64,000 nucleotides of DNA from Winogradskyella sp. PC-19 (GTDB lineage Bacteria > Bacteroidota > Bacteroidia > Flavobacteriales > Flavobacteriaceae), in the NCBI RefSeq assembly GCF_002163855.1, contig NZ_CP019332.1, positions 2,645,145-2,709,144 on the forward strand. The letters are read 5' to 3'. The position numbers were made by a program, and so were the translations under genes. Below the pieces are notes generated by a model. That model had not been told where the DNA came from. It saw only the letters and a program-made list of their open reading frames with translations, and ran no database searches. Of the stretch, positions 1 to 64,000 are shown one piece after another; position 1 is the stretch's first letter; every line of letters begins with the position of its first letter.

Positions 1-875
1 GTTTGCATCAATAAGGTTTTACTTCCGTGAATGATTCCCTCTTTACCTAATACTGATGTTGCGGCACTCTCACCGGTATCAATACCTTTTCCAGCAGCTT
101 CAACCGCTATGATATTTACATCCGTATTGTCTAAATAATGGTAATATGTACCAGCAGCGTTACTTCCTCCGCCGACACAGGCAATTAGATAATCAGGATT
201 TTCGGTACCTTCTTTTTCTAGTAATTGTTTTTGTATTTCTTCAGATACAATAGCTTGAAAACGCGCCACCATATCTGGATAAGGATGTGGACCAACAACA
301 CTACCTACAATGTAATGGGTGTCAACAGGATTATTAATCCAATCGCGCATAGCCTCGTTAGTGGCATCTTTTAAGGTGCGACTACCAGAGAGTGCAGGAA
401 CTACTTTTGCACCAAGCATTTTCATACGAGCAACATTCGGGGCTTGTCTTGCAATGTCAATTTCGCCCATATACACGACGCATTCAATTCCCATTAATGC
501 ACAAACAGTTGCTGTTGCAACACCATGTTGTCCAGCACCAGTTTCAGCAATAATTCTAGTTTTACCTAAACGTTGTGCTAAAAGTATCTGTCCAATTGTA
601 TTGTTGACTTTATGCGCACCTGTATGGTTTAAATCTTCACGTTTTAGATATATTTTAGTATTATATTTTTCGGATAAACGCTTTGCAAAATATAATGGTG
701 AAGGTCGCCCAACATAATCCTTTAATAACTGATGAAACTCTTCTTGAAATGAAGCTTCAGCTGTTATTTTCAAATAGTTCTGTCTTAGTTCTTCTATGTT
801 TGGATAGAGCATCTCAGGAATGTAAGCGCCTCCAAATTCGCCATAATAGCCTTTGCCGTTAATATTGTAACTCAT
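1..875 (-). CDS. trpB: Tryptophan synthase beta chain, C-terminus cut by the window edge
   Basis: This enzyme condenses indole with L-serine to give L-tryptophan, using pyridoxal phosphate, in complex with TrpA. The reading frame is open from the ATG at 875 to base 1, giving about 291 codons, so roughly the last 100 residues lie outside. It begins [20 protein letters not shown]. The PLP lysine is K89 in [10 protein letters not shown], followed by the [12 protein letters not shown] stretch and a glycine-rich [10 protein letters not shown] phosphate-binding loop. The start overlaps the end of trpF by 17 nt, which supports translational coupling in the trp operon. trpA would be expected next, beyond the window. 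Identification is secure. Confidence 0.97.
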
Positions 876-1479
876 GCTTAAATTTTTCTAATTCATCTAT
901 ATTTTTCAATCCAGGCTCAATTTCAAATTTACTATTTACGTCAATAGCATAACAGTATTTTGATGCTGGACTCTTTTTAAACTCTTTTATGTTTTTAACT
1001 TCATTTAACCCAATACCACCGCTTAAAAAATAGGGTGTAGTTGATGGATAATCTTTTAAGACATCCCAATTGAAAGTATAACCATTTCCTCCGGGTAATT
1101 TACCTTTGGTGTCAAACAAGAAATAATCTACAATATCCTCATATGGATTAAGAACCTCAAAATTGAATTCGTTTTTGATGCTGAATACTTTAATAATTTC
1201 AGCTTTCGACGATTTTAAACTTTTGCAATATTCAGGAGATTCTTTTCCATGTAATTGAATGGCTTTTAAATCGTGTTTTTCTATCATTTGAAATACTTTA
1301 TCTAAATCTGCATCAACAAAAACACCTGTTTTATTTATAGTTCCCGAGAGTTTAGGGATTTCAGTATCAAAAAAACGAGATGATTTATCATAAAATATAA
1401 AGCCCATATAGTCTGGTTGCAAATGAGCAACAGCTTCCATGTTATCTTGATATTTCATTCCGCAGATTTTTAATTTCAT
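859..1479 (-). CDS. trpF: Phosphoribosylanthranilate isomerase
   Basis: Catalyses the Amadori rearrangement of phosphoribosylanthranilate to CdRP, the third step of tryptophan synthesis, in the cytoplasm. The 206-aa length fits a single-domain TIM barrel. The catalytic pair of the family is visible: C6 in KICGMK and D123 in LFDTKG. A phosphate-binding [10 protein letters not shown] segment follows near residue 152 and the C-terminal [12 protein letters not shown] matches the family's DVNSGVE-like signature. Its start overlaps the trpC stop by 4 nt and its end overlaps trpB, so the three genes are very likely co-translated. Confidence 0.97.
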
Positions 1480-2261
1480 GATTCTAGATTTTGAATAAAT
1501 TCTAATGCGGATTCTCCTGGGTTATTTGTTTTCATGAAGTTTTCACCTATCAAAAAGCCTTTGTAACCATAAGGTTTTAGTTCTTTTATTGCAGAAACAG
1601 AACTGATACCACTTTCAGACACTTTTACAAAGTCATCTGGGATTTGTGTGCTTAGTTTCTTTGAAGTTTCTAAACTAACCTCAAAGGTCTTAAGATTACG
1701 GTTGTTAACGCCCAACATATCTAATGACGGCATGATTGATTTCTGTAGTTCTTCTTCGTTATGTACTTCTAATAAAACATCCAAATTGAGACTTTTGGCA
1801 AATTCCGAAAATTGCTTTATTTCTGTTTTGGATAATATTGCGGCTATTAATAAAATAACATCAGCGCCATAAGCTTTGGCTTCTAAAATCTGATAGTCGT
1901 CGATGATAAATTCCTTGCGTAATATTGGTAAATCACAAGCAGCTCTTGCAACTAACACGTCATCTAAACTGCCTCCAAAATATTTCCCATCAGATAAAAC
2001 AGACATGCCACATACACCAGCATTTTCATAACCAGAAGCTACGTCTTGAACATTTAAGTTATTATTAATAATAGATTTAGAAGGCGAACGACGCTTGTGT
2101 TCTGCGATAATACCACTGTTACTTTTCTGTAAATTTTCAGTAAGTGAAACTGTTTTTCTATTAAATAAAACAGACGCCTCTAACTGTGACGTTGGTACAA
2201 TTGATTTTCGAAAATCAACTTCTAATCGTTTGTCTCTAACTATTTTGTCTAAGATGTTCAT
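1476..2261 (-). CDS. trpC: Indole-3-glycerol-phosphate synthase
   Basis: Closes the indole ring of CdRP to give indole-3-glycerol phosphate, the fourth step of the pathway. The protein is 261 aa, the usual length of a free-standing TrpC. Family motifs are present: EHKRRSPSKS with its catalytic lysine near residue 56, the LRKEFIIDDYQI segment near residue 115, the LLEVHNEEEL strand and the C-terminal GFLIGENFMK phosphate-binding stretch. It overlaps trpD by 4 nt upstream and trpF by 4 nt downstream. Here trpC and trpF are separate genes, unlike the fused enterobacterial form. Confidence 0.97.
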   Translation of the reverse strand: MNILDKIVRDKRLEVDFRKSIVPTSQLEASVLFNRKTVSLTENLQKSNSGIIAEHKRRSPSKSIINNNLNVQDVASGYENAGVCGMSVLSDGKYFGGSLDDVLVARAACDLPILRKEFIIDDYQILEAKAYGADVILLIAAILSKTEIKQFSEFAKSLNLDVLLEVHNEEELQKSIMPSLDMLGVNNRNLKTFEVSLETSKKLSTQIPDDFVKVSESGISSVSAIKELKPYGYKGFLIGENFMKTNNPGESALEFIQNLES

Positions 2262-3250
2262 TTACTCAGTTCTATAAGTTTATTTAAACTTTGTTTTGCT
2301 TTACCACTTAACAAAGATTCTTTTGCTAATTCGAAACCTTCAATATGTGTAATTTGTCTGCTTGTTGCAATTGCTAAACCTGCATTAGCACAAACCACGT
2401 TGTTCTGTGCTTCGGTTCCGTTGCCATCAATAATATTGACGAATAAATTTGCTGCTTCTTTTATGGTTTCACCGCCAAAAATTTCAGAGGGCTTGATGGT
2501 TTTTAGATTTAAATCTTGAGGTGAAAATAAAGTCTCTGAGTGATTTGAAATTAGTTTTGCTTTTCCGGTTAAAGAGATTTCATCATAACCATCTAATGCA
2601 TAAACGATATTATAATTCTTATCTGTTTTTTGATATAAAAAACTGTAAAGCCTTAGTATTTCTAGACTATAAACACCCAATAATTGGTTTTTAGGAAATG
2701 ATGGATTTACCATTGGTCCTAGCATGTTAAAAAAAGTTTTAACGCCTAACTCTTTGCGAATTGGAGCTACATTTTTCATAGCTGGGTGAAATAAAGGTGC
2801 ATGCAAAATACAGATACCAGCTTTGTCTAAACAACGTTTTAAAAAGGCTTCATCATTAGAAAATTTTACACCTAAATACTCCATTACATTAGATGATCCA
2901 GATGTTGAGGATACACCATAATTACCATGCTTAGATACATGAATACCTGCACCAGCCGTAATAAATGATGATAGTGTCGAAATATTAAAAGTATTCTTGC
3001 CGTCACCACCAGTACCAACGATATCTATGGCATTATATTCGCTTAAATCTATTGGGATACAAAGCTCTAAAAGTGCATCTCTAAAACCTTGTAATTCTTC
3101 AATAGTAATACTACGCATCATATACACCGATAGAAAGCAAGCAATCTGACTTGAGTTATACATATCGTTTGATATGTTAACAATAATCTGCTTAGCTTCT
3201 TCAGTAGAAATTGTTTGGTGTGCTATGAGTCTGTTTAATACGTCTTTCAT
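2258..3250 (-). CDS. trpD: Anthranilate phosphoribosyltransferase
   Basis: Transfers the phosphoribosyl group of PRPP to anthranilate, the second step of tryptophan synthesis. The 330-aa protein carries the PRPP-binding signature GTGGDGKNTFNIST near residue 80 and the following KHGNYGVSSTSGSSNVMEYLG segment of class IV phosphoribosyltransferases, then FFNMLGPMVNPS. It is not fused to TrpG. It starts 6 nt after the end of trpG and overlaps trpC by 4 nt, as expected for an internal gene of the trp operon. Confidence 0.97.
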   Translation of the reverse strand: MKDVLNRLIAHQTISTEEAKQIIVNISNDMYNSSQIACFLSVYMMRSITIEELQGFRDALLELCIPIDLSEYNAIDIVGTGGDGKNTFNISTLSSFITAGAGIHVSKHGNYGVSSTSGSSNVMEYLGVKFSNDEAFLKRCLDKAGICILHAPLFHPAMKNVAPIRKELGVKTFFNMLGPMVNPSFPKNQLLGVYSLEILRLYSFLYQKTDKNYNIVYALDGYDEISLTGKAKLISNHSETLFSPQDLNLKTIKPSEIFGGETIKEAANLFVNIIDGNGTEAQNNVVCANAGLAIATSRQITHIEGFELAKESLLSGKAKQSLNKLIELSK

Positions 3251-3256
3251 ATTCCT

Positions 3257-3823
3257 TTAACTATTCACCCAGTTTTTTAAAATTTGTTTTCCATCCGGAG
3301 TTAAAACAGATTCTGGATGGTACTGTACACCTTTTACATCATAAACTTTGTGGCGTAGGGACATAATTTGTCCGTTTTCGTCAAATGATGTAGCTTCTAA
3401 GCTATCTGGTAAATTAGTTTTGACAACCCACGAGTGATAGCGACCGACTTCAAAAGTTTTGTCTAAACCCTCAAATAAAATTTCATCATCAACAGACAGA
3501 GTTATATGAGTTGCAACACCATGAAACACAGTGTTTAAATTTTCTAGTTTACCTCCAAAGACTTCACCTATGGCTTGTTGTCCTAAACAAACTCCAAGAA
3601 TACTTTTTGTTGGTGCATATGTTTTGATAATATCTTTTAATAATCCAGCTTCATCTGGTATTCCTGGGCCTGGAGAAAGCACAATTTTATTGAAATTATC
3701 AACTTCTTCAAGAGTTAATTTATCGTTTCGTTTTACGGTAACTTCACAATCTAAATCTTCCAAATAGTGAACAAGATTATAAGTAAAGCTGTCGTAGTTA
3801 TCTATGACTAAAATTTTTTTCAT
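3257..3823 (-). CDS. trpG: Anthranilate synthase component II, glutamine amidotransferase
   Basis: Supplies ammonia from glutamine to TrpE. I place the start at the ATG at 3823 (MKKILVIDNYDSFTYNLVHY), giving 188 aa. The frame is open 8 codons further upstream, but that extension would overlap trpE and is not typical of the family. The class I amidotransferase triad is visible: C79 in GVCLGQQAIG, and H and E in VQYHPESVLTP near the C-terminus. It begins directly after the trpE stop (1-nt gap). In some bacteria a TrpG homologue also serves folate synthesis as PabA. The position here makes trpG the safe call. Confidence 0.95.
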   Translation of the reverse strand: MKKILVIDNYDSFTYNLVHYLEDLDCEVTVKRNDKLTLEEVDNFNKIVLSPGPGIPDEAGLLKDIIKTYAPTKSILGVCLGQQAIGEVFGGKLENLNTVFHGVATHITLSVDDEILFEGLDKTFEVGRYHSWVVKTNLPDSLEATSFDENGQIMSLRHKVYDVKGVQYHPESVLTPDGKQILKNWVNS

Positions 3824-3824
3824 A

Positions 3825-5231
3825 TTAAATTTCTTTAGCAAGTTCAATGGCTTTGTTTAAAGCTCCTAACTTGTTGTATACTTCTTGTTTTTCACTTTCT
3901 GGATTTGATCTAGAAACTAATCCAGCACCAGCTTGCCAGTTAAGCTTATAATCTTTGCTCAAAAAAGTTCTAATCATGATAGCATGATTAAAATTGCCTT
4001 CAAAATCCATAAAACCTATAGCACCGCCATAATAACCTCGGCTAGTTTTTTCATATTTCTCAATTAATTGCATGGCTCTATGTTTTGGTGCACCACTCAA
4101 AGTTCCTGCAGGAAAAGTATCTGCTACGACTTGCATGGTTGAAGTCGAATCGTGTTTATGGCCAGTAACTTTACTTACCAAATGGATAACGTGTGAGAAA
4201 AACTGAACCTCTCTGTAAGTTTCAACCTTTACTTTATTTCCGTTTCGACTTAAATCGTTTCTAGCTAAATCAACAAGCATGACGTGTTCTGCATTTTCTT
4301 TTTCGTCATTTATTAATTCTTCTGCTAAGACAGCATCTTTTTTGTCATCACCTGTTCGCTTAAAGGTACCCGCAATTGGATGAATTTCTGCCAAACCGTT
4401 GTCAACTATAAGCTGTGCTTCAGGTGAACTTCCAAAAATCTTAAAGCTTCCGTAATCGAAATAGAAGAGGTAGGGCGACGGGTTAATACTTCTTAAAGCG
4501 CGGTAGACATTAAAATCGTCTCCAGAAAATTCTTGTGTGAAACGTCTTGACAATACTAATTGAAATACATCGCCTCTAGCACAATGTTTTTTTGCTAGAT
4601 CTACCTGTTTTATAAATTCATCATCAGTGAGGTTTGACGAAATATCATCTTTAGTATCAAAGTTGAATGATGCGAAATTTTGAACATTAATGAGTTTATC
4701 CACAGCATCTATATTGCTTTCTATACCGTCTGGACAATGCGCAAATATGTAGGCTTCATTTTTAAAATGATTTATCGCTATGATGTTTTGATACACTGCA
4801 TAGTATAGGTCTGGTATTTCAATAGAGTCATCTTTTTTAGAAATAACGATATCTTCAAAGTACTTAACTGCGTCATAAGCAGTATAGCCAAAAATACCAT
4901 TATTTATAAACTTGAAATTTTCTTCAGAATTGGAACTGAAACGTTTTGTAAACTGTTGAATTTCTTCTACAACATTTATTGATTCTGTAATGGCCATTTC
5001 AGTAAAGCTTCCGTCAGGAAAATTCTGAAATATAGCTTCATTTTCAACTTTTATTGAGGCTATTGGGTTAAAACAGATATAAGAAAAATTCTTGTGGTTT
5101 CTATGATAATCGCCACTTTCTAGTAGAATACTGTTAGGGAATTTATCGCGTACCTTGTAATAGACTGAAACTGGTGTAATCGTATCAGTTAGAATCTTTT
5201 TGTAATGGGTATGTAAATTAAATATTTTCAT
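3825..5231 (-). CDS. trpE: Anthranilate synthase component I
   Basis: Converts chorismate plus ammonia to anthranilate, the first committed step of tryptophan synthesis. Using the ATG at 5231 the protein is 468 aa and begins MKIFNLHTHYKKILTDTITP. The frame stays open to 5291, but that extension runs through the terminator hairpin of the leader, so the downstream ATG is chosen. The LLESGD motif of the tryptophan feedback site is present near residue 36. Catalytic-domain motifs follow: GDVFQLVLSRRF, IAGTFKRTGDD, DEKENAEHVMLVDLARND and the C-terminal GAGLVSRSNPESE. It is the first structural gene behind the attenuator. Confidence 0.96.
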   Translation of the reverse strand: MKIFNLHTHYKKILTDTITPVSVYYKVRDKFPNSILLESGDYHRNHKNFSYICFNPIASIKVENEAIFQNFPDGSFTEMAITESINVVEEIQQFTKRFSSNSEENFKFINNGIFGYTAYDAVKYFEDIVISKKDDSIEIPDLYYAVYQNIIAINHFKNEAYIFAHCPDGIESNIDAVDKLINVQNFASFNFDTKDDISSNLTDDEFIKQVDLAKKHCARGDVFQLVLSRRFTQEFSGDDFNVYRALRSINPSPYLFYFDYGSFKIFGSSPEAQLIVDNGLAEIHPIAGTFKRTGDDKKDAVLAEELINDEKENAEHVMLVDLARNDLSRNGNKVKVETYREVQFFSHVIHLVSKVTGHKHDSTSTMQVVADTFPAGTLSGAPKHRAMQLIEKYEKTSRGYYGGAIGFMDFEGNFNHAIMIRTFLSKDYKLNWQAGAGLVSRSNPESEKQEVYNKLGALNKAIELAKEI

Positions 5232-5235
5232 AAGT

Positions 5236-5274
5236 TTAAAAGAAAAAAGGCTTGTCGTGAATGACAAGCCTTTT
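5236..5274 (-). terminator. trp operon attenuator terminator
   Basis: On the minus strand a perfect 12-bp stem (5274-5263 with 5256-5245) closes a 6-nt loop and runs into a U-rich tract of TTTTTTCTTTT. It lies between the leader peptide and the trpE start, so it can only act as an intrinsic terminator ahead of the operon. The loop and the start of the 3' arm (TTCACGA, 5261-5255) are complementary over 7 bp to TCGTGAA at 5308-5302, inside the end of the leader ORF. This offers a candidate alternative pairing. Confidence 0.9.
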
Positions 5275-5297
5275 AGTATTTCAATTAACACAATGGA

Positions 5298-5354
5298 CTA
5301 TTTCACGAACGTTTCGTTAGTAAAATACCACCACCATGTTTGTTGTTTTCTCAT
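5298..5354 (-). CDS. trpL: trp leader peptide with three consecutive Trp codons
   Basis: A short ORF on the minus strand from the ATG at 5354 to the TAG at 5300-5298 encodes MRKQQTWWWYFTNETFVK (18 aa). Three tandem TGG codons sit at positions 7-9. Trp is the rarest amino acid, and the next elements downstream are a perfect terminator hairpin and trpE. This is the architecture of ribosome-mediated transcription attenuation: ribosomes stall at TGG when charged tRNA-Trp is scarce, and the terminator is then avoided. The peptide itself need have no function. No Shine-Dalgarno is visible, and the predicted transcription start lies within about 5 nt of the ATG. Confidence 0.9.
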   Translation of the reverse strand: MRKQQTWWWYFTNETFVK

Positions 5355-5361
5355 TTGATGT

Positions 5362-5392
5362 CAAATATAGAAATGATATATATGAATTCAAA
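5362..5392 (-). promoter_or_regulatory. trp operon promoter
   Basis: On the minus strand a -33 TTTG (5392-5389) is followed after 19 nt by TATATTTG (5369-5362). This is an exact match to the Bacteroidetes -7 consensus TAnnTTTG. It is the only such pair between yceI and the leader ORF. Transcription should start about 4-7 nt downstream, at or just before the leader ATG at 5354. Confidence 0.8.
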
Positions 5393-5415
5393 CTAATTTT
5401 TAGATTTTTAACAAT

Positions 5416-5982
5416 CTAGAAAGATAATATTACTGATAATTCAAAATCATCATAAATAGCTTTGTCTTTCAAATCATTAAAGAAGCTAGGAGAACCATAT
5501 CTTACATCAAATTTAGATCTGTCTACAATTACTTTTGCAGTTGCAGAGTTAACATCTACTACCATTGTAAAGTTTATAGGTTTAGTAATGTTCTTTATTG
5601 TTAAATCTCCAGAAACTTCATGGTTTTTAACATCTATCTTATTCACCTTAGTAATGGTGAAATTTGCTTTGCCATGTTTTTCAACACCAAAGAAATCATC
5701 AGACTTAAGATGTCCCTCTAAGTTAGTTTTTCCTTTTCCTTCCAAATCTGTAACAGTAATGGTAGTCATATCAATAACAAAGTTCCCACCAGTAAGTGTT
5801 TTTCCATCAAACTGAAGTGAACCACTTTCTAATTTTATAGTTCCTTCATGTTGTCCAGTTACTTTTTTACCTACCCATTTTACGGTACTTTGCTCAGTGT
5901 TAACTTTTTTATCAATCATTGTGGTGAATGAGAAAAATGATAGTGCTAAAATTGCTACTGTTAGTGTTTTTAAATTTTTCAT
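5416..5982 (-). CDS. YceI-family secreted lipid-binding-type protein
   Basis: A 188-aa protein with a signal peptide (about residues 1-22, MKNLKTLTVAILALSFFSF) and one YceI domain. YceI proteins fold as lipocalin-like barrels that bind isoprenoid-type lipids, and they are periplasmic or exported. Family features are the opening STVKWVGKKVTGQHEGTIKL, the FVIDMTTI strand, the LKSDDFFGVEKHG loop and DRSKFDVRYGSPSFF near the end. The specific ligand is not known. It follows the MarR-type gene by 12 nt, so the two are probably one transcript and the regulator likely controls it. Confidence 0.9.
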   Translation of the reverse strand: MKNLKTLTVAILALSFFSFTTMIDKKVNTEQSTVKWVGKKVTGQHEGTIKLESGSLQFDGKTLTGGNFVIDMTTITVTDLEGKGKTNLEGHLKSDDFFGVEKHGKANFTITKVNKIDVKNHEVSGDLTIKNITKPINFTMVVDVNSATAKVIVDRSKFDVRYGSPSFFNDLKDKAIYDDFELSVILSF

Positions 5983-5994
5983 TTTCGTTTAATT

Positions 5995-6450
5995 TTAATT
6001 ATTGAGTTTTAATAAAAGGTTATTTAATTGTTTTAATTCTTTTGGATTTAGAGGTGACGTAATTTTACTTTCTGTACCATCTATCTTTGGGTCTAGTTCT
6101 TTTAAGATTTCTAGACCAGTTTTAGTAATTGAGATTTCTACTTTTCGTCTATTTTTTTTACAAGTAATACGCTTTACAAAATCTTTTTTAAGAAGCTTAT
6201 CTACAAGTCTTGTAGTGTTACTCATTTTATTAATCATTCGTTCTTGAATGTCTTGTAGATTAATTGGGTTTCCCTTTTGACCTCTTAAAATTCGTAATAC
6301 GTTATACTGCTCTATTGATAAATCATAAGGCTTTAATTGCAAAAGCAAAGCGTCCTTAATAATACTGTTAATATGAAATACACTAATAACCGTGGTCTTG
6401 GCATCCGATATTTTTGCAGTTGATTTTAATATATTTTCTAACTCTTTCAT
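5995..6450 (-). CDS. MarR-family transcriptional regulator
   Basis: A winged-helix regulator of about 151 aa, starting at the ATG at 6450 (MKELENILKSTAK). An in-frame upstream start at 6471 would lie inside the operator repeats and is less likely. The core LSIEQYNVLRILRGQKGNPINLQDIQ leads into the recognition region MSNTTRLVDKLLKKDFVKR and a wing rich in basic residues (TCKKNRRKVEISIT). These are typical of MarR proteins that bind as dimers to palindromes. Overlapping inverted repeats lie immediately before its start, so autoregulation and control of the downstream yceI-type gene are likely. The inducing ligand cannot be read from the sequence. Confidence 0.9.
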   Translation of the reverse strand: MKELENILKSTAKISDAKTTVISVFHINSIIKDALLLQLKPYDLSIEQYNVLRILRGQKGNPINLQDIQERMINKMSNTTRLVDKLLKKDFVKRITCKKNRRKVEISITKTGLEILKELDPKIDGTESKITSPLNPKELKQLNNLLLKLNN

Positions 6451-6477
6451 ATACAACAATTGTATATACAAATGTAT
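6451..6477. promoter_or_regulatory. Overlapping inverted repeats, candidate MarR operator over a -7 box
   Basis: Three overlapping inverted repeats fill the 27 nt before the MarR gene: ATACAA-CAA-TTGTAT (6451-6465), the perfect 12-bp palindrome TTGTATATACAA (6460-6471) and ATACA-AA-TGTAT (6466-6477). The minus-strand -7 box TACATTTG lies at 6476-6469. No clear -33 element is visible. A MarR dimer bound here would cover both the -7 box and the transcription start. Confidence 0.65.
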
Positions 6478-6552
6478 AACTATTTGTTGTTATTAAATTT
6501 AATTTTTTGTTAAAACTTAAATGGGCTTAAATTCCATGTGTAACTTTATGAC

Positions 6553-7026
6553 ATGAAAAAGCTTTTATGCATACTATTTGTCTTTGTAATAGCCTGTGAT
6601 AGTCCAAAGGAATTAGAGGTATACGACCATGATGGATTAGAACCTTTGATTAATGTAACTGATGACAAAATTCATGTTGTTAATTTTTGGGCAACTTGGT
6701 GTGCACCTTGTGTAAAAGAATTACCTTACTTTGAAAAGCTTAACGAAGAGTATAAGGATAAGGATGTTGAATTACTATTGGTTAGTCTAGATTTTCCAAG
6801 ACAATACGAAACGAAGTTAAAACCATTTTTAAAAGAAAAACAACTAAAGTCTAGAGTGGTTTGTTTAGACGATGTGAACCAAAACAGATGGATACCAGCC
6901 ATCGATACAACATGGTCTGGTGCTTTGCCAGCAACAATCATATATAAAGGTAACAAGCGACAATTTTATGAAAAGTCTTTTACCTATGAAGAATTAGAAA
7001 AAGAAGTACAACAATTATTAAAATAG
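6553..7026 (+). CDS. TlpA-like thioredoxin-fold lipoprotein
   Basis: A 157-aa protein with a lipoprotein signal (FVIAC, lipidated C15) and a thioredoxin fold carrying the redox motif WCAPC (C50 and C53). The pattern VVNFWATWCAPCVKELP is typical of TlpA/ResA-type periplasmic disulfide reductants. It probably acts outside the cytoplasmic membrane, reducing disulfides in partner proteins. The electron source could be the DsbD-like protein encoded at 8686. It is followed 7 nt later by another thioredoxin-fold gene, so the two are probably one transcript. It is divergent from the MarR gene. Confidence 0.88.
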   Translation: MKKLLCILFVFVIACDSPKELEVYDHDGLEPLINVTDDKIHVVNFWATWCAPCVKELPYFEKLNEEYKDKDVELLLVSLDFPRQYETKLKPFLKEKQLKSRVVCLDDVNQNRWIPAIDTTWSGALPATIIYKGNKRQFYEKSFTYEELEKEVQQLLK

Positions 7027-7033
7027 ATTTATT

Positions 7034-7696
7034 ATGAATTTTTCAAATCACGAACTCAAAAAAGCTAATAAAAATAGCGTGAGTAATACACTAAGAATAT
7101 TAGCAGTATTAGTCTGCTTTGTTAGCTTAACAGCATTCACAATCAAAACAGATGATGGTGGTTATAAAGTTGGAGATATTGCAACAGACTTTTCTTTAAA
7201 AAATATAGATGGTAATATGGTATCGCTTTCAGATTACAATAACGCAAAAGGGTTTGTAGTCATTTTTACTTGTAATACATGTCCATATGCTGTTGCCTAT
7301 GAAGATAGAATCGTTGATTTAGATAAAAAATATGCTTCAAAAGGGTATCCAGTAATTGCTATAATGCCAAATGATACTGATGTTAAACCTGGTGATAACA
7401 TGCAAGCTATGAAAGCTAGAGCTAAAGCAAAAGATTTTACCTTTCCTTACTTGATGGATGAAGGACAGAAAATATATCCACAATATGGTGCTACAAAAAC
7501 ACCTCATGTGTATATCCTAGAAAAAACTACTGATGGTAATATTGTAAAATACATTGGAGCTATTGATGATAATTATCAAGATGCTGCTGCAGTTAAAACA
7601 AAATATGCCGAGAATGCAATTGATGCACTTTTAGCAGGTAAAGAAGTAGAGCAAAAAACAACTAGAGCCATAGGTTGTTCTATCAAAACAAAATAG
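7034..7696 (+). CDS. Redoxin (AhpC/TSA-type thioredoxin fold) exported protein
   Basis: A 220-aa protein with one hydrophobic segment (about 20-36) that is a signal peptide or N-terminal anchor. A redoxin domain opens with YKVGDIATDFSLKNIDG. The cysteine motif FTCNTCPYA places C80 and C83 at the usual active site. Proteins of this type are annotated as thioredoxin-family or peroxiredoxin-like proteins in Bacteroidetes, and the substrate is uncertain. It lies directly behind the TlpA-like gene and is closed by the terminator at 7736-7765. The final residues include another cysteine (IGCSIKTK). Confidence 0.82.
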   Translation: MNFSNHELKKANKNSVSNTLRILAVLVCFVSLTAFTIKTDDGGYKVGDIATDFSLKNIDGNMVSLSDYNNAKGFVVIFTCNTCPYAVAYEDRIVDLDKKYASKGYPVIAIMPNDTDVKPGDNMQAMKARAKAKDFTFPYLMDEGQKIYPQYGATKTPHVYILEKTTDGNIVKYIGAIDDNYQDAAAVKTKYAENAIDALLAGKEVEQKTTRAIGCSIKTK

Positions 7697-7735
7697 TTAA
7701 TTTACCTTTTGTAAGGGAATAAATGTTAAAATTGG

Positions 7736-7765
7736 AATCCGGAGTGTAACACTTCGGATTTTTTT
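7736..7765 (+). terminator. Intrinsic terminator after the redoxin gene
   Basis: AATCCGGAGTG (7736-7746) pairs with CACTTCGGATT (7750-7760) with one G-T pair. The loop is 3 nt and a run of T follows to 7765. It separates the TlpA/redoxin pair from the rhodanese genes. Confidence 0.85.
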
Positions 7766-7788
7766 ACGTCTATATCATAAAGAAATGT

Positions 7789-7806
7789 TAATTTTGTTTA
7801 AACAAA
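7789..7806 (+). promoter_or_regulatory. -7 box overlapped by a perfect palindrome before the rhodanese gene
   Basis: TAATTTTG (7789-7796) fits TAnnTTTG and lies 20 nt before the rhodanese ATG. It is overlapped by the perfect 14-bp palindrome TTTGTTTAAACAAA (7793-7806). No convincing -33 TTTG is visible. The palindrome is a candidate operator. Confidence 0.45.
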
Positions 7807-7815
7807 TTATAGTAA

Positions 7816-8133
7816 ATGGCTGATTTGCAACAGAAAGATTGGACAAAACTACTGTCAGAAGACAATAATTCGGTGGTTTTGGATGTTAGAACATTAGATG
7901 AAGTTGAAGAATTAGGAATAATTCCTAATGCGTTGCATATTGATATATTTAAAGGTCAGGGTTTTATTGATGAGATTCAAAAGTTGGATATATCAAAAAA
8001 ATACTTTGTTTACTGTAAAGCTGGTGGCAGAAGTGCGCAAGCATGTGCAATTATGAATCAGTTAGGTTTCGACAATACGTATAACCTTCTTGGCGGTTTT
8101 ACCGAATGGGAAGGCGAAGTCAATCAAATATAA
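7816..8133 (+). CDS. Cytoplasmic single-domain rhodanese
   Basis: A 105-aa rhodanese-fold sulfurtransferase without a signal peptide. The active-site loop is YCKAGGRSAQA with C67 as the persulfide-bearing cysteine, and the domain opens with VVLDVRTLDEVEE. Free-standing rhodaneses of this size move sulfane sulfur between small thiols and proteins, and the acceptor is unknown. The next gene encodes a second rhodanese with a lipoprotein signal 13 nt downstream. The pair therefore covers both sides of the membrane and forms a two-gene unit bounded by terminators. Confidence 0.9.
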   Translation: MADLQQKDWTKLLSEDNNSVVLDVRTLDEVEELGIIPNALHIDIFKGQGFIDEIQKLDISKKYFVYCKAGGRSAQACAIMNQLGFDNTYNLLGGFTEWEGEVNQI

Positions 8134-8146
8134 AATCAATCAAATC

Positions 8147-8557
8147 ATGAAAAAATTAATATCCATCACACTATTATGCCTTTTAATGCTTATTAGTATA
8201 GGCTGTGTGGACAAAAAAGCAGACTCTAGCGATGTCAAATTAGTAACGGCAGACGAGATGAAACAAATAATTGAACTAGAAGATGTCCAAGTAGTTGATG
8301 TCAGAACAGCCTCAGAATTTGAAGCCGTACGCATCAAATCTGCACAAAATATTGACTTTAACTCACCAACGTTTGAAGAAGATATAAAAAAGCTTGACAA
8401 ATCTAAGCCAGTCGTATTGTATTGTAAAGGTGGAGCCAGAAGTGCTAAATGTGCAAAAAAACTAAAGGATGAAGGTTTCGAAAAAATCTATGACTTAGAA
8501 GGTGGCTTGTCCAAATGGGAACATTCAAAAATTCTCAACATCGAGAAAAAATCATAA
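8147..8557 (+). CDS. Rhodanese-like lipoprotein
   Basis: A 136-aa rhodanese-domain protein exported as a lipoprotein. I use the ATG at 8147 because it gives a clean signal peptide with lipobox (ISIGC, C20). The frame is open upstream to 8090, but that part overlaps the preceding rhodanese. The domain has VVDVRTASEFEAVRI and the active-site loop YCKGGARSAKC with C93. It is a paralogue of the preceding cytoplasmic protein. Its position in the envelope next to TlpA-, redoxin- and DsbD-like genes suggests a role in extracytoplasmic sulfur or thiol chemistry. This is an inference from context. Confidence 0.87.
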   Translation: MKKLISITLLCLLMLISIGCVDKKADSSDVKLVTADEMKQIIELEDVQVVDVRTASEFEAVRIKSAQNIDFNSPTFEEDIKKLDKSKPVVLYCKGGARSAKCAKKLKDEGFEKIYDLEGGLSKWEHSKILNIEKKS

Positions 8558-8564
8558 AGTATTT

Positions 8565-8595
8565 AAAACCGAACTATAAACGTTCGGTTTTTTTG
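8565..8595 (+). terminator. Intrinsic terminator after the rhodanese pair
   Basis: AAAACCGAAC (8565-8574) and GTTCGGTTTT (8582-8591) form a perfect 10-bp stem with a 7-nt loop, followed by more T. It lies just after the rhodanese lipoprotein stop. Confidence 0.88.
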
Positions 8596-8660
8596 TGCAC
8601 TCAAGTCTTAAGGTTTTTATAAATTAGACGACTTTTAAGTAGTAAAATCAACACAACTTT

Positions 8661-8668
8661 TACATTTG
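8661..8668 (+). promoter_or_regulatory. -7 element of the dsbD-like gene
   Basis: TACATTTG matches TAnnTTTG and lies 17 nt before the ATG at 8686. The -33 region has only a TTTT run, so the match is partial. Confidence 0.5.
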
Positions 8669-8685
8669 TGTTATAACCTTATTAT

Positions 8686-10695
8686 ATGGCAATTTTAAAG
8701 CGTTTCTTTTTTGCATTACTTACCATAGTAGTAACAACAATTACTTTTGGACAAAATTATAACCCAGCGAGTTGGGAGCATACAGTTGAAAAAATTTCTG
8801 AGACCGATTACAAGGTTATTCTTACAGTGACTTTAGAAGAAGGTTATAGTATTTATTCGCAGTATGCAATTGAAGAAGATGGGTTTGCGCCTCAAACTTA
8901 TTTTGAGTTTAAAAACCAAAAAGGGAATTATACTTTAGTTGGTAATACTACCGAGCCGGACACTAAGCCCAAATTTGATAAGTTGTTTGGCGAAAATGTT
9001 AAGAAGTTTAATGACCAAGCCATCTTTACACAACAAATATCTTTAATTAACCCATATTTTAATAAAGTTGTAATTAGCGCAGAGTATCAGACCTGTAATG
9101 ATGAGAGATGCATTTTAGGAGATGACACTTTTAAATTTAATTTAGACGGAACTCCAGTTGAGGAAGATCTTATTGATATTGACGAACGTAGTCAAAAACT
9201 CTCTGAAGAATTAAAGTTAAACGTCACTGGTTGGGACAAATACAAAAAACAAGATATTGAAGAAAAAAGTAACCTTTCCATATTTATTTTAGGGTTTTTA
9301 GGTGGTCTTATTGCCTTACTGACACCTTGTGTGTTTCCTATGATTCCTTTGACAGTTTCGTTTTTTACAAAGAGTTCTGGCGATTCTAAGAAAGGATTGT
9401 TCAATTCTGTTTTGTATGGATTCTTTATTTTTTTAATATACTTTTTATTGAGTTTACCGTTCCATGTTTTAGATTCTTTAGACTCTGGCATATTGAATAA
9501 TATTTCAACAAACTCAACACTAAATGTCATATTCTTCGCTATATTTTTAGTGTTTGCATTTTCGTTTTTCGGTTATTTTGAATTGACATTACCACAATCG
9601 TGGAGTGCGAAAATGGATGATAAAGCCAATAAGATAGGTGGAGTTATTGGTGTCTTTTTTATGGCGTTAACATTAGCAATTGTGTCATTTTCCTGTACTG
9701 GACCAATTCTAGGTGGTTTATTAGGAAGTAGCTTAGCGTCTGATGCTAGTGCCACACAACTCACAATGGGAATGAGCGGTTTTGGTTTGGCATTGGCTTT
9801 GCCTTTTACATTGTTTGCCATGTTTCCAAAATGGTTAAATTCATTACCAAAATCTGGTGGTTGGTTAAATACAGTAAAAGTGGTTTTAGGGTTTATAGAG
9901 TTGGCCTTAGCACTTAAATTCTTGTCTAATGCAGATTTAGTAGAGCATTGGGGATTATTAAAACGTGAAATTTTTATTGGTCTTTGGATTATTATCGGTA
10001 TTGGCTTGATATTATACTTGTTCGGTAAAATTAAATTCCCACATGATGGACCACTACAAAAAATTGGAAAAGGTAGAATGACCACTGGTATTTTAGTTGT
10101 GGCATTCGTCATCTATTTAATTCCGGGATTGACCAATACAAAATATGCCAATTTGAAGTTATTAAGTGGTTTTCCACCACCAATGTTTTATAGTATTTAT
10201 GAGAAAGCTTCTGAGTGTCCATTAGATTTAAATTGTAGTAAAGATTGGGAAGAAGGCTTGGCCAAGGCAAAAGCAGAAAACAAACCTATCTTATTAGATT
10301 TTACAGGTTGGGCATGTGTTAATTGCCGTAAGATGGAAGAGCAGGTGTGGAGCACATCAGAAGTTTACGATATTTTAAGCGAAAAATACGTAGTTATCTC
10401 ATTGTATGTAGATGACAAAAAGGAGTTGCCAAAAGACGAGCAGTTCGATTATTTAAGAATAAACGGAACTGTAAAAAACATAGAAACGATTGGTGATAAA
10501 TGGGGGACGTTACAGACCATAAACTTCCAAAATAATTCGCAGCCCTATTATGTGCTTTTAAATCATGACTTAGAATTACTAAATACGACAAATGCGTATG
10601 AACCCAATTCGGATGCTTATTATGAGTGGCTTAAAATTGGGTTAGATAATTTTGAAAAGAAGAAGTCTGTGTCTAATTTTAGATTTGGAAACTAA
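8686..10695 (+). CDS. dsbD: DsbD-like thiol:disulfide interchange protein
   Basis: A 669-aa membrane protein carrying electrons from cytoplasmic thioredoxin across the membrane to periplasmic thiols. It has a signal peptide (1-22), then an N-terminal periplasmic domain with C137 and C142 (TCNDERC). Next comes a multi-helix transmembrane domain with the redox cysteines C215 (TPCVFPMIP) and C337 (SFSCTGP). A C-terminal thioredoxin domain carries WACVNC (C544, C547). All three cysteine pairs of the DsbD relay are present. Likely clients are the exported thioredoxin-fold proteins encoded just upstream. Its stop codon overlaps that of the convergent nitroreductase gene. Confidence 0.93.
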   Translation: MAILKRFFFALLTIVVTTITFGQNYNPASWEHTVEKISETDYKVILTVTLEEGYSIYSQYAIEEDGFAPQTYFEFKNQKGNYTLVGNTTEPDTKPKFDKLFGENVKKFNDQAIFTQQISLINPYFNKVVISAEYQTCNDERCILGDDTFKFNLDGTPVEEDLIDIDERSQKLSEELKLNVTGWDKYKKQDIEEKSNLSIFILGFLGGLIALLTPCVFPMIPLTVSFFTKSSGDSKKGLFNSVLYGFFIFLIYFLLSLPFHVLDSLDSGILNNISTNSTLNVIFFAIFLVFAFSFFGYFELTLPQSWSAKMDDKANKIGGVIGVFFMALTLAIVSFSCTGPILGGLLGSSLASDASATQLTMGMSGFGLALALPFTLFAMFPKWLNSLPKSGGWLNTVKVVLGFIELALALKFLSNADLVEHWGLLKREIFIGLWIIIGIGLILYLFGKIKFPHDGPLQKIGKGRMTTGILVVAFVIYLIPGLTNTKYANLKLLSGFPPPMFYSIYEKASECPLDLNCSKDWEEGLAKAKAENKPILLDFTGWACVNCRKMEEQVWSTSEVYDILSEKYVVISLYVDDKKELPKDEQFDYLRINGTVKNIETIGDKWGTLQTINFQNNSQPYYVLLNHDLELLNTTNAYEPNSDAYYEWLKIGLDNFEKKKSVSNFRFGN

Positions 10696-11420
10696 ACTTC
10701 AAAATAAACGCTCTCAAAAGGTACTCTAAACCGAGGGCCATAAATACCTTTTTCATCGCGTATACCGCAACTTATAACCATATTTATTTCTGCACCACGA
10801 GGTAAGTCTAAGATTTGCTTTACTCGCAGTGTGTCACTGCCTTCCATAGGACAAGTATCATAACCAATTGCAGCCATGCTTGTCATAAAATTTTGTGCGG
10901 CTAACCCAGCACTTTTATGAGCCACAATACGCATATCACTTAAGCGTGTTTGCCTATAAATAGGTTTAAATAATCCAATAACTTGGAACACAACAAACTT
11001 TATATACCCTAAGATTCCTAGAAAGTCTGTATAGATGGTTGGTATAAGTTTACCGTAATAATTGGTTGCCATCTTTTTACGTTTCAAATCACGTTCAGAT
11101 AAATCGTCCCTGTCATAAACTTTATTCAAAAAATCTATGTTTGCCTTAGCGCGTTTGCGCCATAAATCTTTACGTGCTACTACAACAACTAATTGTTTAG
11201 CGGTTTTTGCTGCACTTTGGTTAAAGCATGCTTGGGCTAAAGCTTCAAGTTTAGTTTTATTAGTTACATGATAAAATTCCCAAAGTTGTAAATTACTACT
11301 AGTTGGCGCTAATGACGCGTTAACTAAACATTGTCTTACTTTTTCGGTATCTATGTCATCTTCTTTATAAACACGTGTTGAACGTCTATAACCAATTGCT
11401 TCTGATACTGTTTTTTCCAT
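10692..11420 (-). CDS. Nitroreductase-family flavoprotein
   Basis: A 242-aa member of the nitroreductase fold, which binds FMN and uses NAD(P)H to reduce nitro groups, quinones or related substrates. The N-terminal YRRSTRVYKEDDID and the following LAPTSSNLQLWEFYHV are the FMN-contact segments of the family. GLAAQNFMTSMAAIGYDTCPMEG is the conserved central helix region. The substrate cannot be told from the sequence. It is the last gene of a minus-strand run beginning at msrB, so a redox-stress role is reasonable. Convergent with the dsbD-like gene, sharing overlapping stops. Confidence 0.88.
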   Translation of the reverse strand: MEKTVSEAIGYRRSTRVYKEDDIDTEKVRQCLVNASLAPTSSNLQLWEFYHVTNKTKLEALAQACFNQSAAKTAKQLVVVVARKDLWRKRAKANIDFLNKVYDRDDLSERDLKRKKMATNYYGKLIPTIYTDFLGILGYIKFVVFQVIGLFKPIYRQTRLSDMRIVAHKSAGLAAQNFMTSMAAIGYDTCPMEGSDTLRVKQILDLPRGAEINMVISCGIRDEKGIYGPRFRVPFESVYFEV

Positions 11421-11429
11421 ATATGAGTT

Positions 11430-11669
11430 TTATGAGAATAGGAATTGGTACATTTTGTCACCTATCCAATATCCAAATCCTAAAATTATTGGGTATGCGA
11501 GAAATAGCCATACATAATCTATTATTCTTATTACAATTTCTTTTTCACCGGATGCTGTCAAAAATTCAATAAATCCGTACCAAGTCATTATGTTAAGCTT
11601 ATAGGCAATAAAATTTGCGACTATAGCCGTTAACAATATAAAAATACCAATAAAATAAATTCGCATCAT
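11430..11669 (-). CDS. Small membrane protein of unknown function
   Basis: A 79-aa protein with two hydrophobic segments (about 3-22 and 50-68) separated by a short polar loop. I do not recognise a family. It sits 9 nt before the nitroreductase gene and 9 nt after selO on the same strand, so it is probably part of the msrB-selO operon. Codon use and composition resemble the neighbours. There is no cysteine or other obvious catalytic residue. Confidence 0.7.
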   Translation of the reverse strand: MMRIYFIGIFILLTAIVANFIAYKLNIMTWYGFIEFLTASGEKEIVIRIIDYVWLFLAYPIILGFGYWIGDKMYQFLFS

Positions 11670-11678
11670 AACCTGTTT

Positions 11679-13241
11679 TTAAGAACTACAAGATAACATA
11701 GAACAACCCACTTTATGTCTTGCCCATTCTGGACGTTTTGCAAACCATTTTATGTTTTTTGGCTGCTCTGCATACGGATTTTTTAAGAGTTGAAATAACG
11801 CATCGATTAAATCGTAGTTTCCATTGTTGGCGTCGTCAATGGCGAGTTGGGCCATATAATTTCTAAGTACATATTTTGGGTTTATCAAATCCATTTTAGT
11901 TTTTCGTTCTAAATCTGAAAATTTTTCTTTTTCTAATCTAAAACTGTAGCGATCAAACCAATCACCCCATTGTTGCGCAATGGTATCAGCAACGTCATGT
12001 GACTTATAAAAGGCATCATTTACAACTTCTAAACCTTTTATACTATTATCTTTATTGAAGTTACTTAACAATCTAAAAAAGATAGTCATATCTGTTTCCG
12101 TCAGCTGAAGAATATCTTCTAAAGCTTGAATAAATTGTTGGTCCTTGGCATCATCCTCAAATAAACCTAGTTTAGATTTCATCATTGCCAGCGACTTGGT
12201 TTCAAATCCATTTTTGTAATTCTCTAATATTTTTTCCAGAGGTTCTGCGTCCTCAATTAAAGGATATAATGCGTTAGCAAGTTGGTATAAGTTCCATAAT
12301 CCAATATTGGGTTGATTGGCAAAACGATAGCGTTTGTTTTGAGCATCAGTCGTGTTAGGTGTCCAACCAAAGTCAAATCCTTCTAACCAACCGTATGGGC
12401 CGTAATCTATCGTTAATCCTAAGATACTCATGTTGTCAGTATTCATAACTCCATGAACAAAACCAACGCGTTGCCAATGGATTATCATATCTAAAGTCCG
12501 CTGCATGACTTGATCAAAAAACAAAATATAGGTATCTTTTGAAGGTTTACCTAAATGCGAAAAATGATGTTTGATTGTATAATGAACAAGAGATTTTAGA
12601 TTTTTATGGTCTCCACGAGCAGAAAAGATTTCAAAATTTCCAAAACGAAGAAATGATGGTGAAACTCTAGATACAATAGCACCTTTCTCGTATGCCTGAT
12701 TACCATCATAAAGCATATCTCGCATCACTTGATCACCAGATAATGCTAATGATAACGCTCTTGTTGTTGGCACACCTAAATGGTGCATGGCTTCACTACA
12801 TAAATATTCTCTGATAGAAGATCGTAATACCGCCAAACCATCTCCACTACGAGAATATGGTGTTTCTCCAGCACCTTTTAACTGAATCGTCCATTGCTTG
12901 TTATTATGGTTAACATCAAAAAGATTTATAGCTCGCCCATCACCTAATTGTCCAGCCCAACGTCCAAACTGATGACCACCATAGCACATGGCATAAGGAT
13001 TTGTCTTTTCTAAAACCTTGTTACCTGTAACAATATTTATAAAATCTTTCGATTTTAAATCTTCATTTGTAAAACCTAAATCTTTAGAAAAATCTGTGGC
13101 AACATGTATCAACTTTGGATTAGTAGTTTTCTTGGGTGTGACATAACTAAAACATGCCTCATTTACTTGGCGTCTTGTGTTTGTTTTAATTGAGTCACCA
13201 GGCAGTTCTTCAGTAAAATTGCTTTTAATTTTTAGATTCAT
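11679..13241 (-). CDS. selO: SelO-family protein adenylyltransferase (pseudokinase)
   Basis: SelO proteins have a protein-kinase-like fold that binds ATP in flipped orientation and transfers AMP to Ser, Thr or Tyr of target proteins. The 520-aa length fits. Diagnostic stretches are YGGHQFGRWAGQLGDGRA, LKGAGETPYSRSGDGLAVLR, FVHGVMNTDNMSILG and the metal-binding DYGPYGWLEGFD. The C-terminus SMLSCSS has Cys where eukaryotic SelO has selenocysteine, and no Sec codon is involved. The gene overlaps the upstream glutaredoxin-like gene by 4 nt. Bacterial SelO has been linked to redox homeostasis, which fits this operon. Confidence 0.94.
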   Translation of the reverse strand: MNLKIKSNFTEELPGDSIKTNTRRQVNEACFSYVTPKKTTNPKLIHVATDFSKDLGFTNEDLKSKDFINIVTGNKVLEKTNPYAMCYGGHQFGRWAGQLGDGRAINLFDVNHNNKQWTIQLKGAGETPYSRSGDGLAVLRSSIREYLCSEAMHHLGVPTTRALSLALSGDQVMRDMLYDGNQAYEKGAIVSRVSPSFLRFGNFEIFSARGDHKNLKSLVHYTIKHHFSHLGKPSKDTYILFFDQVMQRTLDMIIHWQRVGFVHGVMNTDNMSILGLTIDYGPYGWLEGFDFGWTPNTTDAQNKRYRFANQPNIGLWNLYQLANALYPLIEDAEPLEKILENYKNGFETKSLAMMKSKLGLFEDDAKDQQFIQALEDILQLTETDMTIFFRLLSNFNKDNSIKGLEVVNDAFYKSHDVADTIAQQWGDWFDRYSFRLEKEKFSDLERKTKMDLINPKYVLRNYMAQLAIDDANNGNYDLIDALFQLLKNPYAEQPKNIKWFAKRPEWARHKVGCSMLSCSS

Positions 13242-13486
13242 AATAATTTACTAAGCCACTTGTTCAAATCTTTCTCGGATGGATTTCTTAGTTTTTTTTC
13301 TCCAATAGTTATTGATGGAAAATTAAGTTTTCGATTAGTGTACAAGTTACGTAATTCTTCGGCATGAGTTTCATTTTCTTCGACATCGTAAAAAGAAAAA
13401 TTAAGTTTACGACTTTCAAAAAAAGATTTGTAGTATTGGGTTTTATGGCACCTTTCGGTGCCATAAATTTTAATTTTAGTTTCCAT
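13238..13486 (-). CDS. Glutaredoxin-like protein
   Basis: An 82-aa thioredoxin-fold protein, taking the ATG at 13486 (METKIKIYGTERCHKTQYYK). The frame is open further upstream, but that part overlaps msrA and is not family-like. The active site is TERCHKTQYY, a single cysteine in place of the CPYC of classical glutaredoxins, so only monothiol chemistry is possible at that site. The FPSITIGEKKLRNPSE segment corresponds to the cis-proline and glutathione-site region. It lies 16 nt after msrA and overlaps selO by 4 nt. Confidence 0.83.
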   Translation of the reverse strand: METKIKIYGTERCHKTQYYKSFFESRKLNFSFYDVEENETHAEELRNLYTNRKLNFPSITIGEKKLRNPSEKDLNKWLSKLL

Positions 13487-13502
13487 TAAATGATTTGGAT
13501 TG

Positions 13503-14042
13503 CTATTTAAGTTTATCCGAATGTAATTTACGGAGTTTTGCCAATTTTGGGTCAATCACAAAACCACAATATCCATATTCTGGATTGTTTTTATAAAAGT
13601 CTTGATGTTCTTTTTCTGCTTCGTAAAACGTAACTGCTTCAGATAACTCTGTTACAATAGGGTTTTCGTAATACTTAGACAATTCATCAATTACTGTCTC
13701 TGCGATTTCTTTTTGCTTGTAATTATGATAAAAAATTACAGAACGATATTGTGTTCCTCTGTCTGCTCCTTGACGATTTAATGTCGTAGGGTCATGAGTT
13801 GTCATAAAAATGACAAGGATATCTTCGTAACTAATCACATTAGCGTCAAAAGTGACTTGCACAACTTCGGCGTCACCAGTTAATCCAGAACAGACTTCTC
13901 TGTATGTTGGTCTACCCGGAGCTTTACCGCCACTATAACCGGATACTACGTTTTCTACACCTTTTATTTCTTGAAATACTGCTTCTGTACACCAAAAGCA
14001 ACCGCCGCCAATAGTAGCGATTTGTAAATTTTTAGTTGTCAT
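13503..14042 (-). CDS. msrA: Peptide methionine (S)-S-oxide reductase MsrA
   Basis: Reduces the S epimer of methionine sulfoxide in proteins. The 179-aa protein has the catalytic motif GGGCFWCTEAVF with C15 as nucleophile, the VSGYSGG motif near residue 35, the YRSVIFYHN strand and FYEAEKEHQDFYKNNP near the end. There is no signal peptide, so it is cytoplasmic. Its start overlaps the stop of msrB by 1 nt. The two complementary stereospecific reductases are thus made together, followed by a glutaredoxin-like protein that could help recycle them (inference). Confidence 0.96.
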   Translation of the reverse strand: MTTKNLQIATIGGGCFWCTEAVFQEIKGVENVVSGYSGGKAPGRPTYREVCSGLTGDAEVVQVTFDANVISYEDILVIFMTTHDPTTLNRQGADRGTQYRSVIFYHNYKQKEIAETVIDELSKYYENPIVTELSEAVTFYEAEKEHQDFYKNNPEYGYCGFVIDPKLAKLRKLHSDKLK

Positions 14043-14494
14043 TAGGCAGTCTCCTTATTTAAGGTCATAGATTCTGAATTAATACAATAGCGTAATCCAC
14101 TTGGTTCTGGACCATCAGGAAATATGTGTCCTAAATGTCCATCACAGGTATTACACATAACCTCTACGCGCACCATACCAAAAGATGAATCTTTTTCGTA
14201 CTTAATAGCATTCTCTTTGATAGGCTGCGTAAAACTTGGCCAACCAGAACTTGAATTAAATTTTATTGTAGAATCAAATAAGGGTGTGTCACAACACACA
14301 CAATTGTATTGCCCTTCGTCATAAATGCTACAAAGAGCTCCACTATGTGGGCGTTCTGTTCCTTTTTGTCTAGTAATTCTGAATTGTTCTGGAGTTAATT
14401 GCGCCATCCATTCGGCTTCAGATTTTTCAACACGCTTGTCTGGCGTTGGATTTCCGTTTACGGAAAAGTTAATTACATCTTTCCAAGTTAGCAT
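14042..14494 (-). CDS. msrB: Peptide methionine (R)-S-oxide reductase MsrB
   Basis: Reduces the R epimer of methionine sulfoxide in proteins. The 150-aa protein has the catalytic cysteine C137 in GLRYCINSESM. Two CxxC pairs bind structural zinc (C65/C68 in NCVCC and C114/C117 in MCNTC). SSSGWPSF and GHLGHIFPDGPEPSGLRYC are classic MsrB stretches. It is cytoplasmic. It is the first gene of the minus-strand run msrB-msrA-glutaredoxin-selO-small membrane protein-nitroreductase. I could not find a convincing -7 box in the 230 nt upstream. Confidence 0.96.
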   Translation of the reverse strand: MLTWKDVINFSVNGNPTPDKRVEKSEAEWMAQLTPEQFRITRQKGTERPHSGALCSIYDEGQYNCVCCDTPLFDSTIKFNSSSGWPSFTQPIKENAIKYEKDSSFGMVRVEVMCNTCDGHLGHIFPDGPEPSGLRYCINSESMTLNKETA

Positions 14495-14687
14495 ACCTTT
14501 GGTTCCTTTCTTTCTGTGAGTTAATGTTTTATTAATTAGGTCAGAAACAACCTTACTATTGTAATCAATAAGATTAATTTTAGTCGAAGTTTTTCGGTTT
14601 CTTTTCTAGTTAATAAATATGCTTTATTTAGATGTAAAATTAGTCGAAATAACAGCTAATACCTTACGAAAGGAATTGTAAAATAAA

Positions 14688-14718
14688 AACTCACTATAGA
14701 TCATCTCTATAGTGAGTT
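14688..14718 (-). terminator. Intrinsic terminator of tmRNA
   Basis: A perfect 13-bp inverted repeat (14688-14700 with 14706-14718) with a 5-nt loop lies just past the 3' end of tmRNA on the minus strand. It is followed by an A-rich plus strand, which is a U tract in the transcript. Confidence 0.88.
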
Positions 14719-14723
14719 TTTTG

Positions 14724-15114
14724 TGGAGTCGGAGAGAATCGAACTCTCGTCCAAACAAGTAACCAAAGAGCTTTCTACACGTTTAGTTTTTTCTTAGTTT
14801 TCGATTGTAAGCCGATTAAAAACATTCTACTTACAACTTATCTTCTAAATCTCGAAAAGGCATTAAAGCACTACCTAATCTTAGTTAATATTTACGATGC
14901 CTCTAAATAGAACGCCATTAACCAAGGCTTTCCGGAGACATAAAGCTTGCCCACCTAGTGAGCCGAGGCTTAATCTTACTATAATTCAGATTATGCAGCT
15001 AAAGCGTAGTTATTCTCGCCGTTTAAAATTTGGTCTAGCCTTTTACGTGTTTCAATGCCATTACACGACGTGCTTACCATTTAATTAATCTCGCTGTCAA
15101 AACCAGTCGACCCC
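14724..15114 (-). ncRNA. ssrA: Transfer-messenger RNA (tmRNA)
   Basis: tmRNA rescues stalled ribosomes and adds a degradation tag. The mature 5' end GGGGTCGACTGG lies at 15114 and the 3' tRNA-like arm ends at 14724. The acceptor stem pairs GGGGUCG with CGACUCC (one G-U), and a complete T-arm is at about 14730-14755. The tag frame at 15020-14991 reads GENNYALAA followed by TAA, the form typical of Flavobacteriia. CCA is not encoded: the sequence after the discriminator A is CAA. The single-piece arrangement, about 391 nt, is standard. Confidence 0.96.
14991..15020 (-). other. tmRNA tag-peptide reading frame
   Basis: Within tmRNA the resume frame encodes GENNYALAA then TAA. The ALAA end is the recognition signal for ClpXP-type proteolysis. 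It identifies strand and lineage. Confidence 0.93.
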
Positions 15115-15240
15115 ATAAATGATAAAAGGATGGCGAAGTTACAAAAAAAGTTGTGCAACCTCTTAAATCCAAGTATTTTTGAACAAAAATTATTCCAGAC
15201 TAATTTATAGTCGTTTTGTCAGTAATTTAAACCTATAAGT

Positions 15241-16449
15241 ATGAAATTCGCCATTATAAAAGAACGCAAAAATCCGCCAGATAGACGAGTGGTATTTTCA
15301 CCTGAAAAATTGGCCGAAGCAAGAACACAATTTCCTAGTGCAGAATTTGTAGTAGAATCCTCAGATATCCGCATTTTCCCTGATGAAGCGTATAGAGCTT
15401 TAGGTTTTAAGGTTACTGACGATGTTTCGGATGCTGATGTTATGATTGGTGTTAAGGAAGTTCCTGTTGAAAATTTAATTCCGAATAAAAAATACTTTTA
15501 CTTTTCTCATACCATAAAGAAACAACCTTACAATAGGAAGTTACTTAAAGCAATGCTAGACAGACATATTGAAATGTATGATCATGAGACTATTGTCAAA
15601 GAAAATAATGCTAGACTTATAGGCTTTGGCCGCTATGCGGGATTAGTAGGTGCCTATAATGGATTTAGAGCTTTGGGACTCAGAGACGGTTTGTTTAGCC
15701 TCCCAAAAGTAGAAACACTTGCTGACCTGAATGCAGTAAAGGCACAACTTGATAAAATCTCAGTACCTAATATAAAAATACTCTTAACAGGTACAGGCAA
15801 AGTGGCGTATGGTGCAAAAGAAATTTTGGATCATCTTAGCGTAAAACAAGTTAGTGACGCATTGTATTTGACGTCACAGTTTACTGAACCTGTTTATTGT
15901 ATGGCAGATGTTATGGAATATGCCAAGCGTAAAGATGGTAAGGTAGGAGAGAAGTACGCTTTTTACAAGGATCCAAGTGAATATGAGAGTAATTTTATGG
16001 CTTACGCTAAAGAAACCGAATATTTTATTGCTGGGCATTTTTATGGGAATAATGCACCGTATTTGTTTACTAGAGATGACGCAAAACACCCAGAGTTTAG
16101 AATTAATTTGGTAGCAGATATCTCTTGTGATATCGATGGTCCAGTGGCAAGTACAATTAGACCATCTACTATTGCAGAGCCTTTTTATGGTTATAATCCA
16201 GAAACCGAGGCCGAAACTACTTTTAATAATAGCAATGCAATAACTGTAATGGCAGTAGATAATTTACCTTGTGAATTACCAAAGGACGCTAGCGAAGGTT
16301 TTGGTGAAGCATTTTTAGAGCATGTGATTCCTGCATTTTTTGATGAGGACCAGAATCGTGTATTAGAACGTGCGTTGATAACAACAAGCAAAGGAGAACT
16401 TACCAAACGTTTTTCTTATTTACAGGATTATGTAGAAGGTAGGGAATAG
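15241..16449 (+). CDS. Alanine dehydrogenase / saccharopine dehydrogenase-like NAD(P)-dependent oxidoreductase
   Basis: A 402-aa enzyme with the N-terminal alanine dehydrogenase/transhydrogenase-type domain (opening MKFAIIKERKNPPDRRVVFS, an Arg/Lys-rich substrate-binding start). A Rossmann segment LLTGTGKVAYGAKEIL near residue 180 is the dinucleotide-binding glycine motif. ADISCDIDGPVASTIRPSTI near residue 295 resembles the substrate-site region of lysine-forming saccharopine dehydrogenases. The exact reaction is uncertain: either an L-amino-acid dehydrogenase or a lysine-pathway enzyme. It is a single gene behind tmRNA and slightly overlaps the convergent DUF1361 gene. Confidence 0.82.
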   Translation: MKFAIIKERKNPPDRRVVFSPEKLAEARTQFPSAEFVVESSDIRIFPDEAYRALGFKVTDDVSDADVMIGVKEVPVENLIPNKKYFYFSHTIKKQPYNRKLLKAMLDRHIEMYDHETIVKENNARLIGFGRYAGLVGAYNGFRALGLRDGLFSLPKVETLADLNAVKAQLDKISVPNIKILLTGTGKVAYGAKEILDHLSVKQVSDALYLTSQFTEPVYCMADVMEYAKRKDGKVGEKYAFYKDPSEYESNFMAYAKETEYFIAGHFYGNNAPYLFTRDDAKHPEFRINLVADISCDIDGPVASTIRPSTIAEPFYGYNPETEAETTFNNSNAITVMAVDNLPCELPKDASEGFGEAFLEHVIPAFFDEDQNRVLERALITTSKGELTKRFSYLQDYVEGRE

Positions 16450-17090
16450 ATTTTCTTAAACATTGAGTAAACTATAAATAAAAATCCTCCGAATCCAAAA
16501 GTAAATAACCAAACTTCGGAATGTTCAAAAGGATGAAAAAGCATTTTCATTACATCTAATATTAACTTATTAGGATTGCTAAGTATTTCCCAAGAATTGT
16601 ATCTAAGAAATCGCCCTAGATATACACCAAATCCGCATAAGAATATTACTGTCGTCATAATTATACTTCCATAAGACTTATTGAGGTACTGTTTTAATAA
16701 AGTCGTCATTTCGTTTAGGGATAAAAAGAAAAGTAACATTCCAGTAATAGCAAAGGACGAAATTACCAATATATCTAACCAGAGCATATGAGTTGTGCTC
16801 ACTTTAAGGTGCAATAAGTCTGTAATGATATAAGGTGCATTTGGTAAAAAGAGTAGCCAAATACAAAAACCAAAACTTAGTTTTATTTTAGTCAGTTTTA
16901 TCCGGCTTAAATACATTGTTATGGCATAAGGAATAATAGCTAAAAAAACATTCCAAACTAGAAATAAGTAAAAGAATGATTTATTCAGTTTTATTCTAAT
17001 CATAAGTAGAACAAAACTCATTACCAATGCGGAGAAGAGCATGTATAAGTTTTCAAATTTGTGAATTATAAGTGTTTTTAATGTTTTCAT
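16428..17090 (-). CDS. DUF1361 membrane protein
   Basis: A 220-aa polytopic membrane protein with about six hydrophobic segments. The stretch LFLPNAPYIITDLLHL near residue 80 is the hallmark of DUF1361, as are the preceding VWNVFLAIIPYAI and the later RYNSWEI. No function is known for the family. Its start overlaps the DUF2809 stop by 4 nt, so it is the last gene of the unit running from the Coq4-like gene. The 3' end overlaps the convergent dehydrogenase gene by 22 nt. Confidence 0.83.
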   Translation of the reverse strand: MKTLKTLIIHKFENLYMLFSALVMSFVLLMIRIKLNKSFFYLFLVWNVFLAIIPYAITMYLSRIKLTKIKLSFGFCIWLLFLPNAPYIITDLLHLKVSTTHMLWLDILVISSFAITGMLLFFLSLNEMTTLLKQYLNKSYGSIIMTTVIFLCGFGVYLGRFLRYNSWEILSNPNKLILDVMKMLFHPFEHSEVWLFTFGFGGFLFIVYSMFKKIYSLPST

Positions 17091-17476
17091 ATGTCACTGT
17101 TTATAGGTTTATTATAATTTGTTTCGATATGCAGAATTGTTAAGACTCCTGATGTGTATGCTATTATATCAGTAAACTGAAATGTAGTGCCAAAAACAAG
17201 TTTTGCAATTTTATTGTTTCCTAGATTGAAAAACTCTAAAACCGGCCAGAGTTGAAATAATTCAATACTAAATGAAATTATTAGTACAATAATGGCCGCT
17301 GTCCAAACTCTTATATTAATTATACTTTTTAAGCCTGTATATAATAGAATAACTACGAGGTAATCACCAAAAGTATGTCTTATAAACCCTGTTTTTAGGT
17401 ATAGAGCAATACAGAATTCAATAGCGAAAAATAGTAATGCTAAGATGAAGTACGTTTTGTTGAATTGAAGATTCAT
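17087..17476 (-). CDS. DUF2809 membrane protein
   Basis: A 129-aa protein with four predicted membrane helices. The pattern GFIRHTFGDYLVVILLYTGLK, followed by SFSIELFQLWP and the C-terminal FQFTDIIAYTSGVL, is characteristic of DUF2809. The family has no assigned function. It overlaps its neighbours on both sides by 4 nt (DUF1361 downstream and the 103-aa membrane protein upstream), so the three are almost certainly co-translated. Confidence 0.84.
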   Translation of the reverse strand: MNLQFNKTYFILALLFFAIEFCIALYLKTGFIRHTFGDYLVVILLYTGLKSIINIRVWTAAIIVLIISFSIELFQLWPVLEFFNLGNNKIAKLVFGTTFQFTDIIAYTSGVLTILHIETNYNKPINSDI

Positions 17477-17784
17477 AATAAAAATTTATGCCCTGGAAAT
17501 GTTGCTATCATATAGAAATATAGAATCGCGATAGGGATATTTATGAGCATTGTTATAATAGTTTTTAGTGCTTCTAAACGATCGATTCTGTTAAGAATTG
17601 CTGCCCCAATAATAACAGTTAGTATGACTGTGTTTGTAATTATTGCAGCAATGACAAAGAGAAATGCTAGAAATACACTTACAACAGATTCACCATAATA
17701 GAGGTAGAGCGATAAGAAAATAGTACCAATGACAAAGCTGACTAAAGCAATTGTTTTTCCTGTATTGTTGATGTTGTTTTTCAT
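17473..17784 (-). CDS. Small four-helix membrane protein, unknown
   Basis: A 103-aa protein with about three or four hydrophobic segments and very few charged residues apart from a short NRIDRLEALKT loop near residue 65. I do not recognise a family. It overlaps DUF2809 by 4 nt. It is separated from creD by 71 nt containing an inverted repeat (17803-17840), which may be a processing or partial termination site between the two halves of the unit. Confidence 0.68.
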   Translation of the reverse strand: MKNNINNTGKTIALVSFVIGTIFLSLYLYYGESVVSVFLAFLFVIAAIITNTVILTVIIGAAILNRIDRLEALKTIITMLINIPIAILYFYMIATFPGHKFLL

Positions 17785-17802
17785 TTTAAGAGCTTTTATT
17801 AA

Positions 17803-17840
17803 ACCTCGTTCATTTCGATAAATTGAAAGCGGAACGAGGT
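17803..17840. repeat. Inverted repeat between creD and the small membrane protein
   Basis: ACCTCGTTC (17803-17811) and GAACGAGGT (17832-17840) form a perfect 9-bp stem. The 20-nt loop can pair further (TTTC with GAAA). There is no T-run of terminator quality on the minus strand, so a processing or pausing hairpin is as likely as a terminator. Confidence 0.6.
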
Positions 17841-17855
17841 CAAACCACCAACTAA

Positions 17856-19238
17856 TTAATCGTTATGCCAATCTATTTTACGGGATACAAACATTACTGA
17901 TGCTAAGATGAGAAAGAGTCCAATGCTACCTACTAAAAGTGCATAGTTTTCTAACTGAATAATTACATAAATAAATGCATAAAGTGCAGATAGCGAAACA
18001 CCTATAAATGCTGAGAATTTTAGACTTTTTAATATAGATTTAGAGTAAATGGTAATCAATGTCACAACTGAAACACCAGCTACTAAATACGCCTTTAAGA
18101 AATTACTATGCTCTGATATAGAAACTAGTAATGTATAGAACATGGTTAAGGCTAAACCAATCATTAGATACTGAAATGGATGAATATGTATTTTACTCAT
18201 GGTTTGTATTAAGAAAAAAATTAAAAATGTTAGACCAATTACTAAAAACCCATATTTGGCAGAGCGCTCACTTTTTTGATATTCATCTACTAAAACGACG
18301 AATTTTGTCCCAAACCCAAACTGTGTTAAATTGGGGATTTTATTTAAATACAATTGTGAAAATGCCCGGTTAATTGATAAGACTTTCCAATTGACTTTAA
18401 ATCCTTCCTCAGTAATACTTCTTGTTTCGTCATCTGGAGAGTATGCTCCTATAAAGCCCGGATCAGCCCAATTTGATGTCATAGACATGGTTGAGGTTTT
18501 TCCAACTGGAATCATTTGTATTTGCTCGCTCCCATCATAAGAGACTTGCATATTAAATGAAAAAGTATCTTTTAGAATATCTTGATTTATGAATCCTGTT
18601 TCTAACTCATCTAAGCGGTTTTTATAATTGTTATTATCACTAAAATTGGTATCGAAATTATATGGCGTGTCATTTAACTTTACCATCATTTCGGTTTTTA
18701 TGCCTTTTACGTTTGTGGTTTTAAAGATTAGCGTCGCTTTATCCCAAACAACATCCTCGTTTTTAATGTCTTTAGATTTTAAATCAGGTGCTTTATATTC
18801 GCCATTAATGTTGAAATCTGAAGTAAATACAGCGGATTCAAAATTCCCTAGATACATTGATTTTGATTTTACATCCGTTTTGACATCTAGTTTTTCTGGG
18901 AATAGATACGCATAGTTTATTTGTGTTTCTGTTTCTTTAAAATAAGTCTTTGACTTTTGGTTATAAGTTGTTTTTTCTGAATAAGTCTTGTATGGTAATT
19001 TTAAAACTGGGCCATAAATTAAGACATCACTTCCCCATTTGTCATTGATTTCATTTACCACATCTGTTTGTCTATAGGAGCGCTCTCTAATAAGACTATT
19101 TATGTATGATAACGGAATAAGCAATACAATTACCAAAAAACCGACCATAAGCATTCTTGCAGTAATCGATGTTTTTAACCAATACGTAAATCTGTTAGAC
19201 TGTTGTTTTTCTTGTTGAGGTGTTCTAGACTGTTCCAT
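17856..19238 (-). CDS. creD: CreD-family inner membrane protein
   Basis: A 460-aa protein matching CreD. It has an N-terminal helix (about 30-50), a large extracytoplasmic domain and four to five C-terminal helices. Diagnostic stretches are RSYRQTDVVNEINDKWG near residue 52, VNWKVLSINRAFSQ near residue 290 and HPFQYLMIGLALTMFYTLLVSISEH. In enterobacteria CreD is an envelope protein induced by the CreBC system and affects colicin tolerance. No CreBC genes are near. Here it lies 4 nt behind the Coq4-like gene, under the 19-bp repeat next to the winged-helix regulator. Confidence 0.92.
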   Translation of the reverse strand: MEQSRTPQQEKQQSNRFTYWLKTSITARMLMVGFLVIVLLIPLSYINSLIRERSYRQTDVVNEINDKWGSDVLIYGPVLKLPYKTYSEKTTYNQKSKTYFKETETQINYAYLFPEKLDVKTDVKSKSMYLGNFESAVFTSDFNINGEYKAPDLKSKDIKNEDVVWDKATLIFKTTNVKGIKTEMMVKLNDTPYNFDTNFSDNNNYKNRLDELETGFINQDILKDTFSFNMQVSYDGSEQIQMIPVGKTSTMSMTSNWADPGFIGAYSPDDETRSITEEGFKVNWKVLSINRAFSQLYLNKIPNLTQFGFGTKFVVLVDEYQKSERSAKYGFLVIGLTFLIFFLIQTMSKIHIHPFQYLMIGLALTMFYTLLVSISEHSNFLKAYLVAGVSVVTLITIYSKSILKSLKFSAFIGVSLSALYAFIYVIIQLENYALLVGSIGLFLILASVMFVSRKIDWHND

Positions 19239-19242
19239 GGAT

Positions 19243-19746
19243 TTAAAAGTTTAAGACGTTATTATTTATGTTTTGTATTTGATATTTTGAGAATATAGAT
19301 GTCCGTAAATCGTCAATAGGTATACATAGAAGTTTCTTGTAGTCAAATTGATGGAATGCGTTTGCCGATTTACCTATTTTATAAGACTTGTAATAGTATT
19401 TGTAATAATCAGGTAGAATTGCAACGCCAAGTATAATGGCACCATAGAGGTAAGGACTGCGTTTTCCATTACCATAACACAGGAATTGTAAGGCGATTTC
19501 GTCTTGTACTTTTGTGCTGTAGTCGCATAGTACATGATAGCAATCATGACGCTCTACTTTCGGTATAAGTTCAAAATTATTTGAAGTTAAAAAGTCTCCG
19601 AGATGCCAACCAAACGTATATTGTGGGTAATCTAGAAGTTGAGTTTTAGAAATCCCCCAAGCATCGTGATTTTTGAACATAGACGTATATATACGTTGCG
19701 AATGTTTAAATAGAAATATGATAAATTGTTTTCTGATTTTTTTCAT
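19243..19746 (-). CDS. Coq4-like protein
   Basis: A 167-aa protein starting at the ATG at 19746. The frame is open to 19782, but that would read through the operator. It carries the Coq4 metal-binding signature HDxxHx11E as HDCYHVLCDYSTKVQDE (H67, D68, H71, E83). The segments YTFGWHLGDFLTSN before it and DLRTSIFSKY after it also fit. In eukaryotes Coq4 acts in ubiquinone synthesis. Flavobacteria use menaquinone, so the role here is probably different. It is the first gene of the unit with creD, directly behind the 19-bp inverted repeat. Confidence 0.78.
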   Translation of the reverse strand: MKKIRKQFIIFLFKHSQRIYTSMFKNHDAWGISKTQLLDYPQYTFGWHLGDFLTSNNFELIPKVERHDCYHVLCDYSTKVQDEIALQFLCYGNGKRSPYLYGAIILGVAILPDYYKYYYKSYKIGKSANAFHQFDYKKLLCIPIDDLRTSIFSKYQIQNINNNVLNF

Positions 19747-19754
19747 TTTAAAAG

Positions 19755-19773
19755 TACTTTGAAATACAAAGTA
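19755..19773. promoter_or_regulatory. 19-bp inverted repeat, operator copy 2 (before the Coq4-like gene)
   Basis: TACTTTGAAATACAAAGTA, a perfect inverted repeat with 7-bp arms and a 5-nt spacer, lies 8 nt before the start of the Coq4-like gene. It is identical to the copy at 21278-21296, and the identity extends a few bases on both sides. The minus-strand arm TACTTTG resembles a -7 element. Confidence 0.78.
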
Positions 19774-19801
19774 AATACGCAAAAAAAATGTTTTTGGATT
19801 T

Positions 19802-20098
19802 TTACTCTGTCTTTTTTATTAATTTTTCTAGGGCATTAATATGTTTTTTAAATTCAGATTTACCAAGTTTTGAAGCACTATAACGTGTATTTGGTTTTTT
19901 ACCTATAAATTGTTTTTCGATTAAAATATACTCAGCCTTTTCTAAAGCTTTGGTATGGCTCGCTAGATTACCGTCTGTAGCTCCAAGCAATTCTTTTAGC
20001 GTATTAAAATCTGCATACTCATTTACCATAAGTACAGACATGATACCTAATCGAATACGATGGTCAAAGAGTTTGTTTATGTTGGTGATTATGCTCAA
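19802..20098 (-). CDS. Winged-helix transcriptional regulator
   Basis: A 98-aa single-domain winged-helix protein. It opens MSIITNINKLFDHRIRLGIM, followed by FNTLKELLGATDGNLASHTKALEKAEYILIEK (recognition helix around GNLASHTKAL) and a wing with FIGKKPNTRYSAS. This is the small winged-helix (PadR/ArsR-like) type common in Bacteroidetes and often found with membrane-protein genes. It has no ligand domain. It is the last gene of a unit beginning with the 204-aa membrane protein and sits directly before the second operator. It is therefore the obvious candidate to bind both 19-bp repeats. Confidence 0.88.
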   Translation of the reverse strand: MSIITNINKLFDHRIRLGIMSVLMVNEYADFNTLKELLGATDGNLASHTKALEKAEYILIEKQFIGKKPNTRYSASKLGKSEFKKHINALEKLIKKTE

Positions 20099-20133
20099 TT
20101 TTTAATTTTCAGGGTTCAATATTCAGTTTTGCT

Positions 20134-20352
20134 TTATTTTTTCAAGACTTTTCGGGATACATCTTTTACTAATATCACACCAAGAATTAACAGAGTTATG
20201 CATATGATAAGCGTTATAGTGTTGCCAATAATTGGTAGTACATTGAAATCAATACACTCTAACTCGCCTAGTTTTTTTCCTCTATAGAAGGCGATATAAA
20301 GCGAAAGTAACAAAAGTAAATAACCAAGATATTTTTTAAAGTTTGAATTCAT
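20134..20352 (-). CDS. Small two-helix membrane protein, unknown
   Basis: A 72-aa protein from the ATG at 20352 (MNSNFKKYLGYLLLLLSLYI). The longer frame to 20391 would overlap the preceding gene and lacks support. It has two hydrophobic helices (about 8-22 and 40-60) with a GKKLGELECID loop between them. I do not recognise a family. It lies 13 nt behind the 95-aa membrane protein and 35 nt before the winged-helix regulator, within the regulator's own unit. Confidence 0.65.
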   Translation of the reverse strand: MNSNFKKYLGYLLLLLSLYIAFYRGKKLGELECIDFNVLPIIGNTITLIICITLLILGVILVKDVSRKVLKK

Positions 20353-20365
20353 CTTCACTGTTATT

Positions 20366-20653
20366 TTAACTTCCTGCAATTGGTGAGCCAAAAATACCTA
20401 CCGCCATTTCTGCCCACAAAAGTAGTAATACAAAAAGTATGATTACGATAAAAATTGTTTTATGATTCTTATTGCTAAATAATCGTAAAGAAGTTTCTAT
20501 TGCAATAGATGTTAGAATTAATAAAACACCAGCTACAATAAAATCTGTTAATTGCCAATTGATTTCATCTGTATATTGCATCGCAATTAATGGAAGTAAT
20601 AATACAAGTAAAATACAAGTAATATATACCGAAAATCTTTTTTGAATATTCAT
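20366..20653 (-). CDS. Small three-helix membrane protein, unknown
   Basis: A 95-aa protein starting at the ATG at 20653 (MNIQKRFSVYITCILLVLLL). The upstream extension to 20725 lies inside the preceding gene. Three hydrophobic segments (about 8-25, 37-55 and 67-88) leave little soluble sequence. Its start meets the end of the 204-aa gene, with ATG and stop within a few bases, so translation is probably coupled. Family unknown to me. It belongs to the membrane-protein unit headed by the first 19-bp repeat. Confidence 0.65.
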   Translation of the reverse strand: MNIQKRFSVYITCILLVLLLPLIAMQYTDEINWQLTDFIVAGVLLILTSIAIETSLRLFSNKNHKTIFIVIILFVLLLLWAEMAVGIFGSPIAGS

Positions 20654-20654
20654 A

Positions 20655-21269
20655 TTATTTGTTTTTAATATCATACTTAAAATGCATCCATGTTCCGTAG
20701 ACAATATGCATAATTCCGAAACCAATTACCCAAAGCCAAAAACCATAACCAGGAAATAAAGCTGCAATTAGTCCTAATATAATTTCGATATAGCCTAAAT
20801 ATTTAATATCACCAATACTATATTTTGAGGCATTTACTAGAGCTAAGCCATAGAAAATCAGCATTAATCCACCTGTTTGTCCGTATCGACCTTGACTTAA
20901 AATAATTAGGCAATATAAACCTCCAACTACAAGGGGAATCAAGAAATTAAACAACAAACGCTTTGATGAACTGTCCCATATTTTTTCATTATTCTTTTTT
21001 GCTTTTCTTGTAGTAAGTATTATTCCTGTGACTATACTAAATAAAGCAACTAGAAATAAAATTAGCATAGCTGTTCTAAATACCCAACCATCCAAATATA
21101 ATTCACTATTACTGTAAGTTGTAACTAGCCAAAACGCTGTAAAAGCTCCAATTAAAGCATATATGCCTGCCATGATACCGGATAGGCCACTTAAGGATAT
21201 AAACCTCGAGGATTTATTCATTAGGTTTTTAATCTCACTAATGTCTTTTAGATATTCTTCGTTGCTCAT
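20655..21269 (-). CDS. Membrane protein of unknown function, first gene of the winged-helix unit
   Basis: A 204-aa protein with a short soluble N-terminus (MSNEEYLKDISEIKNLMNKS) and about five membrane helices. The N-terminal amphipathic part, followed by SGLSGIMAGIYALIGAF, recurs in Bacteroidetes proteins encoded beside small winged-helix regulators (from memory, not checked here). No catalytic motif is visible. The 19-bp inverted repeat lies 8 nt before its start. It heads a four-gene minus-strand unit that ends with the regulator. Confidence 0.78.
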   Translation of the reverse strand: MSNEEYLKDISEIKNLMNKSSRFISLSGLSGIMAGIYALIGAFTAFWLVTTYSNSELYLDGWVFRTAMLILFLVALFSIVTGIILTTRKAKKNNEKIWDSSSKRLLFNFLIPLVVGGLYCLIILSQGRYGQTGGLMLIFYGLALVNASKYSIGDIKYLGYIEIILGLIAALFPGYGFWLWVIGFGIMHIVYGTWMHFKYDIKNK

Positions 21270-21277
21270 AATTAAAG

Positions 21278-21320
21278 TACTTTGAAATACAAAGTAAAAT
21301 AAAACAATTCATTTCACAAA
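21278..21320 (-). promoter_or_regulatory. 19-bp inverted repeat, operator copy 1, with possible promoter
   Basis: The perfect inverted repeat TACTTTGAAATACAAAGTA (21278-21296) lies 8 nt before the ATG at 21269. On the minus strand its first arm TACTTTG could serve as a -7 element, one base short of TAnnTTTG. A TTTG at 21320-21317 lies 20 nt upstream as a possible -33. A repressor on the repeat would then block the promoter. Confidence 0.7.
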
Positions 21321-21337
21321 ATTTTAAATGAATATAA

Positions 21338-23704
21338 TTAGCGTTTTAATGTGAAGTGACCGTGATGTACTTTACCGTTTTGTCTAACGACCCTAAACCA
21401 GTAGTCAGATGTAGGCATTTTTACACCATCGGATGTTCCGTCCCAACCGCGGTCATAATAGCTCATTGTTTCGAGTAACTTACCGTATCTATTAAAAATT
21501 TGAATTTCAATATCCTCTTCTCTAAAATTATTTATTACACGCCAATAGTCGTGTCTTCCATCTCCGTTAGGAGTAAAAAATTTATCATAGTAAAGTAAAA
21601 ACAAAGTTTCACTTTCTATTGTTTTTTGACAATCTACATCTCTCACATATACTTTATAGTCTTCTTTAAATGGTAAATTTTTAAGTATAGGTGATTCTTG
21701 AAAGTTAATACCATCAGCTGAAAATTCGTAATTACCTGTTCTGTCTAAAATAACTTCTATAGAGTTGTGATATTGACTCCAGTCAATTACCTTAATTTCT
21801 AATATTTCAGGCAATTCATCACCAACTCTAACTGAAATTCTTGCTTGCGCTTCACATGTGAAATCACCGAAATCTTTTACTACTGTTAATGTATAAATTC
21901 CAGGAGTAAAAACCTGGATGTTTTGTGTCATCTCACCATTAGACCATGCATAGCTTAAAAAATCATCTGGGGCTTCTAATATAAGACCAGCTCTATCATT
22001 GCATATATATTGAATTTCAGGTATATTAAGGTCTATATATTCTGGAGTAATTATCTCAAAACTTTTTATATCATAGCATTGTGGATTAATTAAGTTTTGC
22101 ACTCTTACCCAGATGGTTTTTGTGCCAATTTCTGGAATAATTTCAAATTCTTCACTACTTAATGTTAATGCGTCATTTTCAGAAAGAAAATAAGATACTT
22201 TAAAGGCGCTTGAATCCAATTCGCTCAAAATATCTAAATCATAATTTGAAAAATAAATAGTAGTATTTTCCGAGCATATATAAATATCTGCCGGTTGATT
22301 TATTACCGGAGATGCATAAATGGTGACATCTTTTGTGTCTGAATAAAATATAGTGTTTGTGTCGTTATCAATAGCTTCTACAGTTACTGTATATGTGCCT
22401 GGAGCATTATAGGTATGAAAAACGTTTTCACCATTTGCGATAGAGCCGTCGCCTAAGTCCCATCTATATGTAGGATCTCTTAACGAGGATGTATAATAAA
22501 ATTCCATAGCTTCACCTTCACATATATTTTTATAAGAAATGCCTTCTGGGTATTTTGGAGGTAAAAATGTTGGTAAATCTAATAGATTAGAACCAGATAG
22601 ATTTAGAACATTGGATTGGTAATCGCAATCTAAACCTAAAACATTTGGTTCTTTTATTGATCCTATATATTCGTCGCCTCTCTTTATGCTAAAAATTTGG
22701 CCATCAGGTCCACGTTTTAAGTACGGAAAAGGAGCTGCTTCAATTATAGTTACAGGTGAGGGAATGTTTTCTAAGTTAGATAAATCGTACTGTTTTATGG
22801 CTCCACCAACGTAAGCTGAATAAAACACCTTACTGTTAGACGAAAACTCTATACCCGATGAAGGTATACTAGCCATCGGCTCTGTAGGTTCGCTGTCTTC
22901 AAAAATTAAATTAAGTCTTCCGTTTAAGTTATTGAAACTTGATAAAAGGACTTTACTAGTAAAGCCACCACTTTCCTCTGCAAATAAAGGAAAACCAGTG
23001 ACAATTAGTTTGTTGTCTGGTGAAACTTCCATATTACCAAACTTAATTGCACTACCATTAACAAAGCTAAAACCAGCTTGTGAGGTAACTGGGCTAGAAG
23101 ATATACCATTTTCTGTTATTAAATAGGCATAATAACGACTTTTCCGGATGCATATTAACCAAGCATCAATGCCATTTGCATGCTGAGCAATAACCATATG
23201 TTGACCAGTATCGTTGGCCATTAGGATGTGTTTTTTATCTGGGACTAATCCTCCACGACCATTATTCATAGACATATCTACAACCGTGTAAGTGAGTCTA
23301 TTTTTAATACCATCCATTATTGTAATAAAAACATAATATCTGTCAGCGTTACTTGGATCGCGTGCAACAGCAGCTTGTGATTCCCTGAAAGCATATTCAT
23401 CTGTTGGAGAGTTTAGAAGATTTTCATGAAATTTGTTTTTAAAAGTTCTTCCATCTGAATAAAACAAAAGATTTCCTTTATCATCAGTAGCACAAATAAG
23501 ATTGTCTGGGCCTTCAATAATTCCAAGAAAGACATTACGTGGTATGTTGTTATCACTTAAGTTTTCATAACTACCACCAGTATAACGCATACCCGCTAAT
23601 TGCCCAAAGTACCAGAAGTCTCTTTCGCCTTGTCCATGTATGTTACTAATAGACAAAAATGCCAAAAAAATAAGTAATTGTATGCCCTGTGTGTTTTTTA
23701 ACAA
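21338..23704 (-). CDS. T9SS type B secreted protein with PKD domain
   Basis: A 788-aa secreted protein with a signal peptide (about 1-24). Its N-terminal half (about 25-380) has the look of a repeat-built beta domain (WFGQLAGMRY, LLFYSDGRTF, VSPDNKLIVTG), common in Bacteroidetes surface proteins. A PKD domain spans about 400-465 (YRWDLGDGSIANGENVFHTY), followed by an Ig-like stretch. The last 80 residues form the T9SS type B sorting domain (FFTPNGDGRHDYWRV, FNRYGKLL, GWDGTSDG, DYWFRV). It should be exported through the type IX system to the cell surface. Its target is unknown. Confidence 0.92.
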   Translation of the reverse strand: MLKNTQGIQLLIFLAFLSISNIHGQGERDFWYFGQLAGMRYTGGSYENLSDNNIPRNVFLGIIEGPDNLICATDDKGNLLFYSDGRTFKNKFHENLLNSPTDEYAFRESQAAVARDPSNADRYYVFITIMDGIKNRLTYTVVDMSMNNGRGGLVPDKKHILMANDTGQHMVIAQHANGIDAWLICIRKSRYYAYLITENGISSSPVTSQAGFSFVNGSAIKFGNMEVSPDNKLIVTGFPLFAEESGGFTSKVLLSSFNNLNGRLNLIFEDSEPTEPMASIPSSGIEFSSNSKVFYSAYVGGAIKQYDLSNLENIPSPVTIIEAAPFPYLKRGPDGQIFSIKRGDEYIGSIKEPNVLGLDCDYQSNVLNLSGSNLLDLPTFLPPKYPEGISYKNICEGEAMEFYYTSSLRDPTYRWDLGDGSIANGENVFHTYNAPGTYTVTVEAIDNDTNTIFYSDTKDVTIYASPVINQPADIYICSENTTIYFSNYDLDILSELDSSAFKVSYFLSENDALTLSSEEFEIIPEIGTKTIWVRVQNLINPQCYDIKSFEIITPEYIDLNIPEIQYICNDRAGLILEAPDDFLSYAWSNGEMTQNIQVFTPGIYTLTVVKDFGDFTCEAQARISVRVGDELPEILEIKVIDWSQYHNSIEVILDRTGNYEFSADGINFQESPILKNLPFKEDYKVYVRDVDCQKTIESETLFLLYYDKFFTPNGDGRHDYWRVINNFREEDIEIQIFNRYGKLLETMSYYDRGWDGTSDGVKMPTSDYWFRVVRQNGKVHHGHFTLKR

Positions 23705-23877
23705 GCGTTAGAATTGGTTTGGTTAATTTGTGTTTAAAATATATTGTTATGTATCAAAAATTGTACCATTGTAAAAAGATAGTTTACTGTATATTATTGA
23801 TAATTAGAAGATGGAGTTCTTTTTAGTTTTAAAGTTTTTTAACTAAATTTAGAATCTAACTAAAAAATCTAAAACTA

Positions 23878-24216
23878 ATGATGTCTTTACTTTTAACAAT
23901 AGCTTGTATTACAGGTGGAATTCTATTAGGCCTTGCAACACTAGATAAATGGGATGGCGAAGCTAACTTTTTCAATAAAATAGCAGGATATTTAGTGCCA
24001 TTTCAAACAGTAATAGGCGGTGCTTTGATTTTCTTTGGTATATGGAATTTTTGGGGAAATCTACTTTACACGGCTGTTGAGCTTATCGGAGGCTTATTAT
24101 TAATAACTCATGTTATTAAAGTTGAGTCAATTAAAAAAATATCGGCTAAACTTATGCCATTTAAGGCTATAGTTGGAATTGCTTTATTAGTAGTTGGTAT
24201 TTTGAGATTATTTTAA
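23878..24216 (+). CDS. Small four-helix membrane protein
   Basis: A 112-aa protein with four hydrophobic helices in two similar halves. Each contains a pattern like KIAGYLVPFQTVIGGALIFFGIWNF and KLMPFKAIVGIALLVVGILRLF, which suggests an internal duplication. I do not recognise the family. It has no signal peptide beyond its first helix. Convergent with the GT-C gene, overlapping by 9 nt. The 173 nt upstream show no clear promoter consensus. Confidence 0.7.
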   Translation: MMSLLLTIACITGGILLGLATLDKWDGEANFFNKIAGYLVPFQTVIGGALIFFGIWNFWGNLLYTAVELIGGLLLITHVIKVESIKKISAKLMPFKAIVGIALLVVGILRLF

Positions 24217-25449
24217 TTTCAGTATTATGAATTTTTGTAGCATGTAACTAATCCATATCAAAAGCATAGGTAATAAAATATCTAAAAATCTTGGATAGCT
24301 AGATAGCAGGCTAACGCCACCAATATAAATGATTATAAAACTTCCTAAAAAATAAAAAATAGGTTTTATTTTTTTAGAATGTTTTAAGGTCAACAACACT
24401 GTTATTACTGTAAGAAATAATAAGACACCCTTAAACATTGTATTTATAAAAACACTTTTGGATGGTTTGTATTCAGTTGAATATGGTGAGTTAAAAAATA
24501 AACGGTTTAAATTATACATCCAATTTTTAAAAAATTTAAACTTATTATTTTTTATGTTTTCTATAGCCTTTTCTTTCAGCGCAATATCCTTATCAACAGG
24601 ATGAAGGTTTTGTATGGAGTTAACAAAACTACCATGATTTTTATAGAGTTTGGGTTTTTCTTTTAGGGTAGTGAAGGAGTGCCAGTCACCATATTCATCT
24701 TCATAAGGCGTACTCATCCAATATAAACTCATACCTCCAGAATCTCCAAAATATAACAATTTGTTTGTTAGAGAATAAGTGTAGGCTAGATAAGGTGTAG
24801 TAAAACTAAAACTTAAAAATAATAGAATGGCATATTTTCTTGAGGTCTTATGAGATTTTTTATTAAATAAAAATGGAATTGTAATTGCAAATAATGCCAT
24901 AACTACATAGGCAAAAATAATTTTTGTTAAGACCAAATAGCCTAAAGAGAAGGCTGCAAGCCATTTGTTTTTATTTGAGTTTTTATTCGAATAAAGTAAT
25001 AGGTTGTATGAAAACAAACTAGTTAAGAAGAAGCATAAAGCTTCAGTAAGTATAAATGGTATTGCTTGAGCTAAAAAAGGATAATACAATCCTAAAATCA
25101 ACGCTACATAAATAGCTTTTTTCTCTGGTATTAAAAGCTTTAGTGTTTTAAAAAAAAGAGTGATGCCAAAATATAAAAATAAAGCATTACATAATTTAGG
25201 AATCAAATAAGAACAATTAAAGAACTCAAATATTGTTAAGAAAATAGGATAGCCTGGACCATTCCACAAAAAATCATAGTCGTATGAAGTATGCGCATAG
25301 TAACCGTTTAAAAGATTATTTGCGTACCTTAAATAATCATCTTCATCACCAACTAAAATATTCTTTGATTTTACAATACATATAAGAAGATATACTAATA
25401 GTAGTGGTATAAATTTTAGATAATCATTTAGAAGCAAAATTTTTTTCAT
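24208..25449 (-). CDS. GT-C-type membrane glycosyltransferase (ArnT/PMT-like)
   Basis: A 413-aa protein with about ten membrane helices. The acidic motif GDEDDYLRYANNLLNG in the first extracytoplasmic loop (about residues 33-48) is the metal or acceptor site of GT-C enzymes such as ArnT and PMT. These enzymes use polyprenyl-phosphate-linked sugars on the outer face of the membrane. A second loop includes SLYWMSTPYEDEYGDWHSF. The acceptor is unknown. It starts 1 nt after the GT2 gene that could make its polyprenyl-phosphate sugar donor, so the two form a pathway pair. Confidence 0.82.
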   Translation of the reverse strand: MKKILLLNDYLKFIPLLLVYLLICIVKSKNILVGDEDDYLRYANNLLNGYYAHTSYDYDFLWNGPGYPIFLTIFEFFNCSYLIPKLCNALFLYFGITLFFKTLKLLIPEKKAIYVALILGLYYPFLAQAIPFILTEALCFFLTSLFSYNLLLYSNKNSNKNKWLAAFSLGYLVLTKIIFAYVVMALFAITIPFLFNKKSHKTSRKYAILLFLSFSFTTPYLAYTYSLTNKLLYFGDSGGMSLYWMSTPYEDEYGDWHSFTTLKEKPKLYKNHGSFVNSIQNLHPVDKDIALKEKAIENIKNNKFKFFKNWMYNLNRLFFNSPYSTEYKPSKSVFINTMFKGVLLFLTVITVLLTLKHSKKIKPIFYFLGSFIIIYIGGVSLLSSYPRFLDILLPMLLIWISYMLQKFIILKLK

Positions 25450-26163
25450 TTAAGATAGGTTATATTTTAGGATACACCATATTGCTCTAAATCCATCTTT
25501 CCAGTTTATTTTTTTTCCTTCTTTATAAGTTCTGCCGTAGTATGAAATTCCGACTTCGTATATTCTAATGTCTTCAATTTTAGCAATTTTTGCTGTGACT
25601 TCAGGCTCAAAACCAAAACGTTTTTCCTTTAATTTTAAGCTTTTTAGTATGTCTGCTTTAAATAATTTATAGCAGGTTTCCATATCAGTTAAGTTAAGGT
25701 TGCTAAAGGCATTGGATAGGAATGTCAAAAATTTATTTCCGATAGAATGCCAGAAAAATAAAATTCTGTGTGGATTGTTACCAACAAATCGAGAGCCATA
25801 TACTACGTCAGCATGACCATTTTCAATTGGTCTTAGTAACACATTATATTCGGCTGGGTCGTATTCTAAATCTGCATCTTGAATTATTATGTAATCACCA
25901 GTGGCATGTGTGATACCTGTATGTATTGCAGCGCCTTTCCCTTTGTTTTTATTATGTTTAAAGTATGCTATGTTTAATTCTGGATTATCTTTAATATACT
26001 GATCAATGATTTGTTGCGTATTATCTGTAGAAAAGTCATCGATTATAAGAATAGATTTTTCGATATTAAAATCTAATTCAACAGCTTTCAATTTATCTAA
26101 AATTAGATGAATTGTTTTTGCTTCGTTGTAAGCAGGTACAATAATAGATATTACTTTAGCCAT
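25450..26163 (-). CDS. GT2 glycosyltransferase, polyprenyl-phosphate sugar synthase type
   Basis: A 237-aa GT-A-fold enzyme, using the ATG at 26163 ([18 protein letters not shown]). It has the nucleotide-sugar motifs [10 protein letters not shown] and [11 protein letters not shown] (DxD), plus [13 protein letters not shown]. The absence of C-terminal membrane helices makes it resemble soluble dolichol-phosphate-mannose synthase (DPM1) proteins. It probably transfers mannose or glucose to polyprenyl phosphate on the cytoplasmic side. The adjacent GT-C gene would use the product. Confidence 0.87.
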
Positions 26164-26223
26164 GTAAGTTTGTAGAATGAAATTCAAATATAAACTAATA
26201 TATCAAACCCTTAGAGAGATAAA

Positions 26224-26607
26224 ATGAATCCAGCTGAAAATTATATTCTGAGTCAAGAAGAACCTTTTAAAAGTATTTTGCTTCAACTTCAAAGTGTTAT
26301 TGAAGCCTATGCATCAAATACAGAGTTATTGTTTAAGTGGCGCATCCCATTTTATTATTGTAATGGTATTCCTTTATGTTATCTTAATCAATCTAAAGAT
26401 TATGTAGATTTAGCATTTTGGCATGGCGACAAAATAAAAAAGTATAGAGAGCATTTTGTGACCACAAACAGAAAATCTGTGACATCTTTGCGCTTTAAAT
26501 CTGTTGAAGATATTAATGATGAGGTTATAGCTTACGTTATCCAAGAACAATTACGGATTAATATTAATCCATTTAAATTGACAAGAATCGGTAAGGCTAA
26601 AAACTAG
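26224..26607 (+). CDS. DUF1801-family protein
   Basis: A 127-aa soluble protein of the DUF1801 fold, seen in the spacing of FKWRIPFYYCNGIPLCYLNQSKDYVDLAFWHG and the C-terminal helix. The domain is of unknown biochemical function, although related proteins include frataxin-like folds. It is a single gene divergent from the GT2 gene. Its 3' end overlaps the convergent kdsA by 11 nt. Confidence 0.8.
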   Translation: MNPAENYILSQEEPFKSILLQLQSVIEAYASNTELLFKWRIPFYYCNGIPLCYLNQSKDYVDLAFWHGDKIKKYREHFVTTNRKSVTSLRFKSVEDINDEVIAYVIQEQLRININPFKLTRIGKAKN

Positions 26608-27415
26608 TTACTACTTTTCTAATCTTAGTCAAGTTAGTCAATAGACTTTCTAGGTTATCTAAGTGTAACATATTAGCGCCATCACTTTTAGCGTTTGCTG
26701 GGTCAAAGTGAGTTTCTATGAATAAGCCGTCAACATTATTTACAACACCAGCACGAGCTATTGTTTCAATCATATCTGGTCTTCCACCAGTAACACCAAC
26801 ACTTTGATTAGGCTGTTGTAACGAATGCGTAACATCTAAAACCGTTGGCGCATATTCCCGCATGGTTGGGATACCTCTAAAATCTACAATCATATCTTGG
26901 TAACCAAACATGGTTCCTCTATCTGTAATCCAGGCATTTTCATTACCAGCATCTTTCACTTTTTGCACAGCATGTTTCATAGCTTCAGGACTCATAAATT
27001 GTCCTTTTTTTAGGTTAACAACTTTACCAGTTTTTGCAGCCGCAACTACCAAATCTGTTTGTCTAACTAAAAAGGCAGGTATTTGCAATACGTCTACATA
27101 CTCTGCAGCCATTGCTGCATCAGAAGCCTCATGAATATCGGTTACAGTTGGCACATTAAAAGTTTCTGATACCTTCCTTAAGATTTTAAGCGCTTTTTCA
27201 TTTCCAATACCAGTAAAACTGTCAATTCTACTTCGGTTAGCTTTTTTAAAACTCCCTTTAAAAACGTATGGAATTTCTAACTTATCAGTAATTGTAATGA
27301 CTTTTTCAGCGATACGTAACGCCATGTCTTCACCTTCAATGGCACACGGGCCACAAAGCAAAAAGAAGTTATTAGAATTTGCATGTTTAATATTCGGAAT
27401 ATTTTGAAGTGCCAT
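26597..27415 (-). CDS. kdsA: 3-deoxy-8-phosphooctulonate synthase (KDO-8-P synthase)
   Basis: Condenses phosphoenolpyruvate with arabinose-5-phosphate to KDO-8-phosphate, the first step to KDO in lipopolysaccharide inner core. The 272-aa length is standard. Diagnostic segments are LLCGPCAIEGEDMALR near residue 20, FKGSFKKANRSRIDSFTGIG, QIPAFLVRQTDLV, ITDRGTMFGYQDMIVDFRGI and VTGGRPDMIETIARAG. It supports a Gram-negative envelope with KDO-containing LPS. It is a single gene near the polysaccharide locus but not obviously co-transcribed with it. Confidence 0.96.
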   Translation of the reverse strand: MALQNIPNIKHANSNNFFLLCGPCAIEGEDMALRIAEKVITITDKLEIPYVFKGSFKKANRSRIDSFTGIGNEKALKILRKVSETFNVPTVTDIHEASDAAMAAEYVDVLQIPAFLVRQTDLVVAAAKTGKVVNLKKGQFMSPEAMKHAVQKVKDAGNENAWITDRGTMFGYQDMIVDFRGIPTMREYAPTVLDVTHSLQQPNQSVGVTGGRPDMIETIARAGVVNNVDGLFIETHFDPANAKSDGANMLHLDNLESLLTNLTKIRKVVTSF

Positions 27416-27558
27416 CCTTTGAAAACGTTTATAAATTTACGCTGCAAATATACCATAAGTTTCGGGTTATAAAATCGTAATTATGTGCACTTCTTAGTTT
27501 AAAAATCGTAAAAGAGATGTCGTAACAATTAACTAACCTAAAATCCAATAAATAAGCG

Positions 27559-27566
27559 TACATTTG
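27559..27566 (+). promoter_or_regulatory. -7 element of typA
   Basis: TACATTTG lies 23 nt before the typA ATG. It is flanked by an inverted repeat (AAGCGT at 27554-27559, ACGCTT at 27568-27573). No clear -33 is visible. Confidence 0.5.
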
Positions 27567-27589
27567 CACGCTTAAAAATAGCACCTATT

Positions 27590-29389
27590 ATGGCTACAAT
27601 TAAAAATATTGCGATTATCGCACACGTTGACCACGGTAAAACAACCTTGGTAGATAAAATCATGTATCACTGTCAGTTATTTCGTGAAAACGAGAATACA
27701 GGAGATTTAATCTTAGATAATAATGATTTAGAACGTGAAAGAGGAATTACAATTACCTCAAAAAACGTTTCAGTTGTTTATAGAGATACTAAAATCAATA
27801 TTATAGACACACCTGGTCACGCCGATTTTGGAGGAGAAGTAGAGCGTGTATTAAATATGGCCGATGGTGTTTTGTTATTAGTCGATGCCTTTGAAGGACC
27901 AATGCCACAAACACGTTTTGTTTTACAAAAAGCAATTGATTTAGGGTTGAAGCCTTGTGTAGTGGTTAATAAAGTAGATAAAGAAAATTGTACACCAGAC
28001 GAAGTACACGAAAAGGTATTTGATTTGATGTTTGAGCTTGGTGCAGAAGAGTGGCAGTTAGATTTCCCTGCCGTTTATGGTTCGGCAAAAAATAACTGGA
28101 TGAGTGATGACTGGCAAAATGAAACTGAAAACATTGAGCCATTATTAGATATGGTGATTGAACATATTCCTGAGCCAAAAATTGAAGAAGGAACAACACA
28201 GATGTTAATTACATCATTAGACTTCTCTTCATTTACAGGACGAATTGCTATTGGACGTTTGACAAGAGGAAACTTAAAGGTGAATCAACAAATCTCTTTA
28301 GTAAAGCGTGATGGGTCAATCGTAAAATCTAAAATTAAAGAATTACATACTTTTGAAGGTCTTGGTCGTAAAAAGGTTGAAGAAGTTCAAACAGGAGATA
28401 TTTGTGCCATTGTAGGCTTAGAAGGTTTCGAAATTGGTGATACTGTTGCTGATATCGAGAATCCTGAAGGTCTAAAGACTATTGCTATTGATGAGCCAAC
28501 AATGAGTATGTTGTTTACTATTAATGATAGTCCTTTCTTTGGTAAAGACGGAAAGTTCGTAACATCACGTCATATCAAAGACCGTTTAATGAAGGAGCTT
28601 GAGAAAAACCTAGCACTTAGAGTTGAAGAAACTGATAGTGCAGATAAGTTTATGGTTTTTGGTCGTGGTGTATTACACTTATCGGTTTTAATAGAGACAA
28701 TGCGTCGTGAAGGTTATGAACTTCAAATTGGACAACCACAAGTAATTATCAAAGAAGTTGATGGTGTTAAATGTGAGCCTTTTGAAGAAATGACGATTGA
28801 TTTACCAGAGCATGTTTCTGGTAAAGCTATCGAAATGGTTACCATGCGTAAAGGAGAAATGCTAAGTATGGAAGCAAAAGGCGAACGTATGGTTTGTGAG
28901 TTTGTAGTGCCATCTCGTGGTATCATTGGATTAAGAAATCAATTATTAACTGCAACTGCAGGTGAGGCTATTATGGCGCACCGTTTTGTTGATTATAGAC
29001 CTTTAAAAGGTGGGATTCCAGAAAGACAAAATGGGTCTTTAGTATCTATGGAAAACGGAAGTGCAATTCCTTATTCTATTGACAAATTGCAAGATAGAGG
29101 TAAGTTTTTTGTTGATCCAGGTGAAGATATATACGAAGGTCAAGTTATTGGAGAAAATTCTCGTGGTGATGATATGACAGTTAACGTTACAAAGACTAAG
29201 AAGTTAAGTAATGTTCGTTCATCAGGTGCAGATGATAAAGCTAAGATTGTGCCAGCTATAAAATTTTCTTTAGAAGAGGCTTTAGAATATATTCAGAAAG
29301 ATGAGTATGTTGAGGTTACACCAAATCACTTAAGATTACGTAAAATTTTCTTGAAAGATGTTGATCGTAAGCGAAACAAAATTCACTAG
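27590..29389 (+). CDS. typA: Translational GTPase TypA/BipA
   Basis: A ribosome-associated GTPase of the EF-G family, involved in ribosome assembly and stress or cold adaptation. The 599-aa protein has the G-domain motifs AHVDHGKTTLVD (G1), RERGITITSKNV (switch I), DTPGHADFGGEVERV (G3) and NKVDK (G4). The C-terminal domains specific to BipA follow (RGIIGLRNQLLTATAGEAIM). The start is unambiguous. It is a single gene followed by a strong terminator at 29413-29444. Confidence 0.96.
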   Translation: MATIKNIAIIAHVDHGKTTLVDKIMYHCQLFRENENTGDLILDNNDLERERGITITSKNVSVVYRDTKINIIDTPGHADFGGEVERVLNMADGVLLLVDAFEGPMPQTRFVLQKAIDLGLKPCVVVNKVDKENCTPDEVHEKVFDLMFELGAEEWQLDFPAVYGSAKNNWMSDDWQNETENIEPLLDMVIEHIPEPKIEEGTTQMLITSLDFSSFTGRIAIGRLTRGNLKVNQQISLVKRDGSIVKSKIKELHTFEGLGRKKVEEVQTGDICAIVGLEGFEIGDTVADIENPEGLKTIAIDEPTMSMLFTINDSPFFGKDGKFVTSRHIKDRLMKELEKNLALRVEETDSADKFMVFGRGVLHLSVLIETMRREGYELQIGQPQVIIKEVDGVKCEPFEEMTIDLPEHVSGKAIEMVTMRKGEMLSMEAKGERMVCEFVVPSRGIIGLRNQLLTATAGEAIMAHRFVDYRPLKGGIPERQNGSLVSMENGSAIPYSIDKLQDRGKFFVDPGEDIYEGQVIGENSRGDDMTVNVTKTKKLSNVRSSGADDKAKIVPAIKFSLEEALEYIQKDEYVEVTPNHLRLRKIFLKDVDRKRNKIH

Positions 29390-29412
29390 AATATTTTAAT
29401 ATATAATTTTTG

Positions 29413-29446
29413 AAAAGAGAAATATTGAAAAATATTTCTCTTTTTT
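29413..29446 (+). terminator. Intrinsic terminator after typA
   Basis: A 14-bp perfect inverted repeat (29413-29426 with 29431-29444) with a GAAA tetraloop and trailing T. It lies 24 nt after the typA stop. The repeat is nearly symmetric, so it could also work in the other direction. Confidence 0.9.
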
Positions 29447-29465
29447 GATAATAAAATTAACCCTT

Positions 29466-29708
29466 ATGGAATTATTCGGAATAACAGGAACTGAATATGT
29501 AGGCTATTTAGCATCTTTTATGGTGTTACTATCTTTCACCATGAAAGATGTCAAAAGATTGCGACTGGTTAATATGTCTGGTTGTGTACTTTTTATTATT
29601 TATGGTTTTTTAATGCCTACGCTTCGAATAGGATTACCTATAATTATTGCAAATGCTGCAATCTTAATGGTAAACATTTACTATCTAATAAGGCCAGCTA
29701 AACAGTAA
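29466..29708 (+). CDS. Small YgjV-like membrane protein
   Basis: An 80-aa protein with three predicted membrane helices, starting at the ATG at 29466. An in-frame start at 29445 falls inside the typA terminator tail and is rejected. The pattern EYVGYLASFMVLLSFTMKDVKRLRLVNMSGCVLFIIYG resembles the small YgjV-like membrane proteins of Bacteroidetes, some of which are misannotated as uroporphyrinogen decarboxylase. Function unknown. Confidence 0.7.
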   Translation: MELFGITGTEYVGYLASFMVLLSFTMKDVKRLRLVNMSGCVLFIIYGFLMPTLRIGLPIIIANAAILMVNIYYLIRPAKQ

Positions 29709-29732
29709 TCTATTAAATTTTATAGAGTTAAG

Positions 29733-29764
29733 TTTGAAGTTGAAGGCTTAAACAATTAGATTTG
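29733..29764 (+). promoter_or_regulatory. Promoter of the polysaccharide (flippase) operon
   Basis: A -33 TTTG (29733-29736) and -7 TAGATTTG (29757-29764) are separated by 20 nt, a good Bacteroidetes match. The predicted transcript begins about 25 nt before the TTG start of the first flippase. Confidence 0.68.
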
Positions 29765-29792
29765 CTGAAAACCCATATAAGTTAGCTCTTAA

Positions 29793-31091
29793 TTGAAGAA
29801 ATTTAACAATTACATTAATACCAACGTTTTATTCAACGTAGCTAATCTTAATTCTTTTATATTAGGAGTTCGAATTATAGCAGGTATACTCACTTCAAAG
29901 TTTATCGCTATTTTCATTGGTGCTGAAGGTTTAGCACATATTGGAAATCTTTCTAGTTTTTTAAAAGCAATTCAATCATTTTCGGCATTAGGCTTTTATA
30001 AAGGTCTTGTAAAATATATTGCAGAATTTAAAGAGGATAATAAAAGACTTAGTGAAGTACTTTCAACTTCTTTTTATATAGGATTTCTAAGTACTATGAT
30101 ATCTGCACTGCTTTGTTATTATTTTGCTGCGCATATTAATACGTTCTTATTTGGTACAGCAGATTACACTTATGCTATTGAGATTTTAGCTTTTGTATTG
30201 CCTTTGTATTCGCTTAACGCATTCTGTTTTGCAATAATGAATGGTTATTCCAAGTATAAGTTTTTGTTGGTGATTAGCCTTATAGGACAAATAGGAGGAC
30301 TTTTAATAACATTATTGCTTATTTGGCAAGACAGAATAGATGGTGCGTTAATTGCGATAGCTATAACTCCTGGATTAGTCTTTTTAATTACACTAGTAGG
30401 AATTCTTTTTAGAACAAGTTTAGTTCCGTTTGTAAAGATTACGAGAGTGTCAGCTCAGATGCTTAATAAACTCAGTCCATATTCGGTCATGGCATTGACT
30501 AGTGCTGTTGCTTTACCTTTAGTTATGATTTTTATAAGAAATTATATCACTTCTGAAATTGGCTTGCAAGAAACTGGATATTGGGAAGCAATGAATCGTA
30601 TTTCTGATTATTATTTAATGTTTGTTAACTCATTAATAGCTTTATACTTAGTTCCAAAACTTACAAAAATAGACACCAAAAAAGATTTTAGAAAAGAGGT
30701 AATTAACTTCTATAAAAATCTTATGCCTTATTTTGCTGCATTACTTGTTGTGTTATACCTTACAAGAAAAATAGTCTTGAGGCTTGTTTTTTCTGAAGAA
30801 TTCTTACCTGCAAGTGACTTATTTTTATGGCAAATTTCAGGAGATTTTATTAGAGTATTAGCTATGGTGATTGCATATCAGTTTTTAGCAAAAAAGATGT
30901 TTAGCCATTTTATAATATTAGAAATCTTTCTTTTTGTTACACTTTATTTTTCCAGTGTATATTTAATCGATGTTTTTGGATTAGAAGGTGCTGTTATGGG
31001 GCATTTCTTTACACACTTATTACACTTTGGGATTGTAATTTTAATATTCAGTAGTTCGCTGTTTGGAATTATACAAGATGACACAGTATAG
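29793..31091 (+). CDS. Wzx-type polysaccharide flippase 1
   Basis: A 432-aa membrane protein with about 12 helices of the oligosaccharide flippase (MVF/Wzx) superfamily, resembling O-antigen and ECA translocases. It would flip undecaprenyl-linked glycans across the inner membrane. The start is TTG at 29793, because an in-frame TAA directly precedes it and no ATG follows near the N-terminus. The motif GYWEAMNRISDYYLMF near residue 265 is shared with the next gene, showing common origin. It opens a plus-strand locus with a second flippase, a phosphoethanolamine-transferase-like gene and a GT4. Confidence 0.88.
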   Translation: MKKFNNYINTNVLFNVANLNSFILGVRIIAGILTSKFIAIFIGAEGLAHIGNLSSFLKAIQSFSALGFYKGLVKYIAEFKEDNKRLSEVLSTSFYIGFLSTMISALLCYYFAAHINTFLFGTADYTYAIEILAFVLPLYSLNAFCFAIMNGYSKYKFLLVISLIGQIGGLLITLLLIWQDRIDGALIAIAITPGLVFLITLVGILFRTSLVPFVKITRVSAQMLNKLSPYSVMALTSAVALPLVMIFIRNYITSEIGLQETGYWEAMNRISDYYLMFVNSLIALYLVPKLTKIDTKKDFRKEVINFYKNLMPYFAALLVVLYLTRKIVLRLVFSEEFLPASDLFLWQISGDFIRVLAMVIAYQFLAKKMFSHFIILEIFLFVTLYFSSVYLIDVFGLEGAVMGHFFTHLLHFGIVILIFSSSLFGIIQDDTV

Positions 31092-31154
31092 ATTAATCAT
31101 TCGGTTTTAAATGATTGATAATATTGTATATTACTAATTATTAGAAATTTGTAA

Positions 31155-32447
31155 ATGAAATTTAGGATTTTTAATTCCAATCATCTTATCAAGGCCTCTT
31201 ATTTTAATGCCATAATAGTGCTTGTTAGAGCTATTTCTGGGATAATTACCTCAAAAATAATCGCTTTATTTCTTGGGCCAAGTGGACTAGCACTACTCGG
31301 AAATCTAAGGAGTTTTACACAAACAGCTTCAAGTTTTACAGCAGAAGGTTATCATAATGCCACAATCCGTTATGTTGCAGAATACAATGAAGATGAGCTT
31401 AAAAGAAGTAAGACTATTGCTACTGTATTTCAATTAAGTATAGGATTAGCTTTATTAATAGGTATAATCCTCTGGGTATTTTCGTCGATTTGGAGTAGTG
31501 TTTTATTTAAAACTGAATCTTATGCATATGTCATTAAAACCTTAGCAATAGGCTTACCTTTTTTTTCTTATAACTTGCTAGTTATATATGTGCTTAACGG
31601 AATGGAGCGCTATAAAAAATTGGTTATAGTAAATTCCATTTTGAGTATAGGCAATATGCTTATTACTGTTTTTTTTACCATTAAATTTGGTTTACAAGGA
31701 GCTTTAATAGGTATTATTATAGGCCCAATAATTGTTTTTATTATTAATTTTTTTGCTCTAAGAGAAAAGCGAATTATCCTTTTTTATGCTTTTAAGTTTG
31801 AATTATTTTCAATTAAAGCATTAAAGAATATTAGTATTTATTTTTTAATGGCCGCATACTCTACAGTAGTAGTATCAATAACTTTTTTATTAATAAGAAA
31901 TCTTATTATAGAAAATTTGAGTGTAGAAGAAGCTGGTTATTGGGAGGCTATGAATAGAATATCATCATTTTATTTAATGTTTTTCATCAGCTTAACCTCT
32001 TTTTATCTATTACCGCGTTTATCAAAAACAAATAGTTTTGAAATTTTTAAAAAAGAAGTTAAAAGCTTTTATATATTAATTATACCATTAATAATAATTG
32101 CATTTACGTTAATTTATTTTCTTCGTTATTTTTTATTAAACTTTCTTTTAAGTGAAGAATTTATTCCAACCTCTGAGTTGTTTTTTTGGAGACTCATTGG
32201 TGATTTTATTAATGTTATGGCAATAGTTTTAGTAAAGCAATTTCATGCCAAACTTCTTTTTAAATCATATTTATTTACTAATGGTCTTTTGAGTCTAATG
32301 TATTTTTGTTTGAGTTATTTTTTTATAGATATATACGGCTTAGTTGGAGTAGTAAAGGCTTATGCTTTTAGTTATATGGTTTATTTACCAATAGTGATTT
32401 TTTTTATTTATAATTATTACAAGCAAAATAAAAATAATTTAGTGTGA
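31155..32447 (+). CDS. Wzx-type polysaccharide flippase 2 (paralogue)
   Basis: A 430-aa polytopic protein of the same flippase family and topology as the gene before it, aligning along its length. Both have RxIxGIxTSKxIAxFxGxxGLAxxGNL at the N-terminus and GYWEAMNRIS near residue 265. It is clearly a tandem duplicate that has diverged, and its composition is even more AT-rich. It may flip a different glycan, or the two may serve alternate steps. It overlaps the next gene by 4 nt. Confidence 0.87.
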   Translation: MKFRIFNSNHLIKASYFNAIIVLVRAISGIITSKIIALFLGPSGLALLGNLRSFTQTASSFTAEGYHNATIRYVAEYNEDELKRSKTIATVFQLSIGLALLIGIILWVFSSIWSSVLFKTESYAYVIKTLAIGLPFFSYNLLVIYVLNGMERYKKLVIVNSILSIGNMLITVFFTIKFGLQGALIGIIIGPIIVFIINFFALREKRIILFYAFKFELFSIKALKNISIYFLMAAYSTVVVSITFLLIRNLIIENLSVEEAGYWEAMNRISSFYLMFFISLTSFYLLPRLSKTNSFEIFKKEVKSFYILIIPLIIIAFTLIYFLRYFLLNFLLSEEFIPTSELFFWRLIGDFINVMAIVLVKQFHAKLLFKSYLFTNGLLSLMYFCLSYFFIDIYGLVGVVKAYAFSYMVYLPIVIFFIYNYYKQNKNNLV

Positions 32448-34018
32448 GAGATTACTTAAATGTTTATTTAAAACCTAGTATTGCTTTATTGCTTTACCCG
32501 ATACTTTTATCTCTAATATTAGAAATAACAATACATGAAATAGAATTTTCAACATTTTTAAACTTTGCTGAAAATTTGTTATTCGCAGCTGCTATTTTGA
32601 TAATAGTAGGCCAGCTTTCATATTTTAAATATGGAAAAAGATTTGCTAATTTTTTAATTTGCTCATTTTATTTAATGTTGCTAATTGAGACTGGTTTGTA
32701 TCTATTGTTTCAGACTAGGTTTAATGCCTCATACATATATGTAATACTAAATACAAATTATAACGAAGTTAGAGAGTTCAGTATCGTCTATTATAACAAG
32801 AATTTACTCTGGTTACTTCTGTTTATTATACCCTTATTTCCGATTTTTAAAAAGCAAATTTTTAAAAAAGTAAATCTCATATCAAAAAAAATTAGGCCAA
32901 ATTTTATAGCTATACTCATTGTGTTATTGTTTTTAAAATTTAGTGGACTCATAGTTTATAATTTACCTTATATAACTATTAAGTCTTACATGCAATACAG
33001 TGCTCAGATAGAAGCGATTAATAAGTCAATCAATTCTAAAATTAAACTTGAAACAAAAATAAAAACTGATAATGATGCAATTGTAGTTGTTATAGGTGAG
33101 TCTGCAAACAGAAAGCATATGCAGGTTTATGGTTACCACCGTAAAACAAGCCCAAACTTAAAAGCATTATCAGAATCATTAGTTGTTTACGATGATGTAA
33201 TTAGTTCACATGCTTATACAACGGGTTCTATTAATGATATTTTCACCCTTTCTAATTACGAAAATCCTAATGCAGTAACAACACTGATTAACTATGTTAA
33301 AAGTGCTGGATTTAAAGTCATATGGTTATCAAATCACAGAGCAGTTGGTGTTCATGATAATTTGGTTTCCAGATTAGCGTCTTCATCTGACGAAACACTA
33401 TTTTTAAATTACAATGATTATCGAAAAAACACTTTACACGACGAGGTTTTATTACCAAAGGTTAGGAATAAGTTATCTGAAAAAGGAAAAAAAGTAATAT
33501 TTGTTCATTTAGTAGGAAGTCATTATGCATATAACAAGAGATATCCGGAAAGTTTTAATAAATTTCAATCAGAAGAAAAGAGTAGTAAAAATGAGATTAT
33601 TGATACTTATGATAATTCAGTTTTATATACTGACTTTATTCTCAGCGAGATAATAGAATCTGTAAAAAAATTAAATCAAAAAAGTGCAGTATTATATTTT
33701 TCTGATCATGGAGAGGAAGTTTATGATGTAGCTGATTATTTTGGGCATTTTGAAGACAAACCTACCTCTACGATGTATGAAGTTCCGTTTTTTGTGTATA
33801 TGTCACCTACATTTGAGAAAGCAGATAATTTTGTTGTTGATGAGGCGCGTCCATATATGTTAGATGATTTTCCTCATAGTCTTACACATTTCTTAGGAAT
33901 TGAAAGTGAATTACTTGACAATAGTAGAAGTATTTTCAGTGAAGATTTTAAACCAAGAAAACGTATAATTCAGGAAAATAAAGATTTTAATGAATTTAAG
34001 TCAAGTGAAAATAAATGA
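32444..34018 (+). CDS. EptA-like phosphoethanolamine transferase (sulfatase fold)
   Basis: A 524-aa membrane enzyme starting at GTG 32444, overlapping the flippase stop by 4 nt. Four to five N-terminal helices (1-~180) precede an extracytoplasmic alkaline-phosphatase/sulfatase-fold domain. That domain starts VVVIGESANRKHMQVYGYHR (nucleophile region), with HLVGSHYAYNKRYP and the metal motif FSDHGEEVYD near residue 425. EptA-type enzymes transfer phosphoethanolamine from phosphatidylethanolamine to lipid A or glycans. Here the position aligned with the usual nucleophilic Thr is Ser (GES). The acceptor is probably the glycan of this locus. Confidence 0.84.
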   Translation: MRDYLNVYLKPSIALLLYPILLSLILEITIHEIEFSTFLNFAENLLFAAAILIIVGQLSYFKYGKRFANFLICSFYLMLLIETGLYLLFQTRFNASYIYVILNTNYNEVREFSIVYYNKNLLWLLLFIIPLFPIFKKQIFKKVNLISKKIRPNFIAILIVLLFLKFSGLIVYNLPYITIKSYMQYSAQIEAINKSINSKIKLETKIKTDNDAIVVVIGESANRKHMQVYGYHRKTSPNLKALSESLVVYDDVISSHAYTTGSINDIFTLSNYENPNAVTTLINYVKSAGFKVIWLSNHRAVGVHDNLVSRLASSSDETLFLNYNDYRKNTLHDEVLLPKVRNKLSEKGKKVIFVHLVGSHYAYNKRYPESFNKFQSEEKSSKNEIIDTYDNSVLYTDFILSEIIESVKKLNQKSAVLYFSDHGEEVYDVADYFGHFEDKPTSTMYEVPFFVYMSPTFEKADNFVVDEARPYMLDDFPHSLTHFLGIESELLDNSRSIFSEDFKPRKRIIQENKDFNEFKSSENK

Positions 34019-35112
34019 CATACAAAATTTGTATACTGATTGAGAGGTTAAATGGTGGTGGTGCGGAACGCTCTGCAGGTTTGTTGTCTCTGATACTATC
34101 AGACTTAGGACATGAAATTACCCTTGTTACACTTTATGACGATATAGCTTACCCGTATAAAGGCGAGCTTATAAATTTAGGAACTTACAAGAATAGATCA
34201 ACATCATTATTAAGTAAATATTACAGGTATAAGAGATTATACAAAGAAATTAAGAGTCGCAAATTTGATATTATTTTAGATTTTAGAATGAAAAACTTTC
34301 CTCTAAGAGAGTTGATTTTAAACAAAATAGTTTTTAGGACTAGCATGATAAATATGGTTAGGCATTATAATCTAAAATGGTACTTTCCAAATCCAACATT
34401 ACTCTCTAAGTATTTATACAAAGGATATTTGTCTATTAATGCAGTCTCTTTTGATATTAAAAAAGAAATAGAAAAGAAGTTTTCTTTCACTAATGTTAGT
34501 GCAATTTACAGTCCTATTGATATAGGTTATATTAAGAATAAAACACAAGAAGATAATATAATTACTGATGATTATGTAATTGCTTTAGGTAGATTAAATG
34601 TTATTAAGCAATTCGATAAACTTTTAGAGGCTTATAAAAATTCTGTTTTGCCATCACAAAACATTAAGTTGTATATCGTAGGTAGTGGACCTCAAGAAAA
34701 AACATTATTGGAAAAAATTAAAATATTGAATCTTGATGAAAAAGTCACCTTATTACCTTTTCAAAATAATCCTTTTACGTATTTAGCGAATGCTAAATTT
34801 TTGATTATGTCAAGTTTAGGTGAGGGTTTTCCAAGGGTTTTGATAGAGTCTTTAGCTTGTGAAACACCAATAATATCTTTTGATTGTAAGTCAGGTCCTA
34901 GAGAAATTATTACAGACAAAAAAAACGGCTTATTGGTAGAAAATCAAGACTTTGCAGCGCTAACAAATGCTATTAACGAAATGTATACAAATAAGGTTTT
35001 ATATAATACTTGCCAGGCAAACGCCATAAGTAGTATACAATCCTTCTCAATGGAGCAAACATCAGTAAAATGGAATAAATATATAAATGCCCTTATGGAA
35101 AGTAGATTCTAG
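34015..35112 (+). CDS. GT4-family glycosyltransferase
   Basis: A 365-aa GT-B enzyme. The N-terminal ILIERLNGGGAERSAGLLS is a typical acceptor-domain start. The donor half has ALGRLNVIKQFDKLLEAYK, VGSGPQEKTLLEKI, LLPFQNNPFTYLANAKFLIMSSLGEGFPRVLIESLACETPII (GEGFPxxxxE signature) and REIITDKKNGLLV. It likely adds a sugar to the lipid-linked glycan in the cytoplasm. It overlaps the preceding gene by ATGA. Its TAG stop shares the palindrome CTAG with the convergent GT2. Confidence 0.9.
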   Translation: MTYKICILIERLNGGGAERSAGLLSLILSDLGHEITLVTLYDDIAYPYKGELINLGTYKNRSTSLLSKYYRYKRLYKEIKSRKFDIILDFRMKNFPLRELILNKIVFRTSMINMVRHYNLKWYFPNPTLLSKYLYKGYLSINAVSFDIKKEIEKKFSFTNVSAIYSPIDIGYIKNKTQEDNIITDDYVIALGRLNVIKQFDKLLEAYKNSVLPSQNIKLYIVGSGPQEKTLLEKIKILNLDEKVTLLPFQNNPFTYLANAKFLIMSSLGEGFPRVLIESLACETPIISFDCKSGPREIITDKKNGLLVENQDFAALTNAINEMYTNKVLYNTCQANAISSIQSFSMEQTSVKWNKYINALMESRF

Positions 35113-36065
35113 TTGCTAAATGAAGTAATTCTAATATTATACTTCAACAATAATTTTTTTATACTTTTCAAAAATTTCAGAAAAAATAAAGGACTTTTTA
35201 ATAATACTTTCTGTTTCAAATTAAGATTCCCGAAATCCAGAGATTTTATAAGATGATTAAAGTTAGATGCATCCTTTGCTAATTTGTATTCAATTGCATA
35301 GGCGTATCGCTTGGAGTCCAGAAATTGTTTTAAAGAATTATTTTGAGGATTGTTTTTTTCGTAAAAATTTAGATTTGGTATGGTTTTATTTTTAATTCCT
35401 TGTCTAGTTATTTGGTTAGGTATATTACTCAAGATTGTGGTAAGCGGTGTGTAGTCGTAAGCTAAATTGTGATTTGTAAAGCATTTTAAGTAAAAATCGA
35501 CATCTTCGGCATAGTCGATACTCTCATCAAAAGCAATTTCTGATAGCACTTTTTTTCTAAATGCTATACTACTTTGACAAACTATAGATTGAAATTTATT
35601 TGCTATGAAGAAATCTTCTATTAAAAGCGCTTTGTTTTTTAGTTTTGGGTCTATGTTTTTTTTAGTTTCAATAATATTTGAATCACTGTATTTCTCTAGA
35701 TAATCTGTTCCATAAACTGAAGCTTCTGGGAAAGTTGTGTATAGATTATAAATCGATTCTAAAAAATTCTCGTGCCATATATCGTCGGCGTCTAACAATG
35801 CAATAACTTTTCCTTTTGATAAAGAAGCACCTATGTTTCTTGAAGCAGATAGACCTTTGTTTTCTTGACTGTGTATTAAGTGATTTGTGTGTTTTTTTAA
35901 AATATGTTTTGCCTTTTCAAGACTGCCGTCAGTAGAACCATCATTTATTATTACAATCTCATAGGACTTAAATGTTTGTTTAAATATGGAATTAAGAGTA
36001 GGTCCAATATACGATGCTTTGTTGTATAGCGGTATAATAATAGAAAAAAATGGTGTCTCTTTCAT
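35109..36065 (-). CDS. GT2-family glycosyltransferase (first of two)
   Basis: A 318-aa GT-A enzyme with FSIIIPLYNKASYIGPTLNS, VIINDGSTDGSLEKA and the DxD segment VIALLDADDIWHENFLE. FDESIDYAEDVDFYLKC carries the catalytic-base-type ED. No membrane helices are present. It belongs to the capsule/O-antigen type GT2s and the linkage is unknown. It follows the other GT2 by 1 nt. The neighbours on both strands form one polysaccharide locus, with a strand switch at 35109. Confidence 0.88.
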   Translation of the reverse strand: MKETPFFSIIIPLYNKASYIGPTLNSIFKQTFKSYEIVIINDGSTDGSLEKAKHILKKHTNHLIHSQENKGLSASRNIGASLSKGKVIALLDADDIWHENFLESIYNLYTTFPEASVYGTDYLEKYSDSNIIETKKNIDPKLKNKALLIEDFFIANKFQSIVCQSSIAFRKKVLSEIAFDESIDYAEDVDFYLKCFTNHNLAYDYTPLTTILSNIPNQITRQGIKNKTIPNLNFYEKNNPQNNSLKQFLDSKRYAYAIEYKLAKDASNFNHLIKSLDFGNLNLKQKVLLKSPLFFLKFLKSIKKLLLKYNIRITSFSN

Positions 36066-36066
36066 A

Positions 36067-36957
36067 CTATTGACTAAGGTCTTTATGACTTATAAATAAT
36101 AGTTTATAAATCTGGAGTAAATATATGTTAGGAGAGTCACTCAGTAAATTTTTTCGAATACTGTTATTAAAAAAGCGATATAAGAATGCAGTAAAATAAT
36201 TTAGCTTTATTGCCTTAATATAGCTGTAAGTATTTAGTAATTTATTATTGTGAGAAGTTATATTTCTTGTGTCCTTCATCCACAAAAGTGTATCAATAGC
36301 TTCTTCACTTTTTCTTATGTAAGAGGCATTGTCTTCTAAGCCATAATGATAAGCTTCATTGTTAATATGTAAAACTTTTAATTTATGCTGTTTTAATAAA
36401 GCAGAAAAATAGTTATCTAATCCATAACTGTTTCTATTTAATTCGGGATTAATTTTGTTAAAAACCGTCTTTCGAATCAGGAAGTTAGCAGATATTATAA
36501 GCTCATATGGTTTAAGGTTACGTTTTTTTGCATCGACTTCTTCAAACTTTTTTCCGTACTTCCAGCGTAAGATTCCGTTTTTAATACGCTGTGGATTGTT
36601 ATAGGCAAAACCACCAAAAATCGCATCGTAATTTGAAGTAAAGTAAGTTGAGTAATTTTTAATAAGAGAATCGCTCTTAGGTATGACATCTGCATCTAAG
36701 AATAGTAGCCAATTGTATTTTGCTTTTTGACAAAGAAATTGCCTGCTAGCTGTTCGACCAATATTTATTTCAGAAGCAAAGTAATGCGTATCCTTTAGGT
36801 CTTTAATACCAATCTCATTTTCTTGAAAGTATTTTGAGGAAGCATCGTCTCTGCATAAAATTTCAAATTCAACACCAAGGCTTGTTGCTTGTCTATGCAA
36901 TGTGCTAACTAAATCAGTAATTTTATAGTTATATGTTGGTATTAATATTGAGAGCAT
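36067..36957 (-). CDS. GT2-family glycosyltransferase (second of two)
   Basis: A 296-aa GT-A enzyme starting MLSILIPTYNYKITDLVSTL. It has ILCRDDASSKYFQ, NIGRTASRQFLCQKA and the DxD site WLLFLDADVIPKSDSL. FGGFAYNNPQ and RNSYGLDNYFSALL follow in the acceptor part. It is soluble. The following GT2 stands 1 nt after its stop. The acceptor sugar cannot be inferred. Confidence 0.88.
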   Translation of the reverse strand: MLSILIPTYNYKITDLVSTLHRQATSLGVEFEILCRDDASSKYFQENEIGIKDLKDTHYFASEINIGRTASRQFLCQKAKYNWLLFLDADVIPKSDSLIKNYSTYFTSNYDAIFGGFAYNNPQRIKNGILRWKYGKKFEEVDAKKRNLKPYELIISANFLIRKTVFNKINPELNRNSYGLDNYFSALLKQHKLKVLHINNEAYHYGLEDNASYIRKSEEAIDTLLWMKDTRNITSHNNKLLNTYSYIKAIKLNYFTAFLYRFFNNSIRKNLLSDSPNIYLLQIYKLLFISHKDLSQ

Positions 36958-37013
36958 AAAACAAATATAGAGCTTACTAAAAGGAGTTTAGGGTAGTCAC
37001 AAAAGATTAAAGT

Positions 37014-37739
37014 TTATTTTTTACACACGATTACGGTTTCATCGTAAAAACCAAAAGTAGAATCCTTTTTGTAATTAATGATTTTAGTCTTAAAACCAAC
37101 AGATTTTAATCTCGAATTTAATCCTTCAATAGAATATATTCTTACATGGTCTTCTTGACCAAAATGTTCAAGCCTTTTTTCGGGTAGTTTAATTGTGGCA
37201 TCTTCGTAAATGTCACCATTTTTAAAAGGTGTTTGTATATAGCAGCTGCCAGATTGTTTTAATACACGATATAGCTCTTGCATTGCTTTGGTGTCATCAT
37301 CAATGTGTTCTAAAATATGGAAACAAAGAATAAGGTCAAACTTATTATTTGCTTGGTCAATGTTAGTAATATCAAATTTGTAGTCAGCTAAAAAGGCATT
37401 TGTAAAGTCTGTACTATAATATTCAGCTGATATATTAGCTTTTAATTTTCTGTAAATAGCTCTTGATGGCGAAAAGTGCAAAACAGTTCCTTTTATCAAA
37501 TCATTTTTTAATAATTCATCATAAAGTCTTCTTGTTCTAGAAAGGCTTCCGCAAAATGGGCACAACAAATCTTTGTCTTCAAAATTTATAAATGTTCTTA
37601 ATTTATTATTGCAAATGGTACATTGACAGGAGCTGCCTTTGTAAAAAAGTCCAAAAGGATATCTAAAAAGTAATTCGTTTTTATGAAGAATTTTCTTCGG
37701 GAATAATTTCTGTATTAAGGCCTTAAAAGATTTATACAT
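37014..37739 (-). CDS. SAM-dependent methyltransferase with N-terminal cysteine-rich segment
   Basis: A 241-aa class I methyltransferase. Residues about 35-65 hold a zinc-ribbon-like set of cysteines (SSCQCTICNNKL, then LLCPFCGSLSRTRRL). The methyltransferase core follows, with VLHFSPSRAIYRKL as the SAM motif I equivalent and FDLILCFHILEHIDDDTKAM as motif II. The type is common in glycan loci and in tailoring of nucleotide sugars. It sits between the GT2 genes and ftsE on the same strand, 2 nt after ftsE. The substrate is unknown. Confidence 0.82.
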   Translation of the reverse strand: MYKSFKALIQKLFPKKILHKNELLFRYPFGLFYKGSSCQCTICNNKLRTFINFEDKDLLCPFCGSLSRTRRLYDELLKNDLIKGTVLHFSPSRAIYRKLKANISAEYYSTDFTNAFLADYKFDITNIDQANNKFDLILCFHILEHIDDDTKAMQELYRVLKQSGSCYIQTPFKNGDIYEDATIKLPEKRLEHFGQEDHVRIYSIEGLNSRLKSVGFKTKIINYKKDSTFGFYDETVIVCKK

Positions 37740-37741
37740 TA

Positions 37742-38425
37742 TTATGATTTTCGCTGTACAACCTCAAAAACCTTATTCTCATCACACTTAAAGGTTTTGC
37801 TAGGGTATTTTAAAAGCAAGGCATAATCGTGTGTTGCCATGAGTATCGTATTGCCATTTTTATTTAATTCCTGTAAGACCTCCATGACTTCTATACTGGT
37901 TTGTGGGTCAAGATTTCCGGTAGGTTCGTCAGCTAAAATAAGCTCGGGTTCGTTTAGCAAAGCTCTTGCAATTGCAACACGCTGTTGTTCACCGCCAGAA
38001 AGCTCATGAGGAAATTTAAAACCTTTGTTTCCCATACCTACTTTATCTAAAACTTTAGTCAAACGTTCTTTGATTTCAGTTTTATCTTTCCAACCTGTTG
38101 CTTTCAATACAAACTCTAAGTTTCCATTGATAGTCCTGTCAGGTAATAATTTAAAATCCTGAAATACAACACCTAATTTTCGTCTCAAAAACGGAATGTC
38201 CTTTTCTTTTAAACCCAATAAATTAAAATCCACAATATGACCTTCACCTTCGGTAAGTTGTAAATCACCATAAAGTGTTTTCATAAAACTACTTTTTCCG
38301 CTTCCAGTTTTTCCTATTAAATAGACAAAATCACCCTTTTGTAATTCGACATTAACATCGCTAAGTACTAAGTTTTCAGCTTGATAAATATTGGCGTTCT
38401 TGAGTTGTAAAACGGTTTCGGACAT
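37742..38425 (-). CDS. ftsE: Cell-division ABC ATPase FtsE
   Basis: A 227-aa ABC ATPase that pairs with FtsX at the division site and regulates peptidoglycan hydrolysis. It has Walker A GKTGSGKSS (38-46), Q-loop VFQDFKLLPDRTI, signature LSGGEQQRVAIARALL, Walker B LILADEPTGNLDP and a switch histidine in MATHDYALL. The DFKLLPDRT segment distinguishes FtsE from LolD-type ATPases. ftsX is not adjacent. It is probably the first gene of the minus-strand run into the methyltransferase and GT2 genes. Confidence 0.9.
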   Translation of the reverse strand: MSETVLQLKNANIYQAENLVLSDVNVELQKGDFVYLIGKTGSGKSSFMKTLYGDLQLTEGEGHIVDFNLLGLKEKDIPFLRRKLGVVFQDFKLLPDRTINGNLEFVLKATGWKDKTEIKERLTKVLDKVGMGNKGFKFPHELSGGEQQRVAIARALLNEPELILADEPTGNLDPQTSIEVMEVLQELNKNGNTILMATHDYALLLKYPSKTFKCDENKVFEVVQRKS

Positions 38426-38675
38426 AAATGTATTTTGGTGTAAAAAACGTTATTGGGTATAAATGTATTGCAAAAAAATCAATTAATACTTTTAAAAAGT
38501 GGCATAATAATTGGCAATTAAACTTTTATTGTATCAAATGACGGGTAAAACCAAAATACAGATTTGTAGCGCTTGTATTGATAACTTGGTTTATAATTAA
38601 CCTAATTTTTCTGCGTTACTAATAAGGTATTCATTTACTTTTATCATCAATAGTTTAAATCAAAAAACGACGCAT

Positions 38676-41600
38676 ATGACGTTATTCAAACATAAGATTT
38701 TTGGAGTTTTATTGTTATTCTCGACAATTCTTTCTGCTCAAGAAACATCTATTTATACAAGCGAGTTCAAGGACTATCAAAAAGCATTAACACTATATAA
38801 TAATCAACAATACAAAGCAGCACAATCGTTATTTGATGACATTAAGTACGAAACAGACGATGAAACTTTAAAGTCTGATTGTAGCTATTACATCGCTAAT
38901 TGTGCTGTGCGTTTAAATCAAAAAAATGCAGATGATTTAATTGAGGATTTTGTGGAAGAATATCCGACAAGCACAAAGCGAAATACCGCTTTTTTAGATG
39001 TTGCTGATTATTATTTTGAAAACGATGCTTTTTCATATTCCAGAAAATGGTATGAAAAGGTTGACGAAATGAGTATTTCAAAATCAGAGCAAGACAAATA
39101 CAATTTTAATTATGGTTATAGTCTTTATGCAACAAAGAATAGAAGTGGTGCCGAAAAATATCTAAATCGTGTAAAAGAAAATGGCGACTATGGGTCACAA
39201 GCCAAATATTATTTGGGTTATATGGCATACGAAGGTGATGATTATGATGCTGCAAACGAATATTTTGAGGCCGTTTCTGATAACGAAAAGTATAAAGAGA
39301 AGCTTAGTTATTATCAAGCAGATTTAAATTTTAAGCTCGGTAAGTTTGAAAAAGCCATAGAATTGGCTGAAGAACAATTACCAAAAAGTAATGAAGAGGA
39401 GACTTCAGAGTTATCAAAAATCATCGGCGAAAGTTATTTTAATCTTGAAAAATATACTGAAGCTATTCCGTATTTGAAAGCTTATAAAGGAAAAGAAGGC
39501 CGATGGAATAATACAGACTTTTACCAATTAGGCTATGCATATTATAAACAAAATGATTTTGAAAATGCTATTTCGGAATTCAATAAAATTATAGACGGAA
39601 ATAATTCTGTAGCTCAAAACGCTTATTATCATTTAGGTGAGAGTTATATCAATCTAGATAAAAAACCTGAAGCCTTAAATGCATTTCGCAACGCATCACA
39701 GATGTCTTTTGATGAGCAAATTAAAGAAGATGCTTGGCTTAACTACGCAAAAATTAGTTATGAGATTGGTAACCCATATCAATCCGTACCTCAAGTGTTG
39801 GCTGGTTATCTAGAAGCGTATCCAAAAACGGAGTATAAAGATGAGATTGAAACATTATTAATCGACTCATACATTACATCAAAAAATTATGAGGAAGCTT
39901 TGGTTCTGCTTAAGGACAGAAATAGTCTTGAAAATAAAATAGCTTATCAGAAAGTTGCATTTTATCGTGGTTTAGAACTGTATAATGAAGATAAATATGC
40001 CGAAGCATTAACGATGTTCAATAATTCATTAGACCAGCAACGAGATGATGAATTTACATCTCGTGCAACTTTCTGGAAAGCCGAAACGGATTATAATCTA
40101 ACGAATTACAACGAAGCTCTGATTGGTTTTAAGCAATTTAATCAAGGTAATGTTTCAAGTTATTCTGAAGCTAAAAATTTAGACTATAATTTGGCTTACA
40201 CTTATTTTAAGATTAAAGATTATAATCAGGCATCTAACTATTTCAATAGCTTTATTAATACTAATAAGGATGATAGACTTAGAACTAATGATGCATATCT
40301 AAGATTAGGTGATGGCTATTTTGTGTCAAGTGATTACAGTAATGCTATCACCGCTTATGATAGAGCTATCAGAATAGGAGAAATCGAAACAGACTATGCT
40401 GCTTTTCAAGTTGCCATGAGTAATGGTTACATGGGTAATGCATCAACAAAAATTAAAGAACTGAATAGTTTTATTGCTGGTTATCCTAAATCTGGTTTAC
40501 GCGATGATGCGATGTATGAGCTAGCAAACTCTTATGTAAAAACTAGTGAAACAGATAAAGCCATGTCCATGTACGACCGTTTAAATTCAGAATATAGCAG
40601 CAGTGCTTTTATCTCAAAATCATTATTGCGTCAAGGTTTAATTCATTATAACGCAAGTGAAAATGAACACGCTTTAAGTAAATTCAAAAAAGTAGCAAAT
40701 GACTACGCAGGTTCACAGGAATCAATCCAAGCGGTTTCTACTGCACGATTGATTTATATCGATTTAGGTCGTGTAGACGAATATGCAAGTTGGGTAAAAA
40801 GCCTAGACTATGTAGAGGTTACCGATGCCGAATTAGACAACACAACATATCTCGCAGCAGAAAAGCAATATTTAGATGGTAATACAGATCAAGCTATAAG
40901 ACAATTTAATAAGTATTTAAATGGATTTCCAAATGGAATTCATGCAGTAAAGTCACATTTTTATTTGGCACAACTGTATTATAAGAAAGATTTATTTGAC
41001 AATGCAAAACCTCATTACAGAGCTGTTGTTGATGCTGCAAAAAATGAATATACAGAGCAAGCTCTGGTAAAGTTGAGTGAGATTTATTTGAATAATTCTG
41101 AATGGGATAATGCTATTTCAATATTAAAATATTTAGAAACTGAAGCGGACTATCCACAAAATATTATCTACGCACAATCCAATATAATGAATGCGCATTA
41201 CCAATTAGACGATTATTCTGAAGCAGAAGTTTATGCCGAAAAAGTATTATCAAATTCTAATTTAGATATTAAAATAAAAAGCGATGCGCAATTAATCATA
41301 GCGCGTTCAGCATGGAAGTCAGGTAACGAAACGAAAGCCAAATCTGCTTATGCTTTAGTCGAAAAAACAGCCTCAGGTTTTGTTGCCGCAGAAGCATTGT
41401 ATTATAATGCCTATTTTAAAAACAAAGACCAAAGTTACGAGGTATCTAATACTGTAATTCAAAAATTAGCCAAAGACTATAGTAGCTATAAACTCTATTC
41501 GGCAAAAGGATTGGTGGTCATGGCGAAGAATTATTACGCTTTAGATGATGCTTTTCAGGCTACCTATATATTAGAGAGTGTTATTTCTAGCTTCCCGGAA

Positions 41601-41696
41601 TTTGAAGAAGTTGTAGAAGAAGCAAAAACTGAATTAAATAAAATAAAAGCTGAAGAAGCAAAAACAAATTCATCAATTGAATCAGATAAAAATTAG
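38676..41696 (+). CDS. Large tetratricopeptide-repeat protein
   Basis: A 1006-aa protein with a signal peptide (about 1-21, ending SAQ) followed by TPR-type helical repeats almost to the C-terminus. Recurring pieces are YYLGYMAYEGDDYDAANEYF, AYYKQNDFENAISEFNKII, YHLGESYINLDKKPEALNAF and AYLRLGDGYFVSSDYSNAI. It should be periplasmic or outer-membrane-associated and act as a scaffold. It lies 63 nt before an outer-membrane barrel gene on the same strand, so the two products may work together. No enzymatic motif is visible. Confidence 0.88.
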   Translation: MTLFKHKIFGVLLLFSTILSAQETSIYTSEFKDYQKALTLYNNQQYKAAQSLFDDIKYETDDETLKSDCSYYIANCAVRLNQKNADDLIEDFVEEYPTSTKRNTAFLDVADYYFENDAFSYSRKWYEKVDEMSISKSEQDKYNFNYGYSLYATKNRSGAEKYLNRVKENGDYGSQAKYYLGYMAYEGDDYDAANEYFEAVSDNEKYKEKLSYYQADLNFKLGKFEKAIELAEEQLPKSNEEETSELSKIIGESYFNLEKYTEAIPYLKAYKGKEGRWNNTDFYQLGYAYYKQNDFENAISEFNKIIDGNNSVAQNAYYHLGESYINLDKKPEALNAFRNASQMSFDEQIKEDAWLNYAKISYEIGNPYQSVPQVLAGYLEAYPKTEYKDEIETLLIDSYITSKNYEEALVLLKDRNSLENKIAYQKVAFYRGLELYNEDKYAEALTMFNNSLDQQRDDEFTSRATFWKAETDYNLTNYNEALIGFKQFNQGNVSSYSEAKNLDYNLAYTYFKIKDYNQASNYFNSFINTNKDDRLRTNDAYLRLGDGYFVSSDYSNAITAYDRAIRIGEIETDYAAFQVAMSNGYMGNASTKIKELNSFIAGYPKSGLRDDAMYELANSYVKTSETDKAMSMYDRLNSEYSSSAFISKSLLRQGLIHYNASENEHALSKFKKVANDYAGSQESIQAVSTARLIYIDLGRVDEYASWVKSLDYVEVTDAELDNTTYLAAEKQYLDGNTDQAIRQFNKYLNGFPNGIHAVKSHFYLAQLYYKKDLFDNAKPHYRAVVDAAKNEYTEQALVKLSEIYLNNSEWDNAISILKYLETEADYPQNIIYAQSNIMNAHYQLDDYSEAEVYAEKVLSNSNLDIKIKSDAQLIIARSAWKSGNETKAKSAYALVEKTASGFVAAEALYYNAYFKNKDQSYEVSNTVIQKLAKDYSSYKLYSAKGLVVMAKNYYALDDAFQATYILESVISSFPEFEEVVEEAKTELNKIKAEEAKTNSSIESDKN

Positions 41697-41703
41697 AATT
41701 CTG

Positions 41704-41738
41704 TTGTCATTCAGAGCATAGCGAAGAATCTTTTTTTT
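41704..41738. repeat. Degenerate copy of a Flavobacteriaceae dispersed intergenic repeat
   Basis: The intergenic segment contains GTCATTCAGAGCATAGCGAA followed by GAATCT and a T run. It closely resembles the short dispersed repeats (GTCATTC-TGAGC...GAAGAATCT) found in many Flavobacteriaceae intergenic regions. Only one copy is in this window. Confidence 0.5.
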
Positions 41739-41759
41739 GTCAAAATCAAAACAAATCAC

Positions 41760-43487
41760 ATGAATATCAAATATAAAATAACAGCGCTTTTCATTTTAAT
41801 GACATCTTTTTTGTTCGCTCAAGAACGAACAAAAGATACTATTGATGACCAAACGGTTAACGTAATTAAACCTTATACGCCCACGATATCTGACGCCTTT
41901 AAAATCAAAGACAAACCATCGTTAGAAGATGATAACACTATTAAGAAAAAAGAAGTCAAATACAATATTTTTTCTATTCCTGTAGCATCTACTTTTACTC
42001 CCGCAAAAGGTAAAGCAGCAAATGTAGATAAGGCAAAACCAGTAAAGCTTTATGATAATTATGCATCTCTTGGTTTTGGAACTTACACAACTATTTTGGG
42101 AGAGGTATATTTGAATCATGAGTTGAGTAGTGGAGAAAATGTTGATGGTTATTTTAGCCATCATTCATCTCAAAGCGGTATAGATAATTTGTTGTTGGGC
42201 GATGATTTTTCTAAAACAGGACTGAATGTCAATTACTCGCAAAAGCTAAATGATTTTTCTTGGAAACTTGATTTAGGAGCAGACATAAGGTCATACAATT
42301 GGTATGGCTTACCACAACAGTTTTTTGGTCAAACTGAAGCTAATATGATAGATTCAAAAATTAATTATAATAGTTTTTATGTTGGAGGTAAGTTAAATTT
42401 TGAAGATTCATTCATTAAAAGTGGTAGTGTACGTTTTAGACGATTTGGAGACGATAGAGATTCTGGAGAAAATCGTTTTGTAGCTAAAGCAGATTTTGAT
42501 GTACCTATTTCTGGTGAAGTTGTGGAGACAGAATTTAGAGTTGATTATTTAGGTGGAAATTTCGATAGAAATTACAACACTACAACGGCTTTAGATTACG
42601 GAAATATAAATGTGAGTTTATCACCGTCATATCAAATAACACAAGATGATTTGACTGTGGATTTAGGTGTGCGTTTAACGTACCTTAATGATACAGAGTT
42701 TAACGATAATAAATTATTTATCTATCCAAATATAGAAGCTTCATACCGTTTAGTTAATGATATATTAATTGGTTATGCAGGTGTCACAGGAGATTTAATT
42801 CAAAATTCTTATTATGATTTTTCAAATGTCAATCCATTTGTATCTCCAACATTATTAATTACTCCAACAGACCAACAGTACCATGGATTTATTGGTCTAA
42901 AAGGAAAGCTTTCAAACAGCGTGAGTTATAATATAAAAGGTAATTATTTTGCAGAAGAGAACAAAGCCTTATTTAAAACTAACAATGCACAAACTTTTGC
43001 TACCGAAGATTATCAATACGGAAACTCATTCGGAGTTGTTTATGATAATGTAAAAACATTCTCTGTTGGAGGAGAATTAAATATCGATGTCAACAGAAAC
43101 TTCAAACTAGCTATAAAAGGAGAATATTTTAATTACAATACAGATGTAGAAGCGCAAGCTTGGAATTTACCAAATATTCAAGGTTCCATCTTTTTAGATT
43201 ATCAAATATCTAGACAATGGTTTATGGGCGGAAGTGTGTTTTTTACAGGAGAAAGAAAAGATGAATCAGCTTTGTTAGGAACATTAATAACACCAGTTCA
43301 AAGACAAACTGTAACCTTAGATAGTTTTTTCGATGCAAATGCTCACGTAGGTTACAAATTATTTGATTACTTGTCCTTTTATGCTAAAGTAAATAATATA
43401 GCAAACCAAGATTACCAACGTTGGAATAATTTCCCAGTTCAAGGTATTCAGTTTTTAGCTGGTGCTACATATCAGTTTGATTTTTAA
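41760..43487 (+). CDS. Outer-membrane beta-barrel protein, TonB-receptor-like without plug
   Basis: A 575-aa protein with a signal peptide (about 1-20, FAQ). A polar region of about 70 residues precedes a long beta-rich barrel that ends GATYQFDF, an aromatic C-terminal beta-signal for outer-membrane insertion. The C-terminal ANAHVGYKLFDYLSFYAKVNNIANQDYQRW resembles the last strands of TonB-dependent receptors, but no plug domain or carboxypeptidase-like N-terminus is visible. It follows the large TPR gene and precedes a YCII gene by 9 nt. The cargo is unknown. Confidence 0.82.
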   Translation: MNIKYKITALFILMTSFLFAQERTKDTIDDQTVNVIKPYTPTISDAFKIKDKPSLEDDNTIKKKEVKYNIFSIPVASTFTPAKGKAANVDKAKPVKLYDNYASLGFGTYTTILGEVYLNHELSSGENVDGYFSHHSSQSGIDNLLLGDDFSKTGLNVNYSQKLNDFSWKLDLGADIRSYNWYGLPQQFFGQTEANMIDSKINYNSFYVGGKLNFEDSFIKSGSVRFRRFGDDRDSGENRFVAKADFDVPISGEVVETEFRVDYLGGNFDRNYNTTTALDYGNINVSLSPSYQITQDDLTVDLGVRLTYLNDTEFNDNKLFIYPNIEASYRLVNDILIGYAGVTGDLIQNSYYDFSNVNPFVSPTLLITPTDQQYHGFIGLKGKLSNSVSYNIKGNYFAEENKALFKTNNAQTFATEDYQYGNSFGVVYDNVKTFSVGGELNIDVNRNFKLAIKGEYFNYNTDVEAQAWNLPNIQGSIFLDYQISRQWFMGGSVFFTGERKDESALLGTLITPVQRQTVTLDSFFDANAHVGYKLFDYLSFYAKVNNIANQDYQRWNNFPVQGIQFLAGATYQFDF

Positions 43488-43496
43488 CTTTACAAG

Positions 43497-43955
43497 ATGA
43501 AACAACTATTACTTCTTATTGTATTCTTAAGCGTTGCCTTACTAATACAAGCTCAAAAAACAAACCCTAAATATGATGCCGAGTTAGCCAAAAAAGTAGG
43601 TGCTGATGATTACGGTATGAAGTCTTATATCTTAGTGATTCTTAAAACAGGCTCGAACACATCAAAAGATAAAACCGCAGTTGACAAAGCTTTTGCAGGA
43701 CATATGGCAAATATGGAAACAATGGTTGAAGCGGGTAAATTAGTAGTCGCTGGCCCTGTAGGTGAAAATGATAAAGATTACCGCGGTATTTTTATCTTAA
43801 ACGAAAGTGATATAGAAAAAGCAAAAACACTTTTAGCAACTGACCCAGCAATAAAAGCCAAATTTTTGGATTATGATATTTTTCCTTGGTATGGTTCCGC
43901 AGCTTTATCCGAATACCTAGAAGCATCTGATAAAGTATGGAAAGTAGGCTTTTAA
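43497..43955 (+). CDS. Exported YCII-domain protein
   Basis: A 152-aa protein with a signal peptide (1-19, IQAQ) and a YCII-related alpha/beta domain (SYILVILKTGSN, HMANMETMVEAGKLVVAGPV, YRGIFILN, DPAIKAKFLDYDIFPWYGS). YCII domains are small ferredoxin-like folds with conserved His and Asp, and some are enzymatic. Export of this domain is seen in other Bacteroidetes proteins. It is probably in one transcript with the barrel gene. Confidence 0.82.
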   Translation: MKQLLLLIVFLSVALLIQAQKTNPKYDAELAKKVGADDYGMKSYILVILKTGSNTSKDKTAVDKAFAGHMANMETMVEAGKLVVAGPVGENDKDYRGIFILNESDIEKAKTLLATDPAIKAKFLDYDIFPWYGSAALSEYLEASDKVWKVGF

Positions 43956-43988
43956 CATAATGACGTTATTCAGTTAGAAAATTTAAAT

Positions 43989-44020
43989 AGCGTTTTCATC
44001 CATAACGCTTTTCTTATTTT
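43989..44020 (+). terminator. Probable terminator after the YCII gene
   Basis: AGCGTT (43989-43994) and AACGCT (44004-44009) form a short stem with a 9-nt loop, followed by a T-rich stretch (TTTTCTTATTTTT). The stem is only 6 bp, so it is a moderate call. Confidence 0.5.
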
Positions 44021-44055
44021 TACACTTCAAAACTTTTAAAATCCACAATCAACCG

Positions 44056-45672
44056 ATGAAAAAATCACTTTCAATTTTAGCACTAATCACAATATTGTCC
44101 TGTGAAACAGCAAAACAAACCGCAGATTTAATTGTTATAAACGCAACTATTTACACTGTCGATGATGCCTTCAGTACAGCGGAAGCATTTGCTGTTAAAG
44201 ATGGAAAGTTTTTAGCTGTCGGTACTTCCGAAGATATAGCTAGTTCTTACAAATCTGATAATATGGTAGATGCTAATGGGCAAACTATAACACCAGGATT
44301 GATTGATGCACATTGTCATTTTTTAAATCTTGGAATAGGTTTGCAAGAAGTGCAACTTATGGGGACAAAAAGCTATGACGAAGTTATACAGCGAGTTGTT
44401 GATTTTCACAAAGAAAAAAATGCAGATTACATTATGGGTCGTGGTTGGGACCAAAACGATTGGGAAGACAAAGTTTTTCCAAATAAAGCTAAGTTAGACG
44501 AGTTGTTTCCGGATACACCAATAGCACTAACAAGAGTCGATGGACATGCTATTTTGGTTAATCAAGCTGCTTTAGATTTAGGTAAAGTTACAGCTGATAG
44601 TAAAATTGATGGCGGCGAAGTCGTTTTAGAAAATGGGCAACCAACTGGTGTTCTTATTGATAATGCAGAATCTTTAGTGATGAACTTCTGGCCAACTTCT
44701 ACAAAACAAGAAGCGATTGACGCACTTTTAGGTGCTCAAGACGTATGTTTTGATTTAGGATTAACAACAGTTAATGATGCAGGATTAAGTATTGAAGCGA
44801 TTAACTTAATAGACAGTTTACAACAAACAGGTGATTTAAAAATGCGAGTTTATGCTATGGCTTCTGCGACTCCTAAAAACTTAGATTACTTTATAGGTAA
44901 AGGCATTATTAAAACAGATTTTTTAAACGTGCGATCATTCAAGTTTTATGCAGACGGTGCATTAGGGTCAAGAGGTGCTATGATGCGTGATCCTTACAGC
45001 GACAAACCGGGACACTTTGGGCTTTTGGTTAATGATATTAAAACACTAAAAGCAACAGCAAAGCGTATAGCAAATTCTGAATATCAAATGAATACACACG
45101 CTATTGGCGATTCTGCAAACCACGCAGTTTTGGATATCTATAAGGAAGTACTTAACGGTAAGCCAAACCGTCGTTGGAAAATTGAGCACGCTCAAATAGT
45201 GTCTGCAGAAGATTTTCCAAAATTCAATGATATTATACCTTCTGTGCAACCAACCCATGCTACGAGTGATATGTATTGGGCTGAGGACAGAATTGGCGAA
45301 AAGCGTATGAAAGGTGCTTATGCTTTTAAAGATTTATTAAAACAATACGGAAAAGTAGCTTTAGGTACAGATTTCCCCGTGGAGCGTGTAAATCCTATGC
45401 TAACTTTTTATGCAGCTGTGGCAAGACAAGATTTAGAGCAATATCCAGAAGGTGGTTTTCAGATGGAAAATGCATTAAGTAGAGAAGAGGCATTAAGAGG
45501 TATGACTATCTGGGCAGCCTATTCTAATTTTGAAGAAGAAGAAAAAGGCAGTATCGAAGTTGGTAAATTTGCTGATTTTGTCATCTTAGATAAAGATATA
45601 GTTACGGTTGAGGCTAAAGAAATTCCACAAACTAAAGTTGTCGGAACTTATGTTGGTGGTGAGAAGCAATAG
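44056..45672 (+). CDS. YtcJ-like amidohydrolase lipoprotein
   Basis: A 538-aa metal-dependent hydrolase of the amidohydrolase_3 group with a lipoprotein signal (ILSC, about C16). An N-terminal strand region VINATIYTVDDAFSTAEAFAVKDGKF leads to the metal-binding HxH in ITPGLIDAHCHFLNLG. Further sites are MNTHAIGDSANHAVLD, WKIEHAQIVSAEDF and LALGTDFPVERVNPM. It closes with GSIEVGKFADFVILDKDI. Substrates of YtcJ-like enzymes are mostly unknown; amide or ester hydrolysis at the cell envelope is the general expectation. Single gene. Confidence 0.9.
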   Translation: MKKSLSILALITILSCETAKQTADLIVINATIYTVDDAFSTAEAFAVKDGKFLAVGTSEDIASSYKSDNMVDANGQTITPGLIDAHCHFLNLGIGLQEVQLMGTKSYDEVIQRVVDFHKEKNADYIMGRGWDQNDWEDKVFPNKAKLDELFPDTPIALTRVDGHAILVNQAALDLGKVTADSKIDGGEVVLENGQPTGVLIDNAESLVMNFWPTSTKQEAIDALLGAQDVCFDLGLTTVNDAGLSIEAINLIDSLQQTGDLKMRVYAMASATPKNLDYFIGKGIIKTDFLNVRSFKFYADGALGSRGAMMRDPYSDKPGHFGLLVNDIKTLKATAKRIANSEYQMNTHAIGDSANHAVLDIYKEVLNGKPNRRWKIEHAQIVSAEDFPKFNDIIPSVQPTHATSDMYWAEDRIGEKRMKGAYAFKDLLKQYGKVALGTDFPVERVNPMLTFYAAVARQDLEQYPEGGFQMENALSREEALRGMTIWAAYSNFEEEEKGSIEVGKFADFVILDKDIVTVEAKEIPQTKVVGTYVGGEKQ

Positions 45673-45691
45673 AAATAGATGATTTTTTGTT

Positions 45692-46435
45692 TTGTATATG
45701 ATTAGATTTAAATTAACCTTTATCATCTTTATTTTTTTCTTTTTTTCTAAAGCACAGAAAAGTGTAGAGTATATTCAAATGCCAACTTGTGAAGAAGGAG
45801 TCAAAGATGCAATTTCTGATGCTGATAAAGGTTTTTTTGTGTCTAAATCATATGGATTAACTTTAGATATTAAATTTGATGGTTTTGCGGATTTTTACAA
45901 TAGCTACCTAAAAAATCAATATAAAATATCGTTTGAAAATGGTGGTTGCGTGTCCTCTAATTATTCAGAATGTTATAAAAAGACAACAGAAGAATTAATC
46001 ATTCAAAAATATGGGGATGATATATACGTTAGAGCACGCAAAGAAGCTGCTATTGAATTTAAAAAAACAAATGAATTTCTCGAAATAGTAAAGCCTAAAA
46101 TTGATTCAGGCTATGTGTATTCTTTTGTGTCATTTGGAATGGAGCCAAAGTTTTTAGTTAGCAACCAAGAAACTGATTTTATTAAATATTTGGGATTTCC
46201 GAATTTTCAAATAGATTATTTTAATCCTCAAAACTACTGTAGAATCTCATTTGTCGTAGAGAAGGATGGAAGTTTGAGTAAATTCAGTTTAAAGAATGCT
46301 AAAACGTTGGAAGAAATTAACAATCAAAAACTAATGAAGAAGTTACGTAATTCTCCCAAATGGTTACCTGCTAATTATCTGGAAGAGGTCATAAGGTATG
46401 AGGTTTCTTATAAGGTTCCTTTAAGTTTACTTTAG
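45692..46435 (+). CDS. Secreted protein with TonB C-terminal-like domain
   Basis: A 247-aa protein with a signal peptide (about 1-21, SKAQ). The last 70 residues (CRISFVVEKDGSLSKFSLKNAKTLEEINNQKLMKKLRNSPKWLPA, then YKVPLSLL) follow the TonB C-terminal pattern, but there is no N-terminal membrane anchor or proline-rich linker. It therefore is not a classical TonB. The middle is unrecognised. Either of two near starts (45692 or 45698) would serve. Convergent with the methyltransferase gene, overlapping by 4 nt. Confidence 0.72.
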   Translation: MYMIRFKLTFIIFIFFFFSKAQKSVEYIQMPTCEEGVKDAISDADKGFFVSKSYGLTLDIKFDGFADFYNSYLKNQYKISFENGGCVSSNYSECYKKTTEELIIQKYGDDIYVRARKEAAIEFKKTNEFLEIVKPKIDSGYVYSFVSFGMEPKFLVSNQETDFIKYLGFPNFQIDYFNPQNYCRISFVVEKDGSLSKFSLKNAKTLEEINNQKLMKKLRNSPKWLPANYLEEVIRYEVSYKVPLSLL

Positions 46436-47127
46436 AATAATCTAGCCAAATAATCAAAATGCTCACCATCCATAACTTTCTCACATTTTAGTCCAAGCGT
46501 TTTACAAGCTAGTTTTAAAGTCTCAAAATCGAGGTACAGCCATTTCATTGGTTCTTCTTTTTCGTTTTTGTAGCTGAGGTAATAATCTAATTCACCATAA
46601 TAACCCCCACTTAAATCTAGCCAAGTACCGCCATCATCATCTTCGAACATGTATTTAATATCAGAAGAATCTATTAAGATTTGACCATTAGGGTTTAAAA
46701 GAGATTTTAAATGCTTCAGATATTTCGAAACTTGTAGGACTTCTTCAAAAATCCCTGTACCATTCATTAGGAGTAAGATGGTGTCAAAGTTTTCAGTTTC
46801 GTCTAAGAGTGGTTTTAATTCAATATTCAAAACACCACGCTGGCTAGCAACGTTTACTGCACCTTTTGATATGTCAATGGCTTTTACATCAATACCGTTT
46901 TGTTGTAAATACAGACTGTGACTACCCGAGCCACAACCAACATCAAGCGTCTTTCCTTTTGCTAACTGTAACGCCTTTTGTTCAAGCTTTGGCATTTCGG
47001 TATACGCTCTAAATAAGTAGGGAAGAGGCAATACATCTTCATCAGAAATATTAGTAGATGTAATAAGGTCTTCAGAATAATTATCCGAGTAATAATCTAA
47101 CATCGCTTTTCCGAAAATGTCTTTCAT
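46432..47127 (-). CDS. SAM-dependent methyltransferase
   Basis: A 231-aa class I methyltransferase with motif I GKTLDVGCGSGSHSLYLQ near residue 62, motif II VKAIDISKGAVNVA, NFDTILLLMNGTGIFE and LLNPNGQILIDSSDIKYMF. The presence of GTGIF-type sequence instead of a clear HxxEH is typical of small-molecule methyltransferases. The substrate is unknown. It is divergent from the YkgJ-type gene. Confidence 0.85.
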   Translation of the reverse strand: MKDIFGKAMLDYYSDNYSEDLITSTNISDEDVLPLPYLFRAYTEMPKLEQKALQLAKGKTLDVGCGSGSHSLYLQQNGIDVKAIDISKGAVNVASQRGVLNIELKPLLDETENFDTILLLMNGTGIFEEVLQVSKYLKHLKSLLNPNGQILIDSSDIKYMFEDDDGGTWLDLSGGYYGELDYYLSYKNEKEEPMKWLYLDFETLKLACKTLGLKCEKVMDGEHFDYLARLF

Positions 47128-47133
47128 ATTAAG

Positions 47134-47141
47134 TAACTTTG
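47134..47141 (+). promoter_or_regulatory. -7 element close to the YkgJ-type start
   Basis: TAACTTTG matches TAnnTTTG and ends 5 nt before the ATG at 47147. If used, the transcript would be leaderless or nearly so. The -33 region has only a TTTT run. Confidence 0.45.
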
Positions 47142-47146
47142 TTTTT

Positions 47147-47638
47147 ATGCAAGACTACATTAATAATCTACCAAAGCTCGCCAAAGATAAGCATAAAGAG
47201 AATGCAGCGTTTTTTAAGAAGCTTAAAAAAAAGCCACCAAAGCAATTAGATTATATCATGCAAGATTTGCATGAAGCAGAGTTTGAACGTACCGATTGTT
47301 TAGAGTGCGCCAATTGCTGTAAAACAACAGGGCCATTATTTACCGATAAAGATATTTTGCGTATTGCAAAACATTTTAAAATGAAACCACAGCAATTTAC
47401 GGAACAATTTTTGAGGCTAGATGAAGAAAATGATTACGTCTTGCAGTCTGTACCTTGTACATTTTTAGGCGCTGATAATTACTGTTCTATTTATGAAGTT
47501 AGGCCAAAGGCATGTCGTGAGTTTCCGCATACGGATAGAAAGAAGTTTCAGCAAATATCTAATTTGACACTAAAAAATGTAGCTATATGTCCAGCTGCTT
47601 TTAATATAGTTGAAGCTATGAAAGCTCGAATCAAATAA
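47147..47638 (+). CDS. YkgJ-family cysteine-cluster protein
   Basis: A 163-aa protein from the ATG at 47147 (MQDYINNLPKLAKDKHKEN). An upstream in-frame start at 47117 would overlap the divergent gene and is less likely. The cysteine pattern CLECANCCKTTGPLF, then SVPCTFLGADNYCSIYEVRPKACREFPHTDRK, is the YkgJ/CxxCxxCC putative zinc- or iron-binding domain. The role is unknown. It is probably first in a plus-strand run with the next two genes. Confidence 0.87.
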   Translation: MQDYINNLPKLAKDKHKENAAFFKKLKKKPPKQLDYIMQDLHEAEFERTDCLECANCCKTTGPLFTDKDILRIAKHFKMKPQQFTEQFLRLDEENDYVLQSVPCTFLGADNYCSIYEVRPKACREFPHTDRKKFQQISNLTLKNVAICPAAFNIVEAMKARIK

Positions 47639-47643
47639 TACCT

Positions 47644-48549
47644 ATGAGAAAAATAATTTGTATTCTATTACTATCCATTTATTTTCAAAGCAGTGATGCC
47701 CAAATAAGAGAATGGATGACACCTTTAAAGTTTGCCCAAATCAAAGCTAGAAGTGAGAATAAGCTTATTATAATGGCATGGAGTAGATCGTTAGAGATTC
47801 CTTTTCCAGCAATTGTTAAAGACGAAAACGGTAAAGACGTATATCTAAGAAATCTTTTTGAATCTCCTGTTATTAAAGAGTTTTTATGGACTTATTTTAT
47901 TCCAGTAAAAGTTGATGATGATTTTTATGGAGAGTTAATGAAAGACTTAAAAGTGAAAAGAAGTCAAAGTTATATTGATGCATTTGAAGATGACTCGCTT
48001 AAGATTATGGATGCTAATGGGAATATTATTGGTACTTCTGGTGCTTTTACTGAGGTTCTTAATTTTTCTAAATTTGTAACAAAGTATAATTTAAACACAT
48101 CGTTTTTAAAGCAAGAATTAATTAATTATCATACCAACAAGGACTTTTATTCGACATTTTATTTGGCTTCAAAATATATAGATTACAGCATTTTGGTGAA
48201 TGATAAAGTTAGAGATGAGATTTTAGAGTTATCTAATATTTATTTCAATGAAGCAGAGCAGATTTTGTCAGAAGACCAAAGTTTAGAAAATAAAGAAGCA
48301 TTAATTCAGCGCATTCAATTAACAAAACTAAAACAAGATTTAATAAAAAATAAGTCTCGAAAAGTTTTACGTCAATTGAATAAAATAGCTGAGCTTGGTT
48401 TGCAAGATGTCAATAAACCTTTAGAGAAATTTCTGCAATACACGGCCTATCGTTTAAGAAACGACACTGAGAATTTTTCAATTCTAGAAAAAGATTTATC
48501 TTTATTATACAAGAAACAAGCGCAAAGCATTGTAGATATAAATCGATAA
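47644..48549 (+). CDS. Secreted protein, possible thioredoxin-fold remnant without CxxC
   Basis: A 301-aa protein with a signal peptide (about 1-19, SDAQ). Residues about 25-130 follow the rhythm of a thioredoxin-like domain (WMTPLKFAQIKARSENKLIIMAWSRSLE, FIPVKVDDDFYGELMKDLKVKRSQSYIDAFEDDSLKIMDANGN). The place expected for CxxC reads MAWSRSLEIPF, with no cysteine. The rest is helical and unrecognised. It starts 5 nt after the YkgJ-type gene and ends 2 nt before the sterol-desaturase-type gene. Confidence 0.65.
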   Translation: MRKIICILLLSIYFQSSDAQIREWMTPLKFAQIKARSENKLIIMAWSRSLEIPFPAIVKDENGKDVYLRNLFESPVIKEFLWTYFIPVKVDDDFYGELMKDLKVKRSQSYIDAFEDDSLKIMDANGNIIGTSGAFTEVLNFSKFVTKYNLNTSFLKQELINYHTNKDFYSTFYLASKYIDYSILVNDKVRDEILELSNIYFNEAEQILSEDQSLENKEALIQRIQLTKLKQDLIKNKSRKVLRQLNKIAELGLQDVNKPLEKFLQYTAYRLRNDTENFSILEKDLSLLYKKQAQSIVDINR

Positions 48550-48551
48550 TA

Positions 48552-49391
48552 TTGGAAACTTTATACAACTATTTCGAAACTATTCCGTCTTCGCACAGAA
48601 GCTTAATACTAGTTTCTGGGATTACTTTTTTTTGGCTACTAGAAGGTGTATTACCATTGTTTAGATTTGATTATAAGAAGTGGAAACACGCTGTGCCAAA
48701 TTTCTTCTTTACATTAACAACTATTGCTATTAATTTTGGATTGGCTTTTTTGCTGTTATGGTCTGCTGATTGGGTAAAAGCAAATAATTTTGGAATTATA
48801 AATTGGTTGCCAGAAATACCACTTTGGGCATACATGTTTTTGGGTATTTTTTTACTCGATTTTTTTGGTGCTTATTTAGCTCATTTTGTCGAGCACAAAG
48901 TAAAGCCTTTGTGGATGGTACATTTGGTACATCATACCGACCATAAAGTAGATACAACCACGGCAAATAGACACCATCCTATTGAAAGTGTTATAAGATT
49001 TACTTTTACTTTGCTTGGGGTTTTTGTTGTTGGCACTCCAATAGCAATTGTTATGCTATATCAAGCTTTATCTCTAATTTTCACACAATTTACTCATGCT
49101 AATATCAAACTCCCAAAGGCAGTTGATAAAGTGATTAGTTATTTGCTGATTTCTCCTGATATGCATAAAATTCATCATCATTACAGGTTGCCTTATACAG
49201 ATTCTAACTACGGAAATATATTCTCAGTTTGGGACAGGTTATTTGGAACATATATGTATATGGACCGCGAAAAATTAGTCTATGGTGTTGATGTTTTTCC
49301 TGATGAGGTGAAGAATAGTAATATCAAAGATTTACTGAAACAACCTTTTCAGCCTTATGAAAAACCAACGCTTACTTCAGAGTTAGAGTGA
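48552..49391 (+). CDS. Sterol desaturase/fatty acid hydroxylase-family membrane enzyme
   Basis: A 279-aa di-iron membrane oxygenase. Histidine boxes are visible: HFVEHK, HLVHHTDH, NRHHPIES and HKIHHHYRLPYTDSNYGN. Membrane helices lie before and between them. Members hydroxylate or desaturate lipids such as fatty acids, carotenoids or sterols, and the substrate here is unknown. The start is TTG at 48552, as no nearer ATG gives the family N-terminus. It lies 2 nt behind the previous gene, so it is co-transcribed. Confidence 0.87.
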   Translation: METLYNYFETIPSSHRSLILVSGITFFWLLEGVLPLFRFDYKKWKHAVPNFFFTLTTIAINFGLAFLLLWSADWVKANNFGIINWLPEIPLWAYMFLGIFLLDFFGAYLAHFVEHKVKPLWMVHLVHHTDHKVDTTTANRHHPIESVIRFTFTLLGVFVVGTPIAIVMLYQALSLIFTQFTHANIKLPKAVDKVISYLLISPDMHKIHHHYRLPYTDSNYGNIFSVWDRLFGTYMYMDREKLVYGVDVFPDEVKNSNIKDLLKQPFQPYEKPTLTSELE

Positions 49392-49540
49392 TTTTATTTT
49401 AGTTACTTATATCGATTTTTAATAACGATACATCGAATAAAAATTTTACGTAATCTAAAACTGCATTATTCTCGTATCTTAACCAAGATTAATTAATTCT
49501 ATTGAGGAAAACAATTTTGTTTGACTTAAGAGAAATTTGA

Positions 49541-49933
49541 ATGAAAATATTCCCCCGATTTATATTCGCAATCTTATTGCTAGGATTTGCGCATGTTTCC
49601 TTTTCCCAATCCGGAAAGGCTGTCTTACATAAAAATAACAATGTTCAAGCTTCTGGTTTAATTCATAAATTAAACGCGTCAAAAGATGCAATCATTTTAA
49701 AAAGTGATAAAAAAATAAACTACGTATATACCGCAAATAATACAGATTTTGAGGATGTAATGTTTAGAATAGATGGTACATCTTATGAGCTACCTTTGTA
49801 TAAACTAAATAAAGGACGCAATGTAATTGTTGCCATACAATCACCACTTCGAATAGTGTTTGTAGTTAATATTATTGAGGAATTCCCTAAGCCAAAACTA
49901 GTAGGTAACACTTTAAGCTCGGTCGTAGATTAG
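49541..49933 (+). CDS. Small secreted protein, unknown
   Basis: A 130-aa protein with a signal peptide (about 1-22, FSQ) and a single beta-rich domain. I recognise no family. There are no cysteines in the mature part. Its 3' end overlaps the convergent NamZ-type gene by 21 nt. The 149 nt upstream show no strong promoter consensus. Confidence 0.7.
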   Translation: MKIFPRFIFAILLLGFAHVSFSQSGKAVLHKNNNVQASGLIHKLNASKDAIILKSDKKINYVYTANNTDFEDVMFRIDGTSYELPLYKLNKGRNVIVAIQSPLRIVFVVNIIEEFPKPKLVGNTLSSVVD

Positions 49934-51202
49934 GTATTTTTCACGTTTTTGTTTGTAAGCTTCTAAATCAGTTTGCCAGCTTTTTTTAATTTCAGTTTCA
50001 GTCTTACCTGCTTCTATTTGTTTCTGTAGATTTTCTGTCCCTGCATGTTTTGTGAAGTTTGCTGTATTAAAAACTTTAGACTTGTCTTTAGCATGTTTAT
50101 AAGCGTCTATAACATATTTTAAGGTAAATCTTCTTTCAGCTTTTATTTCAGATAAGTCCACGCCATAGCAAACTTTATTTTGGTATTTAGGGTATTTAGC
50201 ACCAAAATTAGAAACAGGTGTGTAGTTAAAATCATAATGATTCTTATCTAAGTTAGGTGAGCCATAACGTTGAAATTGAAATTCTGTTCCACGACCAGCA
50301 TTGATTGTAGTACCTTCAAATAAACCTAAACTTGGATATAATTTTATGGATTGGTCGTTTGGTAAATTCGGAGAAGGTCTTATCGGTAAATTATAAGAGG
50401 ATTCGTGTGAGTAATTTTCTAATTCTATAATTGTAATGTCGCAAGCTACACTGTTGTTAAGCCAAGCTTCACCATTAATCATTTTTGCGTATTCTCCAAT
50501 AGTCATTCCATGAACTAACGGAATTGGATGCATACCTAAAAAACTGCTATGTTGTTTCTCTAAGGTTGGCCCATCAACATAATTACCGTTAGGGTTTGGT
50601 CTGTCTAAAATTAAAAGCGGAATGTTTTGCTCAGCACAAGCTTCCATCACATAGTGTAATGTCGATATATAGGTATAAAATCTAACCCCAACATCTTGTA
50701 TGTCAAAAACCATGATGTCTATACCATCTAGTTGTTCCTTCGTTGGTTTTTTATGTTTTCCATGTAAAGAATGAATTGTTAAACCAGTCTTTGTGTCTTT
50801 GCCATCTTTCACCAATTCCCCAGCATCTGCTTTTCCTCTGAAACCGTGCTCTGGAGAAAATACTTTTTTGATGTCTACATTCAACTTTAAAAGTGAGTCA
50901 ACGAGGTGAGTGTAAGGATAGGCATATTTTTCAAACACTACTTCATCAGTTTCTGGGTCAACTAAGTAAATAGAATCACCTTCGGTTTCAAAAATAACAG
51001 ACGTCTGATTCGCTACAATACCGACCTTTTTTCCATTTAATATTGGCAAATATTTTTCAGTTTGATTGGCGCCAACAATAATCTCTTTTTCACGCTGATT
51101 TTGTTTCGGAACTTCATTATTTTCGGTTTTATTATTATCTGCTTTAGAACCACAAGACATCATCATTAAAACCAATAATAAAACTGTATTTTTGAACATC
51201 AT
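49913..51202 (-). CDS. namZ: DUF1343 lipoprotein, NamZ-type exo-N-acetylmuramidase
   Basis: A 429-aa lipoprotein (signal ending MMMSC). The body matches DUF1343: GKKVGIVANQTSVI, VFSPEHGFRGKADAGE, GIDIMVFDIQDVGVRFYTYISTLHYVMEAC, LLILDRPNPNG and RPSPNLPNDQSIKLYPSLGLFEGTTINAGRGTE. Characterised members (NamZ/YbbC) release terminal N-acetylmuramic acid from peptidoglycan fragments, so a cell-wall recycling role in the envelope is likely. It is divergent from the LolE/FtsX-type permease gene. Confidence 0.88.
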   Translation of the reverse strand: MMFKNTVLLLVLMMMSCGSKADNNKTENNEVPKQNQREKEIIVGANQTEKYLPILNGKKVGIVANQTSVIFETEGDSIYLVDPETDEVVFEKYAYPYTHLVDSLLKLNVDIKKVFSPEHGFRGKADAGELVKDGKDTKTGLTIHSLHGKHKKPTKEQLDGIDIMVFDIQDVGVRFYTYISTLHYVMEACAEQNIPLLILDRPNPNGNYVDGPTLEKQHSSFLGMHPIPLVHGMTIGEYAKMINGEAWLNNSVACDITIIELENYSHESSYNLPIRPSPNLPNDQSIKLYPSLGLFEGTTINAGRGTEFQFQRYGSPNLDKNHYDFNYTPVSNFGAKYPKYQNKVCYGVDLSEIKAERRFTLKYVIDAYKHAKDKSKVFNTANFTKHAGTENLQKQIEAGKTETEIKKSWQTDLEAYKQKREKYLIYDRA

Positions 51203-51220
51203 AAACGGCTTAGATTTATT

Positions 51221-52453
51221 TTGAATTTCGAACTCTTTATAGCCAAACGCATAATTGGCAGTAAAACGTATAAAAGTAGTGTTTCGGCACCAATAATTAA
51301 AATTGGTATTGCTGCTATTGCTATTGGCATCATAGTAATGCTTATTGCTATTGCAACAGGTCTAGGGTTACAACAAAAAATCAGAGATAAAGTTGTGGCG
51401 TTTAACGGTCATATAATTATCGATAATTATGATACCAATGCGTCGGACGAGTCTCAAGTGCCCTTAAGTTTAGACCAAGATTTCTACCCGGATTTTAAAA
51501 CTGTTGAAGGCGTAACCCATATTCAAGGTACTGCAAATAAATTCACCATTATAAGAACAAAAACTGATTTTGAAGGTGTTTTTATTAAAGGTGTTGGTAA
51601 AGATTACAGGTGGAATTATTTTGAAGAATTTCTTACTGATGGACGCTTACCAGATTTTACTGGAAAACTGAATAACGAAATTTTAATTTCAAAATATCTT
51701 GCTAATCGATTAGGATTTAAAGTTGGTGATACATTTCAATCTTTATTTGGAGAAGATTTAAACCGTCCGCCAAGAATACGGAATTTTGAAGTCGTAGGTA
51801 TTTATAATTCAGGTTTTCAGGAATTGGATGAAAAATTCTGCATTGCCGATATTAGACATATACAGCGTCTTAATAAGTGGGAAGAAAATGAAGTTGGTGC
51901 TTTTGAGGTTTTTATTGATGATTTTTCTAAAATTGAAGAAAAAGGAGAAGCTGTTTACCGTGAAGTACCTTCGTTAATGAAGTCAACAACTGTTACCAGA
52001 AAGTATAATACCGTTTTTGATTGGATTAAGATTTTTGATAGTAATACCTATGGGATAATTGCAATTATGATTTTGGTTGCAGGTATTAATATGATTACTG
52101 CGTTACTAGTCTTAATTTTAGAGCGCACACAAATGATTGGCATTCTTAAAGCTTTGGGTACCGCTAATTGGTCTGTTCGAAAAGTGTTTTTATACAATGC
52201 CTCATATTTAGTCGGTTTAGGATTGTTTTGGGGAAATATTATAGGATTAGGATTGTTGTTTGCTCAGAAATATTTCAAGCTCTTTCCTTTAAATCCAGAC
52301 ACCTATTATGTTAGTGAAGCGCCAGTATATATTAGCCTAGACTACATTCTTATACTTAATGTAGGTACTTTTGTAGTATGCTTATTGATGCTTCTTATAC
52401 CTTCAATCATTATTTCAAAAATTTCGCCAGTAAAAGCAATACGCTTCGACTAA
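51221..52453 (+). CDS. LolE/FtsX-family ABC transporter permease
   Basis: A 410-aa permease with one N-terminal helix, a large extracytoplasmic domain (about 55-265) and three C-terminal helices. The beginning MNFELFIAKRIIGSKTYKSS is the usual start of Bacteroidetes LolC/LolE-like proteins, which supports the TTG at 51221. Further matches are GVFIKGVGKDYRWNYFEEFL, ILISKYLANRLGFKVGD and ILERTQMIGILKALGTANWSVRKVFLYNA. It probably works with a LolD-type ATPase in lipoprotein release. That ATPase is not adjacent. Confidence 0.87.
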   Translation: MNFELFIAKRIIGSKTYKSSVSAPIIKIGIAAIAIGIIVMLIAIATGLGLQQKIRDKVVAFNGHIIIDNYDTNASDESQVPLSLDQDFYPDFKTVEGVTHIQGTANKFTIIRTKTDFEGVFIKGVGKDYRWNYFEEFLTDGRLPDFTGKLNNEILISKYLANRLGFKVGDTFQSLFGEDLNRPPRIRNFEVVGIYNSGFQELDEKFCIADIRHIQRLNKWEENEVGAFEVFIDDFSKIEEKGEAVYREVPSLMKSTTVTRKYNTVFDWIKIFDSNTYGIIAIMILVAGINMITALLVLILERTQMIGILKALGTANWSVRKVFLYNASYLVGLGLFWGNIIGLGLLFAQKYFKLFPLNPDTYYVSEAPVYISLDYILILNVGTFVVCLLMLLIPSIIISKISPVKAIRFD

Positions 52454-52473
52454 AACATAATAGTCTTTTAACT

Positions 52474-52502
52474 TTTGCTTTTTAACTTTTAGAGTAACTT
52501 TG
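52474..52502 (+). promoter_or_regulatory. Promoter of the cystathionine beta-synthase-like gene
   Basis: A -33 TTTG (52474-52477), a 17-nt spacer and -7 TAACTTTG (52495-52502) lie 17 nt before the ATG at 52520. Confidence 0.7.
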
Positions 52503-52519
52503 CAACGCAAAATAATATT

Positions 52520-53878
52520 ATGGACTACGCAGAAAATATTTTAGGAACTATTGGTAATACGCCAATGGTAAAAATGAACAAATTAGTTGAAGATTTACCA
52601 TGTTTAGTATTGGCTAAATACGAAACTTTTAATCCAGGAAATTCTGTAAAAGATAGAATGGCACTTCAAATGATTGAGGATGCCGAAGCAGATGGAAGAT
52701 TAAAACCAGGCGGAACTATTATTGAAGGTACTTCGGGTAATACAGGTATGGGATTAGCTTTGGCTGCGATTATAAAGGGTTACAAATGTGTTTTTGTATT
52801 AAGTGATAAGCAGTCTAAAGAGAAAATGGATATTTTGCGTGCTGTTGGTGCAGAGGTTGTGGTTTGTCCAACAGATGTAGAGCCAACTGACCCAAGAAGT
52901 TATTATTCAGTTTCAAAACGTTTAGCCGAAGAAACTCCAAATTCTTGGTATGTTAATCAGTACGATAATCCAAGTAATTGTAAAGCACATTTTCAAAGTA
53001 CAGGTCCAGAAATTTGGGAACAAACCGACGGAAAAGTTACTCACTTTGTCGTAGGTGTTGGAACTGGTGGTACAATTTCTGGTGTAGGAAGTTATTTAAA
53101 AATGAAAAATCCAAATGTAAAAGTTTGGGGAATTGACACTTATGGTTCTGTGTTTAAAAAATACCATGAAACAGGTGTTTTTGACGAAAATGAAATTTAC
53201 TCATACATCACCGAAGGTATTGGAGAAGATATATTACCAGCCAATGTAAACTTTGACGTTATTGATGGTTTTACAAAAGTAACTGATAAAGACGCAGCAG
53301 TTTATACACAAAAATTAGCCAAAGAAGAAGGCATGTTTCTTGGTAACTCTGCAGGTGCAGCTATCAAAGGTGTTTTACAATTAAAAGAACATTTTGGACC
53401 TGATGATGTTGTTGTGGTATTATATCATGACCACGGTAGTCGTTATGTTGGTAAAATGTTTAATGACGATTGGATGCGCGAACGCGGTTTTATAGAAGAT
53501 GAAGTTACAGTGGCTTCAGACTTAATAAAAGATCACTCAGATAAACCTTTAGTTACGGTAAAAACAGAAGAGTTGGTGTCGCATGCTATTGAGCGAATGA
53601 AAACTTTTAAAATTTCGCAAATACCAGTAGAAGATATTACAGGTTTTGTTGGTGCTGTTGATGAGACTGATTTGTTTAGACGTTATGTCGAAGACAAAAA
53701 CATATCTGACCTACCAATCAAAGAGGTAATGAGTAAACCTTATCCAGTGGTTAAGATGAACACCAAGATTGAAGAAATCTCCAAGCTTATTAATAAAGAA
53801 AACAATGCAGTTTTAGTTGATTTAGAAAACGGGAAATATCATATTATTACCAAGCACGATATTATTAGTGCATTGTAA
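52520..53878 (+). CDS. Cystathionine beta-synthase-like PLP enzyme with CBS domains
   Basis: A 452-aa enzyme of the cysteine synthase/cystathionine beta-synthase fold. The PLP lysine is in NPGNSVKDRMALQMIEDA (about residue 44). The phosphate loop is FVVGVGTGGTISGVGSYL and the substrate loop EGTSGNTGMGLALAA. Two CBS domains occupy about 330-450 (TEELVSHAIERMKTFKISQIPVED and IKEVMSKPYP). It should form cystathionine from homocysteine and serine, or cysteine from O-acetylserine. CBS domains suggest nucleotide regulation. Followed by a strong terminator. Confidence 0.88.
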   Translation: MDYAENILGTIGNTPMVKMNKLVEDLPCLVLAKYETFNPGNSVKDRMALQMIEDAEADGRLKPGGTIIEGTSGNTGMGLALAAIIKGYKCVFVLSDKQSKEKMDILRAVGAEVVVCPTDVEPTDPRSYYSVSKRLAEETPNSWYVNQYDNPSNCKAHFQSTGPEIWEQTDGKVTHFVVGVGTGGTISGVGSYLKMKNPNVKVWGIDTYGSVFKKYHETGVFDENEIYSYITEGIGEDILPANVNFDVIDGFTKVTDKDAAVYTQKLAKEEGMFLGNSAGAAIKGVLQLKEHFGPDDVVVVLYHDHGSRYVGKMFNDDWMRERGFIEDEVTVASDLIKDHSDKPLVTVKTEELVSHAIERMKTFKISQIPVEDITGFVGAVDETDLFRRYVEDKNISDLPIKEVMSKPYPVVKMNTKIEEISKLINKENNAVLVDLENGKYHIITKHDIISAL

Positions 53879-53898
53879 TTTTAAAATAGAATTAAATA

Positions 53899-53927
53899 AA
53901 AATCCTGAGCATTGCTCGGGATTTTTT
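53899..53927 (+). terminator. Intrinsic terminator after the cystathionine beta-synthase-like gene
   Basis: AAATCCTGAGC pairs with GCTCGGGATTT (one G-T pair) around a 3-nt ATT loop, with a T6 tract. It lies between this gene and the DUF2851 gene. Confidence 0.88.
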
Positions 53928-53937
53928 ATTTTAGAGC

Positions 53938-55212
53938 ATGCAAGAAGACTTTCTTCATTTTGTTTGGAAACATAAACGGTTTGATACTTCAAATTTGAAG
54001 TCAATAAATGGTGAATCAATTTCTATAATTAATCTTGGACAGCATAATTTTAATGCAGGTCCAGATTTTTTTAATTCGCAATTAGTAATTAACAGTCAAA
54101 AATGGGCTGGTAATGTAGAGATACACATAAAATCTAGCGATTGGTATGTGCATAATCACGAAACTGATACCAATTATGATAATGTAATTCTGCATGTCGT
54201 TTGGGAACATGACACCGATATTTTCAGGAAAGACAATACTGAAATTCCAACTCTAGAGCTTAAAAATTATATCGATAAAGGTTTACTGAATAATTATAAA
54301 AAACTCATGCAATCAAAAGCTTGGATTAATTGCGAAAGTGATTTCCCTAAAGTAGATGAATTTAGTTTTAATAATTGGCTAGAGCGATTATATATTGAGC
54401 GTTTAGAACGAAAATCTGAAGACATATATCAACTTCTTGAAACTTCAAAAAACGATTGGGAAGCTGTACTTTTTAAAATGCTTTGCAAAAACTTTGGTTT
54501 GAAAGTGAATGGCGAATCATTTTTGAGTTTATCCAATTCGGTAGATTTTTCAGTAGTAAGAAAAGTAAAACATAATATTAAAGATTTAGAAGCCTTACTT
54601 TTTGGTCAGGCTGAATTACTAAAAGATGATATACAAGATATATATTATATCGAACTACAGAAACGCTATCAATTTTTAAAGCAAAAGTTTCAATTGAATA
54701 ATCAAGGTGTTTTGCCATTACAGTTTTTTAGGTTGCGACCACCAAATTTTCCAACGATACGCTTATCTCAACTAGCAGCTCTTTTTAATAGAGAGCAAAG
54801 CTTATTTTCAAAAATAATTGAATTAAATGCTACTGAAGACTTTTATAATTTATTTGAAGTTGAAACGACTGAATTCTGGAAAACACATTATACATTTTCA
54901 AAAACTTCAAAATCTGTAAAAAAGAAATTGACAAAATCATTTATAGATTTATTGTTAATCAATACGATTCTGCCTATAAAATTCGGCTATTTAAAATCTT
55001 TAGGAAAGTCATCAGAAGAAGAGATTTTTGAACTCATAAAATCTATAAAAATTGAAAAGAATAGTATTGTAGATAAATTTTTAAGCCTAAAAGCAATTGG
55101 TAAATCGGCAATGACTTCTCAAGGATTAATTCAGCTTAAAACCGAATATTGTGATAAAAATAAATGTTTACAATGTGCAATTGGTAGCCAATTAATCTCA
55201 AAAAATCAATAA
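53938..55212 (+). CDS. DUF2851-family protein
   Basis: A 424-aa soluble protein characteristic of Bacteroidetes DUF2851. It has FLHFVWKHKRFDTSNL, NLGQHNFNAGPDFFNSQL, WAGNVEIHIKSSDWYVHNHETD and NVILHVVWEHDTDI. The C-terminus has a cysteine cluster (CDKNKCLQCAIG) that could bind a metal. The N-terminal pattern is reminiscent of nuclease-like cores, but no function is established. It begins 10 nt after the terminator of the previous gene and precedes the PspC gene by 9 nt. Confidence 0.88.
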   Translation: MQEDFLHFVWKHKRFDTSNLKSINGESISIINLGQHNFNAGPDFFNSQLVINSQKWAGNVEIHIKSSDWYVHNHETDTNYDNVILHVVWEHDTDIFRKDNTEIPTLELKNYIDKGLLNNYKKLMQSKAWINCESDFPKVDEFSFNNWLERLYIERLERKSEDIYQLLETSKNDWEAVLFKMLCKNFGLKVNGESFLSLSNSVDFSVVRKVKHNIKDLEALLFGQAELLKDDIQDIYYIELQKRYQFLKQKFQLNNQGVLPLQFFRLRPPNFPTIRLSQLAALFNREQSLFSKIIELNATEDFYNLFEVETTEFWKTHYTFSKTSKSVKKKLTKSFIDLLLINTILPIKFGYLKSLGKSSEEEIFELIKSIKIEKNSIVDKFLSLKAIGKSAMTSQGLIQLKTEYCDKNKCLQCAIGSQLISKNQ

Positions 55213-55221
55213 CTTGCAGTT

Positions 55222-55449
55222 ATGAAATTGTTCTACAGTTTGTTATTGTATTTTCAAAAGCGTGGCTATTATGTTTGCCAGCGTATCGCAGATCGTATGG
55301 GTATCCGAGCAAAAGTGGTACGCACAACTTTTATTTATCTCACTTTTGTAACAGTAGGATTTGGCTTTGCGGTTTATTTGTTTTTAGCATTTTGGATACG
55401 TATAAAAGATATTATTTACACAAAAAGAAGTTCGGTTTTTGATCTATAA
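55222..55449 (+). CDS. PspC-domain small membrane protein
   Basis: A 75-aa protein with a PspC-type domain: an N-terminal basic helix (RGYYVCQRIADRMGIRAKVVR) and one membrane segment (TFIYLTFVTVGFGFAVYLFLAFW). PspC proteins are envelope-stress sensors in proteobacteria, and short single-domain versions are common in Bacteroidetes with unclear function. It lies 9 nt after DUF2851 and 3 nt before the potassium channel gene, so the three are one operon. Confidence 0.82.
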   Translation: MKLFYSLLLYFQKRGYYVCQRIADRMGIRAKVVRTTFIYLTFVTVGFGFAVYLFLAFWIRIKDIIYTKRSSVFDL

Positions 55450-55452
55450 TTT

Positions 55453-56475
55453 ATGTTGAATCCAATATTAAATCTCTTTAAATCCAAAATTTACACAGCA
55501 CTATCTTTACTTTTAGTAGTCATGTGTATTGGTGTTTTAGGCTACCGATTTATATCAGATTATAGTTGGGTAGACTCAGTTTATATGACTGTTATTACTA
55601 TTACAACAGTTGGTTTTGCTGAAGTAAATCCTCTAGATACGCCTTCAAAAATTTTCACTATTTTTCTGATTCTAGCTAGTGTTGTTATTGTAGGTTATGC
55701 AATCTCTATTATCACCGAATTTATTCTAAGTAAAAATAATTTTGAAGACCTAAAACAGCGAAAGATGCAAAATAAAATAGACAAGCTAACCAACCATATT
55801 ATTATTTGTGGTTATGGAAGAAATGGAAAACAAGCAGCAAAGAAGCTATTGTCTTACAAAAGACCTTTTGTTATTATAGAGCAGGATAAAGACTTGGTCG
55901 AAAAGTTTCAAAGTGACGAGATTCCTTTTGTTCACGGAAATGCAAATGAAGACGAAACACTAATAAAAGCTGGTGTAAAAAATGCTAGTACTTTAATTTC
56001 TGCTTTGCCAGACGATGCCGATAATTTATTTGTTGTTTTATCAGCAAGACAAATAAATAGTAATATGTGTATCATAAGCCGCGCATCGCAAGAAACATCA
56101 TATGATAAACTAAAGCTTGCTGGAGCAAATAATGTAATTCTTCCAGACCGTATTGGTGGTGACCATATGGCGTCTTTAGTTGTTGTGCCAGATTTAATAG
56201 AGTTTATTGATAATTTATCGATTGTTGGTAGTAAGAATATTAATATTGAAGAAATCGAAGTTGAAAAACTCTACAACACAAATAAAATTAAAACTATCAG
56301 AGATTTAGATTTACGAAAAAAAACAGGTTGTACGGTTATAGGTTTTAAAGATCTCGAAGGCGAATATATTGTAAATCCTGAAGCAGATATAAAACTAATT
56401 TCAGGTTCAAAAATAATTGTCTTAGGACAACCAGAGCAAATTGAAAAATTAAATTCTGAATACAACATCGATTAG
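55453..56475 (+). CDS. Potassium channel with RCK (TrkA-N/C) domains
   Basis: A 340-aa two-helix potassium channel. The pore and selectivity filter TITTVGFAE (TVGF at 52-55) lies between two membrane helices. It is followed by a cytoplasmic RCK domain beginning HIIICGYGRNGKQAAKKL (glycine motif at 120-125) and a TrkA-C-type end (about 250-335). It should form tetramers gated by ligand binding to the RCK ring. It is similar to the MthK/Kch type. Third gene of the DUF2851-PspC-channel run. Confidence 0.93.
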   Translation: MLNPILNLFKSKIYTALSLLLVVMCIGVLGYRFISDYSWVDSVYMTVITITTVGFAEVNPLDTPSKIFTIFLILASVVIVGYAISIITEFILSKNNFEDLKQRKMQNKIDKLTNHIIICGYGRNGKQAAKKLLSYKRPFVIIEQDKDLVEKFQSDEIPFVHGNANEDETLIKAGVKNASTLISALPDDADNLFVVLSARQINSNMCIISRASQETSYDKLKLAGANNVILPDRIGGDHMASLVVVPDLIEFIDNLSIVGSKNINIEEIEVEKLYNTNKIKTIRDLDLRKKTGCTVIGFKDLEGEYIVNPEADIKLISGSKIIVLGQPEQIEKLNSEYNID

Positions 56476-56567
56476 CAATTAATCCTTTTTAACGCTCCAA
56501 GCTTTAAAAACTCATTTTTTTTTAGCATCTTGTCAGCTACTTTAATAAACTAACTAATACTGTACTC

Positions 56568-58358
56568 ATGAAGAAATCTCTTCTACTAATTTTTACAATT
56601 CTATTACCATTATTTAATTTTTCGCAAGACTTATCTGTTACACAGAAAGTTACTGATGACTCTGATGAGCTTAATACAGCAAAAATTGTTATTGATGTGC
56701 AAGGTGGTCAAGCACCGTACCAATATTTTTGGTCTGAAAAATCTGTAGATACTAAGACTAGTGTTATTAACGGAGCAACAGAAGGAAAAGAATATTCAGT
56801 TAAGGTTGTAGATGCTAACGGAAAAGAGAAAGAGTTAACGTTTGAAGTTCCAACTAATTCTGTGCCTGAGAGTATGAGTGCAGCTTTTGCACCAGTTGTA
56901 GGGTTTATGGATACATATTTCTTTTTTGACCCTTTTCACGCAATTGGTTTATATGACAACAGAGTTAAGGATGAAAACGGAGTGGTTTTAAAAAATCCAA
57001 ACGGAACCGATAGAACTATAAAAGTACCTTTTATGGTAATTTGGTTAATTCTTGGAGCGCTTTTTTTTACACTGCGTTTTAGATTTATAAACTTTAGAGG
57101 AATTAAGCACTCTCTTGATTTGGTTAGAGGTAAATACGATGATCCAGAAGCTATAGGTGAAGTTACTCACTTCCAGGCATTAGCTACTGCTGTATCAGGT
57201 ACAGTAGGTTTAGGTAATATTGCTGGTGTTGCTGTCGCAGTAGCTACTGGTGGTCCTGGGGCAACATTTTGGTTAATATTAGCAGGTCTTTTAGGTATGT
57301 CCTCAAAATTTGTAGAGTGTACACTAGGTGTAAAATATAGAACCTTAGAAGAAGATGGTACCATTTCAGGTGGACCAATGGAATATCTGAAAAAAGGTTT
57401 TGCTGAGCGTGGATTTAAAGGTGTAGGTAAAGGTTTATCATTCGTTTATGCTGTCATTATTATGCTAGCAGCATTTGCTGCAGGTTCAATGTTTCAAGCT
57501 AATCAAGCTACGGCACAATTATCGAGTGTTTTAGGAGTTGGAGGTATTGCCAAAACATTTATTGGTATTGGTATTGCCGTTATAGTTGGTATTGTAATTA
57601 TTGGTGGATTAAAAGGTATTGCTAAGGTAACAGAAAAAGTAGTGCCATCTATGGCAGCTCTATACATTTTAATGTGTGTAATTGTTATTGGTGCCAACAT
57701 CACTGAAGTTGGAAGTGCATTCAGTTTAATTATTGATGGGGCTTTCAATCCACAAGCTATTTATGGTGGTTTCTTAGGTGTATTAGTATTAGGTTTTCAG
57801 CGCGCAGCGTTTAGTAATGAAGCTGGTTTAGGTTCTGCATCAATTGCCCATTCGGCAGCAAAAACTAAGCACCCAGTTTCTGAGGGTTTTGTAGCATTAT
57901 TAGAGCCATTTATTGATACGGTTGTGGTTTGTACATTAACTGCTTTAGTATTAATATTCACTGGTACTTACCAAGGTGAAGAAGCAACTGGTTCTGCTTT
58001 AACTGCAGTTGCTTTCGGTAAGGTTATTCCTGGAGCAAGTATATTCTTAACAATAGCAATTTTCTTATTTGCATTTTCAACAATACTAACGTGGTCATAC
58101 TACGGCGTGCAAGCTGCACAAAGTATTTTTGGAGAAACTAAATTGGTAACAAACATATTTAAAATAGTTTTCCTATTAACGGTTGTTCTTGGAGCATCAA
58201 TTGGTTTAGGAGCAGTAATTGATTTTGCAGATATGATGTTCTTAACACTTGCAATACCAAATCTTATTGGATTGTATATGATGAGTGGAAGCGTCGCAAA
58301 AGACTTAAAAGCATATATGGCCAAAGTAAAGTCTGGCGAAATAGCTAAAACAAAATAA
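56568..58358 (+). CDS. Alanine:cation symporter with an N-terminal extracytoplasmic SprB-like domain
   Basis: A 596-aa AGCS-family transporter (Na+- or H+-coupled alanine or glycine uptake). The transporter core starts near residue 155. It has FQALATAVSGTVGLGNIAGVAVAVATGGPGATFW, KYRTLEEDGTISGGPMEYL and GFQRAAFSNEAGLGSASIAHSAAKT. The unusual part is residues 1-~110: a signal peptide (ending FSQ) and a beta domain IVIDVQGGQAPYQYFWSE...VKVVDANGKEKELTFEVP, which resembles SprB-type surface repeats. The start is clear. Single gene. Confidence 0.9.
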   Translation: MKKSLLLIFTILLPLFNFSQDLSVTQKVTDDSDELNTAKIVIDVQGGQAPYQYFWSEKSVDTKTSVINGATEGKEYSVKVVDANGKEKELTFEVPTNSVPESMSAAFAPVVGFMDTYFFFDPFHAIGLYDNRVKDENGVVLKNPNGTDRTIKVPFMVIWLILGALFFTLRFRFINFRGIKHSLDLVRGKYDDPEAIGEVTHFQALATAVSGTVGLGNIAGVAVAVATGGPGATFWLILAGLLGMSSKFVECTLGVKYRTLEEDGTISGGPMEYLKKGFAERGFKGVGKGLSFVYAVIIMLAAFAAGSMFQANQATAQLSSVLGVGGIAKTFIGIGIAVIVGIVIIGGLKGIAKVTEKVVPSMAALYILMCVIVIGANITEVGSAFSLIIDGAFNPQAIYGGFLGVLVLGFQRAAFSNEAGLGSASIAHSAAKTKHPVSEGFVALLEPFIDTVVVCTLTALVLIFTGTYQGEEATGSALTAVAFGKVIPGASIFLTIAIFLFAFSTILTWSYYGVQAAQSIFGETKLVTNIFKIVFLLTVVLGASIGLGAVIDFADMMFLTLAIPNLIGLYMMSGSVAKDLKAYMAKVKSGEIAKTK

Positions 58359-58384
58359 TGATTTTATAAATAATCATTAATAAT

Positions 58385-59254
58385 ATGAAATCTCACTTTA
58401 AGTTTTCCAAACAAAAACGGAGTGGGATTTTTTTATTGGTTTTATTTATTATAATTGTGCAATGCACTTACTTTTTTGTTGATTTTTCTTCTGAGGACAT
58501 TGTAAAACCAAATGAAGATGAACTAAAGCATTATAGAGCCGAAGTTGATTCTCTACGAGAAATTGCATTACAACAAAAAGCACCTAAAATATTTCCCTTT
58601 AATCCAAATTACATTACCGACTATAAAGGCTACACTTTGGGGATGTCAAACGAAGAAATTGACAGATTGCATAAATTTAGAGCTACAAACAAATGGGTCA
58701 ATTCTGTAAATGATTTTCAGAATATTACAAAGGTTTCAGACTCATTGCTGGCAGAGATTTCTCCGTATTTTAAATTTCCTAACTGGGTTACTAATCAAAA
58801 ATCTAAATCACATAATAGTTCATATTCCACTTCAAATAAACCAAAGACTAATGCTCAAAAAATAGACTTAAATATAGCTACTGCATCTCAGCTTCAAAAG
58901 GTTTATGGCATAGGAGAAGGTTTTTCAAATAAAATTATAGAGTATAGAAACAAATATCAGGGTTTTATAAGTACCGATGAACTTTCTCAAATTTGGGGAT
59001 TAAAACCAGAAGTTATCAAGCGAGTAAAAGAGCAGTTCATTGTTAAAACACCTCGACAGGTCACTAAGTTTAATCTTAATAAAGCTACACGAGATGAATT
59101 AGTTACAATTCCTCATATTGACTACGAAATTGCAAATAATATTATTGAAGAAAGAATAATTAGAGAAGGTTTTAAAAACATTGATGATTTAACAAAAGTT
59201 GAACAGTTTCCAATAAAAAAGCTACAGATTATTAAGTTATATTTGCAACTGTAA
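58385..59254 (+). CDS. Membrane-anchored helix-hairpin-helix (ComEA-like) protein
   Basis: A 289-aa protein with one N-terminal membrane helix (about 14-33) and three helix-hairpin-helix motifs in the exported part. The first is near 80-115 (LGMSNEEIDRLHKFRATNKWVNSVNDFQ), then IDLNIATASQLQKVYGIGEGFSNKIIEYR and FNLNKATRDELVTIPHIDYEIANNII. The last two are ComEA-like and would bind double-stranded DNA without sequence preference. A role in DNA uptake at the cell envelope is likely but unproven here. It precedes an acyl-CoA dehydrogenase gene by 14 nt. Confidence 0.85.
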   Translation: MKSHFKFSKQKRSGIFLLVLFIIIVQCTYFFVDFSSEDIVKPNEDELKHYRAEVDSLREIALQQKAPKIFPFNPNYITDYKGYTLGMSNEEIDRLHKFRATNKWVNSVNDFQNITKVSDSLLAEISPYFKFPNWVTNQKSKSHNSSYSTSNKPKTNAQKIDLNIATASQLQKVYGIGEGFSNKIIEYRNKYQGFISTDELSQIWGLKPEVIKRVKEQFIVKTPRQVTKFNLNKATRDELVTIPHIDYEIANNIIEERIIREGFKNIDDLTKVEQFPIKKLQIIKLYLQL

Positions 59255-59268
59255 AAAAAGCGAAACAA

Positions 59269-60435
59269 ATGTCAAAGTTATATTTCACCGAAGAGCACAG
59301 TTTATTTAGAGAAAGTTTAAGAGATTTTCTTCAAAAAGAAGTCGTTCCACATATTGATAAATGGGAAGAAACAGGTAAAATTGAGCGTTTTATTTGGAAG
59401 AAGTTTGGAGACATGGGTTACTTCGGTTTGGCAACTCCTGAAGCTTATGGAGGACTAGATTTAGACCTTTTTTATACCGTCATATTGTTAGAAGAAATGC
59501 AGCGTATAAACTCAGGAGGTTTTGCTGCTGCTATTTGGGCACATGCTTATCTAGCGATGACCCATTTAAATAAAGAAGGAAATCACGAACAGAAAGAAAA
59601 ATATTTGACGCCAAGTGCATTGGGTGATGCTATAGGCTGCCTTTGTATAACAGAACCTTTTGGAGGTAGTGATGTAGCAGGAATGCGAACTACGGCAGTT
59701 AAAAAGGAAGATACTTATATAATTAATGGTTCAAAAACATTTATTACTAACGGAGTATACAGTGATTACTTAGTGGTTGCTGCAAAAACAAACCCCGATT
59801 TAGGAAATAAAGGAATTAGCATATTTGTTATGGATAGAGATACCCCAGGTATTTCTACTACTAAATTAGACAAGTTAGGTTGGAGAGCATCAGACACCGG
59901 AGAAATTGCTTTTGATAACGTGGTAATTCCAGCAGAAAATTTAATGGGAGAGGAAAATCAAGGTTTTCCTTACATAATGCAACACTTTGCTTTAGAACGT
60001 CTAATTATGGGGGTTAATGCGCATGCTCGCGCCGAATATGCTTTAGAGTATGCCAAACAATATATGTCAGAGCGAACGGCATTTGGTAGAACAATAAATA
60101 AGTTTCAAGCTTTAAGACATACCTTTGCAGATTGTGAAACACAGATGGAAATTTGTAAACAATTTAACTATTACGTTGCAAGATGTTTAGATAATGGAGA
60201 CTATATGGTTAAAGAAGCTACGATGTCTAAGTTGCAATCCACTAAAATGGCTGACGATGTTATTTATCAGTGCCTTCAATTTTTAGGTGGTTATGGTTAT
60301 ATGGAAGAGTATCCACTGGCTCGTATGGCAAGAGATAGTCGTTTAGGCCCGATTGGAGGCGGGACCTCTGAAATTTTAAGAGAAATTATCGCTAAAATGG
60401 TAATCGATAACAAAGATTATAAACCAGCGACATAA
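59269..60435 (+). CDS. Acyl-CoA dehydrogenase
   Basis: A 388-aa FAD-dependent acyl-CoA dehydrogenase. FAD-site stretches are CLCITEPFGGSDVAGM and YIINGSKTFITNG, and the C-terminal FLGGYGYMEEYPLARMARDSRLGPIGGGTSEILREIIA closes the fold. The medium-chain catalytic glutamate position (YEGT) is GGGT here. E243 in FALERLIMG matches the alternative base position of the isovaleryl/long-chain type. A branched or long-chain acyl-CoA substrate is therefore more likely. It could act in fatty acid or leucine degradation. Confidence 0.9.
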   Translation: MSKLYFTEEHSLFRESLRDFLQKEVVPHIDKWEETGKIERFIWKKFGDMGYFGLATPEAYGGLDLDLFYTVILLEEMQRINSGGFAAAIWAHAYLAMTHLNKEGNHEQKEKYLTPSALGDAIGCLCITEPFGGSDVAGMRTTAVKKEDTYIINGSKTFITNGVYSDYLVVAAKTNPDLGNKGISIFVMDRDTPGISTTKLDKLGWRASDTGEIAFDNVVIPAENLMGEENQGFPYIMQHFALERLIMGVNAHARAEYALEYAKQYMSERTAFGRTINKFQALRHTFADCETQMEICKQFNYYVARCLDNGDYMVKEATMSKLQSTKMADDVIYQCLQFLGGYGYMEEYPLARMARDSRLGPIGGGTSEILREIIAKMVIDNKDYKPAT

Positions 60436-60518
60436 AATAATTTGATTAGTTTTGAAGTTTATATAATGCGGAATGGTATTTGCCATGATGTAATTATAAA
60501 ACACCAAATCAACTTATA

Positions 60519-61949
60519 ATGTATTATAATCACTTCAAACTAGTTTTTACTTTAGCTTTATTTTTGACATCTTTTTTCGTCTTTTCGCAAGTCGAACTTA
60601 AGGGGAAAGTAATTGACTCAGCTTATGTCTTACCAGTTGAGAATGCAAGTATTTACATAAAAAATACAACGATAGGAACTATTAGTAATTCTGATGGTAG
60701 ATTTGTTTTGTTAGTGCCTTCAGAGCATCAAAACGATACTTTAGTAGTTTCTTCAATAGGTTTCAAGAGCTTTAAAGTATTGGTAAACGAATATGATGGT
60801 TCAAAAGATATTTTTCTTGAAGAAGATATTGCATCATTAGATGAGATTGTTATTGTTGCTGATCCAAGACCAACAACAGGAAACGGAATTGTTCTTAAGG
60901 CTCTAGAAAATCTATCCGAAAACTTACCCGATTCAGCATATCTTCAAAAAGGTTTTTTGCGTCATAAGGAGCGAAATAGTCTAGAATTTAAGTGGCTTAT
61001 AGAAAGTGCAATTACGGTCTATGATTCTGGATACGGTTCAAAAAGCACAGAACATCTAAAGGTTAATGTAGATGAGATGCGTAAAAGTTATGACCTCAGA
61101 GACGTGGATAGTATATTTTCATATGTGTCATACCGAAATAGAAATACAAAGCGAAATAAATTAAAAGCTCAAGATATTAGAAGAAGTGATGTTTCTAAAG
61201 AACAATTAGTAAAATCGATTAAGTGGAATGATACTCGAGTAAATGGGCTTCAAAATTTATTTCAAGGGAAACTAAATTTGTTAAGAAATGCTCAAGACAC
61301 AAAAGCACTTTTTGGAAACGATATTTTGAAGACACATCAATTTAAAATGGATACACTTCTTGTTGATGATGGTCGAAAAATTTACAAAATTAAAATAGAC
61401 GAAAGTACAGATTTTGTTGGATTAGGAACTAAGGGTATATATAACGAAGGCTATAAAGCTCAAGGTTGGCTTTATATATATTATGATAATTACGCTATAA
61501 AGAAAGTAGAATATGAATTGGTAGCTTCATCCGATGCTCAGAAAAGTAGGAGTAAACGATTATTTGGCACACAAACTAATCACAAACTTGTTATCAATTA
61601 TATAGAGTATAATGATAAGATGTATCCCAATTATATTTATTATGAAACACCAAAACTTGTAAATGTTGGATTAAAAACCAATAAAAGAGTTTCTCAAAAA
61701 GAAATTGATAGATATAATAGAGAGGAGCGATATTATTCTACAGTACAAGAAATTTTATTTTCTGAAATTATTTTGGATAAAGAAATTGTTCAGTATGAGT
61801 TAAATAGTAAAACATGGAATATGGATATCTTCTTATCAAAACCATATAACAAGGAATTCTGGAAAAATTATAACGTACTTTTAGAAAGTGAAGAGGACGA
61901 GCAATTAATAGATGACCTTTCGCAGAGAGCCTCTTTATTCAAGGACTAA
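60519..61949 (+). CDS. Secreted protein with carboxypeptidase-like regulatory domain
   Basis: A 476-aa exported protein with a signal peptide (about 1-24, FSQ). A carboxypeptidase-regulatory-like beta-sandwich covers about 25-110 (LKGKVIDSAYVLPVENASIYIKNT, GTISNSDGRFVLLVP, LDEIVIVADPRP). The remaining 360 residues are beta-rich, probably membrane-associated or surface-exposed, and I do not recognise a further domain. It has no C-terminal sorting signal. The N-terminal domain is the one often fused to TonB receptors, but no plug or barrel follows. Single gene. Confidence 0.82.
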   Translation: MYYNHFKLVFTLALFLTSFFVFSQVELKGKVIDSAYVLPVENASIYIKNTTIGTISNSDGRFVLLVPSEHQNDTLVVSSIGFKSFKVLVNEYDGSKDIFLEEDIASLDEIVIVADPRPTTGNGIVLKALENLSENLPDSAYLQKGFLRHKERNSLEFKWLIESAITVYDSGYGSKSTEHLKVNVDEMRKSYDLRDVDSIFSYVSYRNRNTKRNKLKAQDIRRSDVSKEQLVKSIKWNDTRVNGLQNLFQGKLNLLRNAQDTKALFGNDILKTHQFKMDTLLVDDGRKIYKIKIDESTDFVGLGTKGIYNEGYKAQGWLYIYYDNYAIKKVEYELVASSDAQKSRSKRLFGTQTNHKLVINYIEYNDKMYPNYIYYETPKLVNVGLKTNKRVSQKEIDRYNREERYYSTVQEILFSEIILDKEIVQYELNSKTWNMDIFLSKPYNKEFWKNYNVLLESEEDEQLIDDLSQRASLFKD

Positions 61950-61992
61950 TTTTAAAAATGTAGAACTGTTTTTATAAAGCTGAATTACTTCC

Positions 61993-62000
61993 TATATTTG
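61993..62000 (+). promoter_or_regulatory. -7 element of rpsU
   Basis: TATATTTG is an exact TAnnTTTG match, 35 nt before the rpsU ATG. The -33 region is T-rich without a clear TTTG. Confidence 0.6.
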
Positions 62001-62020
62001 CGCCGCAAAATCTAAAAGAG

Positions 62021-62035
62021 AGGAGGTTAAGACCT
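62021..62035 (+). promoter_or_regulatory. Strong Shine-Dalgarno of rpsU with a small hairpin
   Basis: AGGAGG (62021-62026) lies 9 nt before the rpsU ATG, a full anti-SD match. The overlapping AGGTTAAGACCT (62024-62035) can form a 4-bp hairpin between the SD and the start codon. Strong SD sequences are otherwise lacking in this genome segment. Bacteroidetes ribosomes are known to hide the anti-SD with bS21, and rpsU is a known exception that keeps its SD. Confidence 0.85.
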
Positions 62036-62230
62036 ATGTTAAAAATTCAGATAAACTCAGGAGAAAATATAGAGAGAGCATTAAAACGCTATAAACAAAA
62101 GTTCAATAGAACAGGCGTTAGACGAGAGCTTCAAACAAGAAAGCAATATGCCAAGCCTTCAATTGTTCGCAGAACAGAAATGCAAAAGGCAGAATATGTT
62201 CAAAGTTTGAAAGATTCTGAACAGATTTAA
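62036..62230 (+). CDS. rpsU: 30S ribosomal protein bS21
   Basis: A 64-aa basic protein matching bS21: LKIQINSGENIERALKRYKQKFNRTGVRRELQTRKQYAKPSIVRR. It binds the 30S platform near the 3' end of 16S rRNA. In Bacteroidetes it helps sequester the anti-Shine-Dalgarno sequence. The strong SD ahead of the gene suggests that free bS21 controls its own translation, which is consistent with published models. It is followed by a terminator at 62253-62288. Confidence 0.96.
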   Translation: MLKIQINSGENIERALKRYKQKFNRTGVRRELQTRKQYAKPSIVRRTEMQKAEYVQSLKDSEQI

Positions 62231-62252
62231 AATAAAAGAAACTAAAGAGATT

Positions 62253-62288
62253 AAAATCCCGTTACTATATTAGTAAACGGGATTTTTT
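62253..62288 (+). terminator. Intrinsic terminator after rpsU
   Basis: AAATCCCGTTACTA and TAGTAAACGGGATTT pair with one bulged base, leaving a short loop and a T6 tract. It separates rpsU from the recombinase gene. Confidence 0.88.
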
Positions 62289-62345
62289 ACTTCTAGCTTT
62301 TATCATAATCAAATAAAAGCTATTTTTAATTTTACATTTAAATAT

Positions 62346-63236
62346 ATGTCGTTAAATAAATTTTCAGATTATTTATTATTAGAAAAGAAGTATTCGGTTC
62401 ATACGGCTACAGCTTATATAAAAGATCTTGAAAGTTTTCAACGCTTTTTGGATACAGATTATAATATAGAAGTAATCGATTCTACAGGCTATAATGTCAT
62501 TAGACAATGGATAGTCAGTTTAGTCAATTCAGGTATAACTAACAGAAGTATTAACCGAAAAGTATCATCTTTAAATTCATATTACAAGTTTTTAATAAAA
62601 ACTGGTAATCTAGAAATCAATCCATTAAAAAGTCATAAAGCATTAAAAATTGAAAAGAAAATTCAAGTTCCATTTTCTCAAAAAGAGTTAAGTGATGTAC
62701 TAGCGGATTTTAACCATGTAACTGACTTCAAAAGAGCAAGAAATAAACTAATTGTTGAATTGTTTTACGCCACAGGAATTAGACGTATAGAGTTAATAGA
62801 GATAAAAATTAATGACGTTGATGTTAATAATAAAACATTGAAGGTCTTAGGAAAACGTAATAAGGAGCGATACATACCTTTAATACCATCGGTTATTCAA
62901 ACAATAAATGTCTACAAGGAGTATAGAACAGATTTAGAAGAAATAAAGGATAAAAATCACTTACTTTTAACCAATAAAGGTTTTAAAATTTATGAGACAC
63001 TTGTTTATAGAATAATAAATAAGTATTTTAGTAAAGCATCTTCAAAGCTAAAATGTAGTCCGCATGTGCTTAGGCATTCTTTTGCAACACATTTACTAAA
63101 TGAAGGTGCAGATATTAATGCAGTAAAAGAATTACTCGGACATTCAAGTCTGGCGGCAACACAAATATACACACATAATAGTATAGCAGAATTAAAAAAA
63201 GTTCACGCCAAATCTCATCCGAGAAATAATAACTAA
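62346..63236 (+). CDS. Tyrosine recombinase of the XerC/XerD type
   Basis: A 296-aa tyrosine recombinase. An N-terminal SAM-like domain (1-~100, FSDYLLLEKKYSVHTATAY) precedes the catalytic domain with R146 (TGIRRIEL), K170, H240 and R243 (SPHVLRHSFATHL), H266 (LLGHSSLAATQ) and Y275 (IYTHNS). The length and the housekeeping context (between rpsU and hpf) fit a chromosomal dimer-resolution recombinase rather than a phage integrase. I cannot tell XerC from XerD. No attachment site or island is seen nearby. Confidence 0.9.
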   Translation: MSLNKFSDYLLLEKKYSVHTATAYIKDLESFQRFLDTDYNIEVIDSTGYNVIRQWIVSLVNSGITNRSINRKVSSLNSYYKFLIKTGNLEINPLKSHKALKIEKKIQVPFSQKELSDVLADFNHVTDFKRARNKLIVELFYATGIRRIELIEIKINDVDVNNKTLKVLGKRNKERYIPLIPSVIQTINVYKEYRTDLEEIKDKNHLLLTNKGFKIYETLVYRIINKYFSKASSKLKCSPHVLRHSFATHLLNEGADINAVKELLGHSSLAATQIYTHNSIAELKKVHAKSHPRNNN

Positions 63237-63250
63237 AACCAAACTAGCTT

Positions 63251-63553
63251 ATGAATGTAAACACGCAATCCATCAATTTTGTAGCAGACGTTAAATTAAA
63301 GGATTTCATCCAGAGACGTTTTGAAAAGTTAAATCTTTATTATGATAAGATTATTCAGGCAGATGTATATTTAAAAGTTGAAAATACTAGTGATAAGGAA
63401 AATAAAGTATTTGAGGCAAAACTAAGTGTACCCGGTGACACCTTTGTAGTAAAAAAACACAGCAAGTCATTTGAAGAAGGAGCAGATTTAGTTGCATCGT
63501 CATTGATGAGACGATTAAAAAAAAGAAAAGAAAAATTAAGGTCACATTCTTGA
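63251..63553 (+). CDS. hpf: Ribosome hibernation-promoting factor family protein
   Basis: A 100-aa short HPF/YfiA-type protein: MNVNTQSINFVADVKLKDFIQRRFEKLNLYYDKIIQADVYLKVEN, then KVFEAKLSVPGDTFVVKKHSKSFEEGADLVASSLMRRLKKRKEKL. It lacks the C-terminal dimerisation domain of long HPF. It binds the 30S decoding region in stationary phase and inactivates ribosomes. It lies 14 nt after the recombinase gene and upstream of a tRNA cluster, the common arrangement in Flavobacteriia. Confidence 0.93.
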   Translation: MNVNTQSINFVADVKLKDFIQRRFEKLNLYYDKIIQADVYLKVENTSDKENKVFEAKLSVPGDTFVVKKHSKSFEEGADLVASSLMRRLKKRKEKLRSHS

Positions 63554-63574
63554 TGAAAATTTTTTCAAAAATAT

Positions 63575-63604
63575 TTTGAAAGAAAAAATAAAACATTACA
63601 TTTG
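63575..63604 (+). promoter_or_regulatory. Promoter ahead of the tRNA cluster
   Basis: A -33 TTTG (63575-63578), an 18-nt spacer and -7 TACATTTG (63597-63604) lie between hpf and tRNA-Thr. The transcript would start near 63609, inside the hairpin at 63606-63627. Confidence 0.72.
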
Positions 63605-63605
63605 C

Positions 63606-63632
63606 AGTCCGTTAGAAATAGCGGGCTTTTTT
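63606..63632 (+). terminator. Terminator-like hairpin between hpf and tRNA-Thr
   Basis: AGTCCG (63606-63611) and CGGGCT (63622-63627) pair with one G-U around a 10-nt loop, followed by T6. It could end hpf transcription. It also lies immediately after the tRNA promoter. Confidence 0.6.
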
Positions 63633-63667
63633 ATGTCAAAAATTTGACTAAAAAAAGCAGTAAAAAA

Positions 63668-63741
63668 GCCGATGTAGCTCAGCTGGCTAGAGCAGCTGAT
63701 TTGTAATCAGCAGGTCGTGGGTTCGAGTCCCTCCATCGGCT
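63668..63741 (+). tRNA. tRNA-Thr (anticodon TGT)
   Basis: A 74-nt tRNA without encoded CCA. The acceptor GCCGATG pairs perfectly with CATCGGC. The anticodon loop TTTGTAA presents TGT, and the T-arm GTGGGTTCGAGTCCCTC is standard. The D-loop AGCTGGCTAGAGC is standard. Confidence 0.96.
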
Positions 63742-63800
63742 CTTTTTTATTAAAAGAAAATAGTTCTTTATAAAGAATGAAATGTCAATAAAAAAAGCTG

Positions 63801-63808
63801 TATTTTTG
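63801..63808 (+). promoter_or_regulatory. -7 element before tRNA-Tyr
   Basis: TATTTTTG matches TAnnTTTG 21 nt before tRNA-Tyr. No -33 is seen, so this may be a weak internal promoter. Confidence 0.4.
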
Positions 63809-63828
63809 CAGACTCAAAATTGATTATT

Positions 63829-63910
63829 GGGGAGATACTCAAGCGGCCAACGAGGACAGACTGTAACTCTGTTGTTTTTAACTTCGCAGGTTCGAATCCT
63901 GCTCTCCCCA
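63829..63910 (+). tRNA. tRNA-Tyr (anticodon GTA)
   Basis: An 82-nt class II tRNA with the long variable arm (about GTTGTTTTTAACTTCG) expected for bacterial tRNA-Tyr. The acceptor GGGGAGA pairs with TCTCCCC and the anticodon loop contains GTA. CCA is not encoded. Confidence 0.95.
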
Positions 63911-63956
63911 CAAAATTGAAATATTGATACCATTAATTAGAAATTCTAATTAAAAA

Positions 63957-64000
63957 GCGAGAGTAGCTCAGTTGGTAGAGCGTCAGCCTTCCAAGCTGAA
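63957..64000 (+). tRNA. tRNA-Gly (anticodon TCC), 3' part cut by the window edge
   Basis: The 5' half is present: acceptor GCGAGAG, D-arm TAGCTCAGTTGGTAGAGC and an anticodon arm with loop CTTCCAA giving TCC. The T-arm lies beyond the window. In related genomes this cluster leads into tuf. Confidence 0.92.

Follow-up and report, generated by a model that had tools for sequence, protein, structure and literature searches.

Genes and elements of the trp locus

The window analyzed here, the whole 64,000-nucleotide stretch of the Winogradskyella sp. PC-19 genome, carries a trp operon preceded by a leader region, and all of the attenuator and operon features reported lie on its minus strand. The first structural gene, trpE (3825 to 5231, with its start at 5231), encodes anthranilate synthase I as judged by Pfam families PF00425 and PF04715 and is followed by trpG (3823 to 3257), trpD (3250 to 2258), trpC (2261 to 1476), and trpF (1479 to 859), all identified by Pfam matches. 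The open reading frame after trpF, running from 875 to the end of the window, is presumably trpB, a name taken from its translation and general knowledge rather than from a family search. Upstream of the leader are yceI, on the same strand, and a gene of the MarR family (Pfam). The best match to the TrpE of the window was found in a Winogradskyella MAG (95%; protein search, with the lineage checked). The window also contains a tmRNA gene at 14721 to 15114 on the minus strand (RF00023, 135.1 bits).

Ahead of trpE lies a leader open reading frame of 18 codons plus a stop codon (5298 to 5354), recognized from the sequence and from its relatives, that encodes the peptide MRKQQTWWWYFTNETFVK. Codons 7 to 9 are three tandem Trp codons (5328 to 5336), the regulatory codons, so that the leader carries codons for the end product of the operon. 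Between the leader and trpE, a simple terminator scan and folding identified an intrinsic terminator hairpin (5245 to 5274) with 12 perfect base pairs and a 6-nt loop, AAAAGGCTTGTC-ATTCAC-GACAAGCCTTTT, whose U-rich tract extends to 5238; its predicted fold (−16.8 kcal/mol, z of −7.5) was equaled in stability by none of 200 shuffled sequences. An earlier note on this DNA had described the 18-codon frame (5354 to 5298) with its three TGG codons (5336 to 5328), the perfect 12-bp hairpin with its U tract, and trpE behind it, and was right on each point. Attenuators of the enterobacterial trp, his, and phe operons combine a leader peptide bearing regulatory codons, competing RNA pairings, and an intrinsic terminator before the first gene, and the window element shares those three features.

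The RNA from the Trp codons to the terminator includes several segments that are predicted to compete for pairing. Segment A (AACATGGTGG, 5331 to 5340), which lies over the first Trp codons, would pair in the absence of a ribosome with segment C (CCATTGTGTT, 5287 to 5296) according to the minimum free energy (MFE) fold and the consensus helix of Rfam family RF01692; part of C (5291 to 5287) can alternatively pair with 5280 to 5276 in a predicted fold. A predicted protector hairpin, P (TATTTTAC.AACG-AAA-CGTT.GTGAAATA, 5299 to 5327), has a 12-bp stem containing a single mismatch (−7.1 kcal/mol, z of −2.49, with 6 of 200 shuffled sequences equally stable) and would sequester segment B (TCGTGAA, 5302 to 5308), the candidate 5' strand of an antiterminator, which was recognized by comparison and folding. 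The candidate 3' strand, B' (TTCACGA, 5255 to 5261), was recognized by comparison and consists of five loop bases followed by the two at the start of the terminator 3' arm; the complementarity between 5308 to 5302 and 5261 to 5255 that the earlier note had pointed out is exact over 7 bp. That note had also proposed a local hairpin between ACGAA (5317 to 5313) and TTCGT (5309 to 5305). Both motifs are present, but they do not make up the whole of the competing hairpin: the predicted P is larger (5327 to 5299), and in the folds the ACGAA:TTCGT pairing appears to be only an alternative core of its 12-bp stem. With that amendment, a local hairpin competing for B is backed by comparative evidence.

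A putative promoter (5362 to 5392), assigned on sequence alone, consists of TTTG (5392 to 5389), a 19-nt spacer, and the box TATATTTG (5369 to 5362). All 72 rows of an alignment of the window with 71 related loci have a TAnnTTTG box ahead of the leader, each with a TTG 18 to 21 nt upstream of the box, and TAnnTTTG is described as the Bacteroidetes −7 box in the available text of PMC9723704 and PMC6414381. The leader ATG of the window is located only 7 nt downstream of TATATTTG (5361 to 5354), unlike in enterobacterial attenuators, and the transcript from which the leader peptide is translated may therefore be nearly leaderless. Among the 68 leaders with an ATG, the gap from box to ATG is 7 to 9 nt in 11 and 12 to 22 nt in the others.

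Conservation and the Bacteroid-trp family

A search with TrpE yielded at least 458 relatives, the best 80 of which were kept and are hence close relatives. All of these 80 loci have a leader with three tandem Trp codons, which adjoins trpE in 71 and is displaced in 9, and the terminator arm GGCTTGTC lies downstream of the leader in 81 of 81 loci, the window included; this degree of conservation argues against chance and bears out the tandem Trp codons that the earlier note had suggested looking for in an alignment. The three Trp codons are invariant in the 72-row alignment, and the N terminus of the leader peptide is variable. The sequence TTCGTGA, which covers most of B, was found in 79 of 81 loci (70 of the 72 rows and 9 of the 9 displaced leaders). 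Its position relative to the stop codon shifts: B precedes the stop in 21 of the 81 loci, spans it in 19, and follows it in 41, and it lies in two reading frames. Retention of the B sequence across frames and stop positions points to selection on the RNA rather than on the end of the peptide.

The nine displaced leaders, for which a sequence-only model (R1) served solely as a means of location, end 388 to 727 nt upstream of trpE with an open reading frame in between (L006, L009, L020, L040, L043, L046, L048, L050, and L074). The one intervening frame that was scanned (L043) encodes a GIY-YIG domain (PF01541), and the other eight look alike; such a gene would fall under tryptophan control if it is cotranscribed with the operon. 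Within the 72 close rows, the terminator 5' arm GGCTTGTC (5270 to 5263 in the window) is invariant, and the 3' arm differs in 13 rows by changes that keep wobble pairing, which points to an additional constraint on the 5' arm.

The location of yceI upstream on the same strand would be compatible with a terminator that simply ends upstream transcription next to an incidental Trp-rich frame, or with control of the operon by TrpR, TRAP, or a T-box. However, the putative promoter separates yceI from the leader, and the leader is retained in every one of the best 80 loci. No T-box was found at the Rfam threshold in the window, and in 21 congeneric genomes, serving as a proxy for the genome of the window, there were no matches to TRAP (PF02081) and none above the cutoff to TrpR (PF01371), for which five weak matches fell below it. 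Taken with these results, an incidental leader or control by a protein or T-box is extremely improbable.

The locus matches the Rfam model RF01692, Bacteroid-trp, with 57.7 bits against a cutoff of 49 and over positions 1 to 131 of 131. By sequence, it is a member of this catalogued family and not a new system, and it has the short open reading frame with tandem Trp codons and the position upstream of trp genes in Bacteroidota (here trpE, trpG, trpD, trpC, and trpF). A:C and P match the two nested helices of the model, whose final bases represent the terminator 5' arm. The B:B' helix proposed for the window element is missing from the Rfam structure, which stops at that arm. On the opposite strand, a match to the small RNA Atu_C9 that fell below the cutoff (26.1 bits versus 40) was dismissed as a hairpin look-alike.

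The Bacteroid-trp motif was reported by Weinberg et al. in 2010 (PMC2864571), where Table 1 lists it as a probable cis-regulatory RNA rather than a riboswitch; that entry is the only place at which the main text, as available, names it. According to the available text of PMC6414381, which likens it to attenuation in E. coli, the named element stands upstream of the trp operon in F. psychrophilum. That of PMC9723704 gives strong indications of leader-peptide attenuation before F. psychrophilum amino-acid operons and refers to 5' elements ahead of hisG and pheA. The proposal of ribosome-mediated attenuation in a flavobacterium, as made in the earlier note, is supported by comparison, but the family was already known and the idea already in print. 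In the open-licence literature searched, including the available main text of PMC2864571 and the available text of PMC6414381, PMC9723704, PMC4833913, and PMC2965389, no description of the B:B' pairing was found and no experiment on it was seen; the pairing may already be drawn in the supplement of PMC2864571.

Proposed pairing of segment B with the terminator apex

B and B' are nearly invariant among the close relatives of the window in the 72-row alignment, which made covariation within that set uninformative as evidence; the covariation signal comes from distant members. These came from RF01692 searches of three overlapping genome sets, to which stricter filters were applied: 395 from the phylum of genome G001 (42 with a match at an E value of ≤0.001), 395 from its order (86 at ≤0.01), and 295 from the order of genome G348 (42 at ≤0.01). 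In one search, 30 of the 42 matches were supplied as loci. Of 200 candidates, 177 could be parsed and were grouped into 67 clusters, which were aligned by MAFFT without structure. The 23 unparsed candidates comprised the nine trpE loci with displaced leaders, which enter only the 81-locus set, seven trpE loci with a visible leader, and seven search matches (L131, L149, L178, L182, L187, L189, and L197). The search favors a conserved B but not a conserved B', since the model stops before the loop.

Among these 67 diverged leaders, 84.0% of the B:B' cells are paired, compared with 23.8 to 48.6% for slid controls, and changes on both sides occur at 8 of 8 pairs, with variants such as GTCGTAAG/CTTACGAC, TTGTGAG/CTCACAA, ACCGTGAGT/ACTTACGGT, CCGTGA/TCACGG, and TGAGAAGC/GCTTCTCG. 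The covariation score is 0.256 versus 0.177 in shuffled alignments, none of 500 of which scored as high, a statistic in which related rows are not independent and were counted without a tree. Because B' shares bases with the terminator 3' arm, the five loop columns were also counted alone; they are paired in 87.3% of cells, compared with 24.3 to 53.1% for slid controls, with 0 of 500 shuffles scoring as high. As a yardstick, the inner eight pairs of the terminator stem show 98.7% paired cells over the 67 rows and a covariation score of 0.513, and 8 of 8 have changed on both sides. The ends of the B:B' helix are weak, with 30 of 67 cells unpaired in columns 54:167 and 23 unpaired and 11 gapped in columns 61:160. 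In 65 of 67 clusters, versus 23.0 expected from shuffles, the best duplex with the terminator apex begins 20 to 36 nt past the first Trp codon. A shuffle test of the duplex in single sequences reached a P value of ≤0.05 in only 39 of 67 clusters (0.07 in the window); this test is weak, and weight was therefore put on position, covariation, and slid controls. The mean z over the 67 clusters is −3.66 for B:B' and −1.93 for the A:C helix. The slid controls, the two-sided changes, and the covariation of the loop alone agree with the contention of the earlier note that the partner of B is the terminator loop plus 3' arm. Comparative evidence supports both of the pairings for which that note had suggested a covariation check.

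The strand that B would capture sets this element apart from enterobacterial attenuators, in which the 5' arm of the terminator is the partner of the antiterminator strand. Among the 67 trp clusters, the duplex targets the loop and 3' arm in 54, the 5' arm and loop in 4, the 5' arm only in 5, and a spanning site in 4, so that 9 of 67 use the 5' arm alone or with the loop. The earlier view that the layout departs from the classic four-segment scheme therefore holds for the captured segment, which is the loop and the start of the 3' arm instead of the 5' arm, but the logic is still that of four segments. Leader frames, each with a terminator, also occur in the Flavobacteriaceae near hisG, where they carry runs of His codons, and near the prephenate dehydratase gene, where the runs are of Phe codons. 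These his and phe leaders resemble the trp leader in combining a peptide with runs of the cognate codon and a terminator, are found in the same bacterial family, and provide natural comparisons for the classic layout. Thirty loci of each kind were taken (of 49 and 51 matches; L201 to L230 and L231 to L260), and 26 and 19 were parsed, with the his locus L201 left out by hand on account of a hairpin unlike a terminator. Of these, 26 of 26 his leaders and 18 of 19 phe leaders have a best duplex that includes the 5' arm, alone or together with loop bases, as counted without a shuffle control. The trp layout is thus not simply the general way in which this group builds attenuators.

The use of the 5' arm by the his and phe leaders, and by the five trp clusters in which B pairs with the 5' arm only, raises the alternative that attenuation is real but that the antiterminator is a classic helix between a segment after B (D) and the terminator 5' arm (X), B being conserved mainly for P. 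In the window, D:X would join AGTC (5299 to 5296) to GGCT (5270 to 5267), a pairing that appears inside B:B' in the predicted stalled-state fold, and the 5' arm is the invariant one of the two terminator arms in the close rows. The mean z for D:X is small but below zero (−0.49; t test, P = 2.6e-5), far weaker than the −3.66 of B:B', and three or more D:X pairs occur in 66 clusters when 59.3 are expected from spacer shuffles. With a small signal that barely exceeds these shuffles, D:X was rejected as the main antiterminator. The loop columns of B:B', moreover, covary by themselves, which P cannot explain. A predominant D:X helix with B kept mainly for P is accordingly unlikely; a 5'-arm helix of this kind might help B:B'.

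Predicted switching and proposed mechanism

Folds computed for the ribosome-free RNA pair B with upstream sequence in 55 of 67 clusters and already contain B:B' in 11. When the RNA through W1+15 is taken as covered, fold prediction places B:B' in 57 of 67. Moving the covered edge through W1+6, +8, +10, and +12 raises the number of clusters with B:B' from 41 to 48, 54, and 57 while P falls from 23 to 15, 7, and 3. A ribosome whose A site holds a Trp codon would have its front edge at about this changeover. B is therefore predicted to be hidden unless a ribosome stalls, a result that is robust from W1+12 on. The stalled-state fold of the window itself is not exceptional (−11.7 kcal/mol, z of −1.33, with 24 of 200 shuffles equally stable).

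For a ribosome at the leader stop codon, the distance to the duplex was counted. A fold test in which B:B' appeared in 0 of 67 clusters was set aside, as the upstream RNA had been removed and the outcome was true by construction. In 62 of 67 clusters, the start of the best duplex falls within the interval from 13 nt before to 9 nt after the stop codon, a position at which a terminating ribosome, given the size of its footprint, would cover most or all of the B:B' duplex. The duplexes of L116 and L147, counted among the 62, are at chance level (P values of 0.98 and 0.65), so that masking at the stop codon fits fewer than 62 of 67; in the other five clusters, the duplex starts 18 to 37 nt before the stop.

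Once the full terminator is transcribed, the MFE fold retains B:B' in 0 of 67 clusters, and the exposure of a median of five further bases of the 3' arm flips the fold away from B:B' (57 tested). In the window, B:B' overlaps only the terminator apex, taking two of the twelve stem pairs. Antitermination by B:B' would, on these fold predictions, have to be kinetic or else involve a pseudoknot that spoils the terminator. The same geometry, in which the lower stem could coexist with B:B' and the complete transcript favors the terminator, suggests the opposite arrangement as well, a pseudoknot that promotes termination. A stalled ribosome would then free B and turn the operon off in starvation, contrary to the purpose of a trp leader, and those members in which B pairs with the 5' arm fit antitermination; a terminating role for B:B' is therefore very unlikely.

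The gene for the Trp-rich peptide 5' of the trp genes very probably acts as a ribosome-driven on/off switch, and the locus is, with good confidence, a Bacteroid-trp (RF01692) ribosome-mediated transcription attenuator in which B:B' would bring about antitermination. In the proposed mechanism, ample Trp-tRNA would allow the ribosome to reach the leader stop codon and cover B, so that the terminator folds and transcription stops, and in the absence of a ribosome, P and the A:C stem would hide B with the same result. When Trp-tRNA is short, we infer that the ribosome stalls on the tandem Trp codons and covers the 5' arm of P. As the terminator emerges, the freed B would capture its loop and the beginning of its 3' arm, which would delay terminator folding and let RNA polymerase read into trpE and the downstream genes.

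It is conceivable that the terminated leader RNA or the peptide acts in trans in addition to this control in cis, as reported for Sinorhizobium peTrpL in the available text of PMC7298713. In its favor, most of B and the 5' arm of the terminator are invariant in the 72 close rows, more uniform than pairing by itself would appear to demand, but the N terminus of the leader peptide varies, and a function in trans is highly doubtful.

Beyond this locus, there is a little less than an even chance that the trp leaders represent a Bacteroidota-wide class in which antitermination proceeds through capture of the terminator loop and 3' arm, as a kinetic block to hairpin nucleation that is compatible with a pseudoknot, rather than through a mutually exclusive stem, alongside his and phe attenuators of the 5'-arm type in the same family. 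Such a class would pose a mechanical puzzle, namely, how a helix on the loop and the start of the 3' arm stops a terminator whose lower 10 bp are untouched. RF01692 has been catalogued since 2010 without a worked-out switch in the literature covered here, as far as its available text extends, and the covarying B:B' helix provides a testable model of tryptophan control for members of a major phylum.
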